Origin: Sebaldella termitidis ATCC 33386
Lineage (GTDB): Bacteria > Fusobacteriota > Fusobacteriia > Fusobacteriales > Leptotrichiaceae
DNA: 64,000 nt
Direction: 5' to 3'
Assembly (NCBI RefSeq): GCF_000024405.1
Contig: NC_013517.1
Coordinates: 1,674,001-1,738,000 of the forward strand
The notes beneath the pieces were generated by a model that had not been told where the DNA came from, ran no database searches, and saw only the letters and a program-made list of their open reading frames with translations. Position 1 is the first letter of the stretch. The number at the start of each line of letters is the position of its first letter. Positions 1-64,000 of this stretch are shown here, one piece after another. The position numbers were made by a program, and so were the translations under genes.

Positions 1-1
1 T

Positions 2-241
2 GTAACAGATCTTCTTGTAGGCTTTGGTATTTCAAGGGAGGGAATAAATTACGGTTCTATGGATGAGGAGCCTGTAAAAATATTCTTTATATTCCTTTCT
101 CCTCTTAGCGGTAATCAGGAATATCTGAAAATTCTGGCTAGAATATCAAGATTAATAAGAGAAGATAAGTTTAGAAACAGTCTTTTAGCAGCAGATACAC
201 CGGAAAAAATTATAGAGATAATAAATAACGAAGAAAGTTAA
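2..241 (+). CDS. PTS sugar transporter IIA domain, C-terminal fragment
   Basis: The reading frame is open from the window edge, so only the last 79 residues are seen. They contain VGFGISREGINYG and then a helix-strand tail (FFIFLSPLSGNQEYLKILA, DKFRNSLLAA), the pattern of the C-terminal half of fructose/mannitol-type (type 2) PTS IIA and PtsN-like domains. In that family the domain carries a phosphohistidine, which would lie upstream of the window. An internal ATG at 59 is not the true start. The gene ends 11 bases before nrdR and may share its transcript. Whether it is a sugar-specific IIA or a regulatory PtsN protein cannot be decided from this piece. Confidence 0.7.
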   Translation, partial: VTDLLVGFGISREGINYGSMDEEPVKIFFIFLSPLSGNQEYLKILARISRLIREDKFRNSLLAADTPEKIIEIINNEES

Positions 242-252
242 GAGGTGTTCTT

Positions 253-717
253 ATGAAATGTCCATTTTGTGGTAGCGATAATACAAAAGTAGTTGATAGT
301 CGTAATCATCTTGATGGAACTACAATAAAGAGAAGAAGAGAATGCGAAAACTGTGAAAAAAGATTTACAACCTATGAAAAAATAGGTGATCTTTCTCTGC
401 GGGTAGAAAAAAAGAGCGGTTTTGTAGAGCTTTATTCTAGAGAAAAAGTATTTAACGGTATCATGAGAGCTCTTGAAAAAAGATCTGTAGACATGGAAAA
501 AGTGGAAGAAATACTGGAAAAAATAGAGCGTGATATTTTGACTAAATACAGCGGTCTTGTGAAGTCAAGCGAGCTGGGAGATATGACCCTGTCTTATCTT
601 TTGGATTTGGACGAGGTAGCATACGTAAGATTTGCATCAGTATATAAAAAGTTTAACAGCCTGGAAAATTTTTTGAAGGAAATAGAAAAAATAAATTTTG
701 AAAGTGGGAAAAAATGA
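253..717 (+). CDS. nrdR: Transcriptional repressor NrdR
   Basis: A 154-residue protein of the normal NrdR length. The N-terminus is a four-cysteine zinc ribbon (C3, C6, C31, C34; MKCPFCGSDNTKVVDSR and CENCEKRFTTYE), followed by an ATP-cone domain (about residues 48-138) that senses ATP/dATP. NrdR represses ribonucleotide reductase genes by binding paired NrdR boxes; no nrd gene lies in this window. The ATG has a Shine-Dalgarno GAGGTG at 242-247. The stop overlaps the start of the next gene by four bases (ATGA), indicating translational coupling to a membrane protein of unrelated function. Identification is firm. Confidence 0.96.
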   Translation: MKCPFCGSDNTKVVDSRNHLDGTTIKRRRECENCEKRFTTYEKIGDLSLRVEKKSGFVELYSREKVFNGIMRALEKRSVDMEKVEEILEKIERDILTKYSGLVKSSELGDMTLSYLLDLDEVAYVRFASVYKKFNSLENFLKEIEKINFESGKK

Positions 718-1526
718 AGGCGTTGGAAAATATACTAAATGGTTTCTTTATTGGTGTTTCTTGTGCTGTCCCCGGAGTTTCGGGCAGTACAATAGCTTTT
801 TTGATGGGTATATATGAAAAATTTATAGATGCTCTTAGTAATATAGCAGATACTAAAAGTCCGAAATTTACAAAAAGACTTTATCTGCTTGCGGAAGTCG
901 GGTTTGGAATTATCCTCGGCGTATTTGCCGCATTCAAAATTTTAGCAGTTTTTTTTGAAACTCAGGAGGAAATATTGAGATTTTTCTTTTTAGGTTTGAT
1001 ACTATTTTCAATACCGGGAATTCTAAATAAAAAAATGCAGAAGATAGAACCAAAAGACATTATATTTGGATTCTCAGGATTAATTATTATCTGGATAATA
1101 GGACTTCAAAATAAAAGTTTTAATATGCTCCCTGACTTAAGTAATATTTTTTACATAATAAAATTATTTCTGATTTCTTTTATTTCGGCAGGAGCAATGA
1201 TTTTACCGGGATTATCCGTAAGCTTTCTGCTGCTGATATTCGGAGAATACGGCAACATATCAAAATTTTTTGCAGAAACTAATTTTTTTGCGATATTCAT
1301 AATGATATTCGGGACAATAACTGGGATTTTACTTTTGTCTAAAGTCATGGACAGCTTTTTTAAAAGATACAGGGAAGAAACAATTTCTGCGGCAGTGGGA
1401 ATAATCATAGGTTCAACGGTAAGAATCATACCATCGCCGATAACTATAGGGAATTTATTTTTTGATATTCTCTTTTTTATAGCAGGCGGATTTTTGGTTT
1501 TGAAATTATCAGTAATAAAAAATTAG
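714..1526 (+). CDS. DUF368 family membrane protein, candidate undecaprenyl-phosphate translocase
   Basis: A 270-residue polytopic membrane protein beginning with the DUF368 signature (GFFIGVSCAVPGVSGST) and showing a second related half around residues 155-180 (SAGAMILPGLSVSFLLL), so the fold looks like an internal duplication. DUF368 proteins (PopT) have been proposed, with DedA proteins, to recycle undecaprenyl phosphate across the membrane; assigning that role here is by family only. The gene overlaps nrdR by four bases and is followed after about 70 bases by an FtsB-like division gene, so a cell-envelope context is plausible. Family call firm, function inferred. Confidence 0.85.
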   Translation: MKALENILNGFFIGVSCAVPGVSGSTIAFLMGIYEKFIDALSNIADTKSPKFTKRLYLLAEVGFGIILGVFAAFKILAVFFETQEEILRFFFLGLILFSIPGILNKKMQKIEPKDIIFGFSGLIIIWIIGLQNKSFNMLPDLSNIFYIIKLFLISFISAGAMILPGLSVSFLLLIFGEYGNISKFFAETNFFAIFIMIFGTITGILLLSKVMDSFFKRYREETISAAVGIIIGSTVRIIPSPITIGNLFFDILFFIAGGFLVLKLSVIKN

Positions 1527-1598
1527 ATTATATGATATAATATTTTTCAGGAAGTTATTTTGAGTTTATAAAAAAAAGTTATAAAGGTTGAGAATTTT

Positions 1599-1880
1599 AT
1601 GATAAAGAGAAAGAACATATTTAAGGTATTTTTTAATATAATATTTTTATTTATTGTTTTAAACATATTAATTGAAGGAATACAGCTTAACATAAGAAGG
1701 AACGGGCTAAAAAGACAAGTCAGCGATGCACAGGTTAAGATAGATGAACTAGAGAAGAAAAGGAAGACTCTTGAGGAAGAAATAAAGAAAATAGAAGAAA
1801 ATGAAAAAATAGAGAGACTTGCAAGAGACAGGCTCGATTTACATAAAAAAGGAGAAACAGTATATAAAGTAGTAGAATAA
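1599..1880 (+). CDS. Septum formation initiator family protein (FtsB/DivIC-like)
   Basis: A 93-residue single-pass membrane protein: short basic N-terminus, one transmembrane helix at about residues 9-27, then a charged coiled coil (DELEKKRKTLEEEIKKIEEN) and a short C-terminal segment ending ERLARDRLDLHKKGETVYKVV. This order and size are those of FtsB/DivIC, which form a complex with FtsL and FtsQ/DivIB at the division septum. The terminal RDRLDLHKKGE resembles the conserved end of the family. The ATG is preceded by AAAGGTTGAG. An intrinsic terminator lies 10 bases after the stop. Whether it is the FtsB or the DivIC counterpart cannot be told from sequence alone. Confidence 0.85.
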   Translation: MIKRKNIFKVFFNIIFLFIVLNILIEGIQLNIRRNGLKRQVSDAQVKIDELEKKRKTLEEEIKKIEENEKIERLARDRLDLHKKGETVYKVVE

Positions 1881-1890
1881 TCATAGATAT

Positions 1891-1914
1891 AAGCCACATT
1901 TTCATGTGGCTTTT
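1891..1914 (+). terminator. Intrinsic terminator after the ftsB-like gene
   Basis: An AGCCACA/TGTGGCT stem with a short loop followed by a run of T. It closes the transcript that begins upstream with nrdR or earlier. Confidence 0.8.
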
Positions 1915-1972
1915 ACAGGGTATAAAGACTGTTTATTTACAGTTAATTCTAAAATTTAGGACAGGTGATAAG

Positions 1973-2461
1973 ATGTATAACTGGAAAAATTACGTAAATG
2001 AGTTTAAAAATGCAGAGGTTTCCGACAACAGGGAAAAATACTCTTTTGGTTTGTCTTATACGTATCTTTTGCGGACAGGCTTCTTTTTTTTGGCTATTTT
2101 GATACTGGGAGGGATTGCTCTCGCAGACTCCCTGAAAAATCACTATAATATAAAAATGACTATTTCGATTCTTTTGATATTATATGCCCTGATTTCACTT
2201 TTCAGGACTTTGGCTTACAGGATAACACTGGACAGAGAAACATTGAAATACGGCAAGCACAGAATAAAACTGAATGAGATAAAATCAGCCACACTGACAA
2301 TAGGAAGAATTTCAGCTTCAAGAGTGGGGAGAGCATTGGAAATAATAAGCAATGACAAAAAAGAATACATTTTGAACCTAAATATAAATCATTCGATAAA
2401 ATTTTTGAAAATACTTGAGCAGAGAGTAGGTAAAAAATTTCTTATAAATGAAGAGGGGTAA
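1973..2461 (+). CDS. Two-helix membrane protein with a PH-like cytoplasmic domain, function unknown
   Basis: 162 residues if started at the ATG at 1973, which has GGTGATAAG just upstream; the frame is open further up to 1904 but that start would lie inside the terminator hairpin. Two transmembrane helices (about residues 32-52 and 62-80) are followed by a C-terminal beta-rich region (RITLDRETLKYGKHRIKLNE and onward) that resembles bacterial PH/YdbS-like domains. It sits 26 bases before an HtrA-like protease and probably shares its mRNA. No family is recognised with confidence. Confidence 0.7.
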   Translation: MYNWKNYVNEFKNAEVSDNREKYSFGLSYTYLLRTGFFFLAILILGGIALADSLKNHYNIKMTISILLILYALISLFRTLAYRITLDRETLKYGKHRIKLNEIKSATLTIGRISASRVGRALEIISNDKKEYILNLNINHSIKFLKILEQRVGKKFLINEEG

Positions 2462-2487
2462 AAATTTACGGGGAGAGGAATTAAAAT

Positions 2488-3930
2488 ATGAAAAAAATTT
2501 TTCTGATGTTATTCTTTTTAGTTTTACTGCAGATATCTTACGGGACTGATAAAATAAAGTCCTCGATTGTAAAGATTTATTCTACACATCAGCAGTATGA
2601 TTACAGAAGTCCTTGGCAGAACGGGTCTGATTATAATTCCACTTCGACAGGCTTTATAGTAGACGGAAACAGAATTCTTACCAATGCTCATGCAGTATTG
2701 AGCAACAGGTTTCTTCAGGTTAGAAAAGAAGGAGAGTCAAAAAAATATAAGGCCAGTGTAGAATTCATTTCCGAAGAGTATGATCTGGCATTAATAAAAG
2801 TAGAGGAACCGGGATTCTTTAACGGCACTGTTCCGTTAAAATTCTCAGGAATACCGATGAACCGGGATAAAGTAGCTATTTACGGCTATCCGATGGGCGG
2901 GGACAAGCTGAGTATAACAGAAGGGATAGTATCCAGAATAGAGCACAGCAAGTATACTCTGACAACAGAAAAGTTTCTTATAGGGCAGACAGATGCGGCA
3001 ATAAATCCCGGAAACAGCGGCGGACCGGTGATTTCCAAGGGGAAAATAGTGGGAGTGGCCTTTTCTGGACTGCTTGGTGCGGATAATATAGGATATTTTA
3101 TACCTACGCCGATCGTGGAACATTTTTTAAATGATATAAAAGACGGAAATTATGACGGGATGCCGAAACTGGGTATTATCTGGTCAGAGCTTGAAAGCCC
3201 GTCACATAGAAAAATGCTCGGAGTGGAAAATACATCAACTGGGATATTAATAAAAAAAATAAAGAAAAATTCTCCGTTTGAGGATATTTTGAAAAAAGGA
3301 GATGTCCTTTTGAAGCTGGATAATTATCCGATAGAATATGACGGGACAGTGGAGTTCAGAAAAAATGAAAGAACAGATTTTAATTATGTAGTACAAAATA
3401 AGAATTTTGGGGAATTTCTCAGATATGAAGTAATGAGAGACAGAAAGAAGGTTTCCGGAGAAATAAAGCTGACAAAGGACAAAATTCCTTTTGATCTTAT
3501 AAAAAACAGCTCATTTGAAGAGCCGCCCACATATTTTATATACGGGGGATTGATTTTTGAACCGCTTACCGATATTTATATTAATAATTCTCCGATAAAG
3601 CTTCCGGAAGACGTAGACAGCATACAGGGACTTCAAAATAAAACAGAACTGGTAGTGCTGGTAAGGGTGCTTTCAGATGATGTAAATATAGGTTATAACA
3701 ATTATTACGATGCGATAATTACACGGGTTAACGGAGAGAGCTATACCGATTTCAGAGATTTTGTAAGAATAGTAAAGACATCAGACGAGCAGTTTATGAA
3801 ATTTGAAGATATTGACGGAAATGAGATAGTTCTTGATACCCGTCAGGTAGAAAAAAGAAATCCTGAAATATTTCAAAATTACAGCATAGACAGGGAAATG
3901 TCTGCTGATATACTTGATATTTCCCGTTAA
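2488..3930 (+). CDS. HtrA/DegP-like trypsin-family serine protease
   Basis: 480 residues with a cleavable signal peptide (residues 1-19). The catalytic triad of the trypsin-like fold is visible: His68 in TNAHAVL, Asp99 in EEYDLALIKV and Ser177 in NPGNSGGPV. A PDZ-like segment follows (about residues 225-320, LGIIWSELESP then SPFEDILKKGDVLLKLDN), and a C-terminal extension of about 150 residues holds a second PDZ-like pattern (YNNYYDAIITRVNGESY). This arrangement resembles plant-type Deg proteases with an extra divergent PDZ domain. It probably acts in envelope protein quality control. A lipoprotein gene follows after 19 bases. Confidence 0.88.
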   Translation: MKKIFLMLFFLVLLQISYGTDKIKSSIVKIYSTHQQYDYRSPWQNGSDYNSTSTGFIVDGNRILTNAHAVLSNRFLQVRKEGESKKYKASVEFISEEYDLALIKVEEPGFFNGTVPLKFSGIPMNRDKVAIYGYPMGGDKLSITEGIVSRIEHSKYTLTTEKFLIGQTDAAINPGNSGGPVISKGKIVGVAFSGLLGADNIGYFIPTPIVEHFLNDIKDGNYDGMPKLGIIWSELESPSHRKMLGVENTSTGILIKKIKKNSPFEDILKKGDVLLKLDNYPIEYDGTVEFRKNERTDFNYVVQNKNFGEFLRYEVMRDRKKVSGEIKLTKDKIPFDLIKNSSFEEPPTYFIYGGLIFEPLTDIYINNSPIKLPEDVDSIQGLQNKTELVVLVRVLSDDVNIGYNNYYDAIITRVNGESYTDFRDFVRIVKTSDEQFMKFEDIDGNEIVLDTRQVEKRNPEIFQNYSIDREMSADILDISR

Positions 3931-3949
3931 AACTAATCTGGAGGCAATT

Positions 3950-4231
3950 ATGAAAAAACTGATATTTTTAATAATGCTGCTTTTTATATCGTGTACAGCT
4001 GTAACTGTACCAAAAACTTCCGTGTACACAAAAGATCAGATACTGGAAATAGGAATAAATGAAGTAAAGCGAGTATACGGACTGGACATAGACAAGGAAA
4101 ATACGGCAATATTCAAATCCGGATACGGAGAATGGAAAATAGTTCTGTATAGTCCTACGAATCCTATATTTGTTTTGATTAATGAAGATGGAAGTATAAA
4201 AAGTGTAGAGATGAAAGATTACATTCAATGA
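3950..4231 (+). CDS. Small putative lipoprotein
   Basis: 93 residues from the ATG at 3950, preceded by CTGGAGGC; a longer frame from 3914 would overlap the protease gene and lacks a ribosome site. The N-terminus MKKLIFLIMLLFISCTAV is a lipoprotein signal with the lipobox ending at Cys15. The mature part is a short alpha/beta unit (QILEIGINEVKRVYGLDI ... WKIVLYSPTNPIFVLINEDG) with no family I recognise. It lies 19 bases after the protease gene and is followed by a terminator, so the two are probably co-expressed at the envelope. Confidence 0.75.
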   Translation: MKKLIFLIMLLFISCTAVTVPKTSVYTKDQILEIGINEVKRVYGLDIDKENTAIFKSGYGEWKIVLYSPTNPIFVLINEDGSIKSVEMKDYIQ

Positions 4232-4251
4232 ATTTAATTAATAAAATAAGA

Positions 4252-4276
4252 AATATCCGTGGAAACCGGATATTTT
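4252..4276 (+). terminator. Intrinsic terminator
   Basis: AATATCCG paired with CGGATATT and followed by a run of T, 20 bases after the lipoprotein stop. Confidence 0.8.
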
Positions 4277-4360
4277 TTAAATATTTGGAGTATTGATTAC
4301 CAATAATTTATATTATGAAGAATAATTTTTTATAATATAAGAGATTAGGGAGGTTTATGT

Positions 4361-5038
4361 ATGAAATATTCATTTATCGGAAAAATATTCAGGGATGGAA
4401 ACAGAAATTACATAAAAATTCCTTTTAATGTATGGGAGACATGCGGACAAAAAGGGATGATTCCGGTCAAGGCGGATATTGAAAGTGTTGTTTTTGAGTG
4501 TAAGCTGGTTCCTAAAGGACACGGAAATTATTATATTCCGGTTTTAAAAGCTTTTTCAGACAAACTGGGTAAAACAGGGGAATTAAAGGTAAGTTTTGAA
4601 ATAATAGAAGAATTAAGCAGAATTAACAGCAGAAGTCCGTATACAAAGAAAGAGCCGGTTAGAAAAATAGACAATATAGATCTGGTTTTGCAGCCGGAAG
4701 CAGGCTTATGCGGACAGGCGTGTCTTGCGATGTTATCAGGGGCGGACATCAAGGAAATAATAAAAATAATGAAATGCGGGAAATGGCAGGCGAGCTTTAG
4801 CAGGGTCATTGAAACACTGAATTATTTTGGAATAGAACATTCTGAAAAAATAACTTATACACAAAAAAAAGATATTGAGCTTTCGAAATGCTGTATTTTG
4901 AATATAAGGGATGAAAAAAGCTTAAAGGGCAGTCATATGGCTGTTTATTTTGATAAGAAATTTTATGATCCTGTATATGGAATTTCTGAAAAATATAACA
5001 GAGCTAAGATAATTTCTTTTTTAGAGATAAAAGTGTAA
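4361..5038 (+). CDS. DUF1905 domain fused to a C39-like cysteine peptidase domain
   Basis: 225 residues in two parts. Residues 1-85 match the DUF1905 pattern (a small beta barrel: YSFIGKIFRDGNRNYIKIPF, then GNYYIPVLKAF). Residues 105-225 look like a papain-fold C39-type peptidase: LQPEAGLCGQACLAML with Cys117, then GSHMAVYFDKKFYDPVYG with His192 and Asp203 as the rest of a triad. There is no signal peptide, so the protein should be cytoplasmic. C39 domains usually process double-glycine leaders or act as free peptidases; the substrate here is unknown. The ATG has AGGGAGG upstream. The fusion is unusual. Confidence 0.7.
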   Translation: MKYSFIGKIFRDGNRNYIKIPFNVWETCGQKGMIPVKADIESVVFECKLVPKGHGNYYIPVLKAFSDKLGKTGELKVSFEIIEELSRINSRSPYTKKEPVRKIDNIDLVLQPEAGLCGQACLAMLSGADIKEIIKIMKCGKWQASFSRVIETLNYFGIEHSEKITYTQKKDIELSKCCILNIRDEKSLKGSHMAVYFDKKFYDPVYGISEKYNRAKIISFLEIKV

Positions 5039-5141
5039 CTGAAGCGGAATGGAAAATATATTTTAAATAAGCAGTAAGACGGAGAAGAGAATAAGATTAA
5101 ATATCAATATACAGACGGCGAATATCAGGAAAAGTAAAAAG

Positions 5142-5170
5142 TTGTAAATACATCTGATATTTGTTAAAAT
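5142..5170 (+). promoter_or_regulatory. Candidate sigma-70 type promoter for mnmA
   Basis: TTGTAA, a 17-base spacer, and TAAAAT. Transcription would start about 10 bases before the start codon, giving a very short leader. Confidence 0.5.
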
Positions 5171-5177
5171 AGTTTAG

Positions 5178-6266
<1,089 letters not shown>

Positions 6267-6417
6267 TTAATATTTTACAGATTTTGGTTATGGTATTTTA
6301 TAACAGAATAAGGTAATATAAAATGAAGGCATTACTATGTAAAATAGAAGAATTGTACATGTCTTCCAAGGAAGAAATTTGAGTATACGGACAGGGCAAA
6401 ATATGTAATATAAAAAA

Positions 6418-6455
6418 GAGATGTTCTCACATAAAGGAGAGAACATCTTTTTTAT
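6418..6455. terminator. Bidirectional intrinsic terminator between mnmA and the tetR gene
   Basis: A ten-base stem AGATGTTCTC/GAGAACATCT with an 8-base loop, flanked by T on the plus side and by A (T on the minus strand) on the other. It can end both convergent transcripts. The stretch 6267-6417 before it shows no convincing gene. Confidence 0.85.
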
Positions 6456-6471
6456 TTTATAAATAATTTCA

Positions 6472-7056
6472 TTATCCTGCATTGGCTTTCAGAAGCTTAT
6501 CGAATATAAAGAAAAAGTCAGTAATGGCATTTTCTTTTTTCTCCAGCTTTATTTTAAGCATAGTTCCTTCCATCTGAGAAACAAGAACTCTTGCTACTTC
6601 CTCTGCCTGAAGTGTCTTGTAGTTGGGATTTATATTTTTCATCATGGATAAAAAGAAAGAAAACTTCATTTCTATTTTTCTGTATGATAAAAGCAGATGC
6701 TGTCTTATATCCTCATTTACATCGGACAGTTCATTGGCAATATTGCCGAGAGGGCTTCCTCCGTGGTAGCTGTTCAGCTCCACATTTGAGAAAAAATTAT
6801 GAAAAAATACCTTAAATTTAGGAATGGAAAGATCATTTACAGTTCTGTCAAAAAAACGTATTATATTGTTAGTATGATAATCAATGACATGAATAAGCAG
6901 ATCATCTTTATTTTTAAAATAATAATAAAAGGAACCCTTTGGAATATTACAAACTTCCAGGATTTCCTTCAGTCCGGTATTTACGTATCCGTTAAAATAA
7001 AAAAGCTTCGCGCTTTCTTCAATAACTTTTCTTTTTTTTATTTCAGTCTTTTTCAT
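6472..7056 (-). CDS. TetR/AcrR family transcriptional regulator
   Basis: 194 residues. The N-terminal helix-turn-helix is typical (KVIEESAKLFYFNGYVNTGL then CNIPKGSFYYYFKNKDDLL), followed by an all-helical ligand domain as in the YxaF/LmrA-like branch. It is transcribed away from the MATE efflux gene at 7349, the usual layout of a local repressor that controls itself and the pump. Its promoter (7120-7092 on the minus strand) and the pump promoter (7138-7166) are back to back. The ligand is unknown. The gene product may add a second control layer to a pump that also has a riboswitch. Confidence 0.9.
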   Translation of the reverse strand: MKKTEIKKRKVIEESAKLFYFNGYVNTGLKEILEVCNIPKGSFYYYFKNKDDLLIHVIDYHTNNIIRFFDRTVNDLSIPKFKVFFHNFFSNVELNSYHGGSPLGNIANELSDVNEDIRQHLLLSYRKIEMKFSFFLSMMKNINPNYKTLQAEEVARVLVSQMEGTMLKIKLEKKENAITDFFFIFDKLLKANAG

Positions 7057-7091
7057 AATAGCCTGCCTAGAATTTTTTTACTTTACACATA

Positions 7092-7120
7092 ATTTTATAA
7101 CTATATTTGTTTCTTGTCAA
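7092..7120 (-). promoter_or_regulatory. Candidate promoter of the tetR gene
   Basis: On the minus strand: consensus TTGACA (7120-7115), a 17-base spacer and TAAAAT (7097-7092). Confidence 0.6.
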
Positions 7121-7137
7121 ATAGAATATTGAGAAAC
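7109..7137. promoter_or_regulatory. Possible TetR operator between the divergent promoters
   Basis: GTTTCT at 7109-7114 and AGAAAC at 7132-7137 form an interrupted inverted repeat centred at 7123. It covers the -35 element of the tetR promoter and abuts the -35 element of the MATE promoter. Only six bases per arm match, so this is tentative. Confidence 0.25.
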
Positions 7138-7166
7138 TTGATTTTTTTTTGAGAATTTAGTATTAT
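7138..7166 (+). promoter_or_regulatory. Candidate promoter of the riboswitch-MATE transcript
   Basis: TTGATT (7138-7143), a 17-base spacer and TATTAT (7161-7166). The predicted start near 7173 lies about 20 bases before the riboswitch aptamer. Confidence 0.65.
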
Positions 7167-7194
7167 AGCTATAAATTGAATAAATTTAGATTTT

Positions 7195-7280
7195 CTAGGG
7201 TTCCGTAATATATAAATTAGTCTGGTCCGAGAGAAAACACGGTAATTATACCGGACACGGAAGGAGAAAAGCCTAGGAGG
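7195..7280 (+). promoter_or_regulatory. Guanidine-I (ykkC class) riboswitch
   Basis: The conserved blocks of the ykkC aptamer appear in order: CTAGGGTTCCG (7195-7205), TCTGGTCCGAGAGA (7221-7234), ACACGG repeated (AACACGG near 7237 and ACACGGAAGGA near 7255) and AAAAGCCTAGGAGG (7267-7280). The first and last blocks pair (CTAGG with CCTAG) as P1. In this family guanidinium binding stabilises P1. The 3' block is also the 5' arm of the terminator at 7265-7317, so ligand binding should prevent termination and switch on the MATE gene. The ykkC fold also has ppGpp, PRPP and other subtypes; the efflux gene favours the guanidine type. Confidence 0.9.
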
Positions 7281-7317
7281 ATATTAACAATATCGCTCCC
7301 GGGCTTTTCTTTTTTTT
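7265..7317 (+). terminator. Riboswitch-controlled intrinsic terminator
   Basis: AGAAAAGCCTAGGAG (7265-7279) pairs with CTCCCGGGCTTTTCT (7297-7311) with an inner GATATT/AATATC hairpin, followed by eight T. The 5' arm reuses the P1 3' strand of the aptamer, the expected architecture of an ON switch. Confidence 0.88.
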
Positions 7318-7348
7318 ATTCAAAAATTTTTATTCAGGAGGGAAAAAA

Positions 7349-8686
7349 ATGGAAAGAAAAAAGAATCTAAAGAATATGCTGAGATATGTAATTCCAAGTG
7401 TGACAGCATTAATGGTGAATTCTGTTTATATAATTGTAGACGGGTTTTTCGTAATGAAAGGTGTAGGTGAAAAGGCCCTTGCTGCCGTAACTCTGAGTGT
7501 GCCGTTTTTGGAAGCACTGATAGCAGTCAGTATGCTTTTGTCAGTAGGAGCAGGAATTTATATTTCGTATTATTTGGGGAAAGGCAGTAAAAATACTGCA
7601 AATACAGTATTAAATACATCTTTGGCATTACTGTTTCTGGTTTCGGCTGTAATCAGTATTTCAGGAATAGTATTTTTAAAAGATTTGGCTCGTATACTGG
7701 GAGCAGATGAAACTATGACAGAATTAGTGTGTGATTATTTGAAATATCTGCTTTATTTTTCACCTGCTCTTATTCTCAGTTATGCACTGGCGACATTTTT
7801 GAGAAATGACAATAAACCCGGTCTCGGAATGATTGCCATGATATTTGGTGGTTTGGCAAACGGGATATTGGATTATGTGTTTATTTTTGTATTTAATATG
7901 GGGATAGAAGGTGCAGGACTTGCTACCGGATTAGGACCTGTATTTAGCATATTAATCATGATGCCGCATTTTTTTCTTAAAAAAGGGGATTTATATTTCC
8001 GCTTATCGGCTTTTAGCTTTAGATACTGTAAAAAGATACTGACTGCAGGGATTCCCGCTTTTATTACTGAATATTCCCTAGGAATAGTAACTTATCTTCA
8101 TAATTTTGTGATAATAAGAATTTTGGGTGAGCAGGGAGTGGCAGCTTATGGAATTATAGGTTATGTAGCTCTTATAGTACTCACATTCTATCTGGGGATT
8201 TCTCAGGGGATACAGCCACTGATAAGTATGGCTTACGGTGCAGGAAAGGACAGAGAGCTGAAATTTTATACCAGAGTGTCCTTTATATTTGCAGGAATTA
8301 TAGGAATAGTTAGTACAGCAGTGATAATAGTATTTGCCCGTCCGATAACAGAAATTTTCTCGGGGAATAATTCAGAATTAACAGCTGTAACTGTATATGG
8401 TCTGAGAATATACTCCGTTAACTTTATTTTAGCAGGTATAAATATTTTGGCAATTTCAATATTTCAGTCGGTACAGAAAGTGAAAACAGCTTCTGTAATA
8501 GCTGTAATAAGAAGTACTGTATTTGTGTATGCAGCCCTTATGACACTTCCAGTGTTTTTTGGAAGCCTTGGAATATGGCTTTCGATGCCGTTTGCAGAAG
8601 CTGGAGCTTTTCTTGTAATTCTGGGAATTTGTATCTTTACACTGCGTGATGAAAAAGAAAAAAGAGCAGAGCATGTAATTTTATAG
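7349..8686 (+). CDS. MATE family multidrug/cation efflux transporter
   Basis: 445 residues with about 12 transmembrane helices in two homologous halves (MLRYVIPSVTALMVNSVY at the start; GIPAFITEYSLGIVTYLHN opening the second half). MATE transporters export cationic compounds using sodium or proton gradients. The ATG follows AGGAGGG. Expression is predicted to need release from the guanidine-I riboswitch terminator upstream, and the divergent TetR may act too. Guanidinium export is the natural hypothesis from that control, but known dedicated guanidinium exporters belong to the SMR family, so the substrate is an inference. Followed by a terminator. Confidence 0.92.
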   Translation: MERKKNLKNMLRYVIPSVTALMVNSVYIIVDGFFVMKGVGEKALAAVTLSVPFLEALIAVSMLLSVGAGIYISYYLGKGSKNTANTVLNTSLALLFLVSAVISISGIVFLKDLARILGADETMTELVCDYLKYLLYFSPALILSYALATFLRNDNKPGLGMIAMIFGGLANGILDYVFIFVFNMGIEGAGLATGLGPVFSILIMMPHFFLKKGDLYFRLSAFSFRYCKKILTAGIPAFITEYSLGIVTYLHNFVIIRILGEQGVAAYGIIGYVALIVLTFYLGISQGIQPLISMAYGAGKDRELKFYTRVSFIFAGIIGIVSTAVIIVFARPITEIFSGNNSELTAVTVYGLRIYSVNFILAGINILAISIFQSVQKVKTASVIAVIRSTVFVYAALMTLPVFFGSLGIWLSMPFAEAGAFLVILGICIFTLRDEKEKRAEHVIL

Positions 8687-8704
8687 TTTGTTTAATAATA
8701 AAAG

Positions 8705-8749
8705 CAGACAGTTTCAGAGGAGTTATCTCAGAATTACTGTCTGTTTTTT
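8705..8749 (+). terminator. Intrinsic terminator after the MATE gene
   Basis: CAGACAGT paired with ACTGTCTG across a 23-base loop, followed by six T. Confidence 0.8.
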
Positions 8750-8864
8750 ATATTCCACTGAAAGAACCTTAAATTTTATAATATATTAATTTAAATTCAA
8801 AAATATGGTATATTTTCTTGAAAAAATAGTCATTTTAAGATACTATATAAAGGAGGTGAATATT

Positions 8865-9593
8865 ATGAAAAAAAATATAGGTGCATTTTTTGATATAGAT
8901 GGTACAATTTACAGAGATTCACTTTTAATAGAACATTTTAAGATGCTCGTAAAATATGAATTTATTAATATGTCTTCATGGACAGGTCGTGTAAAGCAGA
9001 AATTTGAGCATTGGGAAAAAAGAAACGGCAACTATGACGACTATTTGCTGGAATTAGTAGAAACTTACGTAGATGCATTAAAAAATCTGAATAAAAATGA
9101 TGTGGAGTTTCTGGCGAAAAGAGTAATTGATTTGAAATGGGAAAGAGTTTACAGATACACAAGGCAGAAACTAATGGAGCATAAGGAAAAAGGACATAAA
9201 ATAATTATAATTTCAGGTAGTCCGGATTTTCTTGTGGAAAAAATGGCGCTGAAATATGAAGTGGATGATTTTATGGCTTCAAAGTATCTTGTGGATAAAA
9301 ATAATATATTCACAGGAGAAGTGGTACCCATGTGGGATGCTAAAAGCAAAAAGAAAGCTATTAATTATTTTTGTGATAAGTACAGCATAGATTTTTCCAA
9401 GTCTTATGCTTACGGGGATACCACAGGCGATCTTACTATGTTTAAGAATGTGAAGTTTCCTGTAGCGATAAATCCTGCTATGAGACTGATAAAAAAAATA
9501 AAAAAAGATAAGGAGCTGTCTGAAAGAATACAGATAATAGTAGAAAGAAAGGATGTCATCTACAGTCTGGATTCTCATGTTAAGGTACAGTAA
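8865..9593 (+). CDS. HAD superfamily phosphatase (HAD-IB, SerB-like)
   Basis: 242 residues from the ATG at 8865, which has AAAGGAGGTG upstream; the frame also runs back to 8805 without a ribosome site. Motif I is FFDIDGTIYRDS (nucleophile Asp10, acid Asp12), motif II is IIISGSPDFL, and motif IV is YAYGDTTGDLTMF. A helical cap sits between motifs I and II, as in the HAD-IB group that includes phosphoserine phosphatase and CicA-like proteins. The substrate cannot be told from sequence. It appears to be a single-gene unit. Confidence 0.88.
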   Translation: MKKNIGAFFDIDGTIYRDSLLIEHFKMLVKYEFINMSSWTGRVKQKFEHWEKRNGNYDDYLLELVETYVDALKNLNKNDVEFLAKRVIDLKWERVYRYTRQKLMEHKEKGHKIIIISGSPDFLVEKMALKYEVDDFMASKYLVDKNNIFTGEVVPMWDAKSKKKAINYFCDKYSIDFSKSYAYGDTTGDLTMFKNVKFPVAINPAMRLIKKIKKDKELSERIQIIVERKDVIYSLDSHVKVQ

Positions 9594-9726
9594 ATAAATC
9601 CTGTTGCATTTCGGGGAAGTCTAATGCTATTATTAAGTATGCAATAAAAAAACAAAATAGTCTCTATTTTGAAATTTTTTTGAAAACTTTGTTTCATGAA
9701 TACTAAAGTATTTAGGAGGAAAAAAT

Positions 9727-10368
9727 ATGATGTCTAACAGATTTGAGGGAATAAAGCTGGAGTTTGAAGGGTTGTTTTATGGAGGAAGTTATGAGATAGA
9801 AATTTTTTCTGATGGTAGGTTTTATTATTCATTTATAGAAAATGAATCTATAGAAATACAAAGAGGCTGTTTTCAGATTTTACAAAAAGAAGTAATGATG
9901 TTTGAAGAGCTGATGGAGCATTTTGAGTTATTAAAAAAACAGGGGAATTATACTGTTACTGAATTTAGATTCGGGAATAGTCTTCTTTTATTACAGAGAA
10001 ACGGAAGAAAAGAAACCATAGAAGTAGGAAAGAATATGATATTTGAGTATTCAAAGCTGCTTATGGACAAATATATGAAAAGTACAAAAAGGGTATTCCT
10101 TCTGGACACATATCTGGACGGGACAAAATATATAAGAAATTTTAACTGGAAAATAAAGAATATGACTACACTTGATCTGTTCAGGGAATTTTCCGGAACA
10201 TATATAAATATGGTAGCGGCATATAATGACAGAAAAGAGAAAGTGGGCTATGTGCCGAAAGAACACAGTGAAGTTCTTGCAAGACTTGTAGATTCGGGAA
10301 AGAAGCTTTATGCACTTGCGATACCTACAGATGAAGCAATAGCATTAAAAATTTATATGTACGACTAG
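9727..10368 (+). CDS. HIRAN-domain protein
   Basis: 213 residues. The C-terminal part (about 125-205: TYLDGTKYIRNF ... LFREFSGTYINMVAAYN ... KVGYVPKEHSEVLARLVDSG) fits the HIRAN domain, a small beta-barrel that in helicase-like factors binds DNA 3' ends. The N-terminal 115 residues (EGIKLEFEGLFYGGSYEIEI and onward) are not recognised. There is no helicase or nuclease domain, so this is a stand-alone HIRAN protein. The tandem ATG at 9727 follows TAGGAGGA. The gene stands alone between a HAD phosphatase and bcp, with a perfect inverted repeat after it. Confidence 0.65.
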   Translation: MMSNRFEGIKLEFEGLFYGGSYEIEIFSDGRFYYSFIENESIEIQRGCFQILQKEVMMFEELMEHFELLKKQGNYTVTEFRFGNSLLLLQRNGRKETIEVGKNMIFEYSKLLMDKYMKSTKRVFLLDTYLDGTKYIRNFNWKIKNMTTLDLFREFSGTYINMVAAYNDRKEKVGYVPKEHSEVLARLVDSGKKLYALAIPTDEAIALKIYMYD

Positions 10369-10415
10369 TGCTGTTCTTTAACGTATCAGTTTTAATAATG
10401 AACGGAAAAACAGCC

Positions 10416-10445
10416 GTATCTTATTTGAATACTCAAATAAGATAC
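10416..10445. repeat. Perfect 12-bp inverted repeat upstream of bcp
   Basis: GTATCTTATTTG, a 6-base spacer, and CAAATAAGATAC. There is no T run on either side, so it is a poor terminator; an operator or mRNA hairpin for the bcp gene 36 bases downstream is possible. Confidence 0.7.
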
Positions 10446-10481
10446 AAAACTAAATAAAGATAACAAGACAGGGAGGCTTAT

Positions 10482-10928
10482 ATGAAAGCAAAGGATTTCA
10501 CACTTCAGGCAAGTAACGGTAAGGATGTAAGTCTGAGTGACTATAAAGGGAAGGCAGTAATTCTGTATTTTTATCCCAAAGACTCTACACCAGGATGTAC
10601 TACAGAGGCCTGTGATTTCCGTGATAATTCCAGTGTGATAAAAGAAGGAAATGCCGAGATACTGGGAATAAGTCTGGATTCTATAAACAGTCACGAGAAA
10701 TTCATAGAAAAAAATGATCTTCCGTTTCTGCTGTTAAGCGATCCTGATCATAAGGTATGTGAAATGTATGGAGTATGGCAGCTGAAAAAGAATTACGGAA
10801 AAGAATATATGGGGATAGTAAGAAGTACTTTTCTTATAGATAAAGATCAAAATATCGTAAAAGAGTGGAGAAATGTAAGAGTAAAGAACCATGTAGAGGA
10901 AGTAACAGAAGAATTGAAAAAACTATAA
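10482..10928 (+). CDS. bcp: Thiol peroxidase Bcp (atypical peroxiredoxin)
   Basis: 148 residues, the usual Bcp size. The peroxidatic cysteine is Cys39 in STPGCTTEACDFRD and the second cysteine Cys44 five residues on is the helix-alpha2 resolving cysteine of this group. Bcp/PrxQ enzymes reduce hydrogen peroxide and organic peroxides with electrons from thioredoxin in the cytoplasm. The ATG has AGGGAGG upstream. A perfect inverted repeat lies before the gene and mprF follows after 37 bases. Identification is firm; oxidative regulation is only suggested by the repeat. Confidence 0.94.
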   Translation: MKAKDFTLQASNGKDVSLSDYKGKAVILYFYPKDSTPGCTTEACDFRDNSSVIKEGNAEILGISLDSINSHEKFIEKNDLPFLLLSDPDHKVCEMYGVWQLKKNYGKEYMGIVRSTFLIDKDQNIVKEWRNVRVKNHVEEVTEELKKL

Positions 10929-10965
10929 TTTTAATAAAAATCCGGTCTGACCAAAAGAGGTAGTA

Positions 10966-13407
10966 ATGAAAAAGAAGGTTATTTTGATATTAAAGCTGTT
11001 ATTCTTTGTGTTAATTCTCTTTTTATTATACAGAGAACTGAAGAATTATAATATCAGGCATATTATAGAAGTAGTAAATGAATACAGTATATCAGTGATA
11101 ATTTTGGGACTTCTTACAGCGGGACTGAATTATTTTATACTGACTTTTTATGATTTGCTGGCTTTACGCAATGAAGATGAAAAGCTTTCATTCAAAAAAA
11201 TAATTCCTGTTTCGTTTACAGCCTTTGCATTCGGAAACAGTCTGGGATTTTCCGGGATTTCGTCCTCGGCAATAAGGCTCAGACTGTATGGAGCATTAAA
11301 GATACCAGAGGGAAAAATAATAAAGATATCTTTATTTACAATGGTTTCCTTCTGGGTGGGACTGATAACGGCTGCTGCTGTTTCGGCAGCAGTCAATATG
11401 AAAATATATGCAGTTCCGCTGATTATCCTGCTTATGATTTACTGCTGGAAAATACCTGATATAAAAAAACTGAGTATAAAAAGAAGTATAGTATTAAAAC
11501 AGCTCATAGTGGGATTTATTGACTGGGCTGCAGCAGGACTTGTACTATATATCTTTTTGCCGGAAAGACCTGATTTTTTTCTGTTTTTAGGAATTTTTTG
11601 TCTGGCACAGTTTGCAGGTGTAGTAAGTAATCTTCCTGGGGGAATAGGAACATTTGAATTTGTTTTTCTAAAGCTTCTGGGCAGCAGTAACGGAATACTT
11701 GCAGCGATTTTTCTTTACAGGGTTATATATTATTTAGTTCCCTTACTCGGTGCTATAATTACATATCTGGTACTGGAATTTACCAAGAAAGCTGAAAAAA
11801 TAACGAAAACTTATGAATTTCTGATTCCGATACTTCTGGCGGCATTTTGCTTTACCAGCGGAATGATACTTTTAATATCTGGTGCGATACCGCCTGCAAT
11901 AAGCAGAATAACTTTTCTTGAAAAAATTATTCCTTTGGGTGTGCTGGAGATTTCTCATTTTTTGGGAAGTATAATTGGTATAGTTTTGATTTTACTGAGC
12001 TATGCAATTAAGAACAGGATAAATCTGGCATACAGAGTTTCAGTGTGTGCTTTGGTTTTCGGTATATTTTCTCTCCTGTTCAAAGGTGCAGGATACGGGA
12101 CAGTAATGGTTCTTATCTTCGTTCTGATTCTTCTTATTCCGTCAAAAAAGTTTTTTTATAGAAAAAGCTCCTTATTTCATAACGGAATAAATCCGGAATG
12201 GACAGTCTTAATTATAATGGTACTTATATCATCTATCTGGCTTGGTCTTTTTTCTTATAAGCAGACGCCTTACAGCAGTCTTTTATGGTGGCAGTTCGAG
12301 TTTCATAAAGGAGCTCCCAGAGTTTTGAGAATGATCTTTGCGATAGGGTTATTTACATTTATATTTTCCGTAATAAAAATTTTAAGACCTGTACCACAGG
12401 AAAAATACACAGTATTAAATGATTCCAGAGAAGCAGTGGATGAAATTATGAAAACATCTTCTGATTCTGAGTCAAACCTTGTCTACTTAAATGATAAAAG
12501 AATATATTTCAGCGATAATAAAAAAGCTTTTCTTATGTACGGAAAGTATCAGAATACCCGTATTGTAATGGGTGATCCTATAGGGAATGAAAGTGAAATA
12601 TCCGAAATCATATGGGACTATTTTTTGGAAACGAAAAACAGTCTTGAATCTCTTATTTTTTATGAGGTAGGAAAAGAAAACCTCCACTATTATCTGGATA
12701 TAGGACTGACTATACTAAAAATAGGCGAGGAAGCACTGGTTAACCTTGAGAATTTTTCACTTAAGGGCGATAAAAAGAAAACTCTGAGATATACGTATAA
12801 TAAGCTTACAAAAGAAGAGTATGAAATGAAAATAATCAAAAAGGAAGATATAGAACCATATCTTGATGAGCTGGAAAGAATATCCGATATCTGGCTCAAG
12901 ACTAAAAGTGTAAAGGAAAAAAGCTTTTCGCTGGGTAATTTTACAAAGGAATATATGCGTAATTTTGATACGGCAGTTATAATAAAGGATAATGAAATAT
13001 ATGCTTTTGCCAATTTATTTTATTCTGGAGATAAAAACGAGATATCCATTGATCTTATGAGATATGATGCAGATAAGGCACCAAACGGTATTATGGACTT
13101 TTTGTTTATGAAAATAATGGAGCATGGTAAAGAAAACGAATTTAAATATTTTAATCTCGGAATGGCACCCTTGTCGGGAATAGAGGATAAAAATACAGGA
13201 TTAGTTAATCTGTGGAATAAAGCCGGGATATTTATATATAAACATGGCAATCATTTCTATAATTTTGACGGGCTGAAAAAATTCAAGAATAAATTTGATC
13301 CCGAATGGAAGCCGAAATATGTGGCTTTTTACGGGAACCCGCTTAAAATAGTAAGTAATACGGTTTCCTTGATTTCTGGCGGAATGAAAGGTTTCTTTAA
13401 AAAATAA
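10966..13407 (+). CDS. mprF: Phosphatidylglycerol lysyltransferase/flippase MprF
   Basis: 813 residues. The first ~480 form a polytopic UPF0104-type flippase with LPGGIGTFEFVFLKLLG. The C-terminal ~300 residues form the cytoplasmic DUF2156 synthase (MYGKYQNTRIVMGDPIG, NFTKEYMRNFDTAVI, KYFNLGMAPLSGI). MprF moves lysine or alanine from aminoacyl-tRNA to phosphatidylglycerol and flips the product outward, giving resistance to cationic peptides. Both halves are complete. The ATG follows AGAGGTAG. It sits 37 bases after bcp and 29 before asnA, so the three may share a transcript. The amino acid used cannot be told from sequence. Confidence 0.93.
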   Translation: MKKKVILILKLLFFVLILFLLYRELKNYNIRHIIEVVNEYSISVIILGLLTAGLNYFILTFYDLLALRNEDEKLSFKKIIPVSFTAFAFGNSLGFSGISSSAIRLRLYGALKIPEGKIIKISLFTMVSFWVGLITAAAVSAAVNMKIYAVPLIILLMIYCWKIPDIKKLSIKRSIVLKQLIVGFIDWAAAGLVLYIFLPERPDFFLFLGIFCLAQFAGVVSNLPGGIGTFEFVFLKLLGSSNGILAAIFLYRVIYYLVPLLGAIITYLVLEFTKKAEKITKTYEFLIPILLAAFCFTSGMILLISGAIPPAISRITFLEKIIPLGVLEISHFLGSIIGIVLILLSYAIKNRINLAYRVSVCALVFGIFSLLFKGAGYGTVMVLIFVLILLIPSKKFFYRKSSLFHNGINPEWTVLIIMVLISSIWLGLFSYKQTPYSSLLWWQFEFHKGAPRVLRMIFAIGLFTFIFSVIKILRPVPQEKYTVLNDSREAVDEIMKTSSDSESNLVYLNDKRIYFSDNKKAFLMYGKYQNTRIVMGDPIGNESEISEIIWDYFLETKNSLESLIFYEVGKENLHYYLDIGLTILKIGEEALVNLENFSLKGDKKKTLRYTYNKLTKEEYEMKIIKKEDIEPYLDELERISDIWLKTKSVKEKSFSLGNFTKEYMRNFDTAVIIKDNEIYAFANLFYSGDKNEISIDLMRYDADKAPNGIMDFLFMKIMEHGKENEFKYFNLGMAPLSGIEDKNTGLVNLWNKAGIFIYKHGNHFYNFDGLKKFKNKFDPEWKPKYVAFYGNPLKIVSNTVSLISGGMKGFFKK

Positions 13408-13436
13408 ATCAAATTAAATCAGGAGGATAAAAATCA

Positions 13437-14447
13437 ATGAAAGTTATAGTACCAAAAAATTATAAAACGCCTTTAGACATAAGGGAAACTGAAGTGGCAA
13501 TAAAAAAACTCAAGGATAGATTTGAGGAAGAGCTTAGTGAAAAAATGAATATAACAAGAGTATCAGCCCCTTTATTCGTAATAAGAAATACAGGATTAAA
13601 CGATGATCTGAACGGTCAGGAGCATCCGGTGAGCTTTACGGCACCCAATATTACTGATCTTAATGTAGAAATAGTACATTCTCTTGCAAAATGGAAAAGA
13701 ATGGCTTTATACAGATATGGGTTTCAAAACGGCGAAGGACTTTATACTGATATGAACGCAATCAGACGTGAAGAAGAAACATCTAATCTGCATTCTATCT
13801 ATGTGGATCAGTGGGATTGGGAAAGAGTTATCGAAAAGGAAGACAGAACAGAGGACTTTCTTGAAGGAATCGTGAAAAAGCTGTTTGATGTATTTAAATC
13901 TATAGAAGCATTTACTTTGGGAGAGTATCCACAGCTTGGAGAAAAATGGCTTCCTGAAAAAATAACATTTATAACTACACAGGAGCTGGAAAATAAATAT
14001 CCTGATCTTACTCCGAAAGAAAGAGAAGGTGCTGCTGCAAAAGAATACGGCGCAATATTTCTGAAAAAAATCGGAGGTGTACTGGAATCAGGAGAAAAGC
14101 ATGACGGAAGGGCTCCGGACTATGATGACTGGAATCTGAACGGGGATATTATATTCTGGAATCCGCTTTTGGACTGTGCTATAGAGCTTTCATCAATGGG
14201 AATAAGAGTAGACAGCGACTCTCTTGAAAAGCAGCTTCATATATCAAATGCGCTGGACAGACTAAATATGCAGTATCACCAAATGGTAAAATCAAATACT
14301 CTGCCTCTTACCATTGGAGGAGGAATCGGACAGTCAAGAATATGTATGTATTTTTTGAGAAAGGCTCATGTAGGAGAGGTTCAGGCATCTATATGGAGCG
14401 AGGAAACAGAAAAAATATGTAAAGAAAACGGAATAAATTTATTATAA
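13437..14447 (+). CDS. asnA: Aspartate--ammonia ligase
   Basis: 336 residues, close to the E. coli AsnA length. It has the class II tRNA-synthetase-like core (VIVPKNYKTPLDIRETEVAI, EHPVSFTAPNI, GLYTDMNAIRREEE, LPLTIGGGIGQSRICMYFL). The enzyme makes asparagine from aspartate, ammonia and ATP in the cytoplasm, suited to an ammonia-rich anaerobic niche. The ATG has CAGGAGGAT upstream. It closely follows mprF and is ended by the terminator at 14454. Identification is firm. Confidence 0.96.
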   Translation: MKVIVPKNYKTPLDIRETEVAIKKLKDRFEEELSEKMNITRVSAPLFVIRNTGLNDDLNGQEHPVSFTAPNITDLNVEIVHSLAKWKRMALYRYGFQNGEGLYTDMNAIRREEETSNLHSIYVDQWDWERVIEKEDRTEDFLEGIVKKLFDVFKSIEAFTLGEYPQLGEKWLPEKITFITTQELENKYPDLTPKEREGAAAKEYGAIFLKKIGGVLESGEKHDGRAPDYDDWNLNGDIIFWNPLLDCAIELSSMGIRVDSDSLEKQLHISNALDRLNMQYHQMVKSNTLPLTIGGGIGQSRICMYFLRKAHVGEVQASIWSEETEKICKENGINLL

Positions 14448-14453
14448 GCTATA

Positions 14454-14485
14454 AAAACACTTTTTGATAAAAAACTGTCAGAAAG
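14454..14485 (+). terminator. Intrinsic terminator after asnA
   Basis: AAAACACTTT and AAAGTGTTTT pair across a 12-base loop, followed by a T-rich stretch. Confidence 0.7.
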
Positions 14486-14555
14486 TGTTTTCTGTTTATT
14501 TTATACATATGTGTGAACATGAAATAGAAGTTTTTATTTTCAGAAAGGGAAAAAT

Positions 14556-14966
14556 ATGATCTTTGAAGATTTGAAAGTATATGAATGGAAAGATTTTTTT
14601 GATAAGCCTGTATCTGAAGGAAGAATTATAAAATTACTGGGAAATGATTTATTCAGAATGTCGTATAGTTCTTCTTCATATGAATTCACATGTCCAAGCC
14701 ACAATATAAGCAAAATGATATTTATGAAAAACGGGACGATTAAATTTTTCCGTGAAAATAAAAGATATCAGGTTTCTGAGGGAGAATTTATTCTAATTCC
14801 AAGAGGTCGAACAGCAGTAACATATTCTGATATGTGTAAATATCTTACTGCGATTTTGATTAGAGACCTTCCGGATGAGATAGTCCGGAAAGAACGGGAG
14901 AAGTTCCCTGAGATAAGGATGCCATGGAAAGTAAAATCTCATGATCCGGATACAGAAAATGATTGA
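14556..14966 (+). CDS. Cupin-like protein
   Basis: 136 residues with a single beta-barrel pattern: FTCPSHNISKMIFMKNGTIK, then FFRENKRYQVSEGEFILIPR, as in cupins and the sugar-binding half of AraC regulators (His in the first motif, EGEFILIPRG closing the second). The usual HxH metal pair is not present, so a bound metal is doubtful. There is no DNA-binding domain. Residues 1-50 and the charged tail are not recognised. The ATG has GAAAGGGA upstream. The next gene starts 21 bases later, so the two are probably co-transcribed. Confidence 0.6.
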   Translation: MIFEDLKVYEWKDFFDKPVSEGRIIKLLGNDLFRMSYSSSSYEFTCPSHNISKMIFMKNGTIKFFRENKRYQVSEGEFILIPRGRTAVTYSDMCKYLTAILIRDLPDEIVRKEREKFPEIRMPWKVKSHDPDTEND

Positions 14967-14987
14967 TATTTAGGAAGGAGGAATATT

Positions 14988-15431
14988 ATGGAACTGCCTG
15001 AATTATTACTGGAATATCTTCACAGGAAAAAGGTCAGAGTCGGCTTTGAGATAATAGGTGCAGAACCTGGAATGAAGGCTTATGTATTAATTTTTCCGAT
15101 AGAAAAAAAAGAAGAACAAATATACAGAAATAATCTTCTTCCAATAGCATCTTACGAAGTAAGATATATAAAACATAAAGAAGAATATACAGATACTAAA
15201 TGGGGGCTTGATTATGACTATGTTCTTGAGGATAAAGATACAAGAATAAAAAGATTTTTTATTGAAAGAAACAATGAAAATTCAAATCTTTTAAAGGTTT
15301 TATCAGAATTTGATATTGATTTTGAAGACTTTAAAAGACTGAATTTTTTTGACAGCGCTTTGACTGACAGTCCGATAGAATATTATCTAAAGGATAAAAG
15401 TATATTTCCGCATTTATGGAAAGAAGATTAG
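14988..15431 (+). CDS. Hypothetical protein
   Basis: 147 residues with a strong Shine-Dalgarno AGGAAGGAGG. The N-terminus reads LPELLLEYLHRKKVRVGFEI and the middle has a beta-strand run (KAYVLIFPIEKKEEQIY, SYEVRYIKHKEEYTD) before an acidic helical end. There is no signal peptide or membrane segment, so it should be cytoplasmic. I do not recognise a family. It lies 21 bases after the cupin-like gene, likely in the same mRNA, and is followed by a 385-base AT-rich gap. Confidence 0.6.
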   Translation: MELPELLLEYLHRKKVRVGFEIIGAEPGMKAYVLIFPIEKKEEQIYRNNLLPIASYEVRYIKHKEEYTDTKWGLDYDYVLEDKDTRIKRFFIERNNENSNLLKVLSEFDIDFEDFKRLNFFDSALTDSPIEYYLKDKSIFPHLWKED

Positions 15432-15816
15432 CTTTGTTTTTTAATAAGAAAATAAAGTAGATTTTGCAATTAAATAGAAGCAGGAATTAACAATATAAAA
15501 AAGAAACAAATATTTCCGAATTTGAAGCTCAGATTAATGAAGATAAAAAATCCGGTTTTCTAATATATTTATTCAAATAAACCAATTTTTTAAAAAGAAA
15601 GATTTAAACAATTGTATATAAAAATAATTTTTTGATTAATAAATTTATGAGAAGTATTAAATAATAAGATGAAAATGTACTACATTTTTTTGATTATCCG
15701 AATGTTTGATTTTTTATCTTGATTTTTTCTAAATAATATTGTAATCTTAAATATATAACTATATGTTTCTACCAAAAAAATAAAATGAAAGGTAATTTAA
15801 AAAAAGAAGGATATTT
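15432..15816. other. AT-rich intergenic region upstream of the autotransporter gene
   Basis: No intact gene. At about 15496-15582 a plus-strand frame is open for 28 codons without a start codon and reads like protein (KETNISEFEAQINEDKKSGF), possibly the tail of a lost gene. The remainder is extremely AT-rich and should hold the autotransporter promoter; TTGATT at 15719 with TGTAAT at 15740 is one weak candidate (15-base spacer). Confidence 0.4.
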
Positions 15817-18800
15817 ATGAAAGATTATAAAAAATTATTATTTAGTTTCTTAGCCCTTAGTTTAGCTTGGAATGCAAAATCTAGCGAAAATACTTTTATA
15901 AAAAAATATGACAGCTTATATACAAAAATAGTAAAAAATATATCAGACAAAAAGAAAGAACAGAATTTTTACAAAACCATTGAAGAGATTTTGAATAAAA
16001 GAAACTCAGAGTTAAGAGATTTATACAAACAGAATGACTATATAGTCAAACCGGAATATTTGGAGTGGCAGATTTTTTTCGGTGGTTTTTATAATGTAAA
16101 AAATAAAAAATTTACAGATAAAAACGATTATGAATACGGGTACAGCAAGGTACCGATGAGCGTGAATCTGGGAATGTATATTCCTATGAAGGACGTTTTG
16201 GGGGTCAGCCCGGCTGATATGGAAAAAAATTCAGGGTTAACAGCCGGATATTTGACTTTAAATGATCCCGGAATTAGAAATGTAAATATGTTTTCAGCAG
16301 TGAAGCCCGATATCAATTTAAATGTAAATCCATTTTCACTGTCAATGAATTTGAACGCGGAAGAATCTGAAACAATAAAATTACAGGCTGAGCCGACACC
16401 TTTGAATATACTTCTGGATGAAGTGGAGGTCTTTAACTTACAGATGAATTATATGACTACACCTTATTCTTCGGCATATTTGGGACCGGTTTTTTCAACT
16501 ACACTGGGTGAAACTTCTCCTGATGATATTATATACAGAGTTAACGATATATGGAATAGTACAAATACCCTTGTAAATAACGGGTTATTGGAGAGCAGAA
16601 TAAAAAGGAAAAATGCAGTTGCCCTTTTGGTAGTAAGAGGTTCAGGATTAGTGGGGACTTACGGTAACCTGTCAGTAATAAATCTTGAAAATTCTAATAC
16701 TGCAGGTGCTGTAATACAGCCGTACACTGGGGGAATAGTGGGCTTTGACAAAACTACGGATTTCTCGCTGATAAATACGGAATATCTTTGGGGAACAGAA
16801 AAAAATGCGATAATCGGACAAAAATACAGTGCTTTGATAGGGCTGGCAGTGCCTCCTGCTAACGGAGTATTTACAAAGCAGGTGGGAATGGGCTACATAC
16901 CAACTAATACAGCGCAAAATATACAGGTAAGGATGGAGAATTTTGGTGATATAACTATGCTGTCACCGAATAGTACAGGCTTTCTTCTGATGCCGGATAT
17001 TGATATAGATCCAGGAAGCACTGCTATGGTAAATAGTACGGCTATTGCCACATATGATTCGGGATATACAAAGTATGCATATATTTTTAATAACAGTGAC
17101 CAGATGAATGTACGTCAGAGAGCACTTAATGCACAATCTGGAACAATAAATGTATATGGATCAAGAAGTTACGGATTTATGACTTCACCCTATGCCGGAG
17201 ATGATACCAGCTTATATAATTTCGGGATAAGCACTGAATCAGCCTATACTTCCAGCATAGCCAATCAGGGAACAATAAATGTACTTGGCGATGAATCAAC
17301 AGGATTTGCAATAAAAAAGGCAATCCATCTGTGGTCAAATGAAGGAGAAATAAATGTAGGAAATAATAATTCTTCATTTTTACAGGATAATGACAATGGG
17401 AATACCATTTATGACAAAAATGGCAATCTTGTATCAACAGGAAATCAGGCACTGGTAGAAAGAGCAACGGGAATGTATACAAACCAGCCGTTGATCGCAT
17501 ACTCGCAGAGTTATGATTATGCATCTCTTCCGGGATATAGTGCAGATGTACTTTTCGGACTTGCGGAAAATTCAGCAAAAATAATTTTGTGGAATAATGC
17601 TGTTTACAGTTCGGGAATACGTGCAGAGAAAAACGGATATATACTTAACAGAGGAGAAATAATCATAAAAGGAGAGAACAACTACGGAATGGTAGTTGCC
17701 GATAGTAACAGCTTCGTAGCCTATACAGGAAATAATCAGGCAGTTTCTATTCCGGGAAATGACTCGTATGTCGCACCGCTGGCAGGAAGAGAGGCAAGAA
17801 TTGTACTTGAATCTACAGCAGGTTCATCAGTGGGCGGTTTTGTACAAAATGAAGGAAATCTTGAAAATGCTTCCGAAATTATAGTAAATAGTATTAATTC
17901 TTCCGGGCTGTATATCAAAAGCGGAAATGCACTGAATTCAGACAGAACCAATCAGCCTAAAAATCATAATTATGGTCAGATTATTGTAAATGCAGCCGGG
18001 ACAAACGGTGTACTTCTTACTAATGAAGATGAAAAAAGTGCTGTTCTGATAAATAACGGACTTATTGAAACAAAGCAGGCAGGAACTATTGCAGTGTATG
18101 CAGTGAATGGCTCACTGGCAGAAATGAAAAATCTGAATGAACAGGAAAGTCATTATACCCCCGGAGATATAATTGTAAATGGTAATTGGGCACAGAATGC
18201 AGCAATAAAAGCGGCTGACGGTGCAACAGGATTATGGCTGGAACAGTCAAATACGGCTTTTTCTGTTTCAAATCCTTCAGGATTGGCTTTAACCAGAGCT
18301 TCTATAGCAGCACCGGTAATAACAGGCAGCAGTACCAGTCAGTATACAAGTGTAGGAGTTTATTCGGACGGGATAGCAACAGCAGAATTTAAAAAAGGAA
18401 TAAAATACGATCTTAATCCTACACTTTATGCAAATGACACAGCAGCTGTAAGAATCGGAAAAAATGCAGTGGCACTTTTACAAAATTATAAAATTAGCGA
18501 GGCAGATTCACGCTCAGCAGTAAATTTTGCAGGGGTAGGAGGAACATTTGATATTCAGGATCTGGAAATTAATATGGATGATAATTCTGTTATGGCTTAT
18601 TCAAACGGAGGAAAAATTACTACAAATACACTGGGAGGAATACATATTTCTGGTTTGGGCAGCAATACAACATTAACATTTGTATCAAATAACGGAAGTA
18701 TATTAATTAATGATACAAAAATCAGTGATTTTCTGATGTCTCCGGGAGCTGTGACCGTCGGAACCGGAACAATGGCTTATCTTGCAGAAAACGGAACAAT

Positions 18801-21800
18801 AGAAAATCAGGTAACCACAGGCACAGAAGGACTGGCATTAAATACTGACATCGGAATGAAGGTATATTCCAAAACCGGTACAAGTGTAAGTGTGAATAAA
18901 GCAAATACGAATGTAATAAATAACGGAATAATAACTATGAAAAATAGTCTAGCCGGAGCAACGGCAATTTATATAAAATACGGATCAGTGACAAATAATG
19001 GAAACGTCGTTCTGACTGACGCTGATTCAGCCGGACTCTTTGCTGTGGAAGAATCTGATGTGATAAATAACGGATCAGTAACAGCAGAGGAAAATAATTC
19101 AGCCGGGATTTATGCTTTGTCTGATGATACAGGTTCAAGCCCTATATCGGGAGCAAGCGGAATTAATATAAAAAATTCTGGAATAATAAATGTTTCAGGA
19201 AATGACAGTGCAGGAATATATGCAAAATATAACGGAACATTTCCTATATCCGGAGCAAAAATTTATGATATAAAAAATTTGGGAATCATCAATATACGCA
19301 ATACAGAAAGTGTGGGAATATACTCGGATAATGTCAAAGTCAGCAGCGTAGGGACTATTAATCTGAATGATGTAAGCCTTCTGGGCTCTTCACCATCAGG
19401 AAACAGAATAGCCGTATACGGTACAGGAAATAACACAGAGATTACAGGAGGAGGCACTATCAATCTCGGAACTGCAGATCAGACAAATATAGCATACTAT
19501 CTGGTAAACGGAGCCAAATTAAGAGGAACAGGTTTAGGAACAATTACAGGATACGGGGTGCTGGTTTACAGCGGAGGCGATATTGACAATACTACACCTG
19601 ACATAACTGCTTCTGACGGACAGATAGCTCTTGTGGTAAAGGGCGGATCTGGGCTTACATATGCAAAAGACATAAAAACAGGAGATACGGTCAATACCGG
19701 TACCGGAAAATATTATGCAGTAGCTCTTTATACAGACGGTCAAGCAGGAGCAATAAGTAATGATCTATATGCCGGAGCTGACGGGATAGGGCTGTATGCA
19801 GCAGGCGGAAACGGAACTCCCGGAAGCGGAAGTATACTTATTTATAATGGTCAGATAACAATAGGTGGCGGAACTGAAGGCGGAACAGGGATTTATGTAA
19901 ATAAAGGATCAAATGTAAATCTTAATTCAGGAAATATTATTCTTAACGGTTTCGGAAGTGTAGGAGCATATGTGGAAAGCAACGGAGAATTCACCTTCGG
20001 AAGCGGAAGCAGTATGACATTCAGCAGTTCTGGAATAGGTATATGGGGAGAAAATGGAGCTGTTATAAATGATAACGGCGGAACTGTAATTTCTCTGGAT
20101 TCTGGAGCAACAGTAATCAGAAGCAGAATAGCAAACGGAATAATAAATATAGTTGGTCCTGTAACTACAGTAGGAAACAGTATCACAGGATATGTAGTAT
20201 CTGGGGAAATAAATAATATGGGCGGTTCACTGATAGAAGCTGTAAGCGGCTCTGACGGAACTGTAGGAATAGCTGCAGAAGATTATAAAACAACAGGAGC
20301 TAATCCTTATGAAGCAAATAACTTTGGGACAATAGATTTAACAAATGCTGTAAATTCCATAGGAATAAGCGTAAAAAATGCAAGGGCCTATAATGACACA
20401 GTGGCTCTGATAAAGGCAGGAGAAAAAGGTATAGGTATATACGGAGAAGGAAGTTCTTTGTTTGATCTTACAGAATTGAGAAATAACGGAACAATATCTC
20501 TAGATTATAATAATTCTGCGGGAATTTACAGTAAAGGTGCTTCCTATATCGAGAATAACGGTGCGATCACTGGAGGAGCGGCAGGTGTGGGAAATATAGG
20601 AATATACGGGAGAAAAAATTCCTCACTTTCTGTAATAACAGCAATAATCAACAATTCTTCAATAATACTCGGAGATAATGGTATAGGAATATATGCCGAG
20701 AATTCTGATATTACAAATAACGGAAGTATTGTAACAGGAAGCTCGCTGACTTCTTTGGGAACTTCAGCGGGAATTTACGCCAAAGACAGTACTGTTACGA
20801 ATAATGGTAATATTAGTATAAAAGATAACGGAATTGCTTTTGCGGCAAATAATACAACAGTAAACTTAAACGGCGGTAATATAGATGATACTAAGGGAAG
20901 TCTTGTTTATGCAGAGAATGGTTCTGTGGTAAATTACAGTCTTGGGAACCGTACAACAGGAGAAAATCCGTATATATATCTTAATGACAGTGTGATAAAC
21001 TTTATTTCACCGACAAAGATAACAGTATCTGACAATGGAACAGGAATATTTGCAGCAGGTTCTTCAGCAGGAATAAACGGTAGCTTATCTCTGGATATTG
21101 CGGATAATGGTACAGGGATATATTTACAAAATACCGGGCTTTATACAAACAGCAATGTAATAAATCTAAACGGACAGAAAGCATGGGGAGCGGCAGGAGA
21201 GAATACGGATATTGCCAATGCCGGAGATATAAATATAAACGGTGAAGGCGGAACAGGAATTTATTCGGTGCTGACAGCATCCGGAGCAGTAAATAATACA
21301 GTAAATACCGGGAAAATAAATGTAAGCGGAGAAAATTCAACAGGAATTTATGCTGTGGGTGAAGACAGCAGTTTGGGAATTTTAGGACAGATAACTGTGA
21401 ATAATAATGGTGAAATTAATCTTGGCAGCAGTCTTGATTCGAATAAAGCCAAAACCGGAATATACGGGGATAAAGCAGTAATAATAAATAATAACAGAGA
21501 TATATTAGGTGCTTCCGGTGTAATAGGAATATACAGCGACGGTGCTGCGACAGTACAAAACGGTAAAATAGTATTTGGAGATGCTTCAACAGGAATTTAT
21601 TCTTCCGGAGGAACAGTAAATATAGCAGCCGGTTCTGAAATTACTGTGGGAAATAATAGAGCAGCAGGAGTATATGCAGTAAACGGTTCAGTAATAACAA
21701 ATAACAGTAGTAATGTAAATGCAGGTGAAAATAGTGTAAGCTTCTATATACAGGACAATGGTTCAAAGATAACAAATTTCTCGAATTTAAGTGCAAATAA

Positions 21801-24036
21801 AAATAGTACAGTATTTTATTTAAAGGATTCAGAAGCGGATAATCAGGGTAATATTCTGGCAAATGGAGAAAAAGCAGTAATTTTCTACGGATTAAACAGC
21901 AGAATCAGTAATTCGGGAGTATTGGATGCTCAGGGTAATTCCGGGGTAACTGCAATTTATTCTAAGAATTCAGCGGTGTTAAATACAGGAGATATTATAA
22001 TGGGAGACAGCATAATAACAGATTTGTCAATTCCTGCAAATAACAATTATTCAGTAGGAATATACGGGGATAATTCAATAATTGAAAACAGTGCCGGGAC
22101 AAAAATAACTGCCGGTGAAAATGCAGTGGGGATATACAGTAAAAATAACAGTACAGCTGCTGTTAATTACGGTATTATAGAATCTTCAAAGTATGGTGCA
22201 ATAGGAATGTTTGCAGAAAACGGAACAATTCAAAATGACGGGACAATAATACTCAGCGGTGATAAATCAATAGGAATGGCCGGAAGAATAGATGCTGTTC
22301 TGATAAATAACGGAGTAATAACTTTAACAGGAGATGACAGTATAGGAATCTACGCAATAGCAAATTCCAGCGTTGAAAATAACAACACTATTGAATTACA
22401 CGGAAATAACAGCACAGGTATTTTGATGGAGTCAGGTTCTCAGCTTATAAACAGCGGTACAATTAATTTATACGGAAATGTTACAAATAAGGCTTTGATA
22501 ACAGACGGTAATTCAGGCTATATACTTCCCAGCATAACAAATGCGGGTGTAATAAATGTAGAAGAAAAATTTGAAGCTGACGGTATAAAAATAAATATAA
22601 AGGTAGACCCGTCTTCTGTGAGAACACCTACAGTATCTGAAATATCTGCTTTTGGATATACAGCAGAGGATGTAAATGCAAAGTTTTTGATATCAGATGC
22701 GGTGCAGTTCAAGGCTGACAGCTTCAGCGTAAGCGAGCCTGTTACTGTGATGAGTGATTTTTCACAGGGGACAAACAGTACTGTTTATAAACTGGAAAAT
22801 GTATTTAACCCGAGAACATCAGGAGGAATAAACAGCGGTATGCTGTCTGTATTGTCAGAATCACTGACGTGGAATGCAATTCCTGATATAAACAGTCAGG
22901 GAAATGTAGATATCTGGATGCAGAAGCTTGATTATACAGAATTTTCAGCCGGAAAATGGTACTATGACTTTGCAGAAGTGCTGGATTCAAAATATGAAGA
23001 TGCCAGTGGAAATGCACTGAAAATTTATGATAAAATTGACAAAATAACAAAGGAAAAAGATTTTGACAGAATTATGGAGAGTTTGGGAGGAAATATATAC
23101 TCCAATATAAATCAGAGAGAGGAAGACATAGCGGAAATTTTTGATAATTCTCTTGCATTGCTTCAGAATTCTTCTAATAATACAAAAGAAAACGTAAAAA
23201 TAAATATAATTACAGGTGCGGGGAAAACTGGTGAAAAAGCTGACGGTGTACCTTCTTATGATTATGAAAGTGTCGGAGTGCTGGCTTTGAGAGAAGTAGA
23301 GAGAACTTACAGACATACATACGGATATTCACTTGGATATTTGCATACGAATTTTGATTTTGACGACGGAAGCAGCAGTAAAGAGGAAGCAGATACATTA
23401 CAGGCGGGAATTCATAATAAATACACAGTAAATGACTGGAAATTTATTAATAATCTTACAGGAAGAGCAACTTTGCATAATACTGACAGAAACATAGACT
23501 GGACAGATTCATCCGGAAGATCTGAAATGAACGGAACATATGAAACATACAGTATAACAATTGATAATATAGCAGGAAGAGAATTTCAGCTTAACAAAAA
23601 CATTAGTGTAATGCCTTATGGTGCATTAGCAGGAATGTATGTAACAAGACCATCATTTGAAGAAAGCGGGCTTGAAGCTCTGGAAGTGAAGAGTAATGAT
23701 GCATGGAGCGTGAAACCGCGGGCTGGTATGGAATTGAAGGCATCTGTTCCTTTAGGAACAAATGAAAGCTGGAAATTAAAAGGAAATTTAGACCTGTTTT
23801 ATGAATATGAACTTGCAGATTTAAATAAACGAGAATCAGCAAAACTGCTCGCAGTAGAAGAAAATTATCATAAACTGGCTAAGCCTGATGAAAATAAAGG
23901 AAGAATCGCGGCAAGAGCAGCAATAGGCGTAGAAATGAATGACAGATACGGGATTTTCTTAACAGGGGCTTATTCTGCGGATGGCAGTGAAAAAGAGGAT
24001 TACAGAGCCGGGGTTGATTTGAAAATAGTATTCTAG
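15817..24036 (+). CDS. Giant fusobacterial-type autotransporter (type Va) adhesin-like protein
   Basis: 2739 residues. A signal peptide (residues 1-22) precedes the helical N-terminal region typical of fusobacterial autotransporters (about 25-90: KKYDSLYTKIVKNISDKKKE, NSELRDLYKQNDYIVKPEYL). The passenger is built of imperfect beta-helix repeats of the form NNGxI...GIYaxxS, densest at about residues 1020-2220. The last ~260 residues form the outer-membrane beta barrel, starting near VGVLALREVERTYRHTYGYS and ending with the aromatic terminus DLKIVF. The protein should be displayed at the surface, as an adhesin or shield; the ligand is unknown. The ATG has AGAAGGA upstream. Monocistronic, with a structured region and terminator behind it. 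Confidence 0.93.
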   Translation: MKDYKKLLFSFLALSLAWNAKSSENTFIKKYDSLYTKIVKNISDKKKEQNFYKTIEEILNKRNSELRDLYKQNDYIVKPEYLEWQIFFGGFYNVKNKKFTDKNDYEYGYSKVPMSVNLGMYIPMKDVLGVSPADMEKNSGLTAGYLTLNDPGIRNVNMFSAVKPDINLNVNPFSLSMNLNAEESETIKLQAEPTPLNILLDEVEVFNLQMNYMTTPYSSAYLGPVFSTTLGETSPDDIIYRVNDIWNSTNTLVNNGLLESRIKRKNAVALLVVRGSGLVGTYGNLSVINLENSNTAGAVIQPYTGGIVGFDKTTDFSLINTEYLWGTEKNAIIGQKYSALIGLAVPPANGVFTKQVGMGYIPTNTAQNIQVRMENFGDITMLSPNSTGFLLMPDIDIDPGSTAMVNSTAIATYDSGYTKYAYIFNNSDQMNVRQRALNAQSGTINVYGSRSYGFMTSPYAGDDTSLYNFGISTESAYTSSIANQGTINVLGDESTGFAIKKAIHLWSNEGEINVGNNNSSFLQDNDNGNTIYDKNGNLVSTGNQALVERATGMYTNQPLIAYSQSYDYASLPGYSADVLFGLAENSAKIILWNNAVYSSGIRAEKNGYILNRGEIIIKGENNYGMVVADSNSFVAYTGNNQAVSIPGNDSYVAPLAGREARIVLESTAGSSVGGFVQNEGNLENASEIIVNSINSSGLYIKSGNALNSDRTNQPKNHNYGQIIVNAAGTNGVLLTNEDEKSAVLINNGLIETKQAGTIAVYAVNGSLAEMKNLNEQESHYTPGDIIVNGNWAQNAAIKAADGATGLWLEQSNTAFSVSNPSGLALTRASIAAPVITGSSTSQYTSVGVYSDGIATAEFKKGIKYDLNPTLYANDTAAVRIGKNAVALLQNYKISEADSRSAVNFAGVGGTFDIQDLEINMDDNSVMAYSNGGKITTNTLGGIHISGLGSNTTLTFVSNNGSILINDTKISDFLMSPGAVTVGTGTMAYLAENGTIENQVTTGTEGLALNTDIGMKVYSKTGTSVSVNKANTNVINNGIITMKNSLAGATAIYIKYGSVTNNGNVVLTDADSAGLFAVEESDVINNGSVTAEENNSAGIYALSDDTGSSPISGASGINIKNSGIINVSGNDSAGIYAKYNGTFPISGAKIYDIKNLGIINIRNTESVGIYSDNVKVSSVGTINLNDVSLLGSSPSGNRIAVYGTGNNTEITGGGTINLGTADQTNIAYYLVNGAKLRGTGLGTITGYGVLVYSGGDIDNTTPDITASDGQIALVVKGGSGLTYAKDIKTGDTVNTGTGKYYAVALYTDGQAGAISNDLYAGADGIGLYAAGGNGTPGSGSILIYNGQITIGGGTEGGTGIYVNKGSNVNLNSGNIILNGFGSVGAYVESNGEFTFGSGSSMTFSSSGIGIWGENGAVINDNGGTVISLDSGATVIRSRIANGIINIVGPVTTVGNSITGYVVSGEINNMGGSLIEAVSGSDGTVGIAAEDYKTTGANPYEANNFGTIDLTNAVNSIGISVKNARAYNDTVALIKAGEKGIGIYGEGSSLFDLTELRNNGTISLDYNNSAGIYSKGASYIENNGAITGGAAGVGNIGIYGRKNSSLSVITAIINNSSIILGDNGIGIYAENSDITNNGSIVTGSSLTSLGTSAGIYAKDSTVTNNGNISIKDNGIAFAANNTTVNLNGGNIDDTKGSLVYAENGSVVNYSLGNRTTGENPYIYLNDSVINFISPTKITVSDNGTGIFAAGSSAGINGSLSLDIADNGTGIYLQNTGLYTNSNVINLNGQKAWGAAGENTDIANAGDININGEGGTGIYSVLTASGAVNNTVNTGKINVSGENSTGIYAVGEDSSLGILGQITVNNNGEINLGSSLDSNKAKTGIYGDKAVIINNNRDILGASGVIGIYSDGAATVQNGKIVFGDASTGIYSSGGTVNIAAGSEITVGNNRAAGVYAVNGSVITNNSSNVNAGENSVSFYIQDNGSKITNFSNLSANKNSTVFYLKDSEADNQGNILANGEKAVIFYGLNSRISNSGVLDAQGNSGVTAIYSKNSAVLNTGDIIMGDSIITDLSIPANNNYSVGIYGDNSIIENSAGTKITAGENAVGIYSKNNSTAAVNYGIIESSKYGAIGMFAENGTIQNDGTIILSGDKSIGMAGRIDAVLINNGVITLTGDDSIGIYAIANSSVENNNTIELHGNNSTGILMESGSQLINSGTINLYGNVTNKALITDGNSGYILPSITNAGVINVEEKFEADGIKINIKVDPSSVRTPTVSEISAFGYTAEDVNAKFLISDAVQFKADSFSVSEPVTVMSDFSQGTNSTVYKLENVFNPRTSGGINSGMLSVLSESLTWNAIPDINSQGNVDIWMQKLDYTEFSAGKWYYDFAEVLDSKYEDASGNALKIYDKIDKITKEKDFDRIMESLGGNIYSNINQREEDIAEIFDNSLALLQNSSNNTKENVKINIITGAGKTGEKADGVPSYDYESVGVLALREVERTYRHTYGYSLGYLHTNFDFDDGSSSKEEADTLQAGIHNKYTVNDWKFINNLTGRATLHNTDRNIDWTDSSGRSEMNGTYETYSITIDNIAGREFQLNKNISVMPYGALAGMYVTRPSFEESGLEALEVKSNDAWSVKPRAGMELKASVPLGTNESWKLKGNLDLFYEYELADLNKRESAKLLAVEENYHKLAKPDENKGRIAARAAIGVEMNDRYGIFLTGAYSADGSEKEDYRAGVDLKIVF
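18877..22480 (+). repeat. Degenerate beta-helix repeats in the autotransporter passenger
   Basis: Within this stretch the protein repeatedly returns to NNG-(S/T/N)-I, then a turn and GIY or GIG followed by a short strand, every roughly 20-45 residues. DNA copies are diverged rather than identical, so recent slippage is not evident. Confidence 0.75.
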
Positions 24037-24053
24037 CGCTTAGGGATAATTAG

Positions 24054-24125
24054 CTTTGTGTTATTGTAGACCGGCAGCAGGAGCAGCAGAGCAATCACAG
24101 ATGTTATACAATGATATTCACAAAG
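24054..24125 (+). ncRNA. Large imperfect stem in the autotransporter 3' region, possible small RNA
   Basis: CTTTGTG (24054-24060) with ATTGTA (24063-24068) pairs with TACAAT (24107-24112) and CACAAAG (24119-24125), giving 13 base pairs interrupted by one internal loop. A terminator follows at 24134. The apical part also reads as an open frame without a start codon (RPAAGAAEQSQMLYNDIHK), so a gene remnant is an alternative. Confidence 0.3.
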
Positions 24126-24133
24126 TAAATTAA

Positions 24134-24170
24134 AAACTTCCTGTAGTATTGATCATTACAGGAAGTTTTT
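24134..24170 (+). terminator. Intrinsic terminator after the autotransporter
   Basis: AACTTCCTGTA pairs with TACAGGAAGTT across an 11-base loop, followed by T. Confidence 0.85.
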
Positions 24171-24266
24171 TAGTAAATCGGGAAATTATTTTTGTTCTCG
24201 TAATTGGTGACTGGATATGATAAAATATAGACATTAAGACCAGAGATAATAAAGGAGGAATTTTGC

Positions 24267-24620
24267 ATGGCTGATAATAATGAAAAGGATATTTTTAAAA
24301 ATCTTATCTTAGCAGGTGTCGGTGCACTGGCAATGACAGCTGAAAAGATCAGTGAAAGTATTACTGAACTTCAGGAAGTAGGTAAAATTACTGCTGAGCA
24401 GGGGAAAGAGATAATAGATGAACTTGCTAAAAAGGGTGAAATAACTATAGAGCAGGGGAAAAAGATTGTTGAACAATTGAAAACTGCTGATAAAGAAACT
24501 GGTGCTGCAGAAAATGAATTTGGAACTATGAATTTTGAATCTATGGATGATGAGAAATTAGCTCGTTTAAAAGAAGAAATTGAGAAGATAGAAAATGAAA
24601 GAAAAGGAAATCAGGAATAG
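24267..24620 (+). CDS. Phasin-family-like small helical protein
   Basis: 117 residues, almost entirely helical and charged. After ILAGVGALAMTAEKISESI come two related helical units (GKITAEQGKEIIDELAKKGE and GEITIEQGKKIVEQLK), the pattern of phasin-like proteins annotated across Fusobacteria and Firmicutes. An acidic linker and C-terminal coiled coil follow. Classical phasins coat polyhydroxyalkanoate granules, but no PHA genes are seen here, so that role should not be assumed. The ATG follows AAAGGAGGA. Single gene closed by a terminator. Confidence 0.65.
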   Translation: MADNNEKDIFKNLILAGVGALAMTAEKISESITELQEVGKITAEQGKEIIDELAKKGEITIEQGKKIVEQLKTADKETGAAENEFGTMNFESMDDEKLARLKEEIEKIENERKGNQE

Positions 24621-24650
24621 GCTGTTTTTAGGTTTATTCTGACAGGCCAG

Positions 24651-24677
24651 AGACACTTTTTACGGGTGTCTTTTTTT
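24651..24677 (+). terminator. Intrinsic terminator after the phasin-like gene
   Basis: AGACAC pairs with GTGTCT, followed by seven T. It marks the left border of the AT-rich accessory patch. Confidence 0.75.
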
Positions 24678-24885
24678 GTGGGTTTAATCGTAATGTTGAT
24701 GATAAATGTTCAATTTTATTTGGTTTATTTGCATTCTAGTATAAGCAATAAAAAGAGTCTTACATTTATTTTTATAATATAAAAAAATAAAAAAATATAA
24801 AATATATGCTATTAATATAATAATATATACAAATATTATTGTTTAATAAATTTATTAATTAATGAAAGAAAAAAATAAAAAATAT

Positions 24886-24913
24886 TTGAAAAAATAAAAA
24901 AATAGGTTATAAT
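24886..24913 (+). promoter_or_regulatory. Candidate promoter of the orphan cas6
   Basis: TTGAAA, a 16-base spacer and TATAAT, with a predicted leader of about 40 bases. The rest of the 340-base gap 24621-24960 is nearly pure A/T; no CRISPR repeats or other genes were seen in it. Confidence 0.5.
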
Positions 24914-24960
24914 TAATTAGTTTTATAAATTAAAGAAAAGTACAGTAAAGGAGGAAAAAC

Positions 24961-25689
24961 TTGAGATTATCATTACATTGTGAATTGAAAGAAAATGAAA
25001 TACCATTGGATTACCGGAGAAAAATAGTGTCAATGTTCAAAAGATGTTTAACAAACTACGATAAAGATGTTTACAACAAGTATTACCATATGAGAGATCC
25101 CATACAGAAAGAATTTACATTCTCTAATTACTTTCAAAAACCTATTATGAAAAAAGAAACAATAGAAATACCGAACAAAAGAATCATCATTAATTTTTCC
25201 ACTTCAGACAATGTGATAGGAATTGATTTTTATAATGCATTTGTCAAAAATCTGTATCAAGAAATAAGATTTTCAAATTTAAATAGTATAAAAATAACAA
25301 GAATAGTCGTACAAAAGGAAAGAAAAATAGTTTCAAATAAGGTGGTTTTCCGTACTCAGTCACCGCTCATAGTTCGTGACCATCATCCTGAAAGTGGTAA
25401 AGATTGGTATTATTCTTGCAATGATATGAATTTTGAAAAATTTCTGAAAAGAAATTTATATAATCAGCTAAAGGATAAATTTTCTGAAAAAATAGAAAAA
25501 GATTTGGAGAATTTATCTATTAGAAAGGTAGATATGAAAAAAATAATTGTAACCTCTTACGGGATAAAAATGGCTTCTTCCATAGGAAGTTTTGAAATGG
25601 AGGGAGAGCAGTACATTCTTAATGAAATTTATCAGAGCGGCGCAGGCAGTAAGAAAAGTCTTGGATTTTCTATGGTAGATATTGTATAA
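24961..25689 (+). CDS. cas6: Orphan CRISPR-associated endoribonuclease Cas6
   Basis: 242 residues from a TTG start with a strong AAAGGAGG site 6-13 bases upstream; no ATG fits. The features of Cas6 are present: N-terminal first strand MRLSLHCELKEN followed by the LDYRRKIVSMF helix, the KEFTFSNYF motif, and the C-terminal glycine-rich loop GAGSKKSLGFSMV of the second ferredoxin-like fold. Cas6 cuts CRISPR precursor RNA within repeats. No array, effector or adaptation gene lies within 24 kb upstream or 38 kb downstream, so it is an orphan here; it may serve a distant array, or have another RNA target. Probably its own transcript. Confidence 0.85.
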   Translation: MRLSLHCELKENEIPLDYRRKIVSMFKRCLTNYDKDVYNKYYHMRDPIQKEFTFSNYFQKPIMKKETIEIPNKRIIINFSTSDNVIGIDFYNAFVKNLYQEIRFSNLNSIKITRIVVQKERKIVSNKVVFRTQSPLIVRDHHPESGKDWYYSCNDMNFEKFLKRNLYNQLKDKFSEKIEKDLENLSIRKVDMKKIIVTSYGIKMASSIGSFEMEGEQYILNEIYQSGAGSKKSLGFSMVDIV

Positions 25690-25719
25690 AGAAAGTTAAA
25701 CAAAGCAAGATAATAATAA

Positions 25720-25800
25720 ATTTTGGCGAGACATTATAATGTGTTTGTAGCAGGTTCAGTTAATATTTTTGAGAAAAATTTTAAGGAATATGAAATTTAG
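25720..25800 (+). pseudogene. Possible gene remnant downstream of cas6
   Basis: An open stretch reading ILARHYNVFVAGSVNIFEKN and ending at a TAG at 25798, after which the same frame stays protein-like for about 15 codons (KNYIEFLEKIMKLI). There is no ribosome site. It looks like the decayed piece of a coding sequence, but it is short and could be chance. Confidence 0.2.
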
Positions 25801-25917
25801 AAAAATTATATTGAGTTTTTAGAAAAAATAATGAAATTAATACTTGAATTTTTCTTTTATTTTCTTGTATAGATAAACTATTAGTGTAAGGTAATGAATG
25901 AAAGGATAAATTAAAAA

Positions 25918-26682
25918 ATGAAACCGTATTTAAGAATCAGAGAAAATGGAGAATTTGCGACACAAAGTATTGCTTTTGCCAAAGAAGGTTTTGATATATT
26001 AGGAATTCCAACTGCTACTTTTACACATATTTCACAGGTACCTTTATCTAAGGGAAATATGATAGTAGGTTTTGTAAATGAGGTTCGGGGATACTTGGCA
26101 CAGCTTGGAATTTCAACACCGGATATTGATTATCCGGAAGAATTGACAAAGTATTTAGGAAGAAAGATAAAAAAAATAGCAATAAATAATGCAGAAATTT
26201 TTATGAATGAAAATTCACAACAGAGATATTTTATTAAGCCGGTGATTGATAAACAGTTCGATGCTTTTATAGCTGAATATCTTCAGGATTTGGCACGATT
26301 AAAACATTTTGATAAAAAAACTAAAATATGGATTTCTGAATATATGAAATTTGAAAGTGAATTTAGATGTTATATATACAATAAAAAACCATTGGCAATT
26401 TGTAAATATCGTGGTTATGCAGTGGGGGAAATAGATTATTCTATTGTTCTGGAAATGGCTGAAACTTATGTATCAGCTCCGGTAGCTTATACATTGGATG
26501 TAGGACTATTTGAAAGTAAGCTGTATTTAGTTGAGGTAAATGATGCTTATTCAGTTCAAAATTATGGACTGGCAGTGGATAAGTATGTTGCATGGCTAAT
26601 GCTTAGATGGTCTGAGCTCAGCGGGCAGGAAGTCAAAAAATGTTTTGTAACTTTAAATAAGATATTGAAAGGGAAAAAATGA
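25918..26682 (+). CDS. R2K-type ATP-grasp protein (DUF4343-like)
   Basis: 254 residues. The C-terminal two thirds fit the R2K clade of ATP-grasp enzymes: RYFIKPVIDKQFDAFIAEYL (RAGNYA region with lysines), IWISEYMKFESEFRCYIYNK, then ICKYRGYAVGEI and the metal-binding end LYLVEVNDAYSVQNYG. R2K enzymes, which include eukaryotic CDC123, are proposed ATP-dependent peptide or protein ligases, and prokaryotic families have been linked to conflicts with phages. The gene overlaps the DUF2247 gene by four bases (ATGA), so the two are translationally coupled. The Shine-Dalgarno (AAAGGATAA) is weak and distant. Substrate unknown. Confidence 0.75.
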   Translation: MKPYLRIRENGEFATQSIAFAKEGFDILGIPTATFTHISQVPLSKGNMIVGFVNEVRGYLAQLGISTPDIDYPEELTKYLGRKIKKIAINNAEIFMNENSQQRYFIKPVIDKQFDAFIAEYLQDLARLKHFDKKTKIWISEYMKFESEFRCYIYNKKPLAICKYRGYAVGEIDYSIVLEMAETYVSAPVAYTLDVGLFESKLYLVEVNDAYSVQNYGLAVDKYVAWLMLRWSELSGQEVKKCFVTLNKILKGKK

Positions 26683-27200
26683 ATTCATTGAATATTTTAC
26701 TTTCTTACAGTTATATTTACAATTTATTTCCAATAACTTGGGGTGATATTTTATTTGGAATACATGAAGGATTTTTAGATTTTAAAGCTGCTGTTGAACA
26801 TAGTTATAATATTATAGAAAAAGAAGAAAATTCTTCTCAAAGAGTTTTAGATATGGCTTTTCTACATGGAAATGAGTCAATTTATCCACTTATTGATGAA
26901 TTAGTTGAAGAAGAAAATAAATATGATGAAAAACATGCTAAAGAAAAATATTTATATGCAGTTTTAAAATGGGTTTATAAAAATCAGAGTACATTTTTAG
27001 AGCCTCTTGAAGCAGTAGAATGTATTTATGCAGACTTTGGTTATCCAGAAATTATATCAAAATTTGTACGATATGCTTCTAATAATGAACCAGATCTTGG
27101 TTCAAGAGAGTTGAATATAAAGCGTATTTATAATAATTGGGAAAAGTATCTGGAAACTGAGAAAATTAAATGGAAAAAAGAGATGAATATTAAATTCTAA
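26679..27200 (+). CDS. DUF2247 family protein
   Basis: 173 residues, cytoplasmic and mostly helical, with the DUF2247 signature: ITWGDILFGIHEGFLDFKAA near the start and AVECIYADFGYPEIISKFVR near the end. No function is established for the family. It overlaps the R2K ATP-grasp gene by four bases and is followed at once by a bidirectional terminator, so the two form a closed unit. The coding sequence looks more AT-rich than its neighbours, which is consistent with recent transfer. It could be a partner, target or immunity component of the ATP-grasp enzyme; this is inference. Confidence 0.7.
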   Translation: MNSLNILLSYSYIYNLFPITWGDILFGIHEGFLDFKAAVEHSYNIIEKEENSSQRVLDMAFLHGNESIYPLIDELVEEENKYDEKHAKEKYLYAVLKWVYKNQSTFLEPLEAVECIYADFGYPEIISKFVRYASNNEPDLGSRELNIKRIYNNWEKYLETEKIKWKKEMNIKF

Positions 27201-27227
27201 AAAAACAGGGTTTTACGCCCTGTTTTT
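27201..27227. terminator. Bidirectional intrinsic terminator
   Basis: AAAACAGGG pairs with CCCTGTTTTT; it can end both the DUF2247 transcript and the convergent small gene at 27229. Confidence 0.85.
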
Positions 27228-27228
27228 G

Positions 27229-27468
27229 TCAATCCGTTTCATAATTTTGCCATGTTTTTCCAAATAAAATTCCCCATCCAAAAAACTGATTTCTAAGTAT
27301 AGAATTCAAATGAATGAAAGAATCAGAAATTTCTGCAATTCTTCCGCTTAAATCTGGAAAATCCTCAGCCAATTTATCAAGCATGACAAGTGATTTTTCT
27401 TCCTGAGAAATAACTTCAGGCATTTCTTCCAAAAAATTAAAAATGAAACTCTCAATTTTTGTTTTCAT
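27229..27468 (-). CDS. Small hypothetical protein
   Basis: 79 residues, helical and acidic (IESFIFNFLEEMPEVISQEE, LVMLDKLAEDFPDLSG, FIHLNSILRNQFFGWG), with no signal peptide or membrane helix. AGGGGGAT stands at a good distance before the ATG, so it is likely real. No family recognised. It lies between the DUF2247 gene (convergent) and an XRE regulator gene (same strand, 111 bases upstream), in the accessory patch. Confidence 0.6.
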   Translation of the reverse strand: MKTKIESFIFNFLEEMPEVISQEEKSLVMLDKLAEDFPDLSGRIAEISDSFIHLNSILRNQFFGWGILFGKTWQNYETD

Positions 27469-27579
27469 AAATTTACATCCCCCTAAAATTAAAATATTTT
27501 ATAATAATATTGTAACATATATTAGAAAAATGTAAATATATATTTGTAAAGATATGCTTATTTCTGTTGATTATAGTAA

Positions 27580-27810
27580 TCACTTCTTTGGAGAAGTATA
27601 AATTATTAATTCTTCAATACTGCAATTAAAAAAGTCTAATAATTTTAAAATAGTTTCAATGTAAGTTTTATTAGTATTGTTATTATAATATATTTTATGT
27701 AAAACAGGTCTCGAAACACTTAAATTACTAATTATAAGCTGTCTTTCAAGCTCAGCAATACTCCTGATTCCTCTTTCAGCCATAAGAATATTAAGTCTTG
27801 ATTTTATCAT
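27580..27810 (-). CDS. XRE/Cro-type small HTH regulator
   Basis: 76 residues. A Cro/CI-like five-helix DNA-binding unit fills the protein: MIKSRLNILMAERGIRSIAE, then LSVSRPVLHKIYYN as recognition region, then YIETILKLLDFFNCSIEELI. AAGGGGGAG precedes the ATG. Such single-domain regulators are common in plasmids, phages and defence loci. It may control the small gene downstream or the divergent-facing accessory genes; no operator was identified. Confidence 0.85.
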   Translation of the reverse strand: MIKSRLNILMAERGIRSIAELERQLIISNLSVSRPVLHKIYYNNNTNKTYIETILKLLDFFNCSIEELIIYTSPKK

Positions 27811-27888
27811 ATATCTCCCCCTTGATATAAATTAATTTTAAATATTTTAACATTTTATAAAAATATAATCAATAATAATAGTGAAGCT

Positions 27889-27912
27889 AAAAAAAACCGC
27901 CCATTCCGGCGG
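27889..27912 (-). terminator. Intrinsic terminator of the ter module
   Basis: On the minus strand CCGCC pairs with GGCGG across six bases and is followed by eight T, just after the telA-like gene. Confidence 0.85.
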
Positions 27913-27917
27913 CATAT

Positions 27918-29072
27918 TTATTTTTTAGGAGAATATTTACTCCCTGTAACCTGTTTTTTAAATTCCTCAAGCTTAATAGTATTCTTCTCTCTGTCGTTCT
28001 TATTAGTTTCCTGAATCTTCTTAGTCTCACTAATACCATTAGTAATAGTTCTCCAAGTTTCCTCGATAGTTTCTATCTTTATAGAACTCGTTCCTGCCAT
28101 TTTTGCCAGAGTAGCAGCATTTTTTGAAACAGAATTCGCATTTCTGATAAGCAGTTCATTTGTTTTATCATCCAAAACCTGCATTGATCTGGCCTGCAGC
28201 TCCTGTCTTTTCAGCATAATGGCCTGTGTAAGACATTGCTTGAAGATAGGCAGCGTAATAAGAAAAGCCGAGTTAATTTTTCTTATCAGGTTGTAGTTAC
28301 CAAGCTGTATCATCTGTATCATAGGTATAGTCTGCATTGCCACATTTTCAGAAATTCTAAGATCGTATATTCTCTGATCCAGCATATCCCTTGCCTGAAG
28401 AAGTGACTGATAAATCAGTGCAGCTTTTTGATCATCGGGATTTTGGGCCTTTACTTCATATTCGGCAATATATTTGTCCACTTCTTCTTTTGCCAGCTCA
28501 CCAGCTACAATGTATTTTTCAAGTGTTTCATAAGTTTCCACATTAGCTTTTGCCATTTGCTCGAGATTCATATTGCTTTGTCTTGTCTCAGCCTCATATT
28601 TTTTTAAAACAACATAGATTTTATCCACTTCTGTTCCAAGATCTTCATATTTGGTAAATAATTTGTCAATAGTGTCTTTGGCTTTATTAAAAAGCTTACT
28701 GACAACTCCCTGTTCCTTATAAGTATTGAATTTTTCAAATTCCTTCGGATCAAATTTGTCCATTACTCTGGTAAGCTTGACAATAAGCTCCCCGCTCTCC
28801 TCAGCTTTCACTTCCTTCATCTGCAATAAAAGGCTGTCTGAAACATTGGAAATCCCTTTTGAAGCAGAATCGCCGAAGAATAAAATAGTATTCAGATCAT
28901 TAACTACAATTTCTGAAGTCAGGGCCTGCACTTCCGGATCATCCCGCAGTTTAAGCTTAAAATCATTTGAATATTCCTTAATTTCTTCCGGCATAACAAG
29001 CAAAACTTTTTCTTCCTGAGGGCTGTCCTCGTCTGGTAAAGATAACTCGAATTTCTTTTCAAAATTAATCAT
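27918..29072 (-). CDS. Toxic anion resistance protein, TelA/YceH family
   Basis: 384 residues from the ATG at 29072, chosen for AAAGGAGAT upstream; the frame extends eight codons further without a site. The protein is long, helical and cytoplasmic, with conserved TelA segments (FFGDSASKGISNVSDSLL, FNTYKEQGVVSKLFNKAKD, MQTIPMIQMIQLGNYNLIR, TIEETWRTITNGISETKKI). TelA proteins are linked to tellurite and other stress resistance and usually sit with TerD genes. Here it is last in the order terD - yceG-like - telA. The stress it answers is not evident from sequence. Confidence 0.93.
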   Translation of the reverse strand: MINFEKKFELSLPDEDSPQEEKVLLVMPEEIKEYSNDFKLKLRDDPEVQALTSEIVVNDLNTILFFGDSASKGISNVSDSLLLQMKEVKAEESGELIVKLTRVMDKFDPKEFEKFNTYKEQGVVSKLFNKAKDTIDKLFTKYEDLGTEVDKIYVVLKKYEAETRQSNMNLEQMAKANVETYETLEKYIVAGELAKEEVDKYIAEYEVKAQNPDDQKAALIYQSLLQARDMLDQRIYDLRISENVAMQTIPMIQMIQLGNYNLIRKINSAFLITLPIFKQCLTQAIMLKRQELQARSMQVLDDKTNELLIRNANSVSKNAATLAKMAGTSSIKIETIEETWRTITNGISETKKIQETNKNDREKNTIKLEEFKKQVTGSKYSPKK

Positions 29073-29120
29073 ATTTATCTCCTTTATTAAAAACATAGCA
29101 GTAAAGCTGTTTTTATTTTT

Positions 29121-30695
29121 TTAAATATTAAATATTTTTTTGATAATAGAAGGCTCTTTAAGCTCTGATTCAGATTTTAACGGCAGATTTCTTACGAATT
29201 CTTCTAAAAATATTGTGTTAAAATAATGATCGTCAATATAATTTTCTATACTTCCGCCTCCTGCTGTGTTAAAAATAACTATGTCAAATCCCACTCTGTT
29301 CAGAAATGCAAATAAAAATGCAGATTCGACATTCATATCCTCAAGATGACTTGTATAAATAACTATTTTAGGTATATTCTGGGTAAAATCAAAAGTTTCC
29401 AGAGAGCTTAATACCTTTGAATCCATAAAAATTACAGAAGCAATAAAGTGGAGTATATTATTATTTTCAAGTTTAAATTTGAAAATAGGAGTATTTATAG
29501 TTTCCTCTATTTTAGACAATATGAATTCTTCCAGTTCAAATCTGATGTTTTTAATTCTGTATAATGGATTTAAACGCAGTTCTTCTTTTATGATTTTCTT
29601 ATTTTTATCTATTGCAGAATCCAGAGAAAGTATACGTGATTTTTCAATGGAAATAGGAGCAATATTTACAGTACCGGCAAAAAGAGTATTTTTGCTTTTT
29701 CTAAGATCATTAATCAAAGAAAAATATTTTACACGATCAAGATTTACACCGTTTATTTTAAAGAAAAAATTAGGAATAACTACTGTATTTTCATTTTGTA
29801 TATGAAATCCAGGTCTTACCTTTGCAGGCTGGTGAAAGTAGACCTCCAGATCCTCAATAGTACCGTTAATTAAAAGCGGAAGTGTATTTCCCTTCACAAA
29901 CTGAAAGGGCTTGAATATTCCTGATTCAGGTGTAAAAAAACTTTCCTTGAGTTCTTCACTGGCTATTTTTGTAGGCGAAGTAATTTTATTTACGACTTTC
30001 CCCTGATTTGCAAAAAAGTCAAAAGTAGCATTAATATTAGAATTTTGAATATCGTATACAAATTTTTGTATAGGAATTTTAAAAGTATATTTTTCAAAAG
30101 GATCTTCTGCGGGATTCAGATAAACTACATCAAAACCGACAGCCAGCAGAAGAAAAAGAAATAATGCCTCATGTTCTTTTATTTTTCCAAAGTAAAAAAC
30201 TTTCGGATTATCTTCAAGCTTCCAGACAATATCTTTCAGATTATCCTGAATCCAGACAATCATTTTTACCACAAAATTTATTTCGATACTCGGTGTTTTC
30301 AAAAGATTATTTTTTTTAGCCAGTTCATATATGACAGAAAGTGCATTTTTTAATCTTGTATTTAATTCTTCATTATCAACAATCTTCAAAGAACTGTTTT
30401 GTATTTCTTCAAAATTAATATCATTAATTAAAGCCAGAATATCGTTAACCCTGTCAGGAACAGCAGAAAACGGAATTTTTTCCTTAAAAAGAAGATACTG
30501 CGAATTATATTTTGATGTTTTATCTTTGATATTAGCTAAAAAATCACAGTAAATACGCATGTCGTTTATTCCTGTAATACCGGCAAAATAAACATAATAA
30601 TTATCAGTTTTTGCAGTCCTGTCAGATTGCTTTTTGAAAATATCCTGAAAAATATCATTTGATTCTATTAAATTAGAAAGATGAATTCGTTTCAA
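29121..30695 (-). CDS. YceG-like family protein of the TerD-type stress module
   Basis: 524 residues, cytoplasmic. The sequence and its place between terD and telA match the YceG-like family of B. subtilis-type yceCDEFGH operons. Two similar alpha/beta segments are visible: KVFYFGKIKEHEALFLFLLL..VGFDVVYLNP at about 165-203 and PKIVIYTSHLEDMNVESAFL..VGFDIVIFNT at about 444-484, suggesting a duplicated Rossmann-like core. AAGAGGTAG precedes the ATG. The family has been placed in a predicted biosynthetic or chemical-stress module; its activity is unknown. Confidence 0.8.
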   Translation of the reverse strand: MKRIHLSNLIESNDIFQDIFKKQSDRTAKTDNYYVYFAGITGINDMRIYCDFLANIKDKTSKYNSQYLLFKEKIPFSAVPDRVNDILALINDINFEEIQNSSLKIVDNEELNTRLKNALSVIYELAKKNNLLKTPSIEINFVVKMIVWIQDNLKDIVWKLEDNPKVFYFGKIKEHEALFLFLLLAVGFDVVYLNPAEDPFEKYTFKIPIQKFVYDIQNSNINATFDFFANQGKVVNKITSPTKIASEELKESFFTPESGIFKPFQFVKGNTLPLLINGTIEDLEVYFHQPAKVRPGFHIQNENTVVIPNFFFKINGVNLDRVKYFSLINDLRKSKNTLFAGTVNIAPISIEKSRILSLDSAIDKNKKIIKEELRLNPLYRIKNIRFELEEFILSKIEETINTPIFKFKLENNNILHFIASVIFMDSKVLSSLETFDFTQNIPKIVIYTSHLEDMNVESAFLFAFLNRVGFDIVIFNTAGGGSIENYIDDHYFNTIFLEEFVRNLPLKSESELKEPSIIKKIFNI

Positions 30696-30732
30696 TTTAT
30701 CTACCTCTTTCCCTTTTCTTTAGTATTTAAAT

Positions 30733-31293
30733 TTATACATTTACTCCGAAATTTCTGCACAGGGCATTAAGTCCGTCCCGGAAACCGCTTCCTACAGCCC
30801 GGAATTTCCATTCGCCGCTTGACTTATAGAGTTCGGCAATAATGATAGCAGTTTCTATGCTGAAATCTTCAGCAAGGTCATATCTTAAAATTTCCTCGTT
30901 GTCATCCTCGTTTATTATTCGGATAAACGCAGTGGAAATCTGTCCGAAATTCTGCTGTCTTTCACCGGCTTCATGTATAGTAACAATAATAGGTATTTTT
31001 TCTATGTCAGAAGGTATTTTGGAAAAATCAACCATTATAGTTTCATTATGTCCCTCTTCTGTTCTGCTGCTTCCTGTATGAATTACCGCTTTTGTCTCGG
31101 ATTCCATGTTATTGTAGAAGATAAAATCCACATCCTGTGTTACTTTTTCCTCTGCATTTAATAAAAATGCAGAAATATCAAGATCAAAATCTATGCTCTC
31201 GTCATCCCAGCCAAGGCTTGCAATTATTTTTTTCAGATTGGGATTTTCTTTTGTCAAATTTGTTTTCTGACCTTTTGTTAATGAAATTGCCAT
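30733..31293 (-). CDS. terD: TerD family calcium-binding stress protein
   Basis: 186 residues from the ATG at 31293, chosen for CTAGGAGGAG upstream and because MAISLTKGQK is the usual TerD start. The fold markers are present: ASLGWDD, FDLDISAFLLN, the DVDFIFYNN segment and the C-terminal EWKFRAVGSGFRDGL. TerD proteins bind calcium through acidic loops and act in tellurite and general chemical stress responses. It is first of the minus-strand terD - yceG-like - telA unit. A stem in its leader ends at the Shine-Dalgarno site. Confidence 0.94.
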   Translation of the reverse strand: MAISLTKGQKTNLTKENPNLKKIIASLGWDDESIDFDLDISAFLLNAEEKVTQDVDFIFYNNMESETKAVIHTGSSRTEEGHNETIMVDFSKIPSDIEKIPIIVTIHEAGERQQNFGQISTAFIRIINEDDNEEILRYDLAEDFSIETAIIIAELYKSSGEWKFRAVGSGFRDGLNALCRNFGVNV

Positions 31294-31305
31294 AATCACT
31301 CCTCC

Positions 31306-31359
31306 TAGTGTGGTGATGCGTTTAGTTTTGGCTAAAAGCAGATAAGCTGCCACACACTA
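31306..31359 (-). promoter_or_regulatory. Leader stem adjoining the terD ribosome-binding site
   Basis: On the minus strand TAGTGTGTGG (31359-31350) pairs with CCACACTA (31313-31306), enclosing about 36 bases, and the 3' arm touches AGGAGG. This may affect translation or mRNA stability. Farther upstream to 31599 the gap is AT-rich with no gene seen. Confidence 0.4.
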
Positions 31360-31599
31360 ATTTACTATAACATATACTTAACAGGAAATACAGAAAAAAT
31401 CCTGTAAAAACAATTTTTAATAATATTGCTTATGTATAAAATTAAATTTTTATGTTAAAACTGTCCTGTTTTAGTATTTTAAAAAATTCATTTATTATAA
31501 AATCTTTATTATTATACCAGATTTTAGAGATTATTTTAATCAATTTATTTCTAAAAACAATTGCAGCGGATTATTTAAAATAAAAAATATACAAAGAGA

Positions 31600-31655
31600 A
31601 TAAAACAGGCTGTAAGAATTCAAATATATTTTGAAAATCCCACAGCCGTTTTTTA
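31600..31655 (-). terminator. Terminator-like hairpin after the calcium ATPase gene
   Basis: GGCTGT (31613-31608 on plus complement) and ACAGCC arms enclose an inner TTCAAA/TTTGAA pairing. A T-rich stretch follows on either strand, so it may also work toward the right. Confidence 0.6.
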
Positions 31656-31688
31656 TTTTAAAATTTATAGTTTTTCTCTGTAATAATA

Positions 31689-34316
31689 TTATTTATTGTA
31701 GGTTTTTGCAGGAAAGATAAGTTTTCTTATCATATCCACAGGGATTATAAGAACTGATAATCCAAAAATAACAAGCCATTCAGAAACTGAAAGCGGAACA
31801 GTCCTGAATATTTCCCCGCCTATATATACTAAAACAATTTGGATAATAAAAATCAGGGCAAATACCTTCAGAAAATTCGGATTTAGGCTGAGATTGCTGA
31901 AAACATTGATTTTGTCACTTCTTACATTAAATCCGTTAAAAAGTCCGCTGAATACAAATAAACAAAAGTAAGCTGTTAGATGATGAATTTCATCAGCGAA
32001 CAAATTCCTGAATATATCCAGTTTTAAAAACAATATACTGATAATAGTGGTCCAGATACCTGTCCAGAAAATAGCCGTACTCATACTTTTAGAAACAATT
32101 TTTTCTGATCTGCTTTTCGGACGTTCTTTCATATACTCGGAAAGTGCTGGTTCTCCTCCGAGAGCTAAAGCTGCCAGAGTATCCATAATCATATTGATCC
32201 ATAAAATCTGAAGAATCGTAAGCGGATTCTGAACTCCTGTAAATGGTGCAATAACTGATATCAGCACAGCTGAAATATTAATGTTCAGCTGAAATTTCAG
32301 GAATTTTTTTATATTGTTATAAATGGTTCTTCCATATAATACTGCTTTTTCAATAGATTGAAAATTATCATCAAGAATTATAATATCCCCGACTTCTTTT
32401 GCTATTTCGGTACCGCTTCCCATTGCAAATCCGATATCGGATCTTTTCAGTGCAGGTGCATCGTTAACACCGTCTCCTGTCATTCCTGCTACAAGTCCCA
32501 GCTCCTGAGCCAGTCCCACAAGGCGGAATTTATCCATTGGAAGTGCTCTTGCTATTACCCTTACATCAGGAAGTACTTTTTTGATTTCTTCATCAGACAT
32601 TGTCTGAAGCTCATCTGAAGTAAGAACAACCTCTTTGTCAGAGGTAAGAAGCCCGCTGTCTTTGGCTATTGCCATAGCTGTTTCTTTTCTGTCCCCGGTT
32701 ATCATAATAACCTGAATTCCTGCTGTCATAACTTCTTCAATGGCTTTTACAGCCTCCGGTCTGATATCATCCCTTATTCCCAGAATTCCGAGAAAAGTCA
32801 TTTCTTCCGGGACAACATCTTCGGTAAGCTTTTTATCACTTACAGTAAGGGCAAGAACCCTGATTGACTTTTTAGCGAGGTCGTCAATTACTTTTGTAAT
32901 ATCCGGTTTTTTTGTAAAAGCCTGTTTATTTCCATCATTATCATAATATGTAGTGCATTTTTCAAGAAGTCTTTCCGGTGCCCCTTTATAGAAAGTAAGG
33001 TTGAGATTACTGTCGAGTTCTGAGGCAGAGTATTTATTAGTACTGTTAAAAACCTGTTTGGTTTTTACTTCAATATTATCATCAATTTCATTTCTGTCAA
33101 TAAATCCCAGTATAGATCTTTCAGTGCTGTTTCCTCCGATAATAGCTCCGTTTTCAGCTATCATTGAGGAAGTATTTTTGGAAATAGCAGTATTTACAAG
33201 CTTTCTCAGCTCATCAGGTATTTCTGCATACTCTTTATATGAATCAAAGCTTCCGTTTTGAAAAAGGATAACCTCAAGACGTCCTTTTGTGATTGTTCCG
33301 GTTTTATCTGAAAACAGGATATTTAATGAACCTGCTGTTTCTATACCTACGAGTTTTCTCACCAAGACGTTGTCCTTAAGCATTTTCTGCATATTCTGCG
33401 AAAGAACTATGGCGATCATAAGAGGAAGTCCCTCAGGTACTGCCATAACTATAATAATTACTGCATAAATCAGTGAATTAAGAGCAGTTTTTGCTATTTC
33501 AAGAGAATTGGCAGCTGTAAAAAATACTGACGGATCATTCAGATGAAGTGAAGTATAAAGAAAATTCAGTATACCAATAAGTATTGCACCCATATATCCG
33601 ATTTTTGAAATTTTTGCTGCAAGATCTGAAAGCTTTATCTGCAAAGGAGATGGAGTATCCTCAATATTCATGTTCTGCATCATAATACCGTTGACAGTCT
33701 GCATACCGACTTTTTCAATTTTTATTACACCCTCACCATGGCTTACTACAGCGCCTCTGTAAGTTTTATTGGGGTGAGTAAAGTCTATTTTATCGTCAAG
33801 CACAGTATCGTCAGTAACAGGCTGTTTGGGATTTTCGTCAGATTCACCGTTTAGAACCGAGTTATCGACTTTAAAATGTCCGTAAACCACAATACCGTCT
33901 GCGGGGATTTTATCTCCGGAATTCAGCAGTACATAGTCTCCGACTACGATTTCATCAATAAGAATCTCCTTGACATTATTATTTCTATACACTTTTACCA
34001 GAATTTTATTTGCTTCTTCCTGTAATGATCTGAATTTTTTGCCCGAAGAATATTCATTAAGCGTGGAAACAATAGTGGCGACAAATATTGCCATCGCGAT
34101 ACTTACAGGTTCGATCATTTTGATAATTCCAAAAAGTGAGAGAACCAATAATAAGATGCAGCAGACACTAAGTATCTTAATCATTGGGTCATTAAAATTT
34201 CCAAGGAATTTTTTCAAAAATGTTTCAGATTTTTGTTCGATGATTTCGTTATTTCCGTTCAGTTCGCGGCTTCTGGTTACCTCTTCTTCATTAAGCCCGT
34301 TAAAATTAAAGTCCAT
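31689..34316 (-). CDS. Calcium-translocating P-type ATPase (PMCA/SERCA-like)
   Basis: 875 residues from the ATG at 34316 (AAAGGAGCATGG upstream; the frame runs 11 codons further). The phosphorylation site is Asp337 in SDKTGTITKG. The P-type set is complete: actuator motif VLNGESDENPK, MAVPEGLPL in the fourth helix, nucleotide domain FYKGAPERLLEKC, hinge MTGDGVNDAPALKRSDIGFA, and a C-terminal six-helix region with LQILWINMIMDTLAALALG. These motifs mark type II calcium pumps. It exports calcium at the inner membrane. It lies just downstream of the calcium-binding TerD module but probably has its own transcript. Confidence 0.94.
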   Translation of the reverse strand: MDFNFNGLNEEEVTRSRELNGNNEIIEQKSETFLKKFLGNFNDPMIKILSVCCILLLVLSLFGIIKMIEPVSIAMAIFVATIVSTLNEYSSGKKFRSLQEEANKILVKVYRNNNVKEILIDEIVVGDYVLLNSGDKIPADGIVVYGHFKVDNSVLNGESDENPKQPVTDDTVLDDKIDFTHPNKTYRGAVVSHGEGVIKIEKVGMQTVNGIMMQNMNIEDTPSPLQIKLSDLAAKISKIGYMGAILIGILNFLYTSLHLNDPSVFFTAANSLEIAKTALNSLIYAVIIIVMAVPEGLPLMIAIVLSQNMQKMLKDNVLVRKLVGIETAGSLNILFSDKTGTITKGRLEVILFQNGSFDSYKEYAEIPDELRKLVNTAISKNTSSMIAENGAIIGGNSTERSILGFIDRNEIDDNIEVKTKQVFNSTNKYSASELDSNLNLTFYKGAPERLLEKCTTYYDNDGNKQAFTKKPDITKVIDDLAKKSIRVLALTVSDKKLTEDVVPEEMTFLGILGIRDDIRPEAVKAIEEVMTAGIQVIMITGDRKETAMAIAKDSGLLTSDKEVVLTSDELQTMSDEEIKKVLPDVRVIARALPMDKFRLVGLAQELGLVAGMTGDGVNDAPALKRSDIGFAMGSGTEIAKEVGDIIILDDNFQSIEKAVLYGRTIYNNIKKFLKFQLNINISAVLISVIAPFTGVQNPLTILQILWINMIMDTLAALALGGEPALSEYMKERPKSRSEKIVSKSMSTAIFWTGIWTTIISILFLKLDIFRNLFADEIHHLTAYFCLFVFSGLFNGFNVRSDKINVFSNLSLNPNFLKVFALIFIIQIVLVYIGGEIFRTVPLSVSEWLVIFGLSVLIIPVDMIRKLIFPAKTYNK

Positions 34317-34676
34317 TTTCCATGCTCCTTTTTTATTAAATATAATCATTAATTATACTATAATTCTTTTGAATTAGCAATATGGAAATTCTTGGTGAAA
34401 GCAAGAAAAAACCAGTATGCTGACCTGTTTGCTTTTTATGTGCCGTTATACTCTCCTTTATTTTTTATCCTGTGAAGTATTGAAATCAGATAGGAGCATG
34501 CAGATAACAGAAATAATAAGAGTGAAAAATAACATGTCTGAAGCTTTGGGATATGGCAGTACATATAAGAAAGCTTCAGTTTAGAGTGACAGTGTTAAGT
34601 TAAAAAAATTGAAATAATAAAAAAATTATGATAGGATTCACTTAAGAAAATAAATATTAGATAAAGAGGTAGATAA
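34317..34676. other. Intergenic region between the calcium ATPase and GNAT genes
   Basis: No gene seen. It must hold the divergent promoters. A perfect 10-base inverted repeat (CTGAAGCTTT at 34538, AAAGCTTCAG at 34570) encloses 22 bases and has only a weak T tail, so it may be a poor terminator or a structured leader of the GNAT gene. A second hairpin with TTGCTTTTT lies near 34397-34436. Confidence 0.4.
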
Positions 34677-35480
34677 ATGGAAACTAACAATAAAATTTCC
34701 GAAATTATACAAAAGAATTTTATATCAAAAATTTCATATTTTTCAAAATACAACAGTGAGATAAAAATAAGTGAAAACAGTGATTTCATGAGAGTGGATT
34801 CAATGCTTCCCTCTGATACATTTAATATATGTGTATTAAAAAATAAGAATTCTTTGGAAAAAGTAGAAGTTTTTCAGGAAATAACAGAGTATTTTAATAA
34901 GAAGTCATTTCCCGCTGCAGTCTGGCTATGGAATGACAATTGTGCTTCCAAAGAAAGAATGGAAGAGAGCGGTTTTGGTCTTTCTGAAATAGAAAAAGGC
35001 ATGTATATTGATACCTGTAAAATTAAGGAAAAAGATCTTAAATATGAAGGCTTTACAATTGAAAAGGTTTCTTCCGGTAAACAAATGGAAGATTTTTCCA
35101 AGGTAATAGCTTCTATATTCGGAGAAACAGAAGAAGCACATTATGTAAAGAGGCAGTATGATATTCTTGGGCAAAAAAAGATATATACAGATACTGAAAT
35201 GACATTTTTTGTGGGGTATTTTGACGGAACTCCTGTTTCCTGCGGAACTGTTTATGTAACAGAGGAAAGTACCGGAATTTATGATGTTGCTGTAAAAGAA
35301 GACTGCAGAAAAAAGGGATTTGGTTCTGCTATGTTTGCCCATTTGATGGGTGAAGCAAAGAAAAATAATACAAAATATTGTATTTTACAGGCGTCGTCTG
35401 ACGGAGCGGGAATTTACAGAAAAATGGGATTTACTGATGTATGTGATATAGATGTTTATGAAAACAGGGATTTTTTGTAA
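34677..35480 (+). CDS. GNAT family N-acetyltransferase
   Basis: 267 residues. The C-terminal half carries the GNAT acetyl-CoA motif (VAVKEDCRKKGFGSAMFAHL) and the usual end (SSDGAGIYRKMGFTDVCDID). The N-terminal half (residues 1-120: WLWNDNCASKERMEESGF) looks like a degenerate second GNAT fold, as in tandem-GNAT proteins. The substrate is unknown. The ATG follows AGAGGTAG. A GIY-YIG gene begins 17 bases after the stop, so they are probably co-transcribed. Confidence 0.85.
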   Translation: METNNKISEIIQKNFISKISYFSKYNSEIKISENSDFMRVDSMLPSDTFNICVLKNKNSLEKVEVFQEITEYFNKKSFPAAVWLWNDNCASKERMEESGFGLSEIEKGMYIDTCKIKEKDLKYEGFTIEKVSSGKQMEDFSKVIASIFGETEEAHYVKRQYDILGQKKIYTDTEMTFFVGYFDGTPVSCGTVYVTEESTGIYDVAVKEDCRKKGFGSAMFAHLMGEAKKNNTKYCILQASSDGAGIYRKMGFTDVCDIDVYENRDFL

Positions 35481-35497
35481 AAAATTAAGGAGAAAAA

Positions 35498-35764
35498 ATG
35501 CATTATGCGTATATAGTAAAGTGTTCTGACGGAACCTATTATACCGGATATACCAATGATCTTGAAAAACGCCTTTTGGCACATAATGCCGGAAAAGGTG
35601 CCAAGTATACCAGAAACAGGCTTCCGGTAGAGATGGTATACTTTGAAGAGTATGAAGATAAGTCAGAAGCAATGAAAAGGGAATATGCCATAAAACGATT
35701 AACAAGAAAGCAAAAGGAAAAATTGATTTCAGGTAAAGTATTACCTGCTGTACAGATAAAATAA
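35498..35764 (+). CDS. GIY-YIG nuclease family protein (YhbQ-like)
   Basis: 88 residues, a minimal GIY-YIG domain. The variant signature is YAYIVKCSDGTYYTGYT, followed by LEKRLLAHNAGKGAKYTRNR with the catalytic arginine region and EAMKREYAIKRLTRKQKEKL. Members of this single-domain group (YhbQ/UPF0213) are thought to cleave DNA, perhaps in repair; the role is not settled. AAGGAGAAAA precedes the ATG. It lies 17 bases after the GNAT gene and 81 before ruvC, which has its own promoter. Confidence 0.9.
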   Translation: MHYAYIVKCSDGTYYTGYTNDLEKRLLAHNAGKGAKYTRNRLPVEMVYFEEYEDKSEAMKREYAIKRLTRKQKEKLISGKVLPAVQIK

Positions 35765-35779
35765 CATGCGGTTTTTAAA

Positions 35780-35808
35780 TTGAAAAAATAGTGTATTTAT
35801 GATACAAT
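35780..35808 (+). promoter_or_regulatory. Candidate promoter of the ruvC operon
   Basis: TTGAAA, a 17-base spacer and TACAAT, 37 bases before the ruvC start. Confidence 0.55.
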
Positions 35809-35845
35809 TTATTTAATAAGTAGATATACAAATTAAAGGAGAGAG

Positions 35846-36424
35846 ATGATAGTACTAGGTGTCGATCCCGGAACAGCAATAGTAGGCTACTCGGTAATCG
35901 AATATGTGAAAAGTAAATACAGGATACTGGATTACGGCTGTGTTTATACAGATAAAGATGAGGATATGCCTGTAAGGCTGGAAAAAATATATGACGGGCT
36001 GGACGGAATTATAAAAATCTGGAAACCCCAGGATATGGCCATAGAAGAGCTTTTCTTTTTTAAAAATCAGAAAACGGTAATAAAAGTCGGGCAGGCACGA
36101 GGGGTAATAACTCTTTGCGGACAGAAAAACTGTCTGGATTTGTATAGTTACACACCATTACAGGTAAAGATGGGAATAGCAGGTTATGGAAGAGCTGATA
36201 AAAAGCAGATACAGGAAATGGTAAAAGTTATTCTGGGAATGGACGAAATACCAAAGCCTGATGATGCTGCCGATGCTTTGGCCATTGCTATTACTCATAT
36301 AAACTCCAAAGCCGGATTTGGAAGCTTCAGCAGAGGAGATAATTTATCGAAAAAGCTTGGAAAGCTTGAAGGTAATAAAATTAGTGTTTCAGAATATAAA
36401 AAGTTAATGGGGCTGAAAAAATGA
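35846..36424 (+). CDS. ruvC: Crossover junction endodeoxyribonuclease RuvC
   Basis: 192 residues, about 20 longer than E. coli RuvC owing to a C-terminal tail. The RNase H-like core has VLGVDPGTAIVGYSVIE with Asp7, then AIEELFFFKN with the second acid, and KPDDAADALAIAITH with the last pair. RuvC resolves Holliday junctions with RuvAB, which are not in this window. AAAGGAGAG precedes the ATG. It overlaps trmL by four bases, starting a tight ruvC-trmL-slt-hydG run. Identification is firm. Confidence 0.96.
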   Translation: MIVLGVDPGTAIVGYSVIEYVKSKYRILDYGCVYTDKDEDMPVRLEKIYDGLDGIIKIWKPQDMAIEELFFFKNQKTVIKVGQARGVITLCGQKNCLDLYSYTPLQVKMGIAGYGRADKKQIQEMVKVILGMDEIPKPDDAADALAIAITHINSKAGFGSFSRGDNLSKKLGKLEGNKISVSEYKKLMGLKK

Positions 36425-36882
36425 ACATAGTATTATTGAATCCGGAAATCCCCTATAATACGGGGAATATAGCACGGACATGTGTACTGACCGGAACCGG
36501 ACTGCATCTGATAAAGCCGCTCGGCTTTTCGCTTGATGAGAAACAGATAAGACGGGCTGGGCTGGATTACTGGAAAGATGTGAAGCTTACCGTATGGGAC
36601 AGTCTTACAGAGTTAATGGAAAGTAACAAAAATGCGAAATTTTATTTTGCCACGACAAAGACCAGACAGAAATATACTGATCCTGTTTATAGAGAAGATG
36701 ACTATATTGTGTTTGGTCCTGAATCAAGAGGGGTGCCGGAAGAGATTCTTCTGGAAAATAAGGAAAACTGCATTACAATACCGATGCTGCCAAAAGGAAG
36801 GTCACTGAACCTGTCTAATTCAGCAGCAATTATATTGTATGAAGCACTCAGGCAGAATGAATTTAGAATGAGGGATATATGA
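36421..36882 (+). CDS. trmL: tRNA (cytidine(34)-2'-O)-methyltransferase TrmL
   Basis: 153 residues, a minimal SPOUT methyltransferase without extra domains, as usual for TrmL. The motifs are NIVLLNPEIPYNTGNIARTC at the start, FGPESRGVPEEIL in the middle and ITIPMLPKGRSLNLSNSAAI forming the SAM-binding knot. It methylates the ribose of nucleotide 34 in certain leucine tRNAs. It overlaps ruvC and the next gene by four bases each, implying coupled translation. Confidence 0.95.
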   Translation: MNIVLLNPEIPYNTGNIARTCVLTGTGLHLIKPLGFSLDEKQIRRAGLDYWKDVKLTVWDSLTELMESNKNAKFYFATTKTRQKYTDPVYREDDYIVFGPESRGVPEEILLENKENCITIPMLPKGRSLNLSNSAAIILYEALRQNEFRMRDI

Positions 36883-37379
36883 TGCGAAAATTTATTTTTT
36901 TTCTTTTATTCATTGCAGCACTTACAGGTGGTGCATATTATCTGATGAATACACTTTTCCCGATAAAATACGAGGAATATGTAAAAGAAGCAAGTGAAAA
37001 ATATGACATAGACGAGGCACTGATTTATGCTATTATAAAAGCTGAAAGCGGCTTTAACAGCAGTGCGAAATCACATAAAGATGCTCAGGGACTTATGCAG
37101 CTGCTTCCTTCTACAGCAGAGTGGATAGCTAAAAGAGAAAAGATAAAAAGTTATGATCTTCATGACCCTAGAGATAATATAATGCTGGGAACAGCATATT
37201 TTAATTATTTACTGCAAAAAACAGACGGAAATGTGGAGAAAGCATGGATAGCGTATAATGCAGGAATTGGAAGATTAAAAAACGAAAAGTGGAGGCAGAT
37301 AGAGGAAACTACTAAATATGTGCAGAAGCTGAATTTTGTATATCCGATATATAAGTTCAGACTAAAGTACAAAATATAA
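36879..37379 (+). CDS. Lytic transglycosylase (SLT family)
   Basis: 166 residues with an N-terminal membrane anchor or uncleaved signal (residues 4-24), then a goose-lysozyme-like SLT domain: IYAIIKAESGFNSSAKSHKD with catalytic Glu56, AQGLMQLLPSTAEWIA, and WIAYNAGIGRLKNEKW. Such enzymes cleave peptidoglycan between MurNAc and GlcNAc with anhydro product formation. The gene overlaps trmL by four bases; tandem ATG codons at 36879 and 36882 could both serve. It ends 17 bases before hydG. Confidence 0.93.
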   Translation: MMRKFIFFLLFIAALTGGAYYLMNTLFPIKYEEYVKEASEKYDIDEALIYAIIKAESGFNSSAKSHKDAQGLMQLLPSTAEWIAKREKIKSYDLHDPRDNIMLGTAYFNYLLQKTDGNVEKAWIAYNAGIGRLKNEKWRQIEETTKYVQKLNFVYPIYKFRLKYKI

Positions 37380-37396
37380 AAGAGGTGTTGTAAAAA

Positions 37397-38815
37397 ATGG
37401 AAACATGGAAAGACGAAGTTTTGGAGCAGAGTTTTGTTAATACGGATTTGATAGAAAAACTCATATCAGCTGAAAATATACCAAGTGATGAAGAGTTTAA
37501 CAAAGTAATGGAAAAAGCCGAAAAAGGAAAAGATACACTTTCACTTGAAGAAGTGGCGGTACTCCTAAACTCACCACAGAAAGAAAGAATTGAGAGAATT
37601 TTCGAAACAGCTAAAGAAATAAAAGAAAGAGTTTACGGACACAGGGTGGTTTTATTTGCTCCGCTGTATCTGGGAAATAAATGTATGAATCTTTGTACAT
37701 ACTGTGGTTTTAAGGCTACAAATACTGAAATAGACAGGCTTACCCTTGATTTGGATCAGATTGACGGAGAAGTAAATACACTAATAGATCAGGGTCATAA
37801 AAGACTTATACTTGTTTACGGTACGCATCCTGATTATACTGCGGAATATATCGCTAAAACAGTAGAAAAGACCTATTCGGTAAAAGGTGAACACGGTGAA
37901 ATAAGAAGAGTTAATATAAATGCGGCGCCTATGTCTGTAGAAGACTTTAAAAAAATAAAAGATTCAGGAATAGGAACATATCAGATATTTCAGGAAACAT
38001 ACCATGAGCCTACATACAGCCATGTCCACCCGCAAGGTGAAAAGGCTAACTTCAAATGGAGACTTTTCGGTCTTGACAGAGCAATGAAGGCCGGGATTGA
38101 CGATGTGGGAATCGGAGCTCTTTTCGGGCTTTATAACTGGAAATTTGAGGTTTTGGGATTGATGAGCCATGTGCTTCATCTAGAAGAGAATTACGGGGTA
38201 GGACCTCATACAATTTCTTTCCCGAGACTTACAGAAGCCACAGGAATAGTAAGACATGAGGACTACACAGTAAAGGATGACGAATTAAAAAGAATAATAG
38301 CAATATTAAGACTGGCAGTGCCGTACACAGGATTAATTCTTACTGCAAGAGAAAGTGCCAAGATGAGAAAAGAGTGTATGGATCTGGGAGTCTCACAAAT
38401 AGATGCCGGAACCCAGATAGAGCTTCAGGGATATACAAAAAACGAGAAAGAACAGGATCTTGCAAAGGAACAGTTTACAATAGGAGACAGCAGATCACTT
38501 CTGGAAGTAATGCAGGATCTGATGGAAAACGGATTTGTGCCGTCGTTTTGTACAGCGTGCTACAGACTCGGGAGAACCGGAGAGCATTTTATGGAATTTT
38601 CAAAACCCGGATTTATTCATAATTTCTGTTCACCTAATGCTTATCTTACACTGGCGGAATATCTGGAAGATTATGCAGAAGAGGAAACCAAGGAAACAGG
38701 CTATAACCTTATAAAACAGGAGATAAAAACTGCACCGCTTGATGAGAGAGTAAAGAAAGACGTAATAGAAAAACTCGAAAAAATCAAGAATGGTGAAAGA
38801 GACCTGTATTTTTAA
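37397..38815 (+). CDS. hydG: [FeFe] hydrogenase H-cluster radical SAM maturase HydG
   Basis: 472 residues. The radical SAM cluster motif is C96-x3-C100-x2-C103 (GNKCMNLCTYCGF). The HydG-specific C-terminal CX2CX22C is intact: Cys385, Cys388 (SFCTACYRLG) and Cys411 (HNFCSPNAY), which separates it from ThiH. HydG splits tyrosine to supply CO and cyanide for the hydrogenase H-cluster. HydE, HydF and the hydrogenase are not in the window. AAGAGGTGTTG precedes the ATG. It follows the lytic transglycosylase closely, an unusual partner. Implies hydrogen metabolism. Confidence 0.95.
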   Translation: METWKDEVLEQSFVNTDLIEKLISAENIPSDEEFNKVMEKAEKGKDTLSLEEVAVLLNSPQKERIERIFETAKEIKERVYGHRVVLFAPLYLGNKCMNLCTYCGFKATNTEIDRLTLDLDQIDGEVNTLIDQGHKRLILVYGTHPDYTAEYIAKTVEKTYSVKGEHGEIRRVNINAAPMSVEDFKKIKDSGIGTYQIFQETYHEPTYSHVHPQGEKANFKWRLFGLDRAMKAGIDDVGIGALFGLYNWKFEVLGLMSHVLHLEENYGVGPHTISFPRLTEATGIVRHEDYTVKDDELKRIIAILRLAVPYTGLILTARESAKMRKECMDLGVSQIDAGTQIELQGYTKNEKEQDLAKEQFTIGDSRSLLEVMQDLMENGFVPSFCTACYRLGRTGEHFMEFSKPGFIHNFCSPNAYLTLAEYLEDYAEEETKETGYNLIKQEIKTAPLDERVKKDVIEKLEKIKNGERDLYF

Positions 38816-38870
38816 TGTTTTGTACTGAGATATACCAAGCAGGCGAAGGCAGGATCAGAAAGAGGAGGCT

Positions 38871-39122
38871 ATGAAGGATTACGGGAAATATAAGCCGTTA
38901 ATAGAAAAAATAATGGAAAACAATACAGGCAAGATTACTCTGACAAAAAGAACTGTGCATAGAAATTCATATATTTTCAGTGTAGGTAAAACACAGTTTC
39001 TTCAAAGCAGTATTATTTTTGAAAATGATGAAATTACTGTATTTCAGGAGGGGGTTTCTCAGGAAAACATAAGACTTGTCAGTGAAGTTTTTAAAAATGA
39101 AAAAATATTAGAGGAGAGATGA
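38871..39122 (+). CDS. Small hypothetical protein upstream of thyA
   Basis: 83 residues, mixed alpha/beta (YGKYKPLIEKIMENNTGKIT, NSYIFSVGKTQFLQSSIIFE, ENIRLVSEVFKNEKILEER), with no membrane segment. GAGGAGG before the ATG and the one-base gap to thyA suggest a real gene co-translated with thyA. No family recognised. Confidence 0.65.
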   Translation: MKDYGKYKPLIEKIMENNTGKITLTKRTVHRNSYIFSVGKTQFLQSSIIFENDEITVFQEGVSQENIRLVSEVFKNEKILEER

Positions 39123-39123
39123 G

Positions 39124-39993
39124 ATGAAACAGTATTTGGATATGGTTAAGTATGTGTTGGAAAACGGGATAAAAAAGGAAAACAGAACCGGGGTAGATAC
39201 TATTTCTAATTTTGCATATTTTTACAGAGTGGATTTAAGTGAGGGTTATCCTCTCCTTACTACAAAAAAAATGTATTTTAATTCAATGCTGAAAGAACTT
39301 TTCTGGTATTTAAGCGGTGAAGAGCATATAAAAAATTTGAGAAAAGATACTAAAATATGGGATGCATGGGCAGATGAGGAAGGAAGGCTGGAAACAGCAT
39401 ACGGAAGATTCTGGAGAAGATATCCCGTACCTGAAACACATCTTGACGGTGAAGTATTCGCAGACGAGAGCAGCAAGTGGGTAACAAGAGAGTCAAACGG
39501 ACAGCTTGTTTTTGATCAGATTGGATATGTGATAGATACTCTTAAAGAGATGAAGACAAATCCTAATCATAAAAACGGCAGAAGACTGATAGTTCTTGCA
39601 TGGAACCCGGGAAATGCCGCTATAAGCAAGCTTCCGCCGTGCCATTATACATTTGCGTTTAATGTACTTGGGAATAAGCTGAACTGTCATCTGACACAGA
39701 GAAGCGGGGATATAGCTCTGGGAATACCGTTTAATCTTGCATGTTATTCTCTTCTTACAATGATGATAGCAAAAGAGTGCGGATATGAACCGGGAGAATT
39801 CGCCCATACTATAATTGATGCACATATATATGAAAATCATATAGAGGGGCTTAAGGAACAGCTGAAAAGAGAGCCGCTGAAGCTGTCTAAGATAGAGATA
39901 GCGGATAAGCCGTTTGATGAGCTTACATTTGATGATGTAAAGCTGGTGGATTACGTGAGCCATCCGCTGATAAAATTTGAAGTGGCAGTATAA
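39124..39993 (+). CDS. thyA: Thymidylate synthase ThyA
   Basis: 289 residues. The catalytic cysteine is Cys173 in KLPPCHYTFAFNV; NRTGVDTISNF near the start, AYGRFWRRYP, and QRSGDIALGIPFNLACYSLL are typical. The enzyme methylates dUMP with methylene-tetrahydrofolate. Between residues 100 and 130 there is an insert relative to the short E. coli form. folA follows 20 bases later and would recycle the dihydrofolate produced. AGGAGAGATGAG precedes the start. Firm. Confidence 0.97.
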   Translation: MKQYLDMVKYVLENGIKKENRTGVDTISNFAYFYRVDLSEGYPLLTTKKMYFNSMLKELFWYLSGEEHIKNLRKDTKIWDAWADEEGRLETAYGRFWRRYPVPETHLDGEVFADESSKWVTRESNGQLVFDQIGYVIDTLKEMKTNPNHKNGRRLIVLAWNPGNAAISKLPPCHYTFAFNVLGNKLNCHLTQRSGDIALGIPFNLACYSLLTMMIAKECGYEPGEFAHTIIDAHIYENHIEGLKEQLKREPLKLSKIEIADKPFDELTFDDVKLVDYVSHPLIKFEVAV

Positions 39994-40013
39994 AATAATA
40001 GAAGAGGTGGAAT

Positions 40014-40481
40014 ATGTTTAGTGCAATTGTAGCAGTAGGCAAGAATTATGAAATTGGAAAAAAAAATCAGTTGTTGTGGCATATTTCAGACGATTTGAAA
40101 AATTTTAAAAAAATAACAACAGGAAAAACAGTTATAATGGGAAGAAAAACCTTTGAAAGCATAGGAAAGCCGCTTCCGAACAGAAGAAATATAATCTTGT
40201 CCAGAACGTTGGATAAGGTAGAGGGAGCTGAGGTTTTTCATTCGCTGGACGAGGTAATCAGCTTATTTGGGAAAAGCAATGAAGAGGTATTTATAATAGG
40301 CGGAGCAGATATATACAGTGAAATGTTTGACAGCTTTCAAAAGCTGTATGTTTCATTTATAAAAAATGAGGACACTGAGGCAGATGCATTTTTTCCAAAG
40401 ATTAATTTTTCAGACTGGAAAATTATGGAAGAAAGAGATTATGAAGCTTGGAGCTTTAAGATATTAGAAAAAATACAATGA
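40014..40481 (+). CDS. folA: Dihydrofolate reductase
   Basis: 155 residues, normal length. FSAIVAVGKNYEIGKKNQLL opens the protein, with LLWHISDDLKNFKKIT carrying the catalytic acid, then VIMGRKTFESIGKPLPNRRN and VFIIGGADIYSEMF for NADPH binding. It reduces dihydrofolate to tetrahydrofolate and is the trimethoprim target. AGAGGTGG precedes the ATG. It directly follows thyA, the usual functional pair, and a TetR gene follows closely. Confidence 0.96.
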   Translation: MFSAIVAVGKNYEIGKKNQLLWHISDDLKNFKKITTGKTVIMGRKTFESIGKPLPNRRNIILSRTLDKVEGAEVFHSLDEVISLFGKSNEEVFIIGGADIYSEMFDSFQKLYVSFIKNEDTEADAFFPKINFSDWKIMEERDYEAWSFKILEKIQ

Positions 40482-40506
40482 ATTTTTTGTGATGGGAGGG
40501 AATCAT

Positions 40507-41133
40507 ATGCCTAAAGTAAAGTTTGACAGGGAAGAAATAATAAACACTACTTTTGAATTATTAAAAAATGACGGAATAAGAGGAATAAGTGCCAGAAATA
40601 TAGCAAAAAAAATGAAGTCATCTACAGCACCTATTTATGCACACTTTGAAAATATAGCTGTTTTGAAAAAAGAAGTTATAAATATGGCAAAGGATGTATT
40701 GGTTAATTATCTGGAGAGGATGTACACAGACAGAAAGATGCTTAATACCGCTATGGGTGTGGTAATATTTGCAAGGGAACAGAAAGAGCTTTACAGATCT
40801 ATATTTTTAATTGATGCAGATTTTAAGAGTATATTTGAAAGAGCTGTTCTAAAAATACTGGAAACAAGCAGGGATGATGAAAGATTTGAGCATTTTGACA
40901 GAAATGAAACTATGAATATAATTTTGAAAATCTGGTATTATCTGCATGGTTATGCTACTCTTGTCTGTACAGAGTTTATTAAGAATCCTACTGATGAAGA
41001 GATAAAAAATAAAATACTGGAAGTAGCAACAATATTTATTTCTGATGCTTTGGATAAGAAACTGACAGCTATAATTAATAAAAATAGAGGAGAATTTTTC
41101 TGCCTCTTTTTTTGTTTGAAAAATTTTTTATAA
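40507..41133 (+). CDS. TetR family transcriptional regulator
   Basis: 208 residues from the ATG at 40507, which has GGGAGGG upstream; the frame also runs to 40489. The HTH is clear (IINTTFELLKNDGIRGISAR then KKMKSSTAPIYAHFENIAVL), with a C-terminal TetR_C domain including IWYYLHGYATLVCTEF. The last ~16 codons run through the terminator hairpin at 41086, so the end of the protein (GEFFCLFFCLKNFL) is encoded by the hairpin itself. Target genes are unknown; it closely follows folA. Confidence 0.88.
   Translation: MPKVKFDREEIINTTFELLKNDGIRGISARNIAKKMKSSTAPIYAHFENIAVLKKEVINMAKDVLVNYLERMYTDRKMLNTAMGVVIFAREQKELYRSIFLIDADFKSIFERAVLKILETSRDDERFEHFDRNETMNIILKIWYYLHGYATLVCTEFIKNPTDEEIKNKILEVATIFISDALDKKLTAIINKNRGEFFCLFFCLKNFL
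41086..41113 (+). terminator. Intrinsic terminator inside the 3' end of the tetR gene
   Basis: AGAGG pairs with CCTCT across about 12 bases (agaa/ttct extends it) and is followed by seven T, 20 bases before the stop codon. Confidence 0.65.
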
Positions 41134-41150
41134 TATAGGTTATATATTCT

Positions 41151-41336
41151 GTGACAGTAATAGAATCTTTCTTTGTATTAAATGAGAAAAAAACACCGGA
41201 AAACCGAAAAAAAGAAAGACTTATCGAAAAGCTGTTTCTGCCTGTAGGTTTAAAGTGCAGGAAAACATGGGAGTATCATTTCGGGATAATGGATGTAGAT
41301 GAAACTATGGTTTTGGGGGAACTGGTGATTTATTAG
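41151..41336 (+). CDS. Doubtful small ORF or gene remnant
   Basis: 61 codons from a GTG without a good ribosome site. The middle part (NRKKERLIEKLFLPVGLKCR, KTWEYHFGIMDVDETMVLGE) has protein-like composition, so it may be the tail of a decayed gene. The remainder of the 460-base gap 41134-41594 holds the terminator at 41381 and AT-rich sequence likely to contain the promoter of the PRD regulator. Confidence 0.3.
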   Translation: MTVIESFFVLNEKKTPENRKKERLIEKLFLPVGLKCRKTWEYHFGIMDVDETMVLGELVIY

Positions 41337-41380
41337 TTAAATAAAGAAAATCAGCTAAGTAATATAAAGAGAAATTGCAG

Positions 41381-41413
41381 AAACTGTCTTAGTTTTTTTA
41401 AGGCAGTTTTTTT
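41381..41413 (+). terminator. Intrinsic terminator
   Basis: AAACTGTCTTA pairs with TAAGGCAGTTT (one wobble), followed by T. It separates the folate genes from the sugar locus. Confidence 0.75.
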
Positions 41414-41594
41414 GTATAAAGTATTTTATTGGAAAATGTAAGCCAAAGATAAAATTAGTATAAATATTTTACATATAAAACCAGAATTAGAGCATATTAA
41501 AGAAAACAAGTGAAACTTTTTTGGAAAAATACGGCTAAAAGTTGAAGATTGTTTTTTTTTAATTATGAGCTAATATGTATAATGGGTGATATCA

Positions 41595-43655
41595 GTGTAT
41601 ATAAATAATCGATTATTAAAAGTAATAGAATTTTTGAAAAATAAAGATGAAGCAACGATAAAAGAAACTGCCGTAGCCTTAAAGATATCTGAAAAGGCAG
41701 TAAGATATGAAATTGATAAACTGAATTTTATACTGGCAGTAAATAAATTCCCCGAGATAAAAAAGGAGTCTAAGGGAAGGCTTATAAGCCGTGAATTTTC
41801 AGCAGCATATGATGAAAAAGTATTTTTGGAGCTTATAAATAAAAATACAAAAAATGACAGAAAGGAATACATAAAATTAAGAATTCTGCTTGATGAAAAA
41901 ATAAATTTTTCCCGTATGTCCGATGAACTGGATGTAAGCCGGACTACTGTAAAAAATGATGTAAGTGAAATAGAAAAGGAAATAAAAAAGGAAATAAAAA
42001 AGGACGGTATAAAGCTTAATAATAATAACCACGATAATGAGGAAACCGACATAAGAAACTATATCCTGAAAAACTACAAGGAAAATATAAATAAATTCTT
42101 CTATATGGAAGAAACAGAGAGCGGTCTTATAGATACTCTGGTTTTTAACGAGCTTTCCGGGGCAGATATGGATATGATAAGAGAGTTTTTGAACAGAATA
42201 TCGGAAGAGATAGAAAATAAGGATAATAATTTTTATGAATATATATTTTCCTATCTGATAGTTGCCTATATGAGAATAAGAAGAGGTCATCTGATAGAAA
42301 ATATGAAAAATAAAAGTTTTTTAAAAAATACAAATGAATATATCCTTGTATCCGGACAGATAAAAATACTGGAAAAAAGCTTTGGGATCACTTATGCCGA
42401 GAATGAGGTACTCCAGCTCGTAGACTATATTCTGGGATTTATTTCATACGGCTATAATACTTCAATATTTGAAAGCTGGATAGAGATAAAGCTTTTAGTT
42501 CAGGAAATAATAAGCGAAGTAAATAATTATACAGATCTGGATATTACTTCTGACGAGGAGCTGTTCAACGGACTTCTGAATCATATAAAGCCGGTGATCT
42601 ACAGAATGAAAAACAGTCTGGGAATAGAGGAGGAAATTTATTATGAGGCTATAAAGGCTTACCCTGAATTATTTGATATTGTGAAAAATGCTCTGAAAGG
42701 TCTGGAAAATCTGATAGGAAAGAAAATAGACAATTCTGAAATAGCTTTATTTACGATACATTTTCTTGCCTCAATAGAGAGAAACAGAAATTTTAGAAAT
42801 AAATACAGGAATATCCTTCTGGTATGCGGAGGAGGCTACGGTACTTCAATGCTTGTAGGAAAGCAGCTGGAGGAAAATTATGACATAAATATAACTGCAA
42901 CATTATCTTATATGGAGCTTTTGGATTATAATCTCGAAAATGTAGATTTGATAATCAGTACACTGACATTGAACGAACATCTGACAGAAAAGATAAATAA
43001 ACCTATAGTAAAAATAACTGCTTTTTTTACGGTGGAGGATCAGGAAAAGCTGAATATATATCTGGTAAAAAAGAATTCCTATAAGGAAAAAATGAATAAA
43101 GTACTGGAATTAATCGAGGAAACCGATATTGTCAAGAACGACAGGGAGCTCAAGAATAAATTAAAGCTGATAATAGATGAAGATGATACTGTTTTGATAA
43201 AAAAAGAAAAGAGACTGGCTGATTTTATTCTGGAAGACAGGGTACAGATAATAGACAGTGCGGAAAGCTGGCAAAAATCAATAGAAATATGCGGCAGACC
43301 GCTTATCGAAAAAAATGAGATAAAAAAAGACTACATAGAGGAAATAATAAATATAGCAGAGTTATTCGGAGTACATTTTATACTGGAAAATAATGTGGCA
43401 ATACCTCACGGGGAAGTTTTTACCAATGTGAATAAATCCTGTATAAGCGTGCTGAGTATAAGAAATGCGGTTGATTTTCCGGGAAACAGAAAGGTATTTC
43501 TGATGTTTCTAATAGGAGCTGCCAATATTACGGAACACGTAAAAAGTATAGAAGAGATAATAAACCTGACACAGAAAAAAGATTTGCTGGAAAAAATAAA
43601 GAAAATAGATAATTCGGCGGAGTTATATAAGTTTTTTAAAACTTTAAATAATTAA
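41595..43655 (+). CDS. PRD-containing PTS-regulated transcriptional activator (BglG/LicR/ManR type)
   Basis: 686 residues from a GTG at 41595, chosen because GGGTGA lies five bases upstream; a GTG at 41586 overlaps that site. The order is an N-terminal HTH (RLLKVIEFLKNKDEATIKET), a second HTH (FSRMSDELDVSRTTVKNDVS), two PRD domains (ALFTIHFLASIERNRNF holds a PRD histidine), a IIB-like domain (ILLVCGGGYGTSMLVG, Cys) and a IIA-like domain (ENNVAIPHGEVFTN, His). Phosphorylation of these sites by the PTS would tune activity. It stands 34 bases before the GH4 gene and most likely activates the downstream sugar operon. Confidence 0.9.
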   Translation: MYINNRLLKVIEFLKNKDEATIKETAVALKISEKAVRYEIDKLNFILAVNKFPEIKKESKGRLISREFSAAYDEKVFLELINKNTKNDRKEYIKLRILLDEKINFSRMSDELDVSRTTVKNDVSEIEKEIKKEIKKDGIKLNNNNHDNEETDIRNYILKNYKENINKFFYMEETESGLIDTLVFNELSGADMDMIREFLNRISEEIENKDNNFYEYIFSYLIVAYMRIRRGHLIENMKNKSFLKNTNEYILVSGQIKILEKSFGITYAENEVLQLVDYILGFISYGYNTSIFESWIEIKLLVQEIISEVNNYTDLDITSDEELFNGLLNHIKPVIYRMKNSLGIEEEIYYEAIKAYPELFDIVKNALKGLENLIGKKIDNSEIALFTIHFLASIERNRNFRNKYRNILLVCGGGYGTSMLVGKQLEENYDINITATLSYMELLDYNLENVDLIISTLTLNEHLTEKINKPIVKITAFFTVEDQEKLNIYLVKKNSYKEKMNKVLELIEETDIVKNDRELKNKLKLIIDEDDTVLIKKEKRLADFILEDRVQIIDSAESWQKSIEICGRPLIEKNEIKKDYIEEIINIAELFGVHFILENNVAIPHGEVFTNVNKSCISVLSIRNAVDFPGNRKVFLMFLIGAANITEHVKSIEEIINLTQKKDLLEKIKKIDNSAELYKFFKTLNN

Positions 43656-43689
43656 TAAATAAAAAAGTATAAATCTGGGAGGAAAACAA

Positions 43690-45069
43690 ATGAAACTTAC
43701 AGTTCTGGGCGGAGGAGGAGTAAGATCTCCTTTTCTGGCAAAATCATTAACAAACAAAGCTAAAGAGCTTGGAATAAAAAAACTGGTATTTATGGATAAT
43801 GATGAGGAAAAACTGAAAATATACGGAGGAATTGCTAAAAGAGTAGCAGCAGCTGTGGATAAAGATGTAATATTCGAACTTACCACAGATGCGGAAGAGG
43901 CTGTAACAGATGCTAATTATATAATAACTACGCTGAGGGTAGGGCAGGATGAAGGACGATATCAGGATGAAAAAACAGCACAGAAATACGGGGTGCTGGG
44001 ACAGGAAACTACCGGTGCAGGCGGATTTGCAATGTCTTTGAGATCTATTCCCGTACTGGTGGAATACTGTAAGTTAATAAATAAAAAATCTGCTCCGGGG
44101 GTAATTATATTTAATTTTACAAATCCTTCGGGACTTGTAACACAGGCGTTAAGAAATGAAGGCTTTGATAATGTATATGGAATATGTGACGGACCGAGCC
44201 ACTTTACACAGCAGCTCGCAGATTTTATAAAGGCTGACAGGGAAAAATTTGATATAACATGCTACGGATTAAATCATCTTTCATATTTTAGAGATGCTAA
44301 AGCCGACGGAAAAGATGTTATGAACGATATCCTGAATCACCCTGCATTATTCAGCGAAACAGAGATGAGACTGTTTGACAGACAGCTTCTTCATATACTT
44401 CATGACGAGCTTCCGAATGAATATCTGTATTTTTTCTACTATAACGATAAAGTGGTAGATTCTATAAAAAAGAACGGTTCTGCAAGAGGAGAGCTCATAA
44501 AGGACATCAATAAGAGAATGCTGGAAGAAATAAAGAGAACAGATATAAATGATACAGATAAAATATTTGAAATATATATGAGACATCTTATGGAAAGAGA
44601 GAAAAGCTATTTTGCCATAGAGTCCGGTCAGGTAAGACCCGAGGAATTTCCTGTTCCTACATTTGAAGAATATGTAAATACACCTGACGAAGGAGGGTAT
44701 TCTTCAATAGCACTGAACTTCATAAAAGCTGTTAACGGAAAAGGAGATATTTCCATGACTCTTCTTGTACCGAACAACGGGAGTATAAAGGAACTCAATG
44801 ATGAGGATGTAATAGAGATAACATGTGATATAAGCAAAGACGGGGTAAAGCAAAGAAAAATAGATAATATTCCTGATGCGCAAATGCAGATAATAAGAAC
44901 AATAAAGATGTTTGAAAGACTCACAGTAGAAGCAATCAAGGAAAAAAATAAGGAAAAGGCAATAAAGGCACTGATGATACACCCGCTTATAAATACTTAC
45001 AATATTGCAGAAAAGATAACAGATGAATTTTTGGAATTATATAAAGAATATATCGGAGAATGGAAGTGA
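43690..45069 (+). CDS. Glycoside hydrolase family 4 6-phospho-beta-glycosidase
   Basis: 459 residues. The NAD-binding start is LTVLGGGGVRSPFLAKSL, followed by NFTNPSGLVTQA, the metal ligands Cys166 (VYGICDGPSH) and His196 (CYGLNHLSYF), typical of GH4 enzymes that use NAD and Mn2+. Such enzymes split phosphorylated disaccharides imported by a PTS. Its neighbours (lactose/chitobiose-type PTS and a NagB-like deaminase) suggest a beta-linked glucosamine or glucose disaccharide. GGGAGGA precedes the ATG. The stop is four bases before the next gene. Confidence 0.92.
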   Translation: MKLTVLGGGGVRSPFLAKSLTNKAKELGIKKLVFMDNDEEKLKIYGGIAKRVAAAVDKDVIFELTTDAEEAVTDANYIITTLRVGQDEGRYQDEKTAQKYGVLGQETTGAGGFAMSLRSIPVLVEYCKLINKKSAPGVIIFNFTNPSGLVTQALRNEGFDNVYGICDGPSHFTQQLADFIKADREKFDITCYGLNHLSYFRDAKADGKDVMNDILNHPALFSETEMRLFDRQLLHILHDELPNEYLYFFYYNDKVVDSIKKNGSARGELIKDINKRMLEEIKRTDINDTDKIFEIYMRHLMEREKSYFAIESGQVRPEEFPVPTFEEYVNTPDEGGYSSIALNFIKAVNGKGDISMTLLVPNNGSIKELNDEDVIEITCDISKDGVKQRKIDNIPDAQMQIIRTIKMFERLTVEAIKEKNKEKAIKALMIHPLINTYNIAEKITDEFLELYKEYIGEWK

Positions 45070-45073
45070 GAAG

Positions 45074-45796
45074 ATGGAAATAATTAAGACCGGAAATTAT
45101 GATGAGCTTTCTAAATATGCAGGGGAAATAATACTAAAAGAGATAAAAAGCGAGGAAAAAACATTGATATGTCTGGCTTCGGGAGATACACCGCAGGGAG
45201 CGTATACCTACGTGGCAGAAGCACTAAAAGACGAGGATTTATCTAAGTATAATTTTGTATTCGTAGGGCTGGACGAGTGGGCAGGAATGGATAAAAACGA
45301 TAAGGGAAGCTGTCAGGATTATATGCAGAGGGATTTATTCGGAAAGCTTAATTTAGGACCGGATCAGCTTGTGGAATTTAATGCAAAATCAGATAATCTT
45401 GAAGAAGAATGCAGAAAGATGGATGCTTTCATAGAGGAGAACGGAGGACTCGATCTGGTGATTCTTGGTGTAGGTATGAACGGACATCTGGGATTAAACG
45501 AGCCTGGGACATCTTTTGATAAATATTCTCATGTAGTAGATTTGAGTGAAAATACCAAGGAAGTAGCGAAGAAATATTTTGAAACAGAGAGAAAGCTGGA
45601 AAAAGGAATAACTTTAGGAATAAAACATTTTCTGGAAGCTAAAAAAGAAGTTCTTATTATTTCAGGCAGCAAAAAAGCGGATATAGCCAAGAAAGTGGCA
45701 GAAGAGGAAGTAAGTGTGGAAATACCTGCTACATCAGCAAAACTACACAAAAACAGCTGTTTGATATTAGACAGTGAAAGCAGCAGCAGACTTTAA
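45074..45796 (+). CDS. Glucosamine-6-phosphate deaminase family protein (NagB-like)
   Basis: 240 residues from the ATG at 45074, just after the GH4 stop; a longer frame from 45023 overlaps that gene. It has the NagB/6-phosphogluconolactonase fold: ICLASGDTPQGAYTYV, FVGLDEWAGM, and the deaminase signature GVGMNGHLGLNEPGTSF. NagB turns glucosamine-6-phosphate into fructose-6-phosphate and ammonia. Its presence inside a PTS disaccharide operon is the best clue that the sugar contains glucosamine. A close relative with different substrate is possible. Confidence 0.85.
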   Translation: MEIIKTGNYDELSKYAGEIILKEIKSEEKTLICLASGDTPQGAYTYVAEALKDEDLSKYNFVFVGLDEWAGMDKNDKGSCQDYMQRDLFGKLNLGPDQLVEFNAKSDNLEEECRKMDAFIEENGGLDLVILGVGMNGHLGLNEPGTSFDKYSHVVDLSENTKEVAKKYFETERKLEKGITLGIKHFLEAKKEVLIISGSKKADIAKKVAEEEVSVEIPATSAKLHKNSCLILDSESSSRL

Positions 45797-45816
45797 ATTT
45801 AACGGAGGATACTAAA

Positions 45817-46131
45817 ATGGATATAGAACAAATAAGTTTTCAGATAATTTCTTTTGCAGGAGACAGTTTCTCTACAATGTTAAAAGCTTTGGGGAAAGCA
45901 AAGGAAAAAGACTTTGAATCAGCGGAAAAATTAATGGAGGAAGCCAAAAAATCACTTGATGATGCGCATAATGTGCATACAGAGATACTGGTTTCCGAAG
46001 CACAGGGAAATAAGCAGGAGTATTCCGTACTTCTGTCTCATGCACAGGATACACTGATGAATACAATACTGGCAGAAACATTATTAAGTGAAATAATAGA
46101 ATTATATAAAGCAAAGGAAGATAAGGAGTGA
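45817..46131 (+). CDS. PTS lactose/chitobiose-family IIA component
   Basis: 104 residues, all-helical, of the lactose/cellobiose/chitobiose PTS family. The phosphorylated histidine is His75 in VLLSHAQDTLMN, matching the family motif; DAHNVHTEILVSEAQG precedes it. It takes the phosphate from HPr and hands it to IIB. ACGGAGGAT precedes the ATG. It is third of the enzyme genes in the operon and ends six bases before the IIB start. Confidence 0.94.
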   Translation: MDIEQISFQIISFAGDSFSTMLKALGKAKEKDFESAEKLMEEAKKSLDDAHNVHTEILVSEAQGNKQEYSVLLSHAQDTLMNTILAETLLSEIIELYKAKEDKE

Positions 46132-46137
46132 GTGAAT

Positions 46138-46488
46138 ATGGATTTTGACAGACTTCATATATTATTAGTTTGTAATTTAGGGGCTTCTACTAGTGTTATG
46201 GTGAGCAAAATGACCGAAGTGGCAGAAAAAAGTGAAAAGCTGAAAGACGTGGATATAAAAATAGATGCTTATCCTGTAAGTACTTTGAAAGAGCATATAA
46301 AAAATTATGATGTAATACTGGCTGGGCCTCAGATAAAGCATAAGGAAAAAGAGATACAGCAGGAATGTGACAAGCTGGATAAGCCTTTTGCCATAATAAA
46401 CTCAAAAGATTACGGAATGGTGGACGGGGCGGCAATATTAAAAGCAGCAATTCTGCTAAAAGTAAAACATGATAAAAAAAATGTATAA
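46138..46488 (+). CDS. PTS lactose/chitobiose-family IIB component
   Basis: 116 residues from the ATG at 46138 (AAGGAG nine bases upstream; a GTG at 46132 is too close). The phosphocysteine is Cys12 in ILLVCNLGASTSVMVSKM, and DVILAGPQIKHKEKEI is typical. It passes the phosphate to the incoming sugar. It lies between IIA and IIC, giving a complete three-part PTS transporter. Confidence 0.94.
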   Translation: MDFDRLHILLVCNLGASTSVMVSKMTEVAEKSEKLKDVDIKIDAYPVSTLKEHIKNYDVILAGPQIKHKEKEIQQECDKLDKPFAIINSKDYGMVDGAAILKAAILLKVKHDKKNV

Positions 46489-46503
46489 CGGAGGATATTT
46501 TTT

Positions 46504-47817
46504 ATGAAAGAAAAAAAGATGAACGGCTTTATTATAATGCTTGAAAAATATATAACGCCTGTTGCGGAAAAAATAGAAGCGCAAAGACATATATCTTCGA
46601 TAAAAAACGGGATGATAAGTCTTATGGCCATTTTGATGGTTGGATCGATAAGTTTGATAGTAATGGGACTGGGGAATTTTTTTCCTGACGGTTCAAGTAT
46701 AAAAACTCTATTTGATAATTATAACGATGTACTGGGACTTCCGTTTATGTTTACTTACGGACTGCTTTCCATATATGCGGCAATAACTATCTCATATGCA
46801 CATTCCCAGAAAATGGAAATTCCGGTTTTGCACAGTGTTCTGGGAGCAGTGCTTGCCACGGCAATACTAAATGTAAAAGTAGTTGACGGTGCCTTTGATT
46901 TTAGCTTTATGGATTCGAGAGGACTCTTTATAGCTATCTTCGCATCACTTATATCTGTGGAAATAATGGCATTTCTAATTAAGAAAAAAGTGACTATAAG
47001 AATAAAAGGACTGCCTGATATGATAGGCAAGACTTTCGAGGCTATTGTCCCGCTGCTTATAATAATATGCATCAGTGTATTTATCAGTATATTTACTCAG
47101 GAAATGTCAGGAGGAAAAGCACTTCCTGAGGTATTTGTAACAGTATTAGGACCTGCAACTCAGGGAATCGATACACCGGTAGCCGTATTTTTGGTAGCAT
47201 TGTTTGAAATGATTTTCTGGTTTTTGGGATTAAATGGTTACGCAATACTTGTAAGCTTTACACTGCCGTTTATGACACAGTATCTTACGGAAAATGCCCA
47301 GGCTTTTGCATCAGGCGGAGTACCGACACATATTTTTACGGAGAATTTCTGGGGATATTTTATGGCATGTACAGGCTCGGGAGTGACAGGTGCTATTTCA
47401 ATTCTGGGACTTATGAGTAAGTCAAAAGAGCTGAAGGCAGCAGGAAAGGCTTCTATAATACCGGCAATATTTAATATTTCCGAACCGGTAGTATATGGTT
47501 TTCCGGTAGCATATAATCCATATCTGTTTATCCCGTTTGTAATCGGGACACCTATATTAAGTGTATTTTCATTTTATGTATTCAAATTAGGTTTTATTAA
47601 TAAACCTGTAGTCAATGTGGGAGGAATGCCGAGTCCAATAGCGCAGTATCTGATTACGCTTGACTGGAAGGCACCGATTTATGCAGTGTTCATTGTTATT
47701 TTGGGAATTATTATGTATTATCCTTTCTTTAAAATGTATGAAAAAAGTGTACTGGCCGAGGAAGAAAAAGTGGCAGAAGTAGATAAAGAGCTGGAAGAGC
47801 TGGATCTGGATTTCTAA
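46504..47817 (+). CDS. PTS lactose/chitobiose-family IIC permease
   Basis: 437 residues with about ten membrane helices. KYITPVAEKIEAQRHISSIK opens it as in CelB/ChbC proteins, and the conserved loop around NISEPVVYGFPVAYNPYLFI carries the substrate-binding glutamate. It imports the disaccharide across the inner membrane with phosphorylation. ACGGAGGAT precedes the ATG. The gene ends the operon and is followed by a strong terminator. Substrate specificity within the cellobiose/chitobiose/lactose group cannot be read directly. Confidence 0.94.
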   Translation: MKEKKMNGFIIMLEKYITPVAEKIEAQRHISSIKNGMISLMAILMVGSISLIVMGLGNFFPDGSSIKTLFDNYNDVLGLPFMFTYGLLSIYAAITISYAHSQKMEIPVLHSVLGAVLATAILNVKVVDGAFDFSFMDSRGLFIAIFASLISVEIMAFLIKKKVTIRIKGLPDMIGKTFEAIVPLLIIICISVFISIFTQEMSGGKALPEVFVTVLGPATQGIDTPVAVFLVALFEMIFWFLGLNGYAILVSFTLPFMTQYLTENAQAFASGGVPTHIFTENFWGYFMACTGSGVTGAISILGLMSKSKELKAAGKASIIPAIFNISEPVVYGFPVAYNPYLFIPFVIGTPILSVFSFYVFKLGFINKPVVNVGGMPSPIAQYLITLDWKAPIYAVFIVILGIIMYYPFFKMYEKSVLAEEEKVAEVDKELEELDLDF

Positions 47818-47838
47818 AAAATTATTTATATACTTAAA

Positions 47839-47871
47839 AAACTGAATCAAAGTTTCTGATTCAGTTTTTTT
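47839..47871. terminator. Intrinsic terminator at the end of the PTS operon
   Basis: AAACTGAATCA pairs with TGATTCAGTTT, followed by T on the plus strand; A on the other side makes it usable for the convergent DUF3224 gene too. Confidence 0.85.
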
Positions 47872-47876
47872 ATTAT

Positions 47877-48275
47877 TTAAAATTCAGTGATTAAAATAAT
47901 CTGTCCGTTTTCAAAGGTGTATTTTCCACTTCCTTCCAGTCCCATAAAATCATTTGTTGCAGCCTCAGGTTTAATACTTAGACTAGAAATGAGACTGTTT
48001 TTACTGTGTTCTCCGGTTTCCAGAAATGTTATAGAACCGGCTTTACCATTGATTATTCCGGAAAATATTGTGTAGCCGGTAAAGGTAGAACGGACTTCAT
48101 GGAGTTTTTGCGGATTATAAATTGTATAATGAATAAGATATACAGAAGTAAATGTTCCTCTCATCCATCCGGTAGATTTATATTTGGCTTTGGCAATGTT
48201 AACAGCATTTTCAGCAGAAAAATCCTCTATAAGAGGTTCATCCCATGAAAGTACTTCTAGTGTAGTTTTATTCAT
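47877..48275 (-). CDS. DUF3224 domain-like protein
   Basis: 132 residues predicted to form a single small beta barrel: LEVLSWDEPLIEDFSAENAV, the central GTFTSVYLIHYT, FTGYTIFSGIINGKAGSITF, and GSGKYTFENGQIILITEF. This resembles DUF3224 proteins, a calycin-like family of unknown function. AAGGAGAAT precedes the ATG. Single gene between convergent and same-strand neighbours. The family call is moderate. Confidence 0.55.
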   Translation of the reverse strand: MNKTTLEVLSWDEPLIEDFSAENAVNIAKAKYKSTGWMRGTFTSVYLIHYTIYNPQKLHEVRSTFTGYTIFSGIINGKAGSITFLETGEHSKNSLISSLSIKPEAATNDFMGLEGSGKYTFENGQIILITEF

Positions 48276-48346
48276 TATAATTCTCCTTTTTTATATTTAA
48301 TAAAAAATTATAGCTAATATAGTAAATAAAGTCAAATATAAGTATA

Positions 48347-48376
48347 TAAAAAATGCCCTGACATATTTCAAGGCAT
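48347..48376 (-). terminator. Intrinsic terminator after the MFS gene
   Basis: On the minus strand ATGCC pairs with GGCAT across a 14-base loop and is followed by six T. Confidence 0.7.
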
Positions 48377-48414
48377 ATTATTATTTTAGGTTATAAATTA
48401 GATTTAATAAATTT

Positions 48415-49668
48415 CTATATATTAACATGTATTTTTTTCTCGGCTTTATTTTTTCTGTAGTAAATATTAAATACAAGCAGAATCAGAAGAACTGTAACAA
48501 GTCCGTCTATAAAAAAACCAAACCGTGCAGAAAGCAATGACATAACCAAGCCTGTGAATGAGTTGCCAATAGGGGTGCTTCCTGTATTTACCATGGTATA
48601 CATACTCATAACCCTGCTTCTGTAACGATTTTCCGTATGAAGCTGTATTCGTGTATTGGCTCCGTTTAAAAAACAAAGATTGAAGAAACCGATAAGAATG
48701 AGCAATACAGATATAACAGTTAAAGAAGATGTAAAAAGTGTAAGCATCTGTATAATTCCAAGTATACCTGCTACAAGAATAAGGTAATATTTATAAGTGA
48801 TTTCCTTTCCCTTTACAGCCATAAACAAAGCACCGAATAACGAACCTACACCTACCATCGACATAAGAAAGCTGTAGGTTCCTTCATCACCCATAAGTGC
48901 ATCTTTGGCGAAAACCGGAAGTGTTACATTGGTGTTCATAGAAAAAGTACATACAATAGCCATCATAAAAAACGAGGAAAGCAGAATACGGTGTCTGAGA
49001 ATATATCTTACTCCTGCCCTGATATTACCAAGTGTGCTGATCTCTCTGGAGCTTTTTTTGCTTGTATATCCAGGTACTGAAATAAGGGTAATACCGTAAA
49101 TTACCGGAACAAAGCTCAGACCGTTTATGAAAAAACATTCTGCCACGCCTATATATTTCATTATAATACCTGAAACAGCAGGTCCTATAATTCTTGCCAG
49201 ATTAAACGTAGTAGAATTCAGTGAAATAGCATTAGGAAGATCTTCCTTTCCGACAAGGTCAATAAAATATGACTGTCTCGTAGGCTGGTCAATGCTGTTC
49301 CCTATTCCTGCCACTACAGCAAGTGCGGCGAAATACCAGTAATTCTCTGATTTCAGCCATACAAGCACTGCAAGCATGAGTGACTGAACCATAAATAAGG
49401 TTTGTGTAAAAATCAGAATTTTTTTCTTTGGAAATTTTTCGATAAAAACACCTGCGAATAAGGATAAAAGAAGAACCGGTCCATATTCAAAAATAGACAT
49501 AAGTCCGAGCAGAAAAGGAGAACCGCTTATTTTATAGACATACCAGCTTAAAGCTGTAACCTGAATCATGCCTCCTATAACAGAGACAGCCTGTCCAAAC
49601 CAGAAATACCTGAAGTCTTTATGATATAAAGCGGGAAAAACCCTTTTAAAAATATTATTCAAAAACAT
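48415..49668 (-). CDS. MFS transporter
   Basis: 417 residues from the ATG at 49668, chosen for AGGGTGAT upstream (the frame runs six codons further). Twelve membrane helices are visible; YHKDFRYFWFGQAVSVIGGM at the start and LFAGVFIEKFPKKKILIFTQ after helix 2 fit the DHA3 drug-exporter group, and GIGNSIDQPTRQSYFIDLVG is typical of that branch (EntS/MefA-like). It probably exports a drug, macrolide or siderophore-like compound. A 26-base inverted repeat in the upstream region may be its operator. Confidence 0.88.
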   Translation of the reverse strand: MFLNNIFKRVFPALYHKDFRYFWFGQAVSVIGGMIQVTALSWYVYKISGSPFLLGLMSIFEYGPVLLLSLFAGVFIEKFPKKKILIFTQTLFMVQSLMLAVLVWLKSENYWYFAALAVVAGIGNSIDQPTRQSYFIDLVGKEDLPNAISLNSTTFNLARIIGPAVSGIIMKYIGVAECFFINGLSFVPVIYGITLISVPGYTSKKSSREISTLGNIRAGVRYILRHRILLSSFFMMAIVCTFSMNTNVTLPVFAKDALMGDEGTYSFLMSMVGVGSLFGALFMAVKGKEITYKYYLILVAGILGIIQMLTLFTSSLTVISVLLILIGFFNLCFLNGANTRIQLHTENRYRSRVMSMYTMVNTGSTPIGNSFTGLVMSLLSARFGFFIDGLVTVLLILLVFNIYYRKNKAEKKIHVNI

Positions 49669-49766
49669 ACAAATCACCCTGTACAAAGAATTTTATGTTT
49701 ATATATTAATTTAAATTTATTTAATGTTATGATAAGAACCTTCTTTAAGAAAATGTAAGCTATAAA

Positions 49767-49792
49767 AGTGCTTATACAATTATTATAGCACT
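49767..49792. repeat. Inverted repeat upstream of the MFS gene
   Basis: AGTGCT and AGCACT lie 14 bases apart with further imperfect TATA pairing inside. It falls in the region expected to hold the MFS promoter and could be a regulator site. Confidence 0.35.
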
Positions 49793-49839
49793 AATGACTT
49801 TAACTTTAAAGAAGAAAATAAAAAATTGTAAAATAAAAC

Positions 49840-49944
49840 AAAGAGGTGAAATAATTGATATATCAAGGCTTATCTGACAGGCAGGATAAATATGGATGTC
49901 TGGGAAACCCAAAAGATTAGAAACTATAAGACCGCAAGTTATCC
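49840..49944 (+). ncRNA. Unassigned structured element or short coding leader
   Basis: This stretch is less AT-rich than its surroundings. It has AAAGAGGTG followed by a TTG that opens a 21-codon frame ending at 49920. It also folds: a perfect palindrome TTGATATATCAA (49855-49866), GGATAA (49884) able to pair either with TTATC (49870) or TTATCC (49939), and a TGGG-AAA-CCCA hairpin (49901-49911). The switchable pairing is riboswitch-like but no known class is recognised. A separate promoter lies between it and the next gene. Confidence 0.35.
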
Positions 49945-49998
49945 AAAAAAGTTATTTGTAAAATAAAAAAAAATTCAAAGAAAATATTAATATATAAA

Positions 49999-50027
49999 TT
50001 GCTACTTTAGTTAATATATGTTATAAT
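49999..50027 (+). promoter_or_regulatory. Candidate promoter of the DUF374 gene
   Basis: TTGCTA, a 17-base spacer and TATAAT, about 30 bases before the gene start. Confidence 0.6.
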
Positions 50028-50055
50028 TTTTTAAAAATAGACAGGTGTAATTTAT

Positions 50056-50691
50056 ATGAATAAATACAGATTAACCGGCATATTATTAAGCGGTTTTATA
50101 AAAATTTTAATAAAAACTACTAAATATAAAGTTGTTCAGTCTGAGGAAGCAATGAAACAAAAACAGGCAATAATTATTTTCTGGCACAGAAAAATTATCC
50201 CGACAATGCTGTCCACAGATTTTGTAGAGAAAAAGTCTTCGCTTGTAAGCTCCTCGAAGGACGGGGATATACTGGAGGAGGTACTGACAAGATTTGATAA
50301 TCTGGTAGTAAGAGGCTCATCAAATAAAGATAATGTAAAAAGTCTGAAGCAAATCCTAAAACTGATAAAAACCGGTTTTTCAATAGGAATAGCCATAGAC
50401 GGACCAAGAGGTCCCATATATGAGCCGAAATCAGGAGCATTATATATAGCTATGAAAACCGGCCTGCCAATGATACCTATCGGAGGTTATACAAACAAAA
50501 AACGAATATTTAAAAAAGCATGGGATAAATTTGAACTTCCCAAATTTTTTTCTAAAAGCTGTTATTATGCCGGGGAACCGCTCTATTTTACAAAGGATTC
50601 CGACATAGATGCGAGTATGGAGCTGATAAAGTCAAAGCTGCATGAAGCTAACAGAATAGCAAAAGAATATTATGATAAAGAGTATAGATAA
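50056..50691 (+). CDS. DUF374/lysophospholipid acyltransferase-like protein
   Basis: 211 residues with an N-terminal membrane-associated helix. The acyltransferase-type catalytic motif appears as IIFWHRKIIPTML (H then four residues later acidic position replaced), followed by SSSKDGDILEEVL and the DUF374 signature IAIDGPRGPIYEPKSGALYI. The family is related to LpxL-type acyltransferases and is found in Gram-negative bacteria with lipid A or Kdo pathways. CAGGTGTAA precedes the ATG. metG follows 18 bases later. Substrate unknown. Confidence 0.85.
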   Translation: MNKYRLTGILLSGFIKILIKTTKYKVVQSEEAMKQKQAIIIFWHRKIIPTMLSTDFVEKKSSLVSSSKDGDILEEVLTRFDNLVVRGSSNKDNVKSLKQILKLIKTGFSIGIAIDGPRGPIYEPKSGALYIAMKTGLPMIPIGGYTNKKRIFKKAWDKFELPKFFSKSCYYAGEPLYFTKDSDIDASMELIKSKLHEANRIAKEYYDKEYR

Positions 50692-50709
50692 GATAAAGGA
50701 GAAAGTTAA

Positions 50710-52626
50710 ATGTCAAAAAAGTTTTATGTATCAACACCAATTTATTATCCTAATGCAAAGCCTCATGTGGGAACTGCATATACCACTATAATTGCAGATG
50801 TAACTGCAAGATATATGAGGCTTAAGGGTTATGAAGTAAAGTTTTCTACCGGGCTGGATGAACACGGACAGAAAATTCAGGAAGCAGCCGAAAAAAACAA
50901 TGTTACTCCTCAGGAATGGGTAGACAGAATGGCGGAAAATTTTAAGGCACTATGGAAAAAATTAAATATTTCAAATACAGAATTTATACGTACTACAGAA
51001 GAACGTCATAAAATAAGCGTAAAAAAGATGATAAAAAGAGTATATGAAAACGGTGATATATATAAAGGAGAATATAAGGGGCTTTACTGTGTATCGGACG
51101 AAACATTCGTACCTGATAACAGTGTACTTGAAGGTAATAAATGTCCTCATTGCGGAAAAGATCTTATAGAGGTAAAGGAAAATTCATATTTTTTTAAATT
51201 ATCAAAATATCAGGACAGACTATTAAAATATATAGAAGAAAATCCTGATTTTATACTTCCGTCTTACAGAAAAAACGAAGTAGTATCATTTATAAATCAG
51301 GGACTTCAGGATCTGTCAATTTCAAGAACGACTTTTAACTGGGGAATACCTCTTGAGCTGGAAGAAGGGCATGTAATATATGTATGGTTTGATGCTCTTA
51401 CCAATTATATAACTGTAGCCGGGTTCGGTGATGACGAGAAAAAATTTGAGGATATATGGATAGACGGTAAAGTTATGCATCTTATGGGAAAAGATATACT
51501 GAGATTCCATGCGATAATCTGGCCTGCGATGCTTATGTCGGCAGGAATACCTCTTCCGGATACTGTAGCAGCTCACGGATGGTGGACTGTAGAAGGCGAG
51601 AAAATGTCAAAGTCAAAGGGAAATGTTGTAGATCCTTTGGAAGAAGTGGAAAAATACGGACTTGACCCTTTCAGATATTACCTAATGAGAGAAGTAACAT
51701 TTGGTCTTGATGGTGATTATTCGCAAAAAGGGATGATTCAGAGAATAAATGCTGATCTTGCCAATGATCTGGGAAATCTTCTGAACAGAACAATAGGAAT
51801 GCAGAAAAAATATTTTGATTCGGCAGTAGTACTTGAAAAGGAAGAAACTGCACTGGAAGAAGAAATTTATGCTCTGTGGAAAACAACTGTCGAGGATATA
51901 GACACTTACTTTGAAAAGGTACAGTTTTCTGAAGTACTGAAAGCTGTTTGGAAATTTATCTCAAGAATGAATAAGTATATAGACGAAACAGCTCCGTGGA
52001 TACTGGCAAAAGATCCCGAAAATAAAAGCAGGCTGTCCACTGTTATGTATAACCTTGTGGAGTCGTTATATAAAATTGCTGTTCTGATATCTCCGTTTAT
52101 GCCTGAAACCGCACAAAAAATGTGGAATCAGCTCGGGATAAATGACAGTATAGAAAATATCAGACTTGATGATATTAAGCACTGGGGAGTTTATCCGGTA
52201 AATAATATACTTGGAGAAGCAACGCCTATTTTTCCGAGAATAGAAATAGAACCGGAAAATAAAAAAGAAGCTTTATTTAATGAAAATCTTGAAGTGGAAA
52301 ATCCTATAGGAATAGAGGACTTTTCAAAAGTACAGATAAAAGTGGTAGAAATATTAGCAGCAGATAAAATAGAAGGTGCTGATAAGCTTCTGAAATTTAT
52401 CATAAATACAGGAACTGAAAAAAGACAGATAGTTTCCGGAATTGCAAAGTATTATCCGGAACCGGAGGAATTAATAGGGAAAAAGGTTTTAGCTGTCACG
52501 AATTTAGCCCCTGTCACATTAAGAGGGGAGCTGTCTCAAGGAATGCTTTTAACAACTGAGGAAAAGAAAAGATTAAAGCTGATAGTAATTGATGAACAGG
52601 TGAAAGTGGGGTCAGATATAAAATAA
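50710..52626 (+). CDS. metG: Methionyl-tRNA synthetase
   Basis: 638 residues. The class I signatures are PYYPNAKPHVGTAYTT near the start (local reading TPIYYPNAKPHVGTAY) and EKMSKSKGNVVDP. A zinc knuckle with CPHCG is near residue 144. The last ~105 residues form an Arc1p/EMAP-II-like tRNA-binding domain (FSKVQIKVVEILAADKIEGA, LAPVTLRGELSQGMLL), as in dimeric bacterial MetRS. GGAGAAAG precedes the ATG. Housekeeping gene; identification firm. Confidence 0.96.
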   Translation: MSKKFYVSTPIYYPNAKPHVGTAYTTIIADVTARYMRLKGYEVKFSTGLDEHGQKIQEAAEKNNVTPQEWVDRMAENFKALWKKLNISNTEFIRTTEERHKISVKKMIKRVYENGDIYKGEYKGLYCVSDETFVPDNSVLEGNKCPHCGKDLIEVKENSYFFKLSKYQDRLLKYIEENPDFILPSYRKNEVVSFINQGLQDLSISRTTFNWGIPLELEEGHVIYVWFDALTNYITVAGFGDDEKKFEDIWIDGKVMHLMGKDILRFHAIIWPAMLMSAGIPLPDTVAAHGWWTVEGEKMSKSKGNVVDPLEEVEKYGLDPFRYYLMREVTFGLDGDYSQKGMIQRINADLANDLGNLLNRTIGMQKKYFDSAVVLEKEETALEEEIYALWKTTVEDIDTYFEKVQFSEVLKAVWKFISRMNKYIDETAPWILAKDPENKSRLSTVMYNLVESLYKIAVLISPFMPETAQKMWNQLGINDSIENIRLDDIKHWGVYPVNNILGEATPIFPRIEIEPENKKEALFNENLEVENPIGIEDFSKVQIKVVEILAADKIEGADKLLKFIINTGTEKRQIVSGIAKYYPEPEELIGKKVLAVTNLAPVTLRGELSQGMLLTTEEKKRLKLIVIDEQVKVGSDIK

Positions 52627-52649
52627 ATTATTAGATTGGATGATAGCTT

Positions 52650-54041
52650 ATGAGAAGAAGTCTGGTTATATTATTTTTATTGTTATTATCCTTGAATTCA
52701 TGCAAATTTTCGGGGAGTAACAGCAAAGGCTATAAAGAACTGGAAGAGGGAATAATAAAAATTTTTGATAATAAAGACGGAATAACAGATTTTAGTGCAG
52801 CAGCTAGAAAAGGTAATCTGGAGGTTTACGGTATAGTAACATATTATTACGGGTATTCTGCCCTGGATTTTTTGGAAAAAAATTTCAAAAAGTCTGACGG
52901 AAAAGCGGAGTATTATTATGCTTCTATTTTGATGAGTGCAAATACTAATGAAGATAACGCAAAAAAGCTCTTTGAAGAAGCGGTAAAGCAGGGAGAATAC
53001 AATGCATACTATTCACTCGGAACTTTATATGAAAATGATCTTGATTATAGCACAGCAATGAATTACTACGAAAAAGGGCGGGAAAAAGGCGATATGTTTT
53101 CGCTTTATGCGTATGAATACTTGAAAGCAAATAAAAACAGCATAAATAAAATAGAAACCTTAGGCAAAAAGTTTAAAAACGGGACAATAACATCCGATGA
53201 AAAAAAAGAGATGGGAAAGCTTGTACTGGAAAAATTTTCCAACTATGATAAAGCATATGAAATATTAAAGGAATTCGTAGCAGAAAAATATCCCCCGGCG
53301 TTATATGCAAAGGCTAAAATACTTCAGAATGAAGACAAGGCAGGGGAAGCATTTGCTATCTTTAATGAACTATACAGTGTGAATAAATATTATCTGGGAA
53401 CTTTTGAAATGGCATTTTATGAAGTAAATAATCAAAACTTTGAAAAAGCTCTTTTATATCTGGAAGACGGAAATTACAATGAAAGTCTTATTTATGCCTA
53501 TAAAGGCTATATTTACAGACAGCTGAAAATATATAAAAAGGCTGAGGAAAATTACAAAAAAGCGGTGGATCTAAAGGATATAGATGCTATCTATTATCTT
53601 GGAATGCTTTACAGAGACCAGGGAGATCTGGAAAAAGCAAAAAAATATTTTGAAACAGGCTATAAACTTGGTTCAATACCTTCCGGTTATAATTATGCCT
53701 ATACAGTATCCGATATACAGAAAGAAAAGAGACTTCAAAAAGAAACAGGAAATACCAAAAATATAGATATAGAAGCTTTAGGAAGAAATGACGTATCTAA
53801 AAAAGTATATGAGAATCTTGCCAAACAGGGTGATTATGCTTCAATGATTAATTTAAGTACTTATTTTAAAGAAAATTCCGAAGAGATGAGAAGACTGAAT
53901 CTTATAGCAGCTTCAAGAGGATATCCTGTAGCATTTTCTAATCTTGGTGTTTACTATATGCGTCACAAAAATAAAGCCAAGGCTAATTACTGGTTTGGAT
54001 TAGCGAAAGAAGCAGAGGGTCTGACCACAGTGGAAAATTAG
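52650..54041 (+). CDS. Lipoprotein with Sel1/TPR-like repeats
   Basis: 463 residues. The signal peptide ends in a lipobox (LLSLNSCKFSGS, Cys18), so the protein is membrane-anchored outside the cytoplasm. The mature part is a run of helical repeats of Sel1/TPR type: NAYYSLGTLYENDLDYSTAM, PALYAKAKILQNEDKAGEAF, DAIYYLGMLYRDQGDLEKAK, and PVAFSNLGVYYMRHKNKAKA. Such repeats serve protein-protein binding. It lies 23 bases after metG and 45 before a thioredoxin-like gene, so an envelope role shared with the latter is possible. Partner unknown. Confidence 0.85.
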   Translation: MRRSLVILFLLLLSLNSCKFSGSNSKGYKELEEGIIKIFDNKDGITDFSAAARKGNLEVYGIVTYYYGYSALDFLEKNFKKSDGKAEYYYASILMSANTNEDNAKKLFEEAVKQGEYNAYYSLGTLYENDLDYSTAMNYYEKGREKGDMFSLYAYEYLKANKNSINKIETLGKKFKNGTITSDEKKEMGKLVLEKFSNYDKAYEILKEFVAEKYPPALYAKAKILQNEDKAGEAFAIFNELYSVNKYYLGTFEMAFYEVNNQNFEKALLYLEDGNYNESLIYAYKGYIYRQLKIYKKAEENYKKAVDLKDIDAIYYLGMLYRDQGDLEKAKKYFETGYKLGSIPSGYNYAYTVSDIQKEKRLQKETGNTKNIDIEALGRNDVSKKVYENLAKQGDYASMINLSTYFKENSEEMRRLNLIAASRGYPVAFSNLGVYYMRHKNKAKANYWFGLAKEAEGLTTVEN

Positions 54042-54086
54042 ATATACAGCAATTTATTCACAAAAAAACAATATATAGGAGAAAAC

Positions 54087-54584
54087 ATGAAAAAATATTT
54101 GTTGTTATTAATGATATTCATCTGTAGTTTTTCGTTTTCGGCGGAACCTGTGGATTTTAAGGTAAAGCTTGTAAAAGGCGAGGTTTTTCCGGAATTTGTG
54201 CTGGAAAAATTAAGCGGAACGAAGGAACTGAGTACAGAGGTTTTTGATAAAAATAAAAAAACATTAATAGTACTGGCTGCCGAATGGTGTCCTGCGTGTC
54301 AGTGGGAGATGGGACAGCTTGCTAAATTTTATGAAAGCAATAAAACTAAGTATAATATTGCAGTAATATTTATAAGGGAAAATTCTTCCGAGGCAAAGGT
54401 AAAAGAATATGTTGGCTATAATAACTACACTTTCCCCGTATATTTTGACTACAGCGGAAAGATACTTCAGGGAACTGGTGTGGAGTCTATTCCCACAAAT
54501 ATAGTTTTGGACAAAAACAGAAAGATTTCAGCTGTTAAATCAGGAATATGGGAAGAAGGAGATTTTATTAATAATTTAAAATAA
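54087..54584 (+). CDS. Exported thioredoxin-like protein (TlpA/ResA family)
   Basis: 165 residues with a cleavable signal peptide (residues 1-19). The redox motif is Cys68-Pro-Ala-Cys71 in AAEWCPACQWEMGQL, and the cis-proline segment reads GVESIPTNIVLDKNRKI. TlpA/ResA proteins reduce disulfides outside the cytoplasm. TAGGAGAAA precedes the ATG. It follows the Sel1-repeat lipoprotein and ends at a bidirectional terminator. The client protein is unknown. Confidence 0.9.
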   Translation: MKKYLLLLMIFICSFSFSAEPVDFKVKLVKGEVFPEFVLEKLSGTKELSTEVFDKNKKTLIVLAAEWCPACQWEMGQLAKFYESNKTKYNIAVIFIRENSSEAKVKEYVGYNNYTFPVYFDYSGKILQGTGVESIPTNIVLDKNRKISAVKSGIWEEGDFINNLK

Positions 54585-54589
54585 GAAAT

Positions 54590-54615
54590 GCCGGTTTTTA
54601 ATCCGGCTTATTTTT
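54590..54615. terminator. Bidirectional intrinsic terminator
   Basis: GCCGG pairs with CCGGC around an 8-base loop, with a T-rich tail on the plus strand; it overlaps the end of the convergent gene at 54614. Confidence 0.7.
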
Positions 54616-55468
54616 ATGCTTTTTCAAAATTAAGAGTAATAAATTTTATATTTTCTCTGATTTCATCCCAGTTTATTTTTTTGCAGTTATTATTTTTTAA
54701 TGATCTCAAAACAGAATAAAAAGAAATTTTCCTTTCCTCGTGCTCTTCAAAGAGATAAGCAGTTCCCGGTTTTGTATTTTTATCTCTTTGAACAAAAATA
54801 TCATAGAATACTTCATCTTTCAGCTCCGCTGCAGCATTAGAAATTTGTTTTTCCATATCACAGAAAAATCTGTTTAAAAGATTTTCAATTTCATCAAGAA
54901 ATTCTTTGTATGTTAGGGTAAACCTGCCTGATTTTGCAGTCCATATAGGATTGTTTTCTTCATCAAAATCTTCAAAGTCATAATGAATGATTATCTGATC
55001 ACTTACATGATAAAAGCAGCAGCAGCATTTTACGTTTAAATAACCTGTATCAAGCCGGCCGTAAGATAAAAAGCTACATATATTTTCATCAAGAATTTCA
55101 TCTTTATCAGAAAAAACTTTTTGTTCGTCAATCCAGTTATCAAAACACTTTGTGAGATTCTTATATTTTTTCTCGTTATAAATATATTTATACAGATCCT
55201 CCGGTATTGAATTTGAAATTACAGGAAGAATCTCAAATAAATCTTCAAGTTGTCTGATATAATAATAGTCATCAAAACAAGACTTGATGTCATGTTTTTT
55301 CATAAATTCAGAAGATAATTCAAAAAGCTTGGTTTCTCCTAATTTAATATAATAGCTGCTGTCTGTAAGCCAGAACCAGCAAATATTTTTTTTGCCGTTT
55401 TTATTAATTGGAAAAGCACACTCAGTAACAGACTTGAGTTCGTAATTAAATAGACTGATAAAAATCAA
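54614..55468 (-). CDS. DUF5984-like protein
   Basis: 284 residues, acidic and cytoplasmic. The early segment ICWFWLTDSSYYIKLGETKL fits the start of DUF5984 proteins, and YLNVKCCCCFYHVSDQIIIH the middle. The frame begins with a TTG at 55468 that directly touches GGAG, so the true initiator may be a nearby non-AUG codon; the next ATG would remove 54 residues. Four cysteines in a row (near residue 149) are odd. Function of the family is unknown, though members are often in toxin-immunity or accessory loci. Confidence 0.55.
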   Translation of the reverse strand: MIFISLFNYELKSVTECAFPINKNGKKNICWFWLTDSSYYIKLGETKLFELSSEFMKKHDIKSCFDDYYYIRQLEDLFEILPVISNSIPEDLYKYIYNEKKYKNLTKCFDNWIDEQKVFSDKDEILDENICSFLSYGRLDTGYLNVKCCCCFYHVSDQIIIHYDFEDFDEENNPIWTAKSGRFTLTYKEFLDEIENLLNRFFCDMEKQISNAAAELKDEVFYDIFVQRDKNTKPGTAYLFEEHEERKISFYSVLRSLKNNNCKKINWDEIRENIKFITLNFEKA

Positions 55469-55537
55469 CTCCGTTGGAATAAAATATTTTTTGAAGTATT
55501 ATAGCATCTTTCTTTATATTTTGTAAATTCTATAAAA

Positions 55538-55575
55538 AAAGCCTTTCATTGTTTCTATTTTAACGAAAGGCTTTA
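55538..55575 (-). terminator. Intrinsic terminator of the GlpA-like operon
   Basis: On the minus strand AAAGCCTTTC pairs with GAAAGGCTTT and is followed by T. Confidence 0.8.
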
Positions 55576-55590
55576 TTATATATATTTCAT

Positions 55591-55938
55591 TTACATATTC
55601 CTGCATGCGACAATATTGGCACCAGTATTAAGCACATTATGAATAATTACATCTCCCAGCTTCACGGGAGATTTTACTTTTACCCTGTTAATCTCCTCCA
55701 TACATTTATAAATAAGTTCTTTTGGTATAGCAATACTGGTCTTGACAGGAAGTCTGGCATATACTCCGTTCTCTATATAAACAGTGCTGGTTACCATTCT
55801 TTGCGGATTTATCAATTCCTGCCTGCCGTAATCATTCCCTCTGTTACATTTTGATCCTTTTACGGAATAATCATTGTCTATATCTATTTCCAGTTTACAG
55901 CCTTCCGGGCATACGATGCATGTAAGATTTTTTATCAT
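55591..55938 (-). CDS. DUF1667 domain protein
   Basis: 115 residues with an N-terminal cysteine-rich start (LTCIVCPEGCKLEIDI, then KGSKCNRG) that likely binds a metal or iron-sulfur cluster, and the DUF1667 core (NPQRMVTSTVYIENG, VKLGDVIIHNVLNTGANIVA). It is the third gene of the operon and overlaps the FAD oxidoreductase gene by four bases. In anaerobes the trio of GlpA-like dehydrogenase, FAD oxidoreductase and DUF1667 protein is a recurring set, and this subunit probably serves electron transfer. Confidence 0.92.
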   Translation of the reverse strand: MIKNLTCIVCPEGCKLEIDIDNDYSVKGSKCNRGNDYGRQELINPQRMVTSTVYIENGVYARLPVKTSIAIPKELIYKCMEEINRVKVKSPVKLGDVIIHNVLNTGANIVACRNM

Positions 55939-57212
55939 AAGCCATCACCCTCAATAGAAATTATTAAATTAGATTTTATCAAATCAGTAGGGATTGATAT
56001 TTTCTCCATTTCACTGGGGACAAGATGACTGCGTTTGAATCCCGCTATTTCTTTATCCTGACATTTCACGCTGATTTTTTTATCTTTATAAACATTATTT
56101 ACTCTGAAAGATATATTCAGAGTTTTTGATTCAGTGTTTATATTAAAATTCTGAGGAACAGCATAAATAAGCCCGGAACCCGGCTCTATATGAACAATTG
56201 TTTCATTTTCTGCTTTAAACTGATTTTTTATATATTCTGCAGCACTAAGTGCGGCTATTTCGGCTTCGGTACTTACATAATCCACAAGATCATGGACATG
56301 AAGCACATTTCCGCAGGCAAAGATACCTTTAATATTTGTTTCCATTTTTTCATTTACGACTGCACCTTTTGTTTTAGAGTCAATTCGTATTCCAAGTTTT
56401 TTTGACAGGGAATTATCAGGAAGCAAACCTGCTGAAATAAGAAGAGTATCACAGATTATCTCCTGCTCCGTTCCGGGAATTGGATTTCTATTTTCATCAA
56501 CTTTTGCTATAATTACAGATTCTACACGGTTTTTACCATTGATTCTGACAACAGTATGTGAAAGCAGTAAAGGTATATTGAAATCTTCCAGGCACTGAAC
56601 AATATTTCTATTCAGTCCGTTTGAATAAGGCATTAATTCTACAACGGCCTTTACCAAAGCACCTTCGAGAGTGAGTCTTCTTGCCATAATTAGACCTATA
56701 TCGCCTGAACCAAGAATGACAATTTCCTTTCCTACCATATATCCGTTCATATTTATGAATGTCTGTGCCTGTCCTGCGGTAAACACACCTGCCGGTCTGT
56801 CACCGGGAATAGCAATACCTCCCCTCGTACGCTCATAACAACCCATAGCAAGTATAACAGCTTTTGTTTCATAAACATGATAGCCTTCTTCGGAGACTAC
56901 ATAGACGAATTTACTGCTGTGTTCATCAGGGCTGATCTCCATGGAAATAACAGTGGCATCAATTTTATAATTAATTCCAAGACGATTTATTTCATTTATA
57001 TATTCCTGAGCATATTCCGGTCCAGTTAATTCTTTTTTGAATTTATGTATCCCAAAACCATTATGGATACATTGTCTTAGGATTCCGCCCAGCTCTTTTT
57101 CTCTTTCCAGAATAAGTATTTTGGAAATACCGTTTTCTTTGGCAGTTTTAGCAGCAGCCAATCCGGCAGAGCCGCCGCCCACTATAATAAGATCATATTC
57201 CAGTTCCATCAT
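55935..57212 (-). CDS. NAD(P)/FAD-dependent oxidoreductase, partner of GlpA-like dehydrogenase
   Basis: 425 residues. The first FAD-binding motif is LIIVGGGSAGLAAAKTA, the second nucleotide motif IVILGSGDIGLIMARRL, and the FAD-closing motif IKGIFACGNVLHVHDLVDYV. C-terminal residues 340-425 form a small extra domain. It overlaps the GlpA-like gene and the DUF1667 gene by four bases each, so the three are translated together. It probably passes electrons between glycerol-3-phosphate oxidation and NAD or another carrier. The substrate is inferred from context. Confidence 0.9.
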   Translation of the reverse strand: MMELEYDLIIVGGGSAGLAAAKTAKENGISKILILEREKELGGILRQCIHNGFGIHKFKKELTGPEYAQEYINEINRLGINYKIDATVISMEISPDEHSSKFVYVVSEEGYHVYETKAVILAMGCYERTRGGIAIPGDRPAGVFTAGQAQTFINMNGYMVGKEIVILGSGDIGLIMARRLTLEGALVKAVVELMPYSNGLNRNIVQCLEDFNIPLLLSHTVVRINGKNRVESVIIAKVDENRNPIPGTEQEIICDTLLISAGLLPDNSLSKKLGIRIDSKTKGAVVNEKMETNIKGIFACGNVLHVHDLVDYVSTEAEIAALSAAEYIKNQFKAENETIVHIEPGSGLIYAVPQNFNINTESKTLNISFRVNNVYKDKKISVKCQDKEIAGFKRSHLVPSEMEKISIPTDLIKSNLIISIEGDGL

Positions 57213-58645
57213 TTATCTCCTTTCGTTTTTTTTGTGAGGATATAAGAAGAATCTGAGTCCAGTGTAATTTCATTAAGTTCAAGAGCAAGCTCAGAAGCAA
57301 GAATTTCCTGGATTTTCGGTCCGCAGAAGGTACCCTGACAGAGTCCCGCTCCCGGTCTGCATCTCCTTTTTATTCCGTCTACAGTTCTGGCTCCCACTTT
57401 TCTGCGGATCGCATCGATAACCTCTCCTTCTGTAACATTTTCACATTTGCATATAATATGTCCGTATTTAGGATTTTTAGCAATCAGTTTGTTTTTCTCT
57501 TCATAGCTTAATTTGTCCAAAATAATATGTTTTTCTATATCAGGTTTAAAATTTTTCTTTTCTTTTAGTATGATTTTTTCAGCCAGGATATCTTTTACCT
57601 TTAATGCAATGGCAGGTGCTGCAGATAATCCGGGTGATTTAATTCCTGCGACATCAATAAAGCCGGGGATTTTTTTATTTTCTCCTATGATAAAGTCGTC
57701 CTTGTCCGATTCAGCTCTAAGACCAGAAAATTGTCTTATTTGTTCAAGATAATTTATACTTTGAGAAGATTTTGCCGCTGTGGCTTTTATTAATTCCAGT
57801 CTGACACGAGATGTAGACTTATCTTCTTTTTCGTGAATACTTTCAGCATCAGGTCCTATAAGAAGGTTCCCGTGTACAGTAGGAGTGATCAGAACACCCT
57901 TTCCCACCTTAGTAGGAGGCTGAAATATAGTATGCCTGAATTTTGTCCCCTCATCCTTACTCATTACAAAATATTCGCCTTTTCGCGGATGTATTTCATA
58001 AGACGGCTCTGCCAGCATATTCTGGATAAGATCTGCATTAATACCCGCGCAATTAATGATAATTTTAGATTTGTACCATGATTTTTTTGTAAATACAAGG
58101 AAGTGATTTTCTTCTCTTGAAATATTGACTATTTCATTATTAAGCAGTAAGGTCACACCATTATCAACGGCATTTTCAAACAGTGAAATGGTCATTTCCC
58201 ACGGACCGACAATACCGCCTGTTTTGGCATACAGTGCGCCTTTAATATCATTGTTTAAATCAGGCTCCAGTTTGAGAGCTTCTTCCTTTGAAAGAATACT
58301 TAAATCTGAAACTCCGTTTTTATCCCCCCTGTTCTTCAAAACTTTTATTGACTCCATATCTTCATCGCTGAAAGCAAGCACAAGGGAGCCGTTTCTTATA
58401 AAAGGAAAATCAAGTTCCTTCGACAATTTGTCAAACATTGAATTTCCCAGAACATTCAGCTCAGCCATGAGAGTACCTTCCCGTGCATCAAATCCTGCAT
58501 GAATAATGGCGGAATTTGCCTTGGTTGTTTCATCAGCAACATCGTTATTTTTCTCCAAAACCAAAATGTCTAAATCGTATTTCGATAGTTCCCTTGCTAT
58601 ACAGGCCCCTGTTACACCGGCACCGATAATCAGAATATCATGCAT
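57209..58645 (-). CDS. GlpA-like FAD dehydrogenase with BFD [2Fe-2S] domain (probable glycerol-3-phosphate dehydrogenase)
   Basis: 478 residues. The FAD motif is ILIIGAGVTGACIARELS, with ANSAIIHAGFDAREGTL and FSGLRAESDKDDF typical of DAO/GlpA proteins. The C-terminal BFD-like domain holds a four-cysteine [2Fe-2S] site (HIICKCENVTEGEVIDA and RRCRPGAGLCQGTFCG). It should oxidise glycerol-3-phosphate to dihydroxyacetone phosphate, although other 2-hydroxy acids are possible. No glpK or glpF is in the window. AAGGAGTAC precedes the ATG and a consensus promoter lies at 58719-58692. Confidence 0.9.
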   Translation of the reverse strand: MHDILIIGAGVTGACIARELSKYDLDILVLEKNNDVADETTKANSAIIHAGFDAREGTLMAELNVLGNSMFDKLSKELDFPFIRNGSLVLAFSDEDMESIKVLKNRGDKNGVSDLSILSKEEALKLEPDLNNDIKGALYAKTGGIVGPWEMTISLFENAVDNGVTLLLNNEIVNISREENHFLVFTKKSWYKSKIIINCAGINADLIQNMLAEPSYEIHPRKGEYFVMSKDEGTKFRHTIFQPPTKVGKGVLITPTVHGNLLIGPDAESIHEKEDKSTSRVRLELIKATAAKSSQSINYLEQIRQFSGLRAESDKDDFIIGENKKIPGFIDVAGIKSPGLSAAPAIALKVKDILAEKIILKEKKNFKPDIEKHIILDKLSYEEKNKLIAKNPKYGHIICKCENVTEGEVIDAIRRKVGARTVDGIKRRCRPGAGLCQGTFCGPKIQEILASELALELNEITLDSDSSYILTKKTKGDK

Positions 58646-58691
58646 TTGTACTCCTTATAGTTAACGGGTATGTCATATATTGTTTTATATA

Positions 58692-58719
58692 ATTATAATT
58701 TGATTATTAATAATGTCAA
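58692..58719 (-). promoter_or_regulatory. Promoter of the GlpA-like operon
   Basis: On the minus strand a consensus TTGACA, a 16-base spacer and a consensus TATAAT. Confidence 0.75.
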
Positions 58720-58907
58720 TAGCATGAAAGAAAAAATAACGGTAATTTTTTTAACCAAAATTTCTGCACAGCTGTTTTGAGTGTATAGACAACTGAAAAA
58801 TCATAAAACTTTTTTTATGATTAATAAAATAAAAACTTATTAAATTATAATTTTTAGTTTTTGATAATCAGACAGGGTGATTTTTAGTGCCCATGCAATC
58901 ATAAATA

Positions 58908-58936
58908 TTGACAAAATCTAATAAAAATGGTATTTT
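58908..58936 (+). promoter_or_regulatory. Candidate promoter of valS
   Basis: TTGACA, a 17-base spacer and TATTTT, predicting a leader of about 280 bases. Between this and the divergent promoter (58720-58907) there is only AT-rich sequence with a ten-base hairpin (58799-58822) and no gene. Confidence 0.6.
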
Positions 58937-58942
58937 ATATAG

Positions 58943-59225
58943 AAAAGAATAATCTAAATCAAGGGAGAATTTTAAATATAAATCATAAATGTATTGTTAA
59001 ATTTAAACTGGTATTTTGTCCGGCGGATAAATTAACTGCCGTCCCGGAATACCTGTACCCGTTCCTGATTTCCACAGCTTAGGGCATAAATATAAGTGAG
59101 CGGTAAAATAAGGATATATCCTAAAGGAACAAAAGAAGGCTTTCTTCTTGTTTCTCTTTCATCAGATGGAGAAATATCAGCGCGGGACTTTTAGATTTGT
59201 TTATAGATAATTACGGAGGTTAAAA
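58943..59225 (+). promoter_or_regulatory. Long structured leader RNA of valS, class unknown
   Basis: Four stems can be drawn: GGTAT+TCCGG with CCGGA+ATACC (59010-59053); GTTCCT+TTAGG with CCTAAAGGAAC (59061-59130, 12-base bulge); AAGAAG/CTTCTT (59133-59149); and TTTCTC/GAGAAA (59151-59174). CGCGGGAC follows at 59181. Its length and place suit a T-box leader, but the AGGGTGG..ACCGCG core is absent and no strong terminator precedes the ribosome site ACGGAGG. It may be another regulatory RNA. Confidence 0.5.
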
Positions 59226-61877
59226 ATGTCAGAATTGAGTAAAAGCTATTCACCTAAGGAAATAGAAGAAAAATGGTATAAGGTATGGGAAGAAAATGGA
59301 TATTTCAGTGCCCAGCATAATGATGAAAAGCCGGGATATTCAATAGTAATACCGCCGCCAAATGTAACAGGGATTCTTCATATGGGGCATATACTGAATA
59401 ATTCAATACAGGATACAATGATAAGATGGAAGAGAATGTCCGGATTCGATGCTTTGTGGATGCCGGGAACAGATCATGCCGGAATAGCAACACAAAATAA
59501 AGTGGAAAAATGGCTTATGGAAGAGGGTACTACAAAAGAAGAAATAGGAAGAGAAAAGTTTCTGGAAAGAACATGGGAATGGAAAGAAAAGCACGGAGGA
59601 ATAATAACAAAGCAGCTGAGAAGGCTTGGCTCGTCACTTGACTGGAAAAGAGAAAGATTTACCATGGATGAGGGTCTTTCTGATGCTGTAAAGGATGTTT
59701 TCATAAGATTATATAATGATGATCTGATATATAAAGGCGAATATATAGTTAACTGGTGTCCGAAAGATAAAACGGCGCTTGCTGACGATGAGATAGAGCA
59801 TGAAGAGGTAACAGGAAAAATATGGCAGATAAAATATCCTGTAAAAGACAGTGATGAATCTCTCACTATTGCTACTACAAGACCTGAAACTATGCTGGGG
59901 GATACAGGAGTTGCCGTAAATCCAAATGACAGCAGATATAAGCACCTGATTGGCAAAAGTGTGATACTTCCTCTTATGAACAGAGAGATACCAATAGTAG
60001 CAGATGAATATGTAGATATGGAATTCGGAACAGGTGCGGTAAAAATGACTCCGTCACATGATCCGAATGACTTTGAAGTAGCTAAAAGAACTAATCTTCC
60101 TTTGCTGAATGTAATGGAGGAAGACGGAAGCATAAATGAAAACGGCGGAAAATACAAAGGGCTGGACAGATTTGTTGCCAGAAGAGAGGTTCTTAAGGAT
60201 CTGGAAGAGCTGGGACTTCTTGTGGAAGTAAAAGAACACCATCACTCAGTAGGACATTGTTACAGATGCGGTACTGTTATAGAGCCCAGAGTTTCTAACC
60301 AGTGGTTCGTAAGAATGCAGCCTCTCGCCAAAAAAGCACTTGAGGTGGTAAGAAACGGAGAAATAACAATATCACCGCAGAGATGGATAAAAGTATATTA
60401 TAACTGGCTTGAAAATATAAGAGACTGGTGTATCTCAAGACAGCTTTGGTGGGGGCACAGAATTCCCGCGTATTATTCCGAGGACGGGACTATATTTGTA
60501 GCAAAATCACTTGAAGAAGCAAAACAGCAGGCTAAGGAAAAATATGGAAAAGAAGTGGAGCTTAGAGAGGAAACAGATGTACTTGATACATGGTTTTCAT
60601 CACAGCTGTGGCCTTTTTCCACTATGGGCTGGCCTGAAAAAACAAAAGATTTTGAGAAGTTTTTCCCTACAGATGCACTGGTAACAGCTGCAGATATTAT
60701 ATTTTTCTGGGTATCAAGAATGATAATGATAAGTGAATACTTATTTGATGAAATCCCGTTTAAATATGTATACTTAAACGGAATAGTAAGGGATGAAAAA
60801 GGTAGAAAAATGAGTAAAACTTTGGGGAATTCGCCTGATCCGCTTGATCTTATAGACAAATACGGGGCAGATGCGATAAGATTCAGCCTTCTGTATAATA
60901 CTTCACAGGGGCAGGATATCTTCTTCTCTGAAAAGCTTCTGGAAATGGGAGCAAATTTTTCTAATAAAGTATGGAATGCATCAAAATTTGTTCTTCAGAA
61001 TCTGGAGGATTTTGATTATAAAACATCAATATCAGATCTTGAATTTAAACTGGAAGACAGATGGATACTGTCAAAATTACAGAATGCAGCAAAAGGTGTA
61101 AATAATGCACTTGATGGATATGAGCTTGATATGGCTGCAAAAACAGCCTATGAATTTTTCAGGGGTGAATTCTGTGACTGGTATGTGGAAGCTGCAAAAA
61201 CAAGAGTATACGGCGGAGATGAACAGGATAAGAAAACTGCACAGTGGGTGCTTAGACATATACTTGATAACGGATTAAAGCTGCTTCATCCTTTTATGCC
61301 GTTTATAACAGAGGAATTATGGCAGAAAGTAAAACTTGACGGTGAAACAATAATGCTTTCAGATTTTCCTAAGTATGACGAAGCTCTTCTGGATAAGGAA
61401 GCAGAAGAGGAATTCGACTATCTGAAGGAAGTAATTACAGCTATCAGAAATATCAGAGGTGAGGTAAATGTACCGCCTTCAAAGAAAATAGAAGTTATAT
61501 TTAAAACAAATAATGAGAGTGAAAGAAATGTTCTTGAGAAAAATGCAAAAATACTTGATAAGCTCTCTAATGTAGAAAAATATACTATAGACAATGAAAG
61601 AAAAATACCAAAACTCACAGGATTCAGACTTGCAGATAATACTGAGATATTTGTACCGCTTGCAGGTCTCATAGATACTGAAAAAGAAACTGCAAAACTG
61701 AAAAAGGATATAGAAAAGACAGAAACGGAATTAAAAAGAGTCCTTGGCAAACTTTCCAATGAAAAATTCCTCAGCAAAGCACCTCAGGATGTAGTGGATA
61801 AGGAAAATGGAATCAAGGAAGAGCTGGAAAATAAGCTTGCCAAGCTTAGGGAAAATCTGGAGTTATATAAAGACTAG
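59226..61877 (+). CDS. valS: Valyl-tRNA synthetase
   Basis: 883 residues. The HIGH motif is PPNVTGILHMGHILNN and the KMSKS motif RKMSKTLGNSPDP. The editing domain (about 190-330) includes IATTRPETMLGDTGVAVNP. A C-terminal coiled coil (TEKETAKLKKDIEKTETELK and onward) is typical of ValRS. It charges tRNA Val in the cytoplasm. The gene lies behind a long folded leader, which suggests control by amino acid or tRNA supply. Identification firm. Confidence 0.97.
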   Translation: MSELSKSYSPKEIEEKWYKVWEENGYFSAQHNDEKPGYSIVIPPPNVTGILHMGHILNNSIQDTMIRWKRMSGFDALWMPGTDHAGIATQNKVEKWLMEEGTTKEEIGREKFLERTWEWKEKHGGIITKQLRRLGSSLDWKRERFTMDEGLSDAVKDVFIRLYNDDLIYKGEYIVNWCPKDKTALADDEIEHEEVTGKIWQIKYPVKDSDESLTIATTRPETMLGDTGVAVNPNDSRYKHLIGKSVILPLMNREIPIVADEYVDMEFGTGAVKMTPSHDPNDFEVAKRTNLPLLNVMEEDGSINENGGKYKGLDRFVARREVLKDLEELGLLVEVKEHHHSVGHCYRCGTVIEPRVSNQWFVRMQPLAKKALEVVRNGEITISPQRWIKVYYNWLENIRDWCISRQLWWGHRIPAYYSEDGTIFVAKSLEEAKQQAKEKYGKEVELREETDVLDTWFSSQLWPFSTMGWPEKTKDFEKFFPTDALVTAADIIFFWVSRMIMISEYLFDEIPFKYVYLNGIVRDEKGRKMSKTLGNSPDPLDLIDKYGADAIRFSLLYNTSQGQDIFFSEKLLEMGANFSNKVWNASKFVLQNLEDFDYKTSISDLEFKLEDRWILSKLQNAAKGVNNALDGYELDMAAKTAYEFFRGEFCDWYVEAAKTRVYGGDEQDKKTAQWVLRHILDNGLKLLHPFMPFITEELWQKVKLDGETIMLSDFPKYDEALLDKEAEEEFDYLKEVITAIRNIRGEVNVPPSKKIEVIFKTNNESERNVLEKNAKILDKLSNVEKYTIDNERKIPKLTGFRLADNTEIFVPLAGLIDTEKETAKLKKDIEKTETELKRVLGKLSNEKFLSKAPQDVVDKENGIKEELENKLAKLRENLELYKD

Positions 61878-61983
61878 CAACAGTTAATACCTGTCAGTGT
61901 AGAAAAGCTGTATTTATTATTGCTTAATGGGATAAGATACTGATATTTACTCAAAGACAGTTTGTATTTTTTAAGGAGGTTTT

Positions 61984-62415
61984 ATGAGTTCAACATTTTG
62001 GGTTATAGTTGCCGGAGTATTTCTGGTACTGGAACTGGTAATTCCGGGTTTGGTAACAGTGTGGTTCGGACTTGCCGGAATAGTTATGATTTTTTTAGCA
62101 CCTTTGATAAGGGATGTGAATGTGGAGTTTTATGTATTTGCCGCAATCTCATTCGTATTGCTTCTTCTTACAAGACCTATAGCGAAGAAATATCTTTATA
62201 AAAACAGAAAAGATGATATAAGCTTTGGCAACAGGACTGTGGGAAGGGAAACAAAAATATCAAAAATACTTGATGAAGGTATATATGAAGTAGCTCTTGA
62301 TGATAAAATGTGGAGAGCAATTTCCACAGATAATCTTGAGGTTAATGAAAAAGTAATAATAACAGGGATAACAGGAAACAGGCTGATACTGGAAAAAAAG
62401 ATAAATAAAAAATAG
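61984..62415 (+). CDS. NfeD-family membrane protein
   Basis: 143 residues: two or three membrane helices (VIVAGVFLVLELVIPGLVTV, then GIVMIFLAPLI and FYVFAAISFVLLLLTRPIAK) and a C-terminal OB-fold domain (VGRETKISKILDEGIYEVAL to NRLILEKK). This is the short NfeD form that works with SPFH/stomatin partners in membrane organisation. Two SPFH genes follow directly, giving the usual NfeD-SPFH pairing. AAGGAGGT precedes the ATG. Confidence 0.93.
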   Translation: MSSTFWVIVAGVFLVLELVIPGLVTVWFGLAGIVMIFLAPLIRDVNVEFYVFAAISFVLLLLTRPIAKKYLYKNRKDDISFGNRTVGRETKISKILDEGIYEVALDDKMWRAISTDNLEVNEKVIITGITGNRLILEKKINKK

Positions 62416-62426
62416 TGCAGGGGAAG

Positions 62427-62948
62427 ATGAGATTGGATTTACTTATAATAATAGTTTTTTTAGTTCTTTTTACAAGTCTTTTTTTCTCTGTTATAAAAAC
62501 AGTACCAGGAAAAATGGAATATATAGTTGAAAGATTAGGACGGTATCACAGAACTTTATATTCAGGTAATAATTTAATATTGCCGTTCATTGACAGAATA
62601 GTGAAGAAAGTCCGGAAAAATGAAATGGTACTTGATTTTCCGCCGCATTTTGCTGTTACTAAAGACAAAGCGGAAGTTAAAGCCGGGTTTGTGATTTATT
62701 TTCAGGTAATCGATTCATTGAAATATGTGTATATTGTTGAAAATCCTATACAAACACTAGAAGATCTGTGTATTGTCATGTTTAAGGATGTAATATCAAA
62801 AAAGAAGCTTCAAGAGTTAGAAGTTTCAAGAGATATTGTAAATGAAGGTTTGAGAAATGAATTCAATGAAAAGGCTGATTTTTTAGGAATAAAGATAAAT
62901 AAGGCTGAATTAAAAAAGGTGGTAGTTATTTACGAAAACATAACTTAA
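62427..62948 (+). CDS. Short SPFH/Band 7 protein lacking the C-terminal coiled coil
   Basis: 173 residues from the ATG at 62427 (AGGGG upstream, spacing tight; a GTG at 62415 is possible). A membrane helix (about 3-24) is followed by an SPFH domain (VPGKMEYIVERLGRYHRTLY, FPPHFAVTKDKAEVKAGFVI, VSRDIVNEGLRNEFNEKADF). It clearly parallels the first ~170 residues of the next protein but stops where that protein begins its coiled coil. It seems to be a truncated or specialised paralogue from tandem duplication, more diverged than its neighbour. Confidence 0.75.
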   Translation: MRLDLLIIIVFLVLFTSLFFSVIKTVPGKMEYIVERLGRYHRTLYSGNNLILPFIDRIVKKVRKNEMVLDFPPHFAVTKDKAEVKAGFVIYFQVIDSLKYVYIVENPIQTLEDLCIVMFKDVISKKKLQELEVSRDIVNEGLRNEFNEKADFLGIKINKAELKKVVVIYENIT

Positions 62949-63013
62949 AATTTTGGAGCATATAAAAAAGTAGAAACAAACATAATATAAATAAAAAAAT
63001 AAGGAGGAAGAAA

Positions 63014-63961
63014 ATGGGATTTTTAGTATTATTAGGATTAGTAATTATAATTTTTATAGTTATTTTTATGACATGTATAAGAATAGTACCGCAGACAAAG
63101 GAGTGTATAGTAGAAAGACTGGGAAAATATAACGGAACTTTGCATGCAGGATTTAATACAATAGCACCGTTTATTGACAGAGTTGCAAGAGTGGTATCTA
63201 CAAAGGAGCAGGTAGTGGACTTTCCGCCGCAGCCGGTTATTACAAAGGATAATGTAACTATGCAGATTGATACAGTAATTTATTTTCAGATAACTGATTC
63301 AAAGCAGTATACATACGGGGTAGAAAGACCGATGTCAGCAATAGAGAATCTTACTGCTACTACATTAAGAAATATAATCGGGGAAATGGAGCTTGATGAA
63401 ACTCTGACTTCAAGAGATATTATTAATACAAAAATGAGAACAGAGCTTGATGTGGCAACGGATCCTTGGGGAATAAAAGTAAACAGAGTAGAGCTTAAGA
63501 ATATATTGCCGCCGGAAGATATCAGAAATTCAATGGAAAGACAGATGAAAGCGGAAAGAGAAAAAAGGGAAATAATCCTGAAAGCTGAAGCGGATAAAGA
63601 ATCTGTGGTTTTAAGAGCAAATGCTGTAAAAGAGCAGAAAATAAGAGAGGCCGAAGGGGAAAAAGAAGCAGCTATCCTGAGAGCAGAAGCTGTAAAAGAG
63701 CAAAAGATAAGAGAAGCCGAAGGGGAAGCGGAAGCTATCCTTGCAGTACAAAGAGCAAATGCCGAGGCTATAAGACTATTGAAAGAGGCAGCACCTACAA
63801 GCGAAATATTATCACTGAAAGGAATGGAAACATTCGAAAAAGTAGCAGATGGAAGAGCCACTAAGATAATAATACCAAGCAATTATCAGAATCTTGCCAG
63901 TATGATAACTACTTTCGCAGAGTTAAATGAAAAATCTACAGATGGAACAGAGGGAGAATAA
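63014..63961 (+). CDS. SPFH/Band 7 stomatin-like protein (QmcA/HflK-type)
   Basis: 315 residues: an N-terminal membrane helix (2-24), an SPFH domain (IVPQTKECIVERLGKYNGTL, DFPPQPVITKDNVTMQIDTV, TATTLRNIIGEMELDETLTS), a long coiled coil rich in Ala/Glu with a 22-residue tandem repeat, and a C-terminal tail (ATKIIIPSNYQNLASMITTF). Such proteins form large membrane-bound rings that shape lipid domains and guard membrane proteases. AAGGAGGAAG precedes the ATG. It pairs with the NfeD gene upstream and is followed by a terminator. Confidence 0.94.
   Translation: MGFLVLLGLVIIIFIVIFMTCIRIVPQTKECIVERLGKYNGTLHAGFNTIAPFIDRVARVVSTKEQVVDFPPQPVITKDNVTMQIDTVIYFQITDSKQYTYGVERPMSAIENLTATTLRNIIGEMELDETLTSRDIINTKMRTELDVATDPWGIKVNRVELKNILPPEDIRNSMERQMKAEREKREIILKAEADKESVVLRANAVKEQKIREAEGEKEAAILRAEAVKEQKIREAEGEAEAILAVQRANAEAIRLLKEAAPTSEILSLKGMETFEKVADGRATKIIIPSNYQNLASMITTFAELNEKSTDGTEGE
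63623..63754 (+). repeat. 66-bp tandem repeat in the SPFH coiled coil
   Basis: Two adjacent copies of a 22-codon unit beginning AVKEQKIREAEGE; the copies differ at several silent and a few coding positions. A third degenerate unit precedes them. Confidence 0.8.
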
Positions 63962-63971
63962 ATAAAAGAAG

Positions 63972-63995
63972 GTCCGCCGAAAGGCGGGCTTTTTT
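63972..63995 (+). terminator. Intrinsic terminator after the SPFH gene
   Basis: GTCCGCC, a GAAA tetraloop, and GGCGGGC, followed by six T. Confidence 0.9.
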
Positions 63996-64000
63996 AGTAT

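Follow-up and report, generated by a model that had tools for sequence, protein, structure and literature searches.

In the gut bacterium Sebaldella termitidis, a guanidine-I riboswitch appears to control a single gene, encoding a MATE family transporter, by transcription attenuation, and this transporter most likely exports guanidinium. We put the probability of this reading at about 0.8. The riboswitch itself is real and mostly ordinary, and it is the target gene that is uncommon. The locus lies in a 64-kb stretch of DNA, hereafter the window, to which all coordinates refer unless a locus is named.

Identity of the aptamer

A reading of the sequence alone (hereafter the sequence-only reading) had recognised all conserved blocks of a guanidine-I aptamer and had asked for a covariance-model search. 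The Rfam search of the window bore this identification out: the guanidine-I (ykkC subtype 1) aptamer was found at 7184-7281 (+) with a score of 75.1 bits (RF00442, gathering score 63, E = 1.6e-11). It was the sole Rfam family to reach its threshold in the window, and even at permissive thresholds no other family came near the guanidine-I score at this site. The conserved blocks were complete, 24 of the 27 consensus pairs were canonical, and the aptamer was present as a single copy in the genome (4,486,650 bp, 3 contigs).

For comparison of the subtypes, ykkC hits from Fusobacteriota and Clostridia were lined up. All compared hits of at least 72 bits carried CC[G/A]AGA, whereas those below 67 bits carried CC[G/A]AGC and mostly ACACC where the others had CACGG. 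The pocket marker in the window and in the sister genome G025 is CCGAGAG, which is the guanidine type (the ppGpp/PRPP type being CCGAGCG), and the window aptamer also has the guanidine-type ACACGG. It has been reported that guanidine aptamers have A46 and that the ppGpp/PRPP variants have a pyrimidine there (PMC6031431). The equivalent of A46 in the window aptamer is A, not the pyrimidine of ykkC subtype 2. The marker split among the compared hits is the same as this published rule, and the window aptamer belongs to the guanidine type. Gene context mostly tracked the marker: A-type sites preceded mostly exporters, and C-type sites preceded NCS2 permeases, the acetolactate-synthase small subunit and purine genes. 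The window aptamer scored below most of the compared guanidine-I hits (75 versus mostly 76-97 bits), and it carries GGAGAAAAGCC, whereas the majority of guanidine-I hits carry GGAUAAAAGCC. Family membership and the marker nucleotide together suggest that the aptamer binds guanidinium.

The sole other ykkC RNAs in the family were those at L003 and L004 (Sneathia-like genomes G028 and G027, respectively), which are aptamers of the ykkC subtype 2 type (45-48 bits, CCGAGCG) located before NCS2 purine permeases.

Expression platform and predicted switch

A sigma-70-like promoter site for the riboswitch-MATE transcript (TTGATT-17-TATTAT, 9/12) was located at 7138-7166 (+), and its counterpart in G025 reads TTGATT-17-TATAAT. 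Downstream of it, an intrinsic terminator occupies 7266-7317 (+), with a hairpin at 7266-7309 followed by a tract of eight U at 7310-7317. None of 200 shuffles was as stable as this terminator (-30.3 kcal/mol, z = -6.84), and it is kept in G025. The 3' strand of P3 (7272-7276, +), which pairs with 7262-7264 and 7256 in the Rfam consensus, sits in the 5' arm of the terminator, and P3 and the terminator are therefore mutually exclusive. The sequence-only reading had proposed that the aptamer and a strong terminator share this strand, and our results agree with it. The Shine-Dalgarno-like AGGAGGG at 7336-7342 (+), 6 nt before the MATE start, lies outside the terminator, which indicates control by termination and not by translation.

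In the full-length fold without ligand the terminator was favoured by about 31 kcal/mol (-43.0 kcal/mol, against -11.4 kcal/mol when the aptamer is forced, in a model that omits the ligand and tertiary contacts). With the terminator so far ahead, switching must be kinetic and take place during transcription. According to the mechanism that we propose, transcription would start near 7170-7180 and, when guanidinium is absent, the nascent RNA would fold the terminator and transcription would stop. When guanidinium is present, the aptamer would hold P3 (7262-7264 with 7272-7274, and 7256 with 7276), so that the shared strand would be barred from the terminator and RNA polymerase would read into the MATE gene. 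The transporter would most likely lower intracellular guanidinium by export, taking the role played elsewhere by Gdx/SMR proteins, and the divergent TetR gene would be an older neighbour that the switch logic does not need. We infer that the riboswitch is most likely an ON switch, in which guanidinium stops termination and MATE is made; guanidine-I riboswitches usually act as transcriptional ON switches (PMC12186494).

The MATE gene

The gene at 7349-8686 (+) encodes a MATE family efflux transporter of 445 aa. As had been proposed, it is the sole regulated gene: it is the only gene in the transcript and is followed by its own intrinsic terminator at 8700-8749 (+; -19.3 kcal/mol, z = -5.26). 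Its product matched Pfam MatE (2.5e-44; 151.3 bits, cut-off 24.9) and TIGR00797 (160.6 bits, cut-off 147.4), but stayed under the equivalog cut-offs of MepA (100.9 versus 850), FepA (210.6 versus 900) and VmrA (232.4 versus 445). One ortholog was found, in G025, with about 83-84% identity. The next relatives were at most about 37% identical and were spread over the phylum and plasmid records, and when the genome collection was scanned for the peptide patterns of this MATE, no relatives came up. Among solved structures, BH2163 is its nearest relative. Many members of the MATE family are multidrug pumps, and sequence does not reveal which substrate a given member carries.

The genome contains at least six other MATE genes, and the window MATE is the sole gene located behind a guanidine-I site. 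Moreover, the PF00893 search detected no SMR gene in this genome, and the same search was positive in 8 of 14 control genomes. Considering the riboswitch, the missing SMR gene and a second, independent lineage with the same pairing (see below), the window MATE is a candidate guanidinium exporter and probably transports this ion. Near another MATE gene of the same genome (C1:595624), but on the other strand, a fluoride riboswitch barely exceeded its threshold (L313, 202-280; 35.7 versus 34 bits).

Rarity and recurrence of the pairing

Of 125 guanidine-I sites sampled across phyla, one had a MATE gene downstream, in Clostridium punense. The first downstream genes in this sample encoded mainly NitT/TauT-type binding proteins, SMR proteins, agmatinase-like and DUF1989-like proteins and amino-acid permeases; these groups are BLAST clusters named by eye, and the MATE assignment alone was tested by phmmer. 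Among the Clostridia and Clostridiaceae genomes, MATE genes followed 2 of 116 A-type sites, in C. punense and its relative G631, and among 98 Fusobacteriota genomes the pairing was detected in two Sebaldella-type genomes only. Both the C. punense and the G631 loci (L064/L310 and L228/L311) consist of a guanidine-I aptamer, a terminator-like platform and a single MATE gene. A maximum-likelihood tree built from 49 MATE proteins placed the Sebaldella pair and the C. punense pair on different branches and required at least two changes. The pairing thus appears to be rare but recurrent and, judging from the tree, must have arisen independently at least twice.

The low frequency in these samples agrees with a published account in which guanidine-IV commonly regulates MATE genes, and guanidine-I, -II and -III do so 'never or very rarely' (PMC7736828). 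The same account agrees with the remark of the sequence-only reading that a MATE as the regulated gene has received less study than the SMR exporters. Near related MATE genes of the phylum and of Clostridium genomes no guanidine-IV RNA was detected at Rfam thresholds, although Rfam 15 may hold no model of this class. We give even odds to the broader proposal that MATE proteins took over guanidinium export under guanidine-I at least twice independently, in Sebaldella, where the genome is SMR-free, and in the C. punense lineage. If this were true, MATE would be a second protein family devoted to the export of guanidinium.

Other downstream partners of guanidine-I were also observed. A gene for an ACT-domain-like small protein (about 128 aa) directly follows the aptamer in G079 (Fusobacteriales; L006/L009, 7063-7449) and at 12 Clostridiaceae loci (e.g., L284, L214 and L223), and is a recurrent partner without an obvious guanidine role. 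A radical-SAM-like protein (about 234 aa) is encoded after guanidine-I at 29 Clostridiaceae loci (e.g., L258, L142 and L144), and constitutes the second largest downstream group there, SMR being the first.

History of the locus in sister genomes

At the orthologous place in G025 the aptamer, the terminator and the MATE gene are all conserved, and the aptamer shows an A-U to G-C change in P2. G026 is a nearer relative of the window genome than G025 (nucleotide identity of mnmA about 94% and 87%, respectively). It retains the TetR gene and its promoter region intact but lacks the riboswitch and MATE. The alignment with G026 is lost near window position 7178 and picked up again near 8773; the stretch in between, about 150-170 bp, is unrelated, and neither blastn nor tblastn found remnants of the riboswitch-MATE unit in G026 or G024. 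As the unit occupies the same place in G025, the simplest history is a gain before the three genomes diverged and a loss in G026. Its absence from two other Sebaldella-type genomes implies that the unit is dispensable.

In the two Sebaldella-type genomes G025 and G024 (L007 and L309, respectively) kdp potassium-transport genes adjoin the TetR gene, which suggests a neighbourhood prone to rearrangement. In the window, a small lipoprotein-like gene at 3914-4231, resembling one located beside TetR in Leptotrichia-like relatives (L191-L193, L197), is parted from TetR by mnmA. In addition, the gene at 4361-5038 encodes an unusual fusion of an N-terminal DUF1905 domain with a C-terminal region resembling a papain/C39-like peptidase (QPEAGLCGQACLAML).

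The divergent TetR gene

The TetR-family regulator (6472-7056, -; 194 aa) matched Pfam TetR_N (3.4e-10; 40 versus 24 bits) and remained under the equivalog cut-off of the acrylate regulator AcuR (79.8 versus 247 bits). Its gene is followed by a terminator-like hairpin at 6410-6462 (-; -15.3 kcal/mol, z = -5.61), located between TetR and mnmA. A sigma-70-like promoter site for TetR (TTGACA-17-TAAAAT, 11/12) lies at 7092-7120 (-), and a TTGACA/TATAAA-like promoter precedes TetR in several relatives too. The divergent arrangement and the back-to-back promoters described in the sequence-only reading are thus both present. The inverted repeat that it had noted between them also exists (GTTTCT at 7109-7114 and AGAAAC at 7132-7137, with a 17-nt gap; 7109-7137), but it was equalled in about 5% of shuffles, which is near chance, and is doubtful as an operator. 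No longer imperfect palindrome in 7092-7166 rose above chance, and no inverted repeat recurred upstream of TetR in 16 relatives. The outer pair of the repeat is broken in G026, and G025 shows one compensatory change (C-G to A-T).

All 33 family genomes searched gave a best match to this TetR, which in four was limited to the N-terminal half; two of the 33 have the riboswitch and MATE. In several genera the TetR gene is divergent from mnmA, with no pump beside it. Between the window genome (G000) and G025 the TetR protein is 98.5% identical and MATE 83%, which indicates different constraints on the two genes. Third codon positions of TetR diverge nearly as much as those of MATE between these two species. 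TetR is thus a strongly constrained regulator, kept beside mnmA in several genera. We also considered a horizontally transferred cassette of TetR, riboswitch and MATE, which was rejected for TetR because its place beside mnmA is kept in several genera.

Alternative explanations

The RNA could be a non-guanidine ykkC subtype that senses ppGpp, PRPP or NDP. RNAs of ykkC subtype 2 also give weak RF00442 matches, and in Sneathia-like relatives within the family NCS2 permeases are preceded by sites of this kind. However, the window site has both guanidine-type motifs, whereas all low-scoring hits have CC[G/A]AGC and most have ACACC, and its downstream gene encodes an exporter, not an enzyme of purine or amino-acid synthesis, which makes this explanation extremely improbable. 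A more plausible possibility, although we still consider it rather unlikely, is that the RNA senses guanidine merely as a proxy and that the real substrate of MATE is another compound, such as a guanidino compound, a biguanide or a cationic toxin. MATE transporters are commonly multidrug pumps, as are the FepA/VmrA-like proteins of the nearest NCBIfam models, with BH2163 as the nearest solved relative, and for the MATE genes controlled by a variant guanidine-IV class other substrates are assumed (PMC9788692). On the other hand, guanidine riboswitches otherwise control mostly genes of guanidine export or breakdown (PMC12186494), and the joining of two unrelated MATE lineages to guanidine-I, together with the SMR-free genome, favours guanidinium itself as the substrate.

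The sequence-only reading had also suggested two signals for one pump. In such a scheme TetR would bind an operator located between the two promoters and repress transcription of MATE, so that a protein and an RNA input would be combined. The -35 elements of the two promoters are 17 bp apart, and a TetR controlling its own gene would probably cover the pump promoter too. Moreover, the intergenic sequence shows good conservation in both G025 and G026, and the compensatory change in the repeat would suit an operator. Yet the distribution of the regulator did not follow that of the pump, as that of a dedicated repressor would: it is present throughout the family, mostly in pump-free genomes and often by mnmA, and persists with its promoter region in G026, where the riboswitch and MATE are absent. 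Neither did we find a conserved operator-like palindrome in the shared promoter region, and no TetR gene stands beside the guanidine-I MATE genes of C. punense and G631. Dual control is therefore improbable, and this part of the sequence-only reading did not hold. From its distribution TetR looks like an old bystander and not a second control layer. Given the proximity of the promoters, a TetR that regulates its own gene might nevertheless influence the pump, incidentally or by recruitment, and to this we give a low probability. The case also shows that the distribution of a divergent regulator gene in relatives should be checked before a second layer of control is ascribed to it.

Comparison with known systems

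The S. termitidis locus shares its aptamer and its terminator-type ON-switch design with the guanidine-I riboswitches of SMR/Gdx genes, but here the target is MATE and the genome is SMR-free. The window MATE has its best NCBIfam relatives in the FepA and VmrA (PRK09575) type MATEs (210-232 bits), but it is far under their cut-offs (900 and 445 bits) and is a member of neither family. As in the case of guanidine-IV (the mepA motif) with MepA/MATE-like genes, a guanidine-sensing RNA precedes MATE and acts by termination (PMC7736828, PMC12186494), although the RNA architectures are unrelated and here it is guanidine-I that has the MATE partner. The MATE proteins controlled by guanidine-IV are believed to be guanidine exporters (PMC12186494); guanidinium export by these proteins has been proposed (PMC7736828), and the papers that we consulted contain no demonstration of it. 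The C. punense and G631 loci resemble the S. termitidis locus in their guanidine-I aptamer, terminator-like platform and single MATE gene, but their MATE proteins are about 33-34% identical to the window MATE, form a separate branch and have no TetR next door. The clean single-gene case in an SMR-free genome and the independent Clostridium case from another MATE branch provide two well-defined proteins for the question of guanidinium export.
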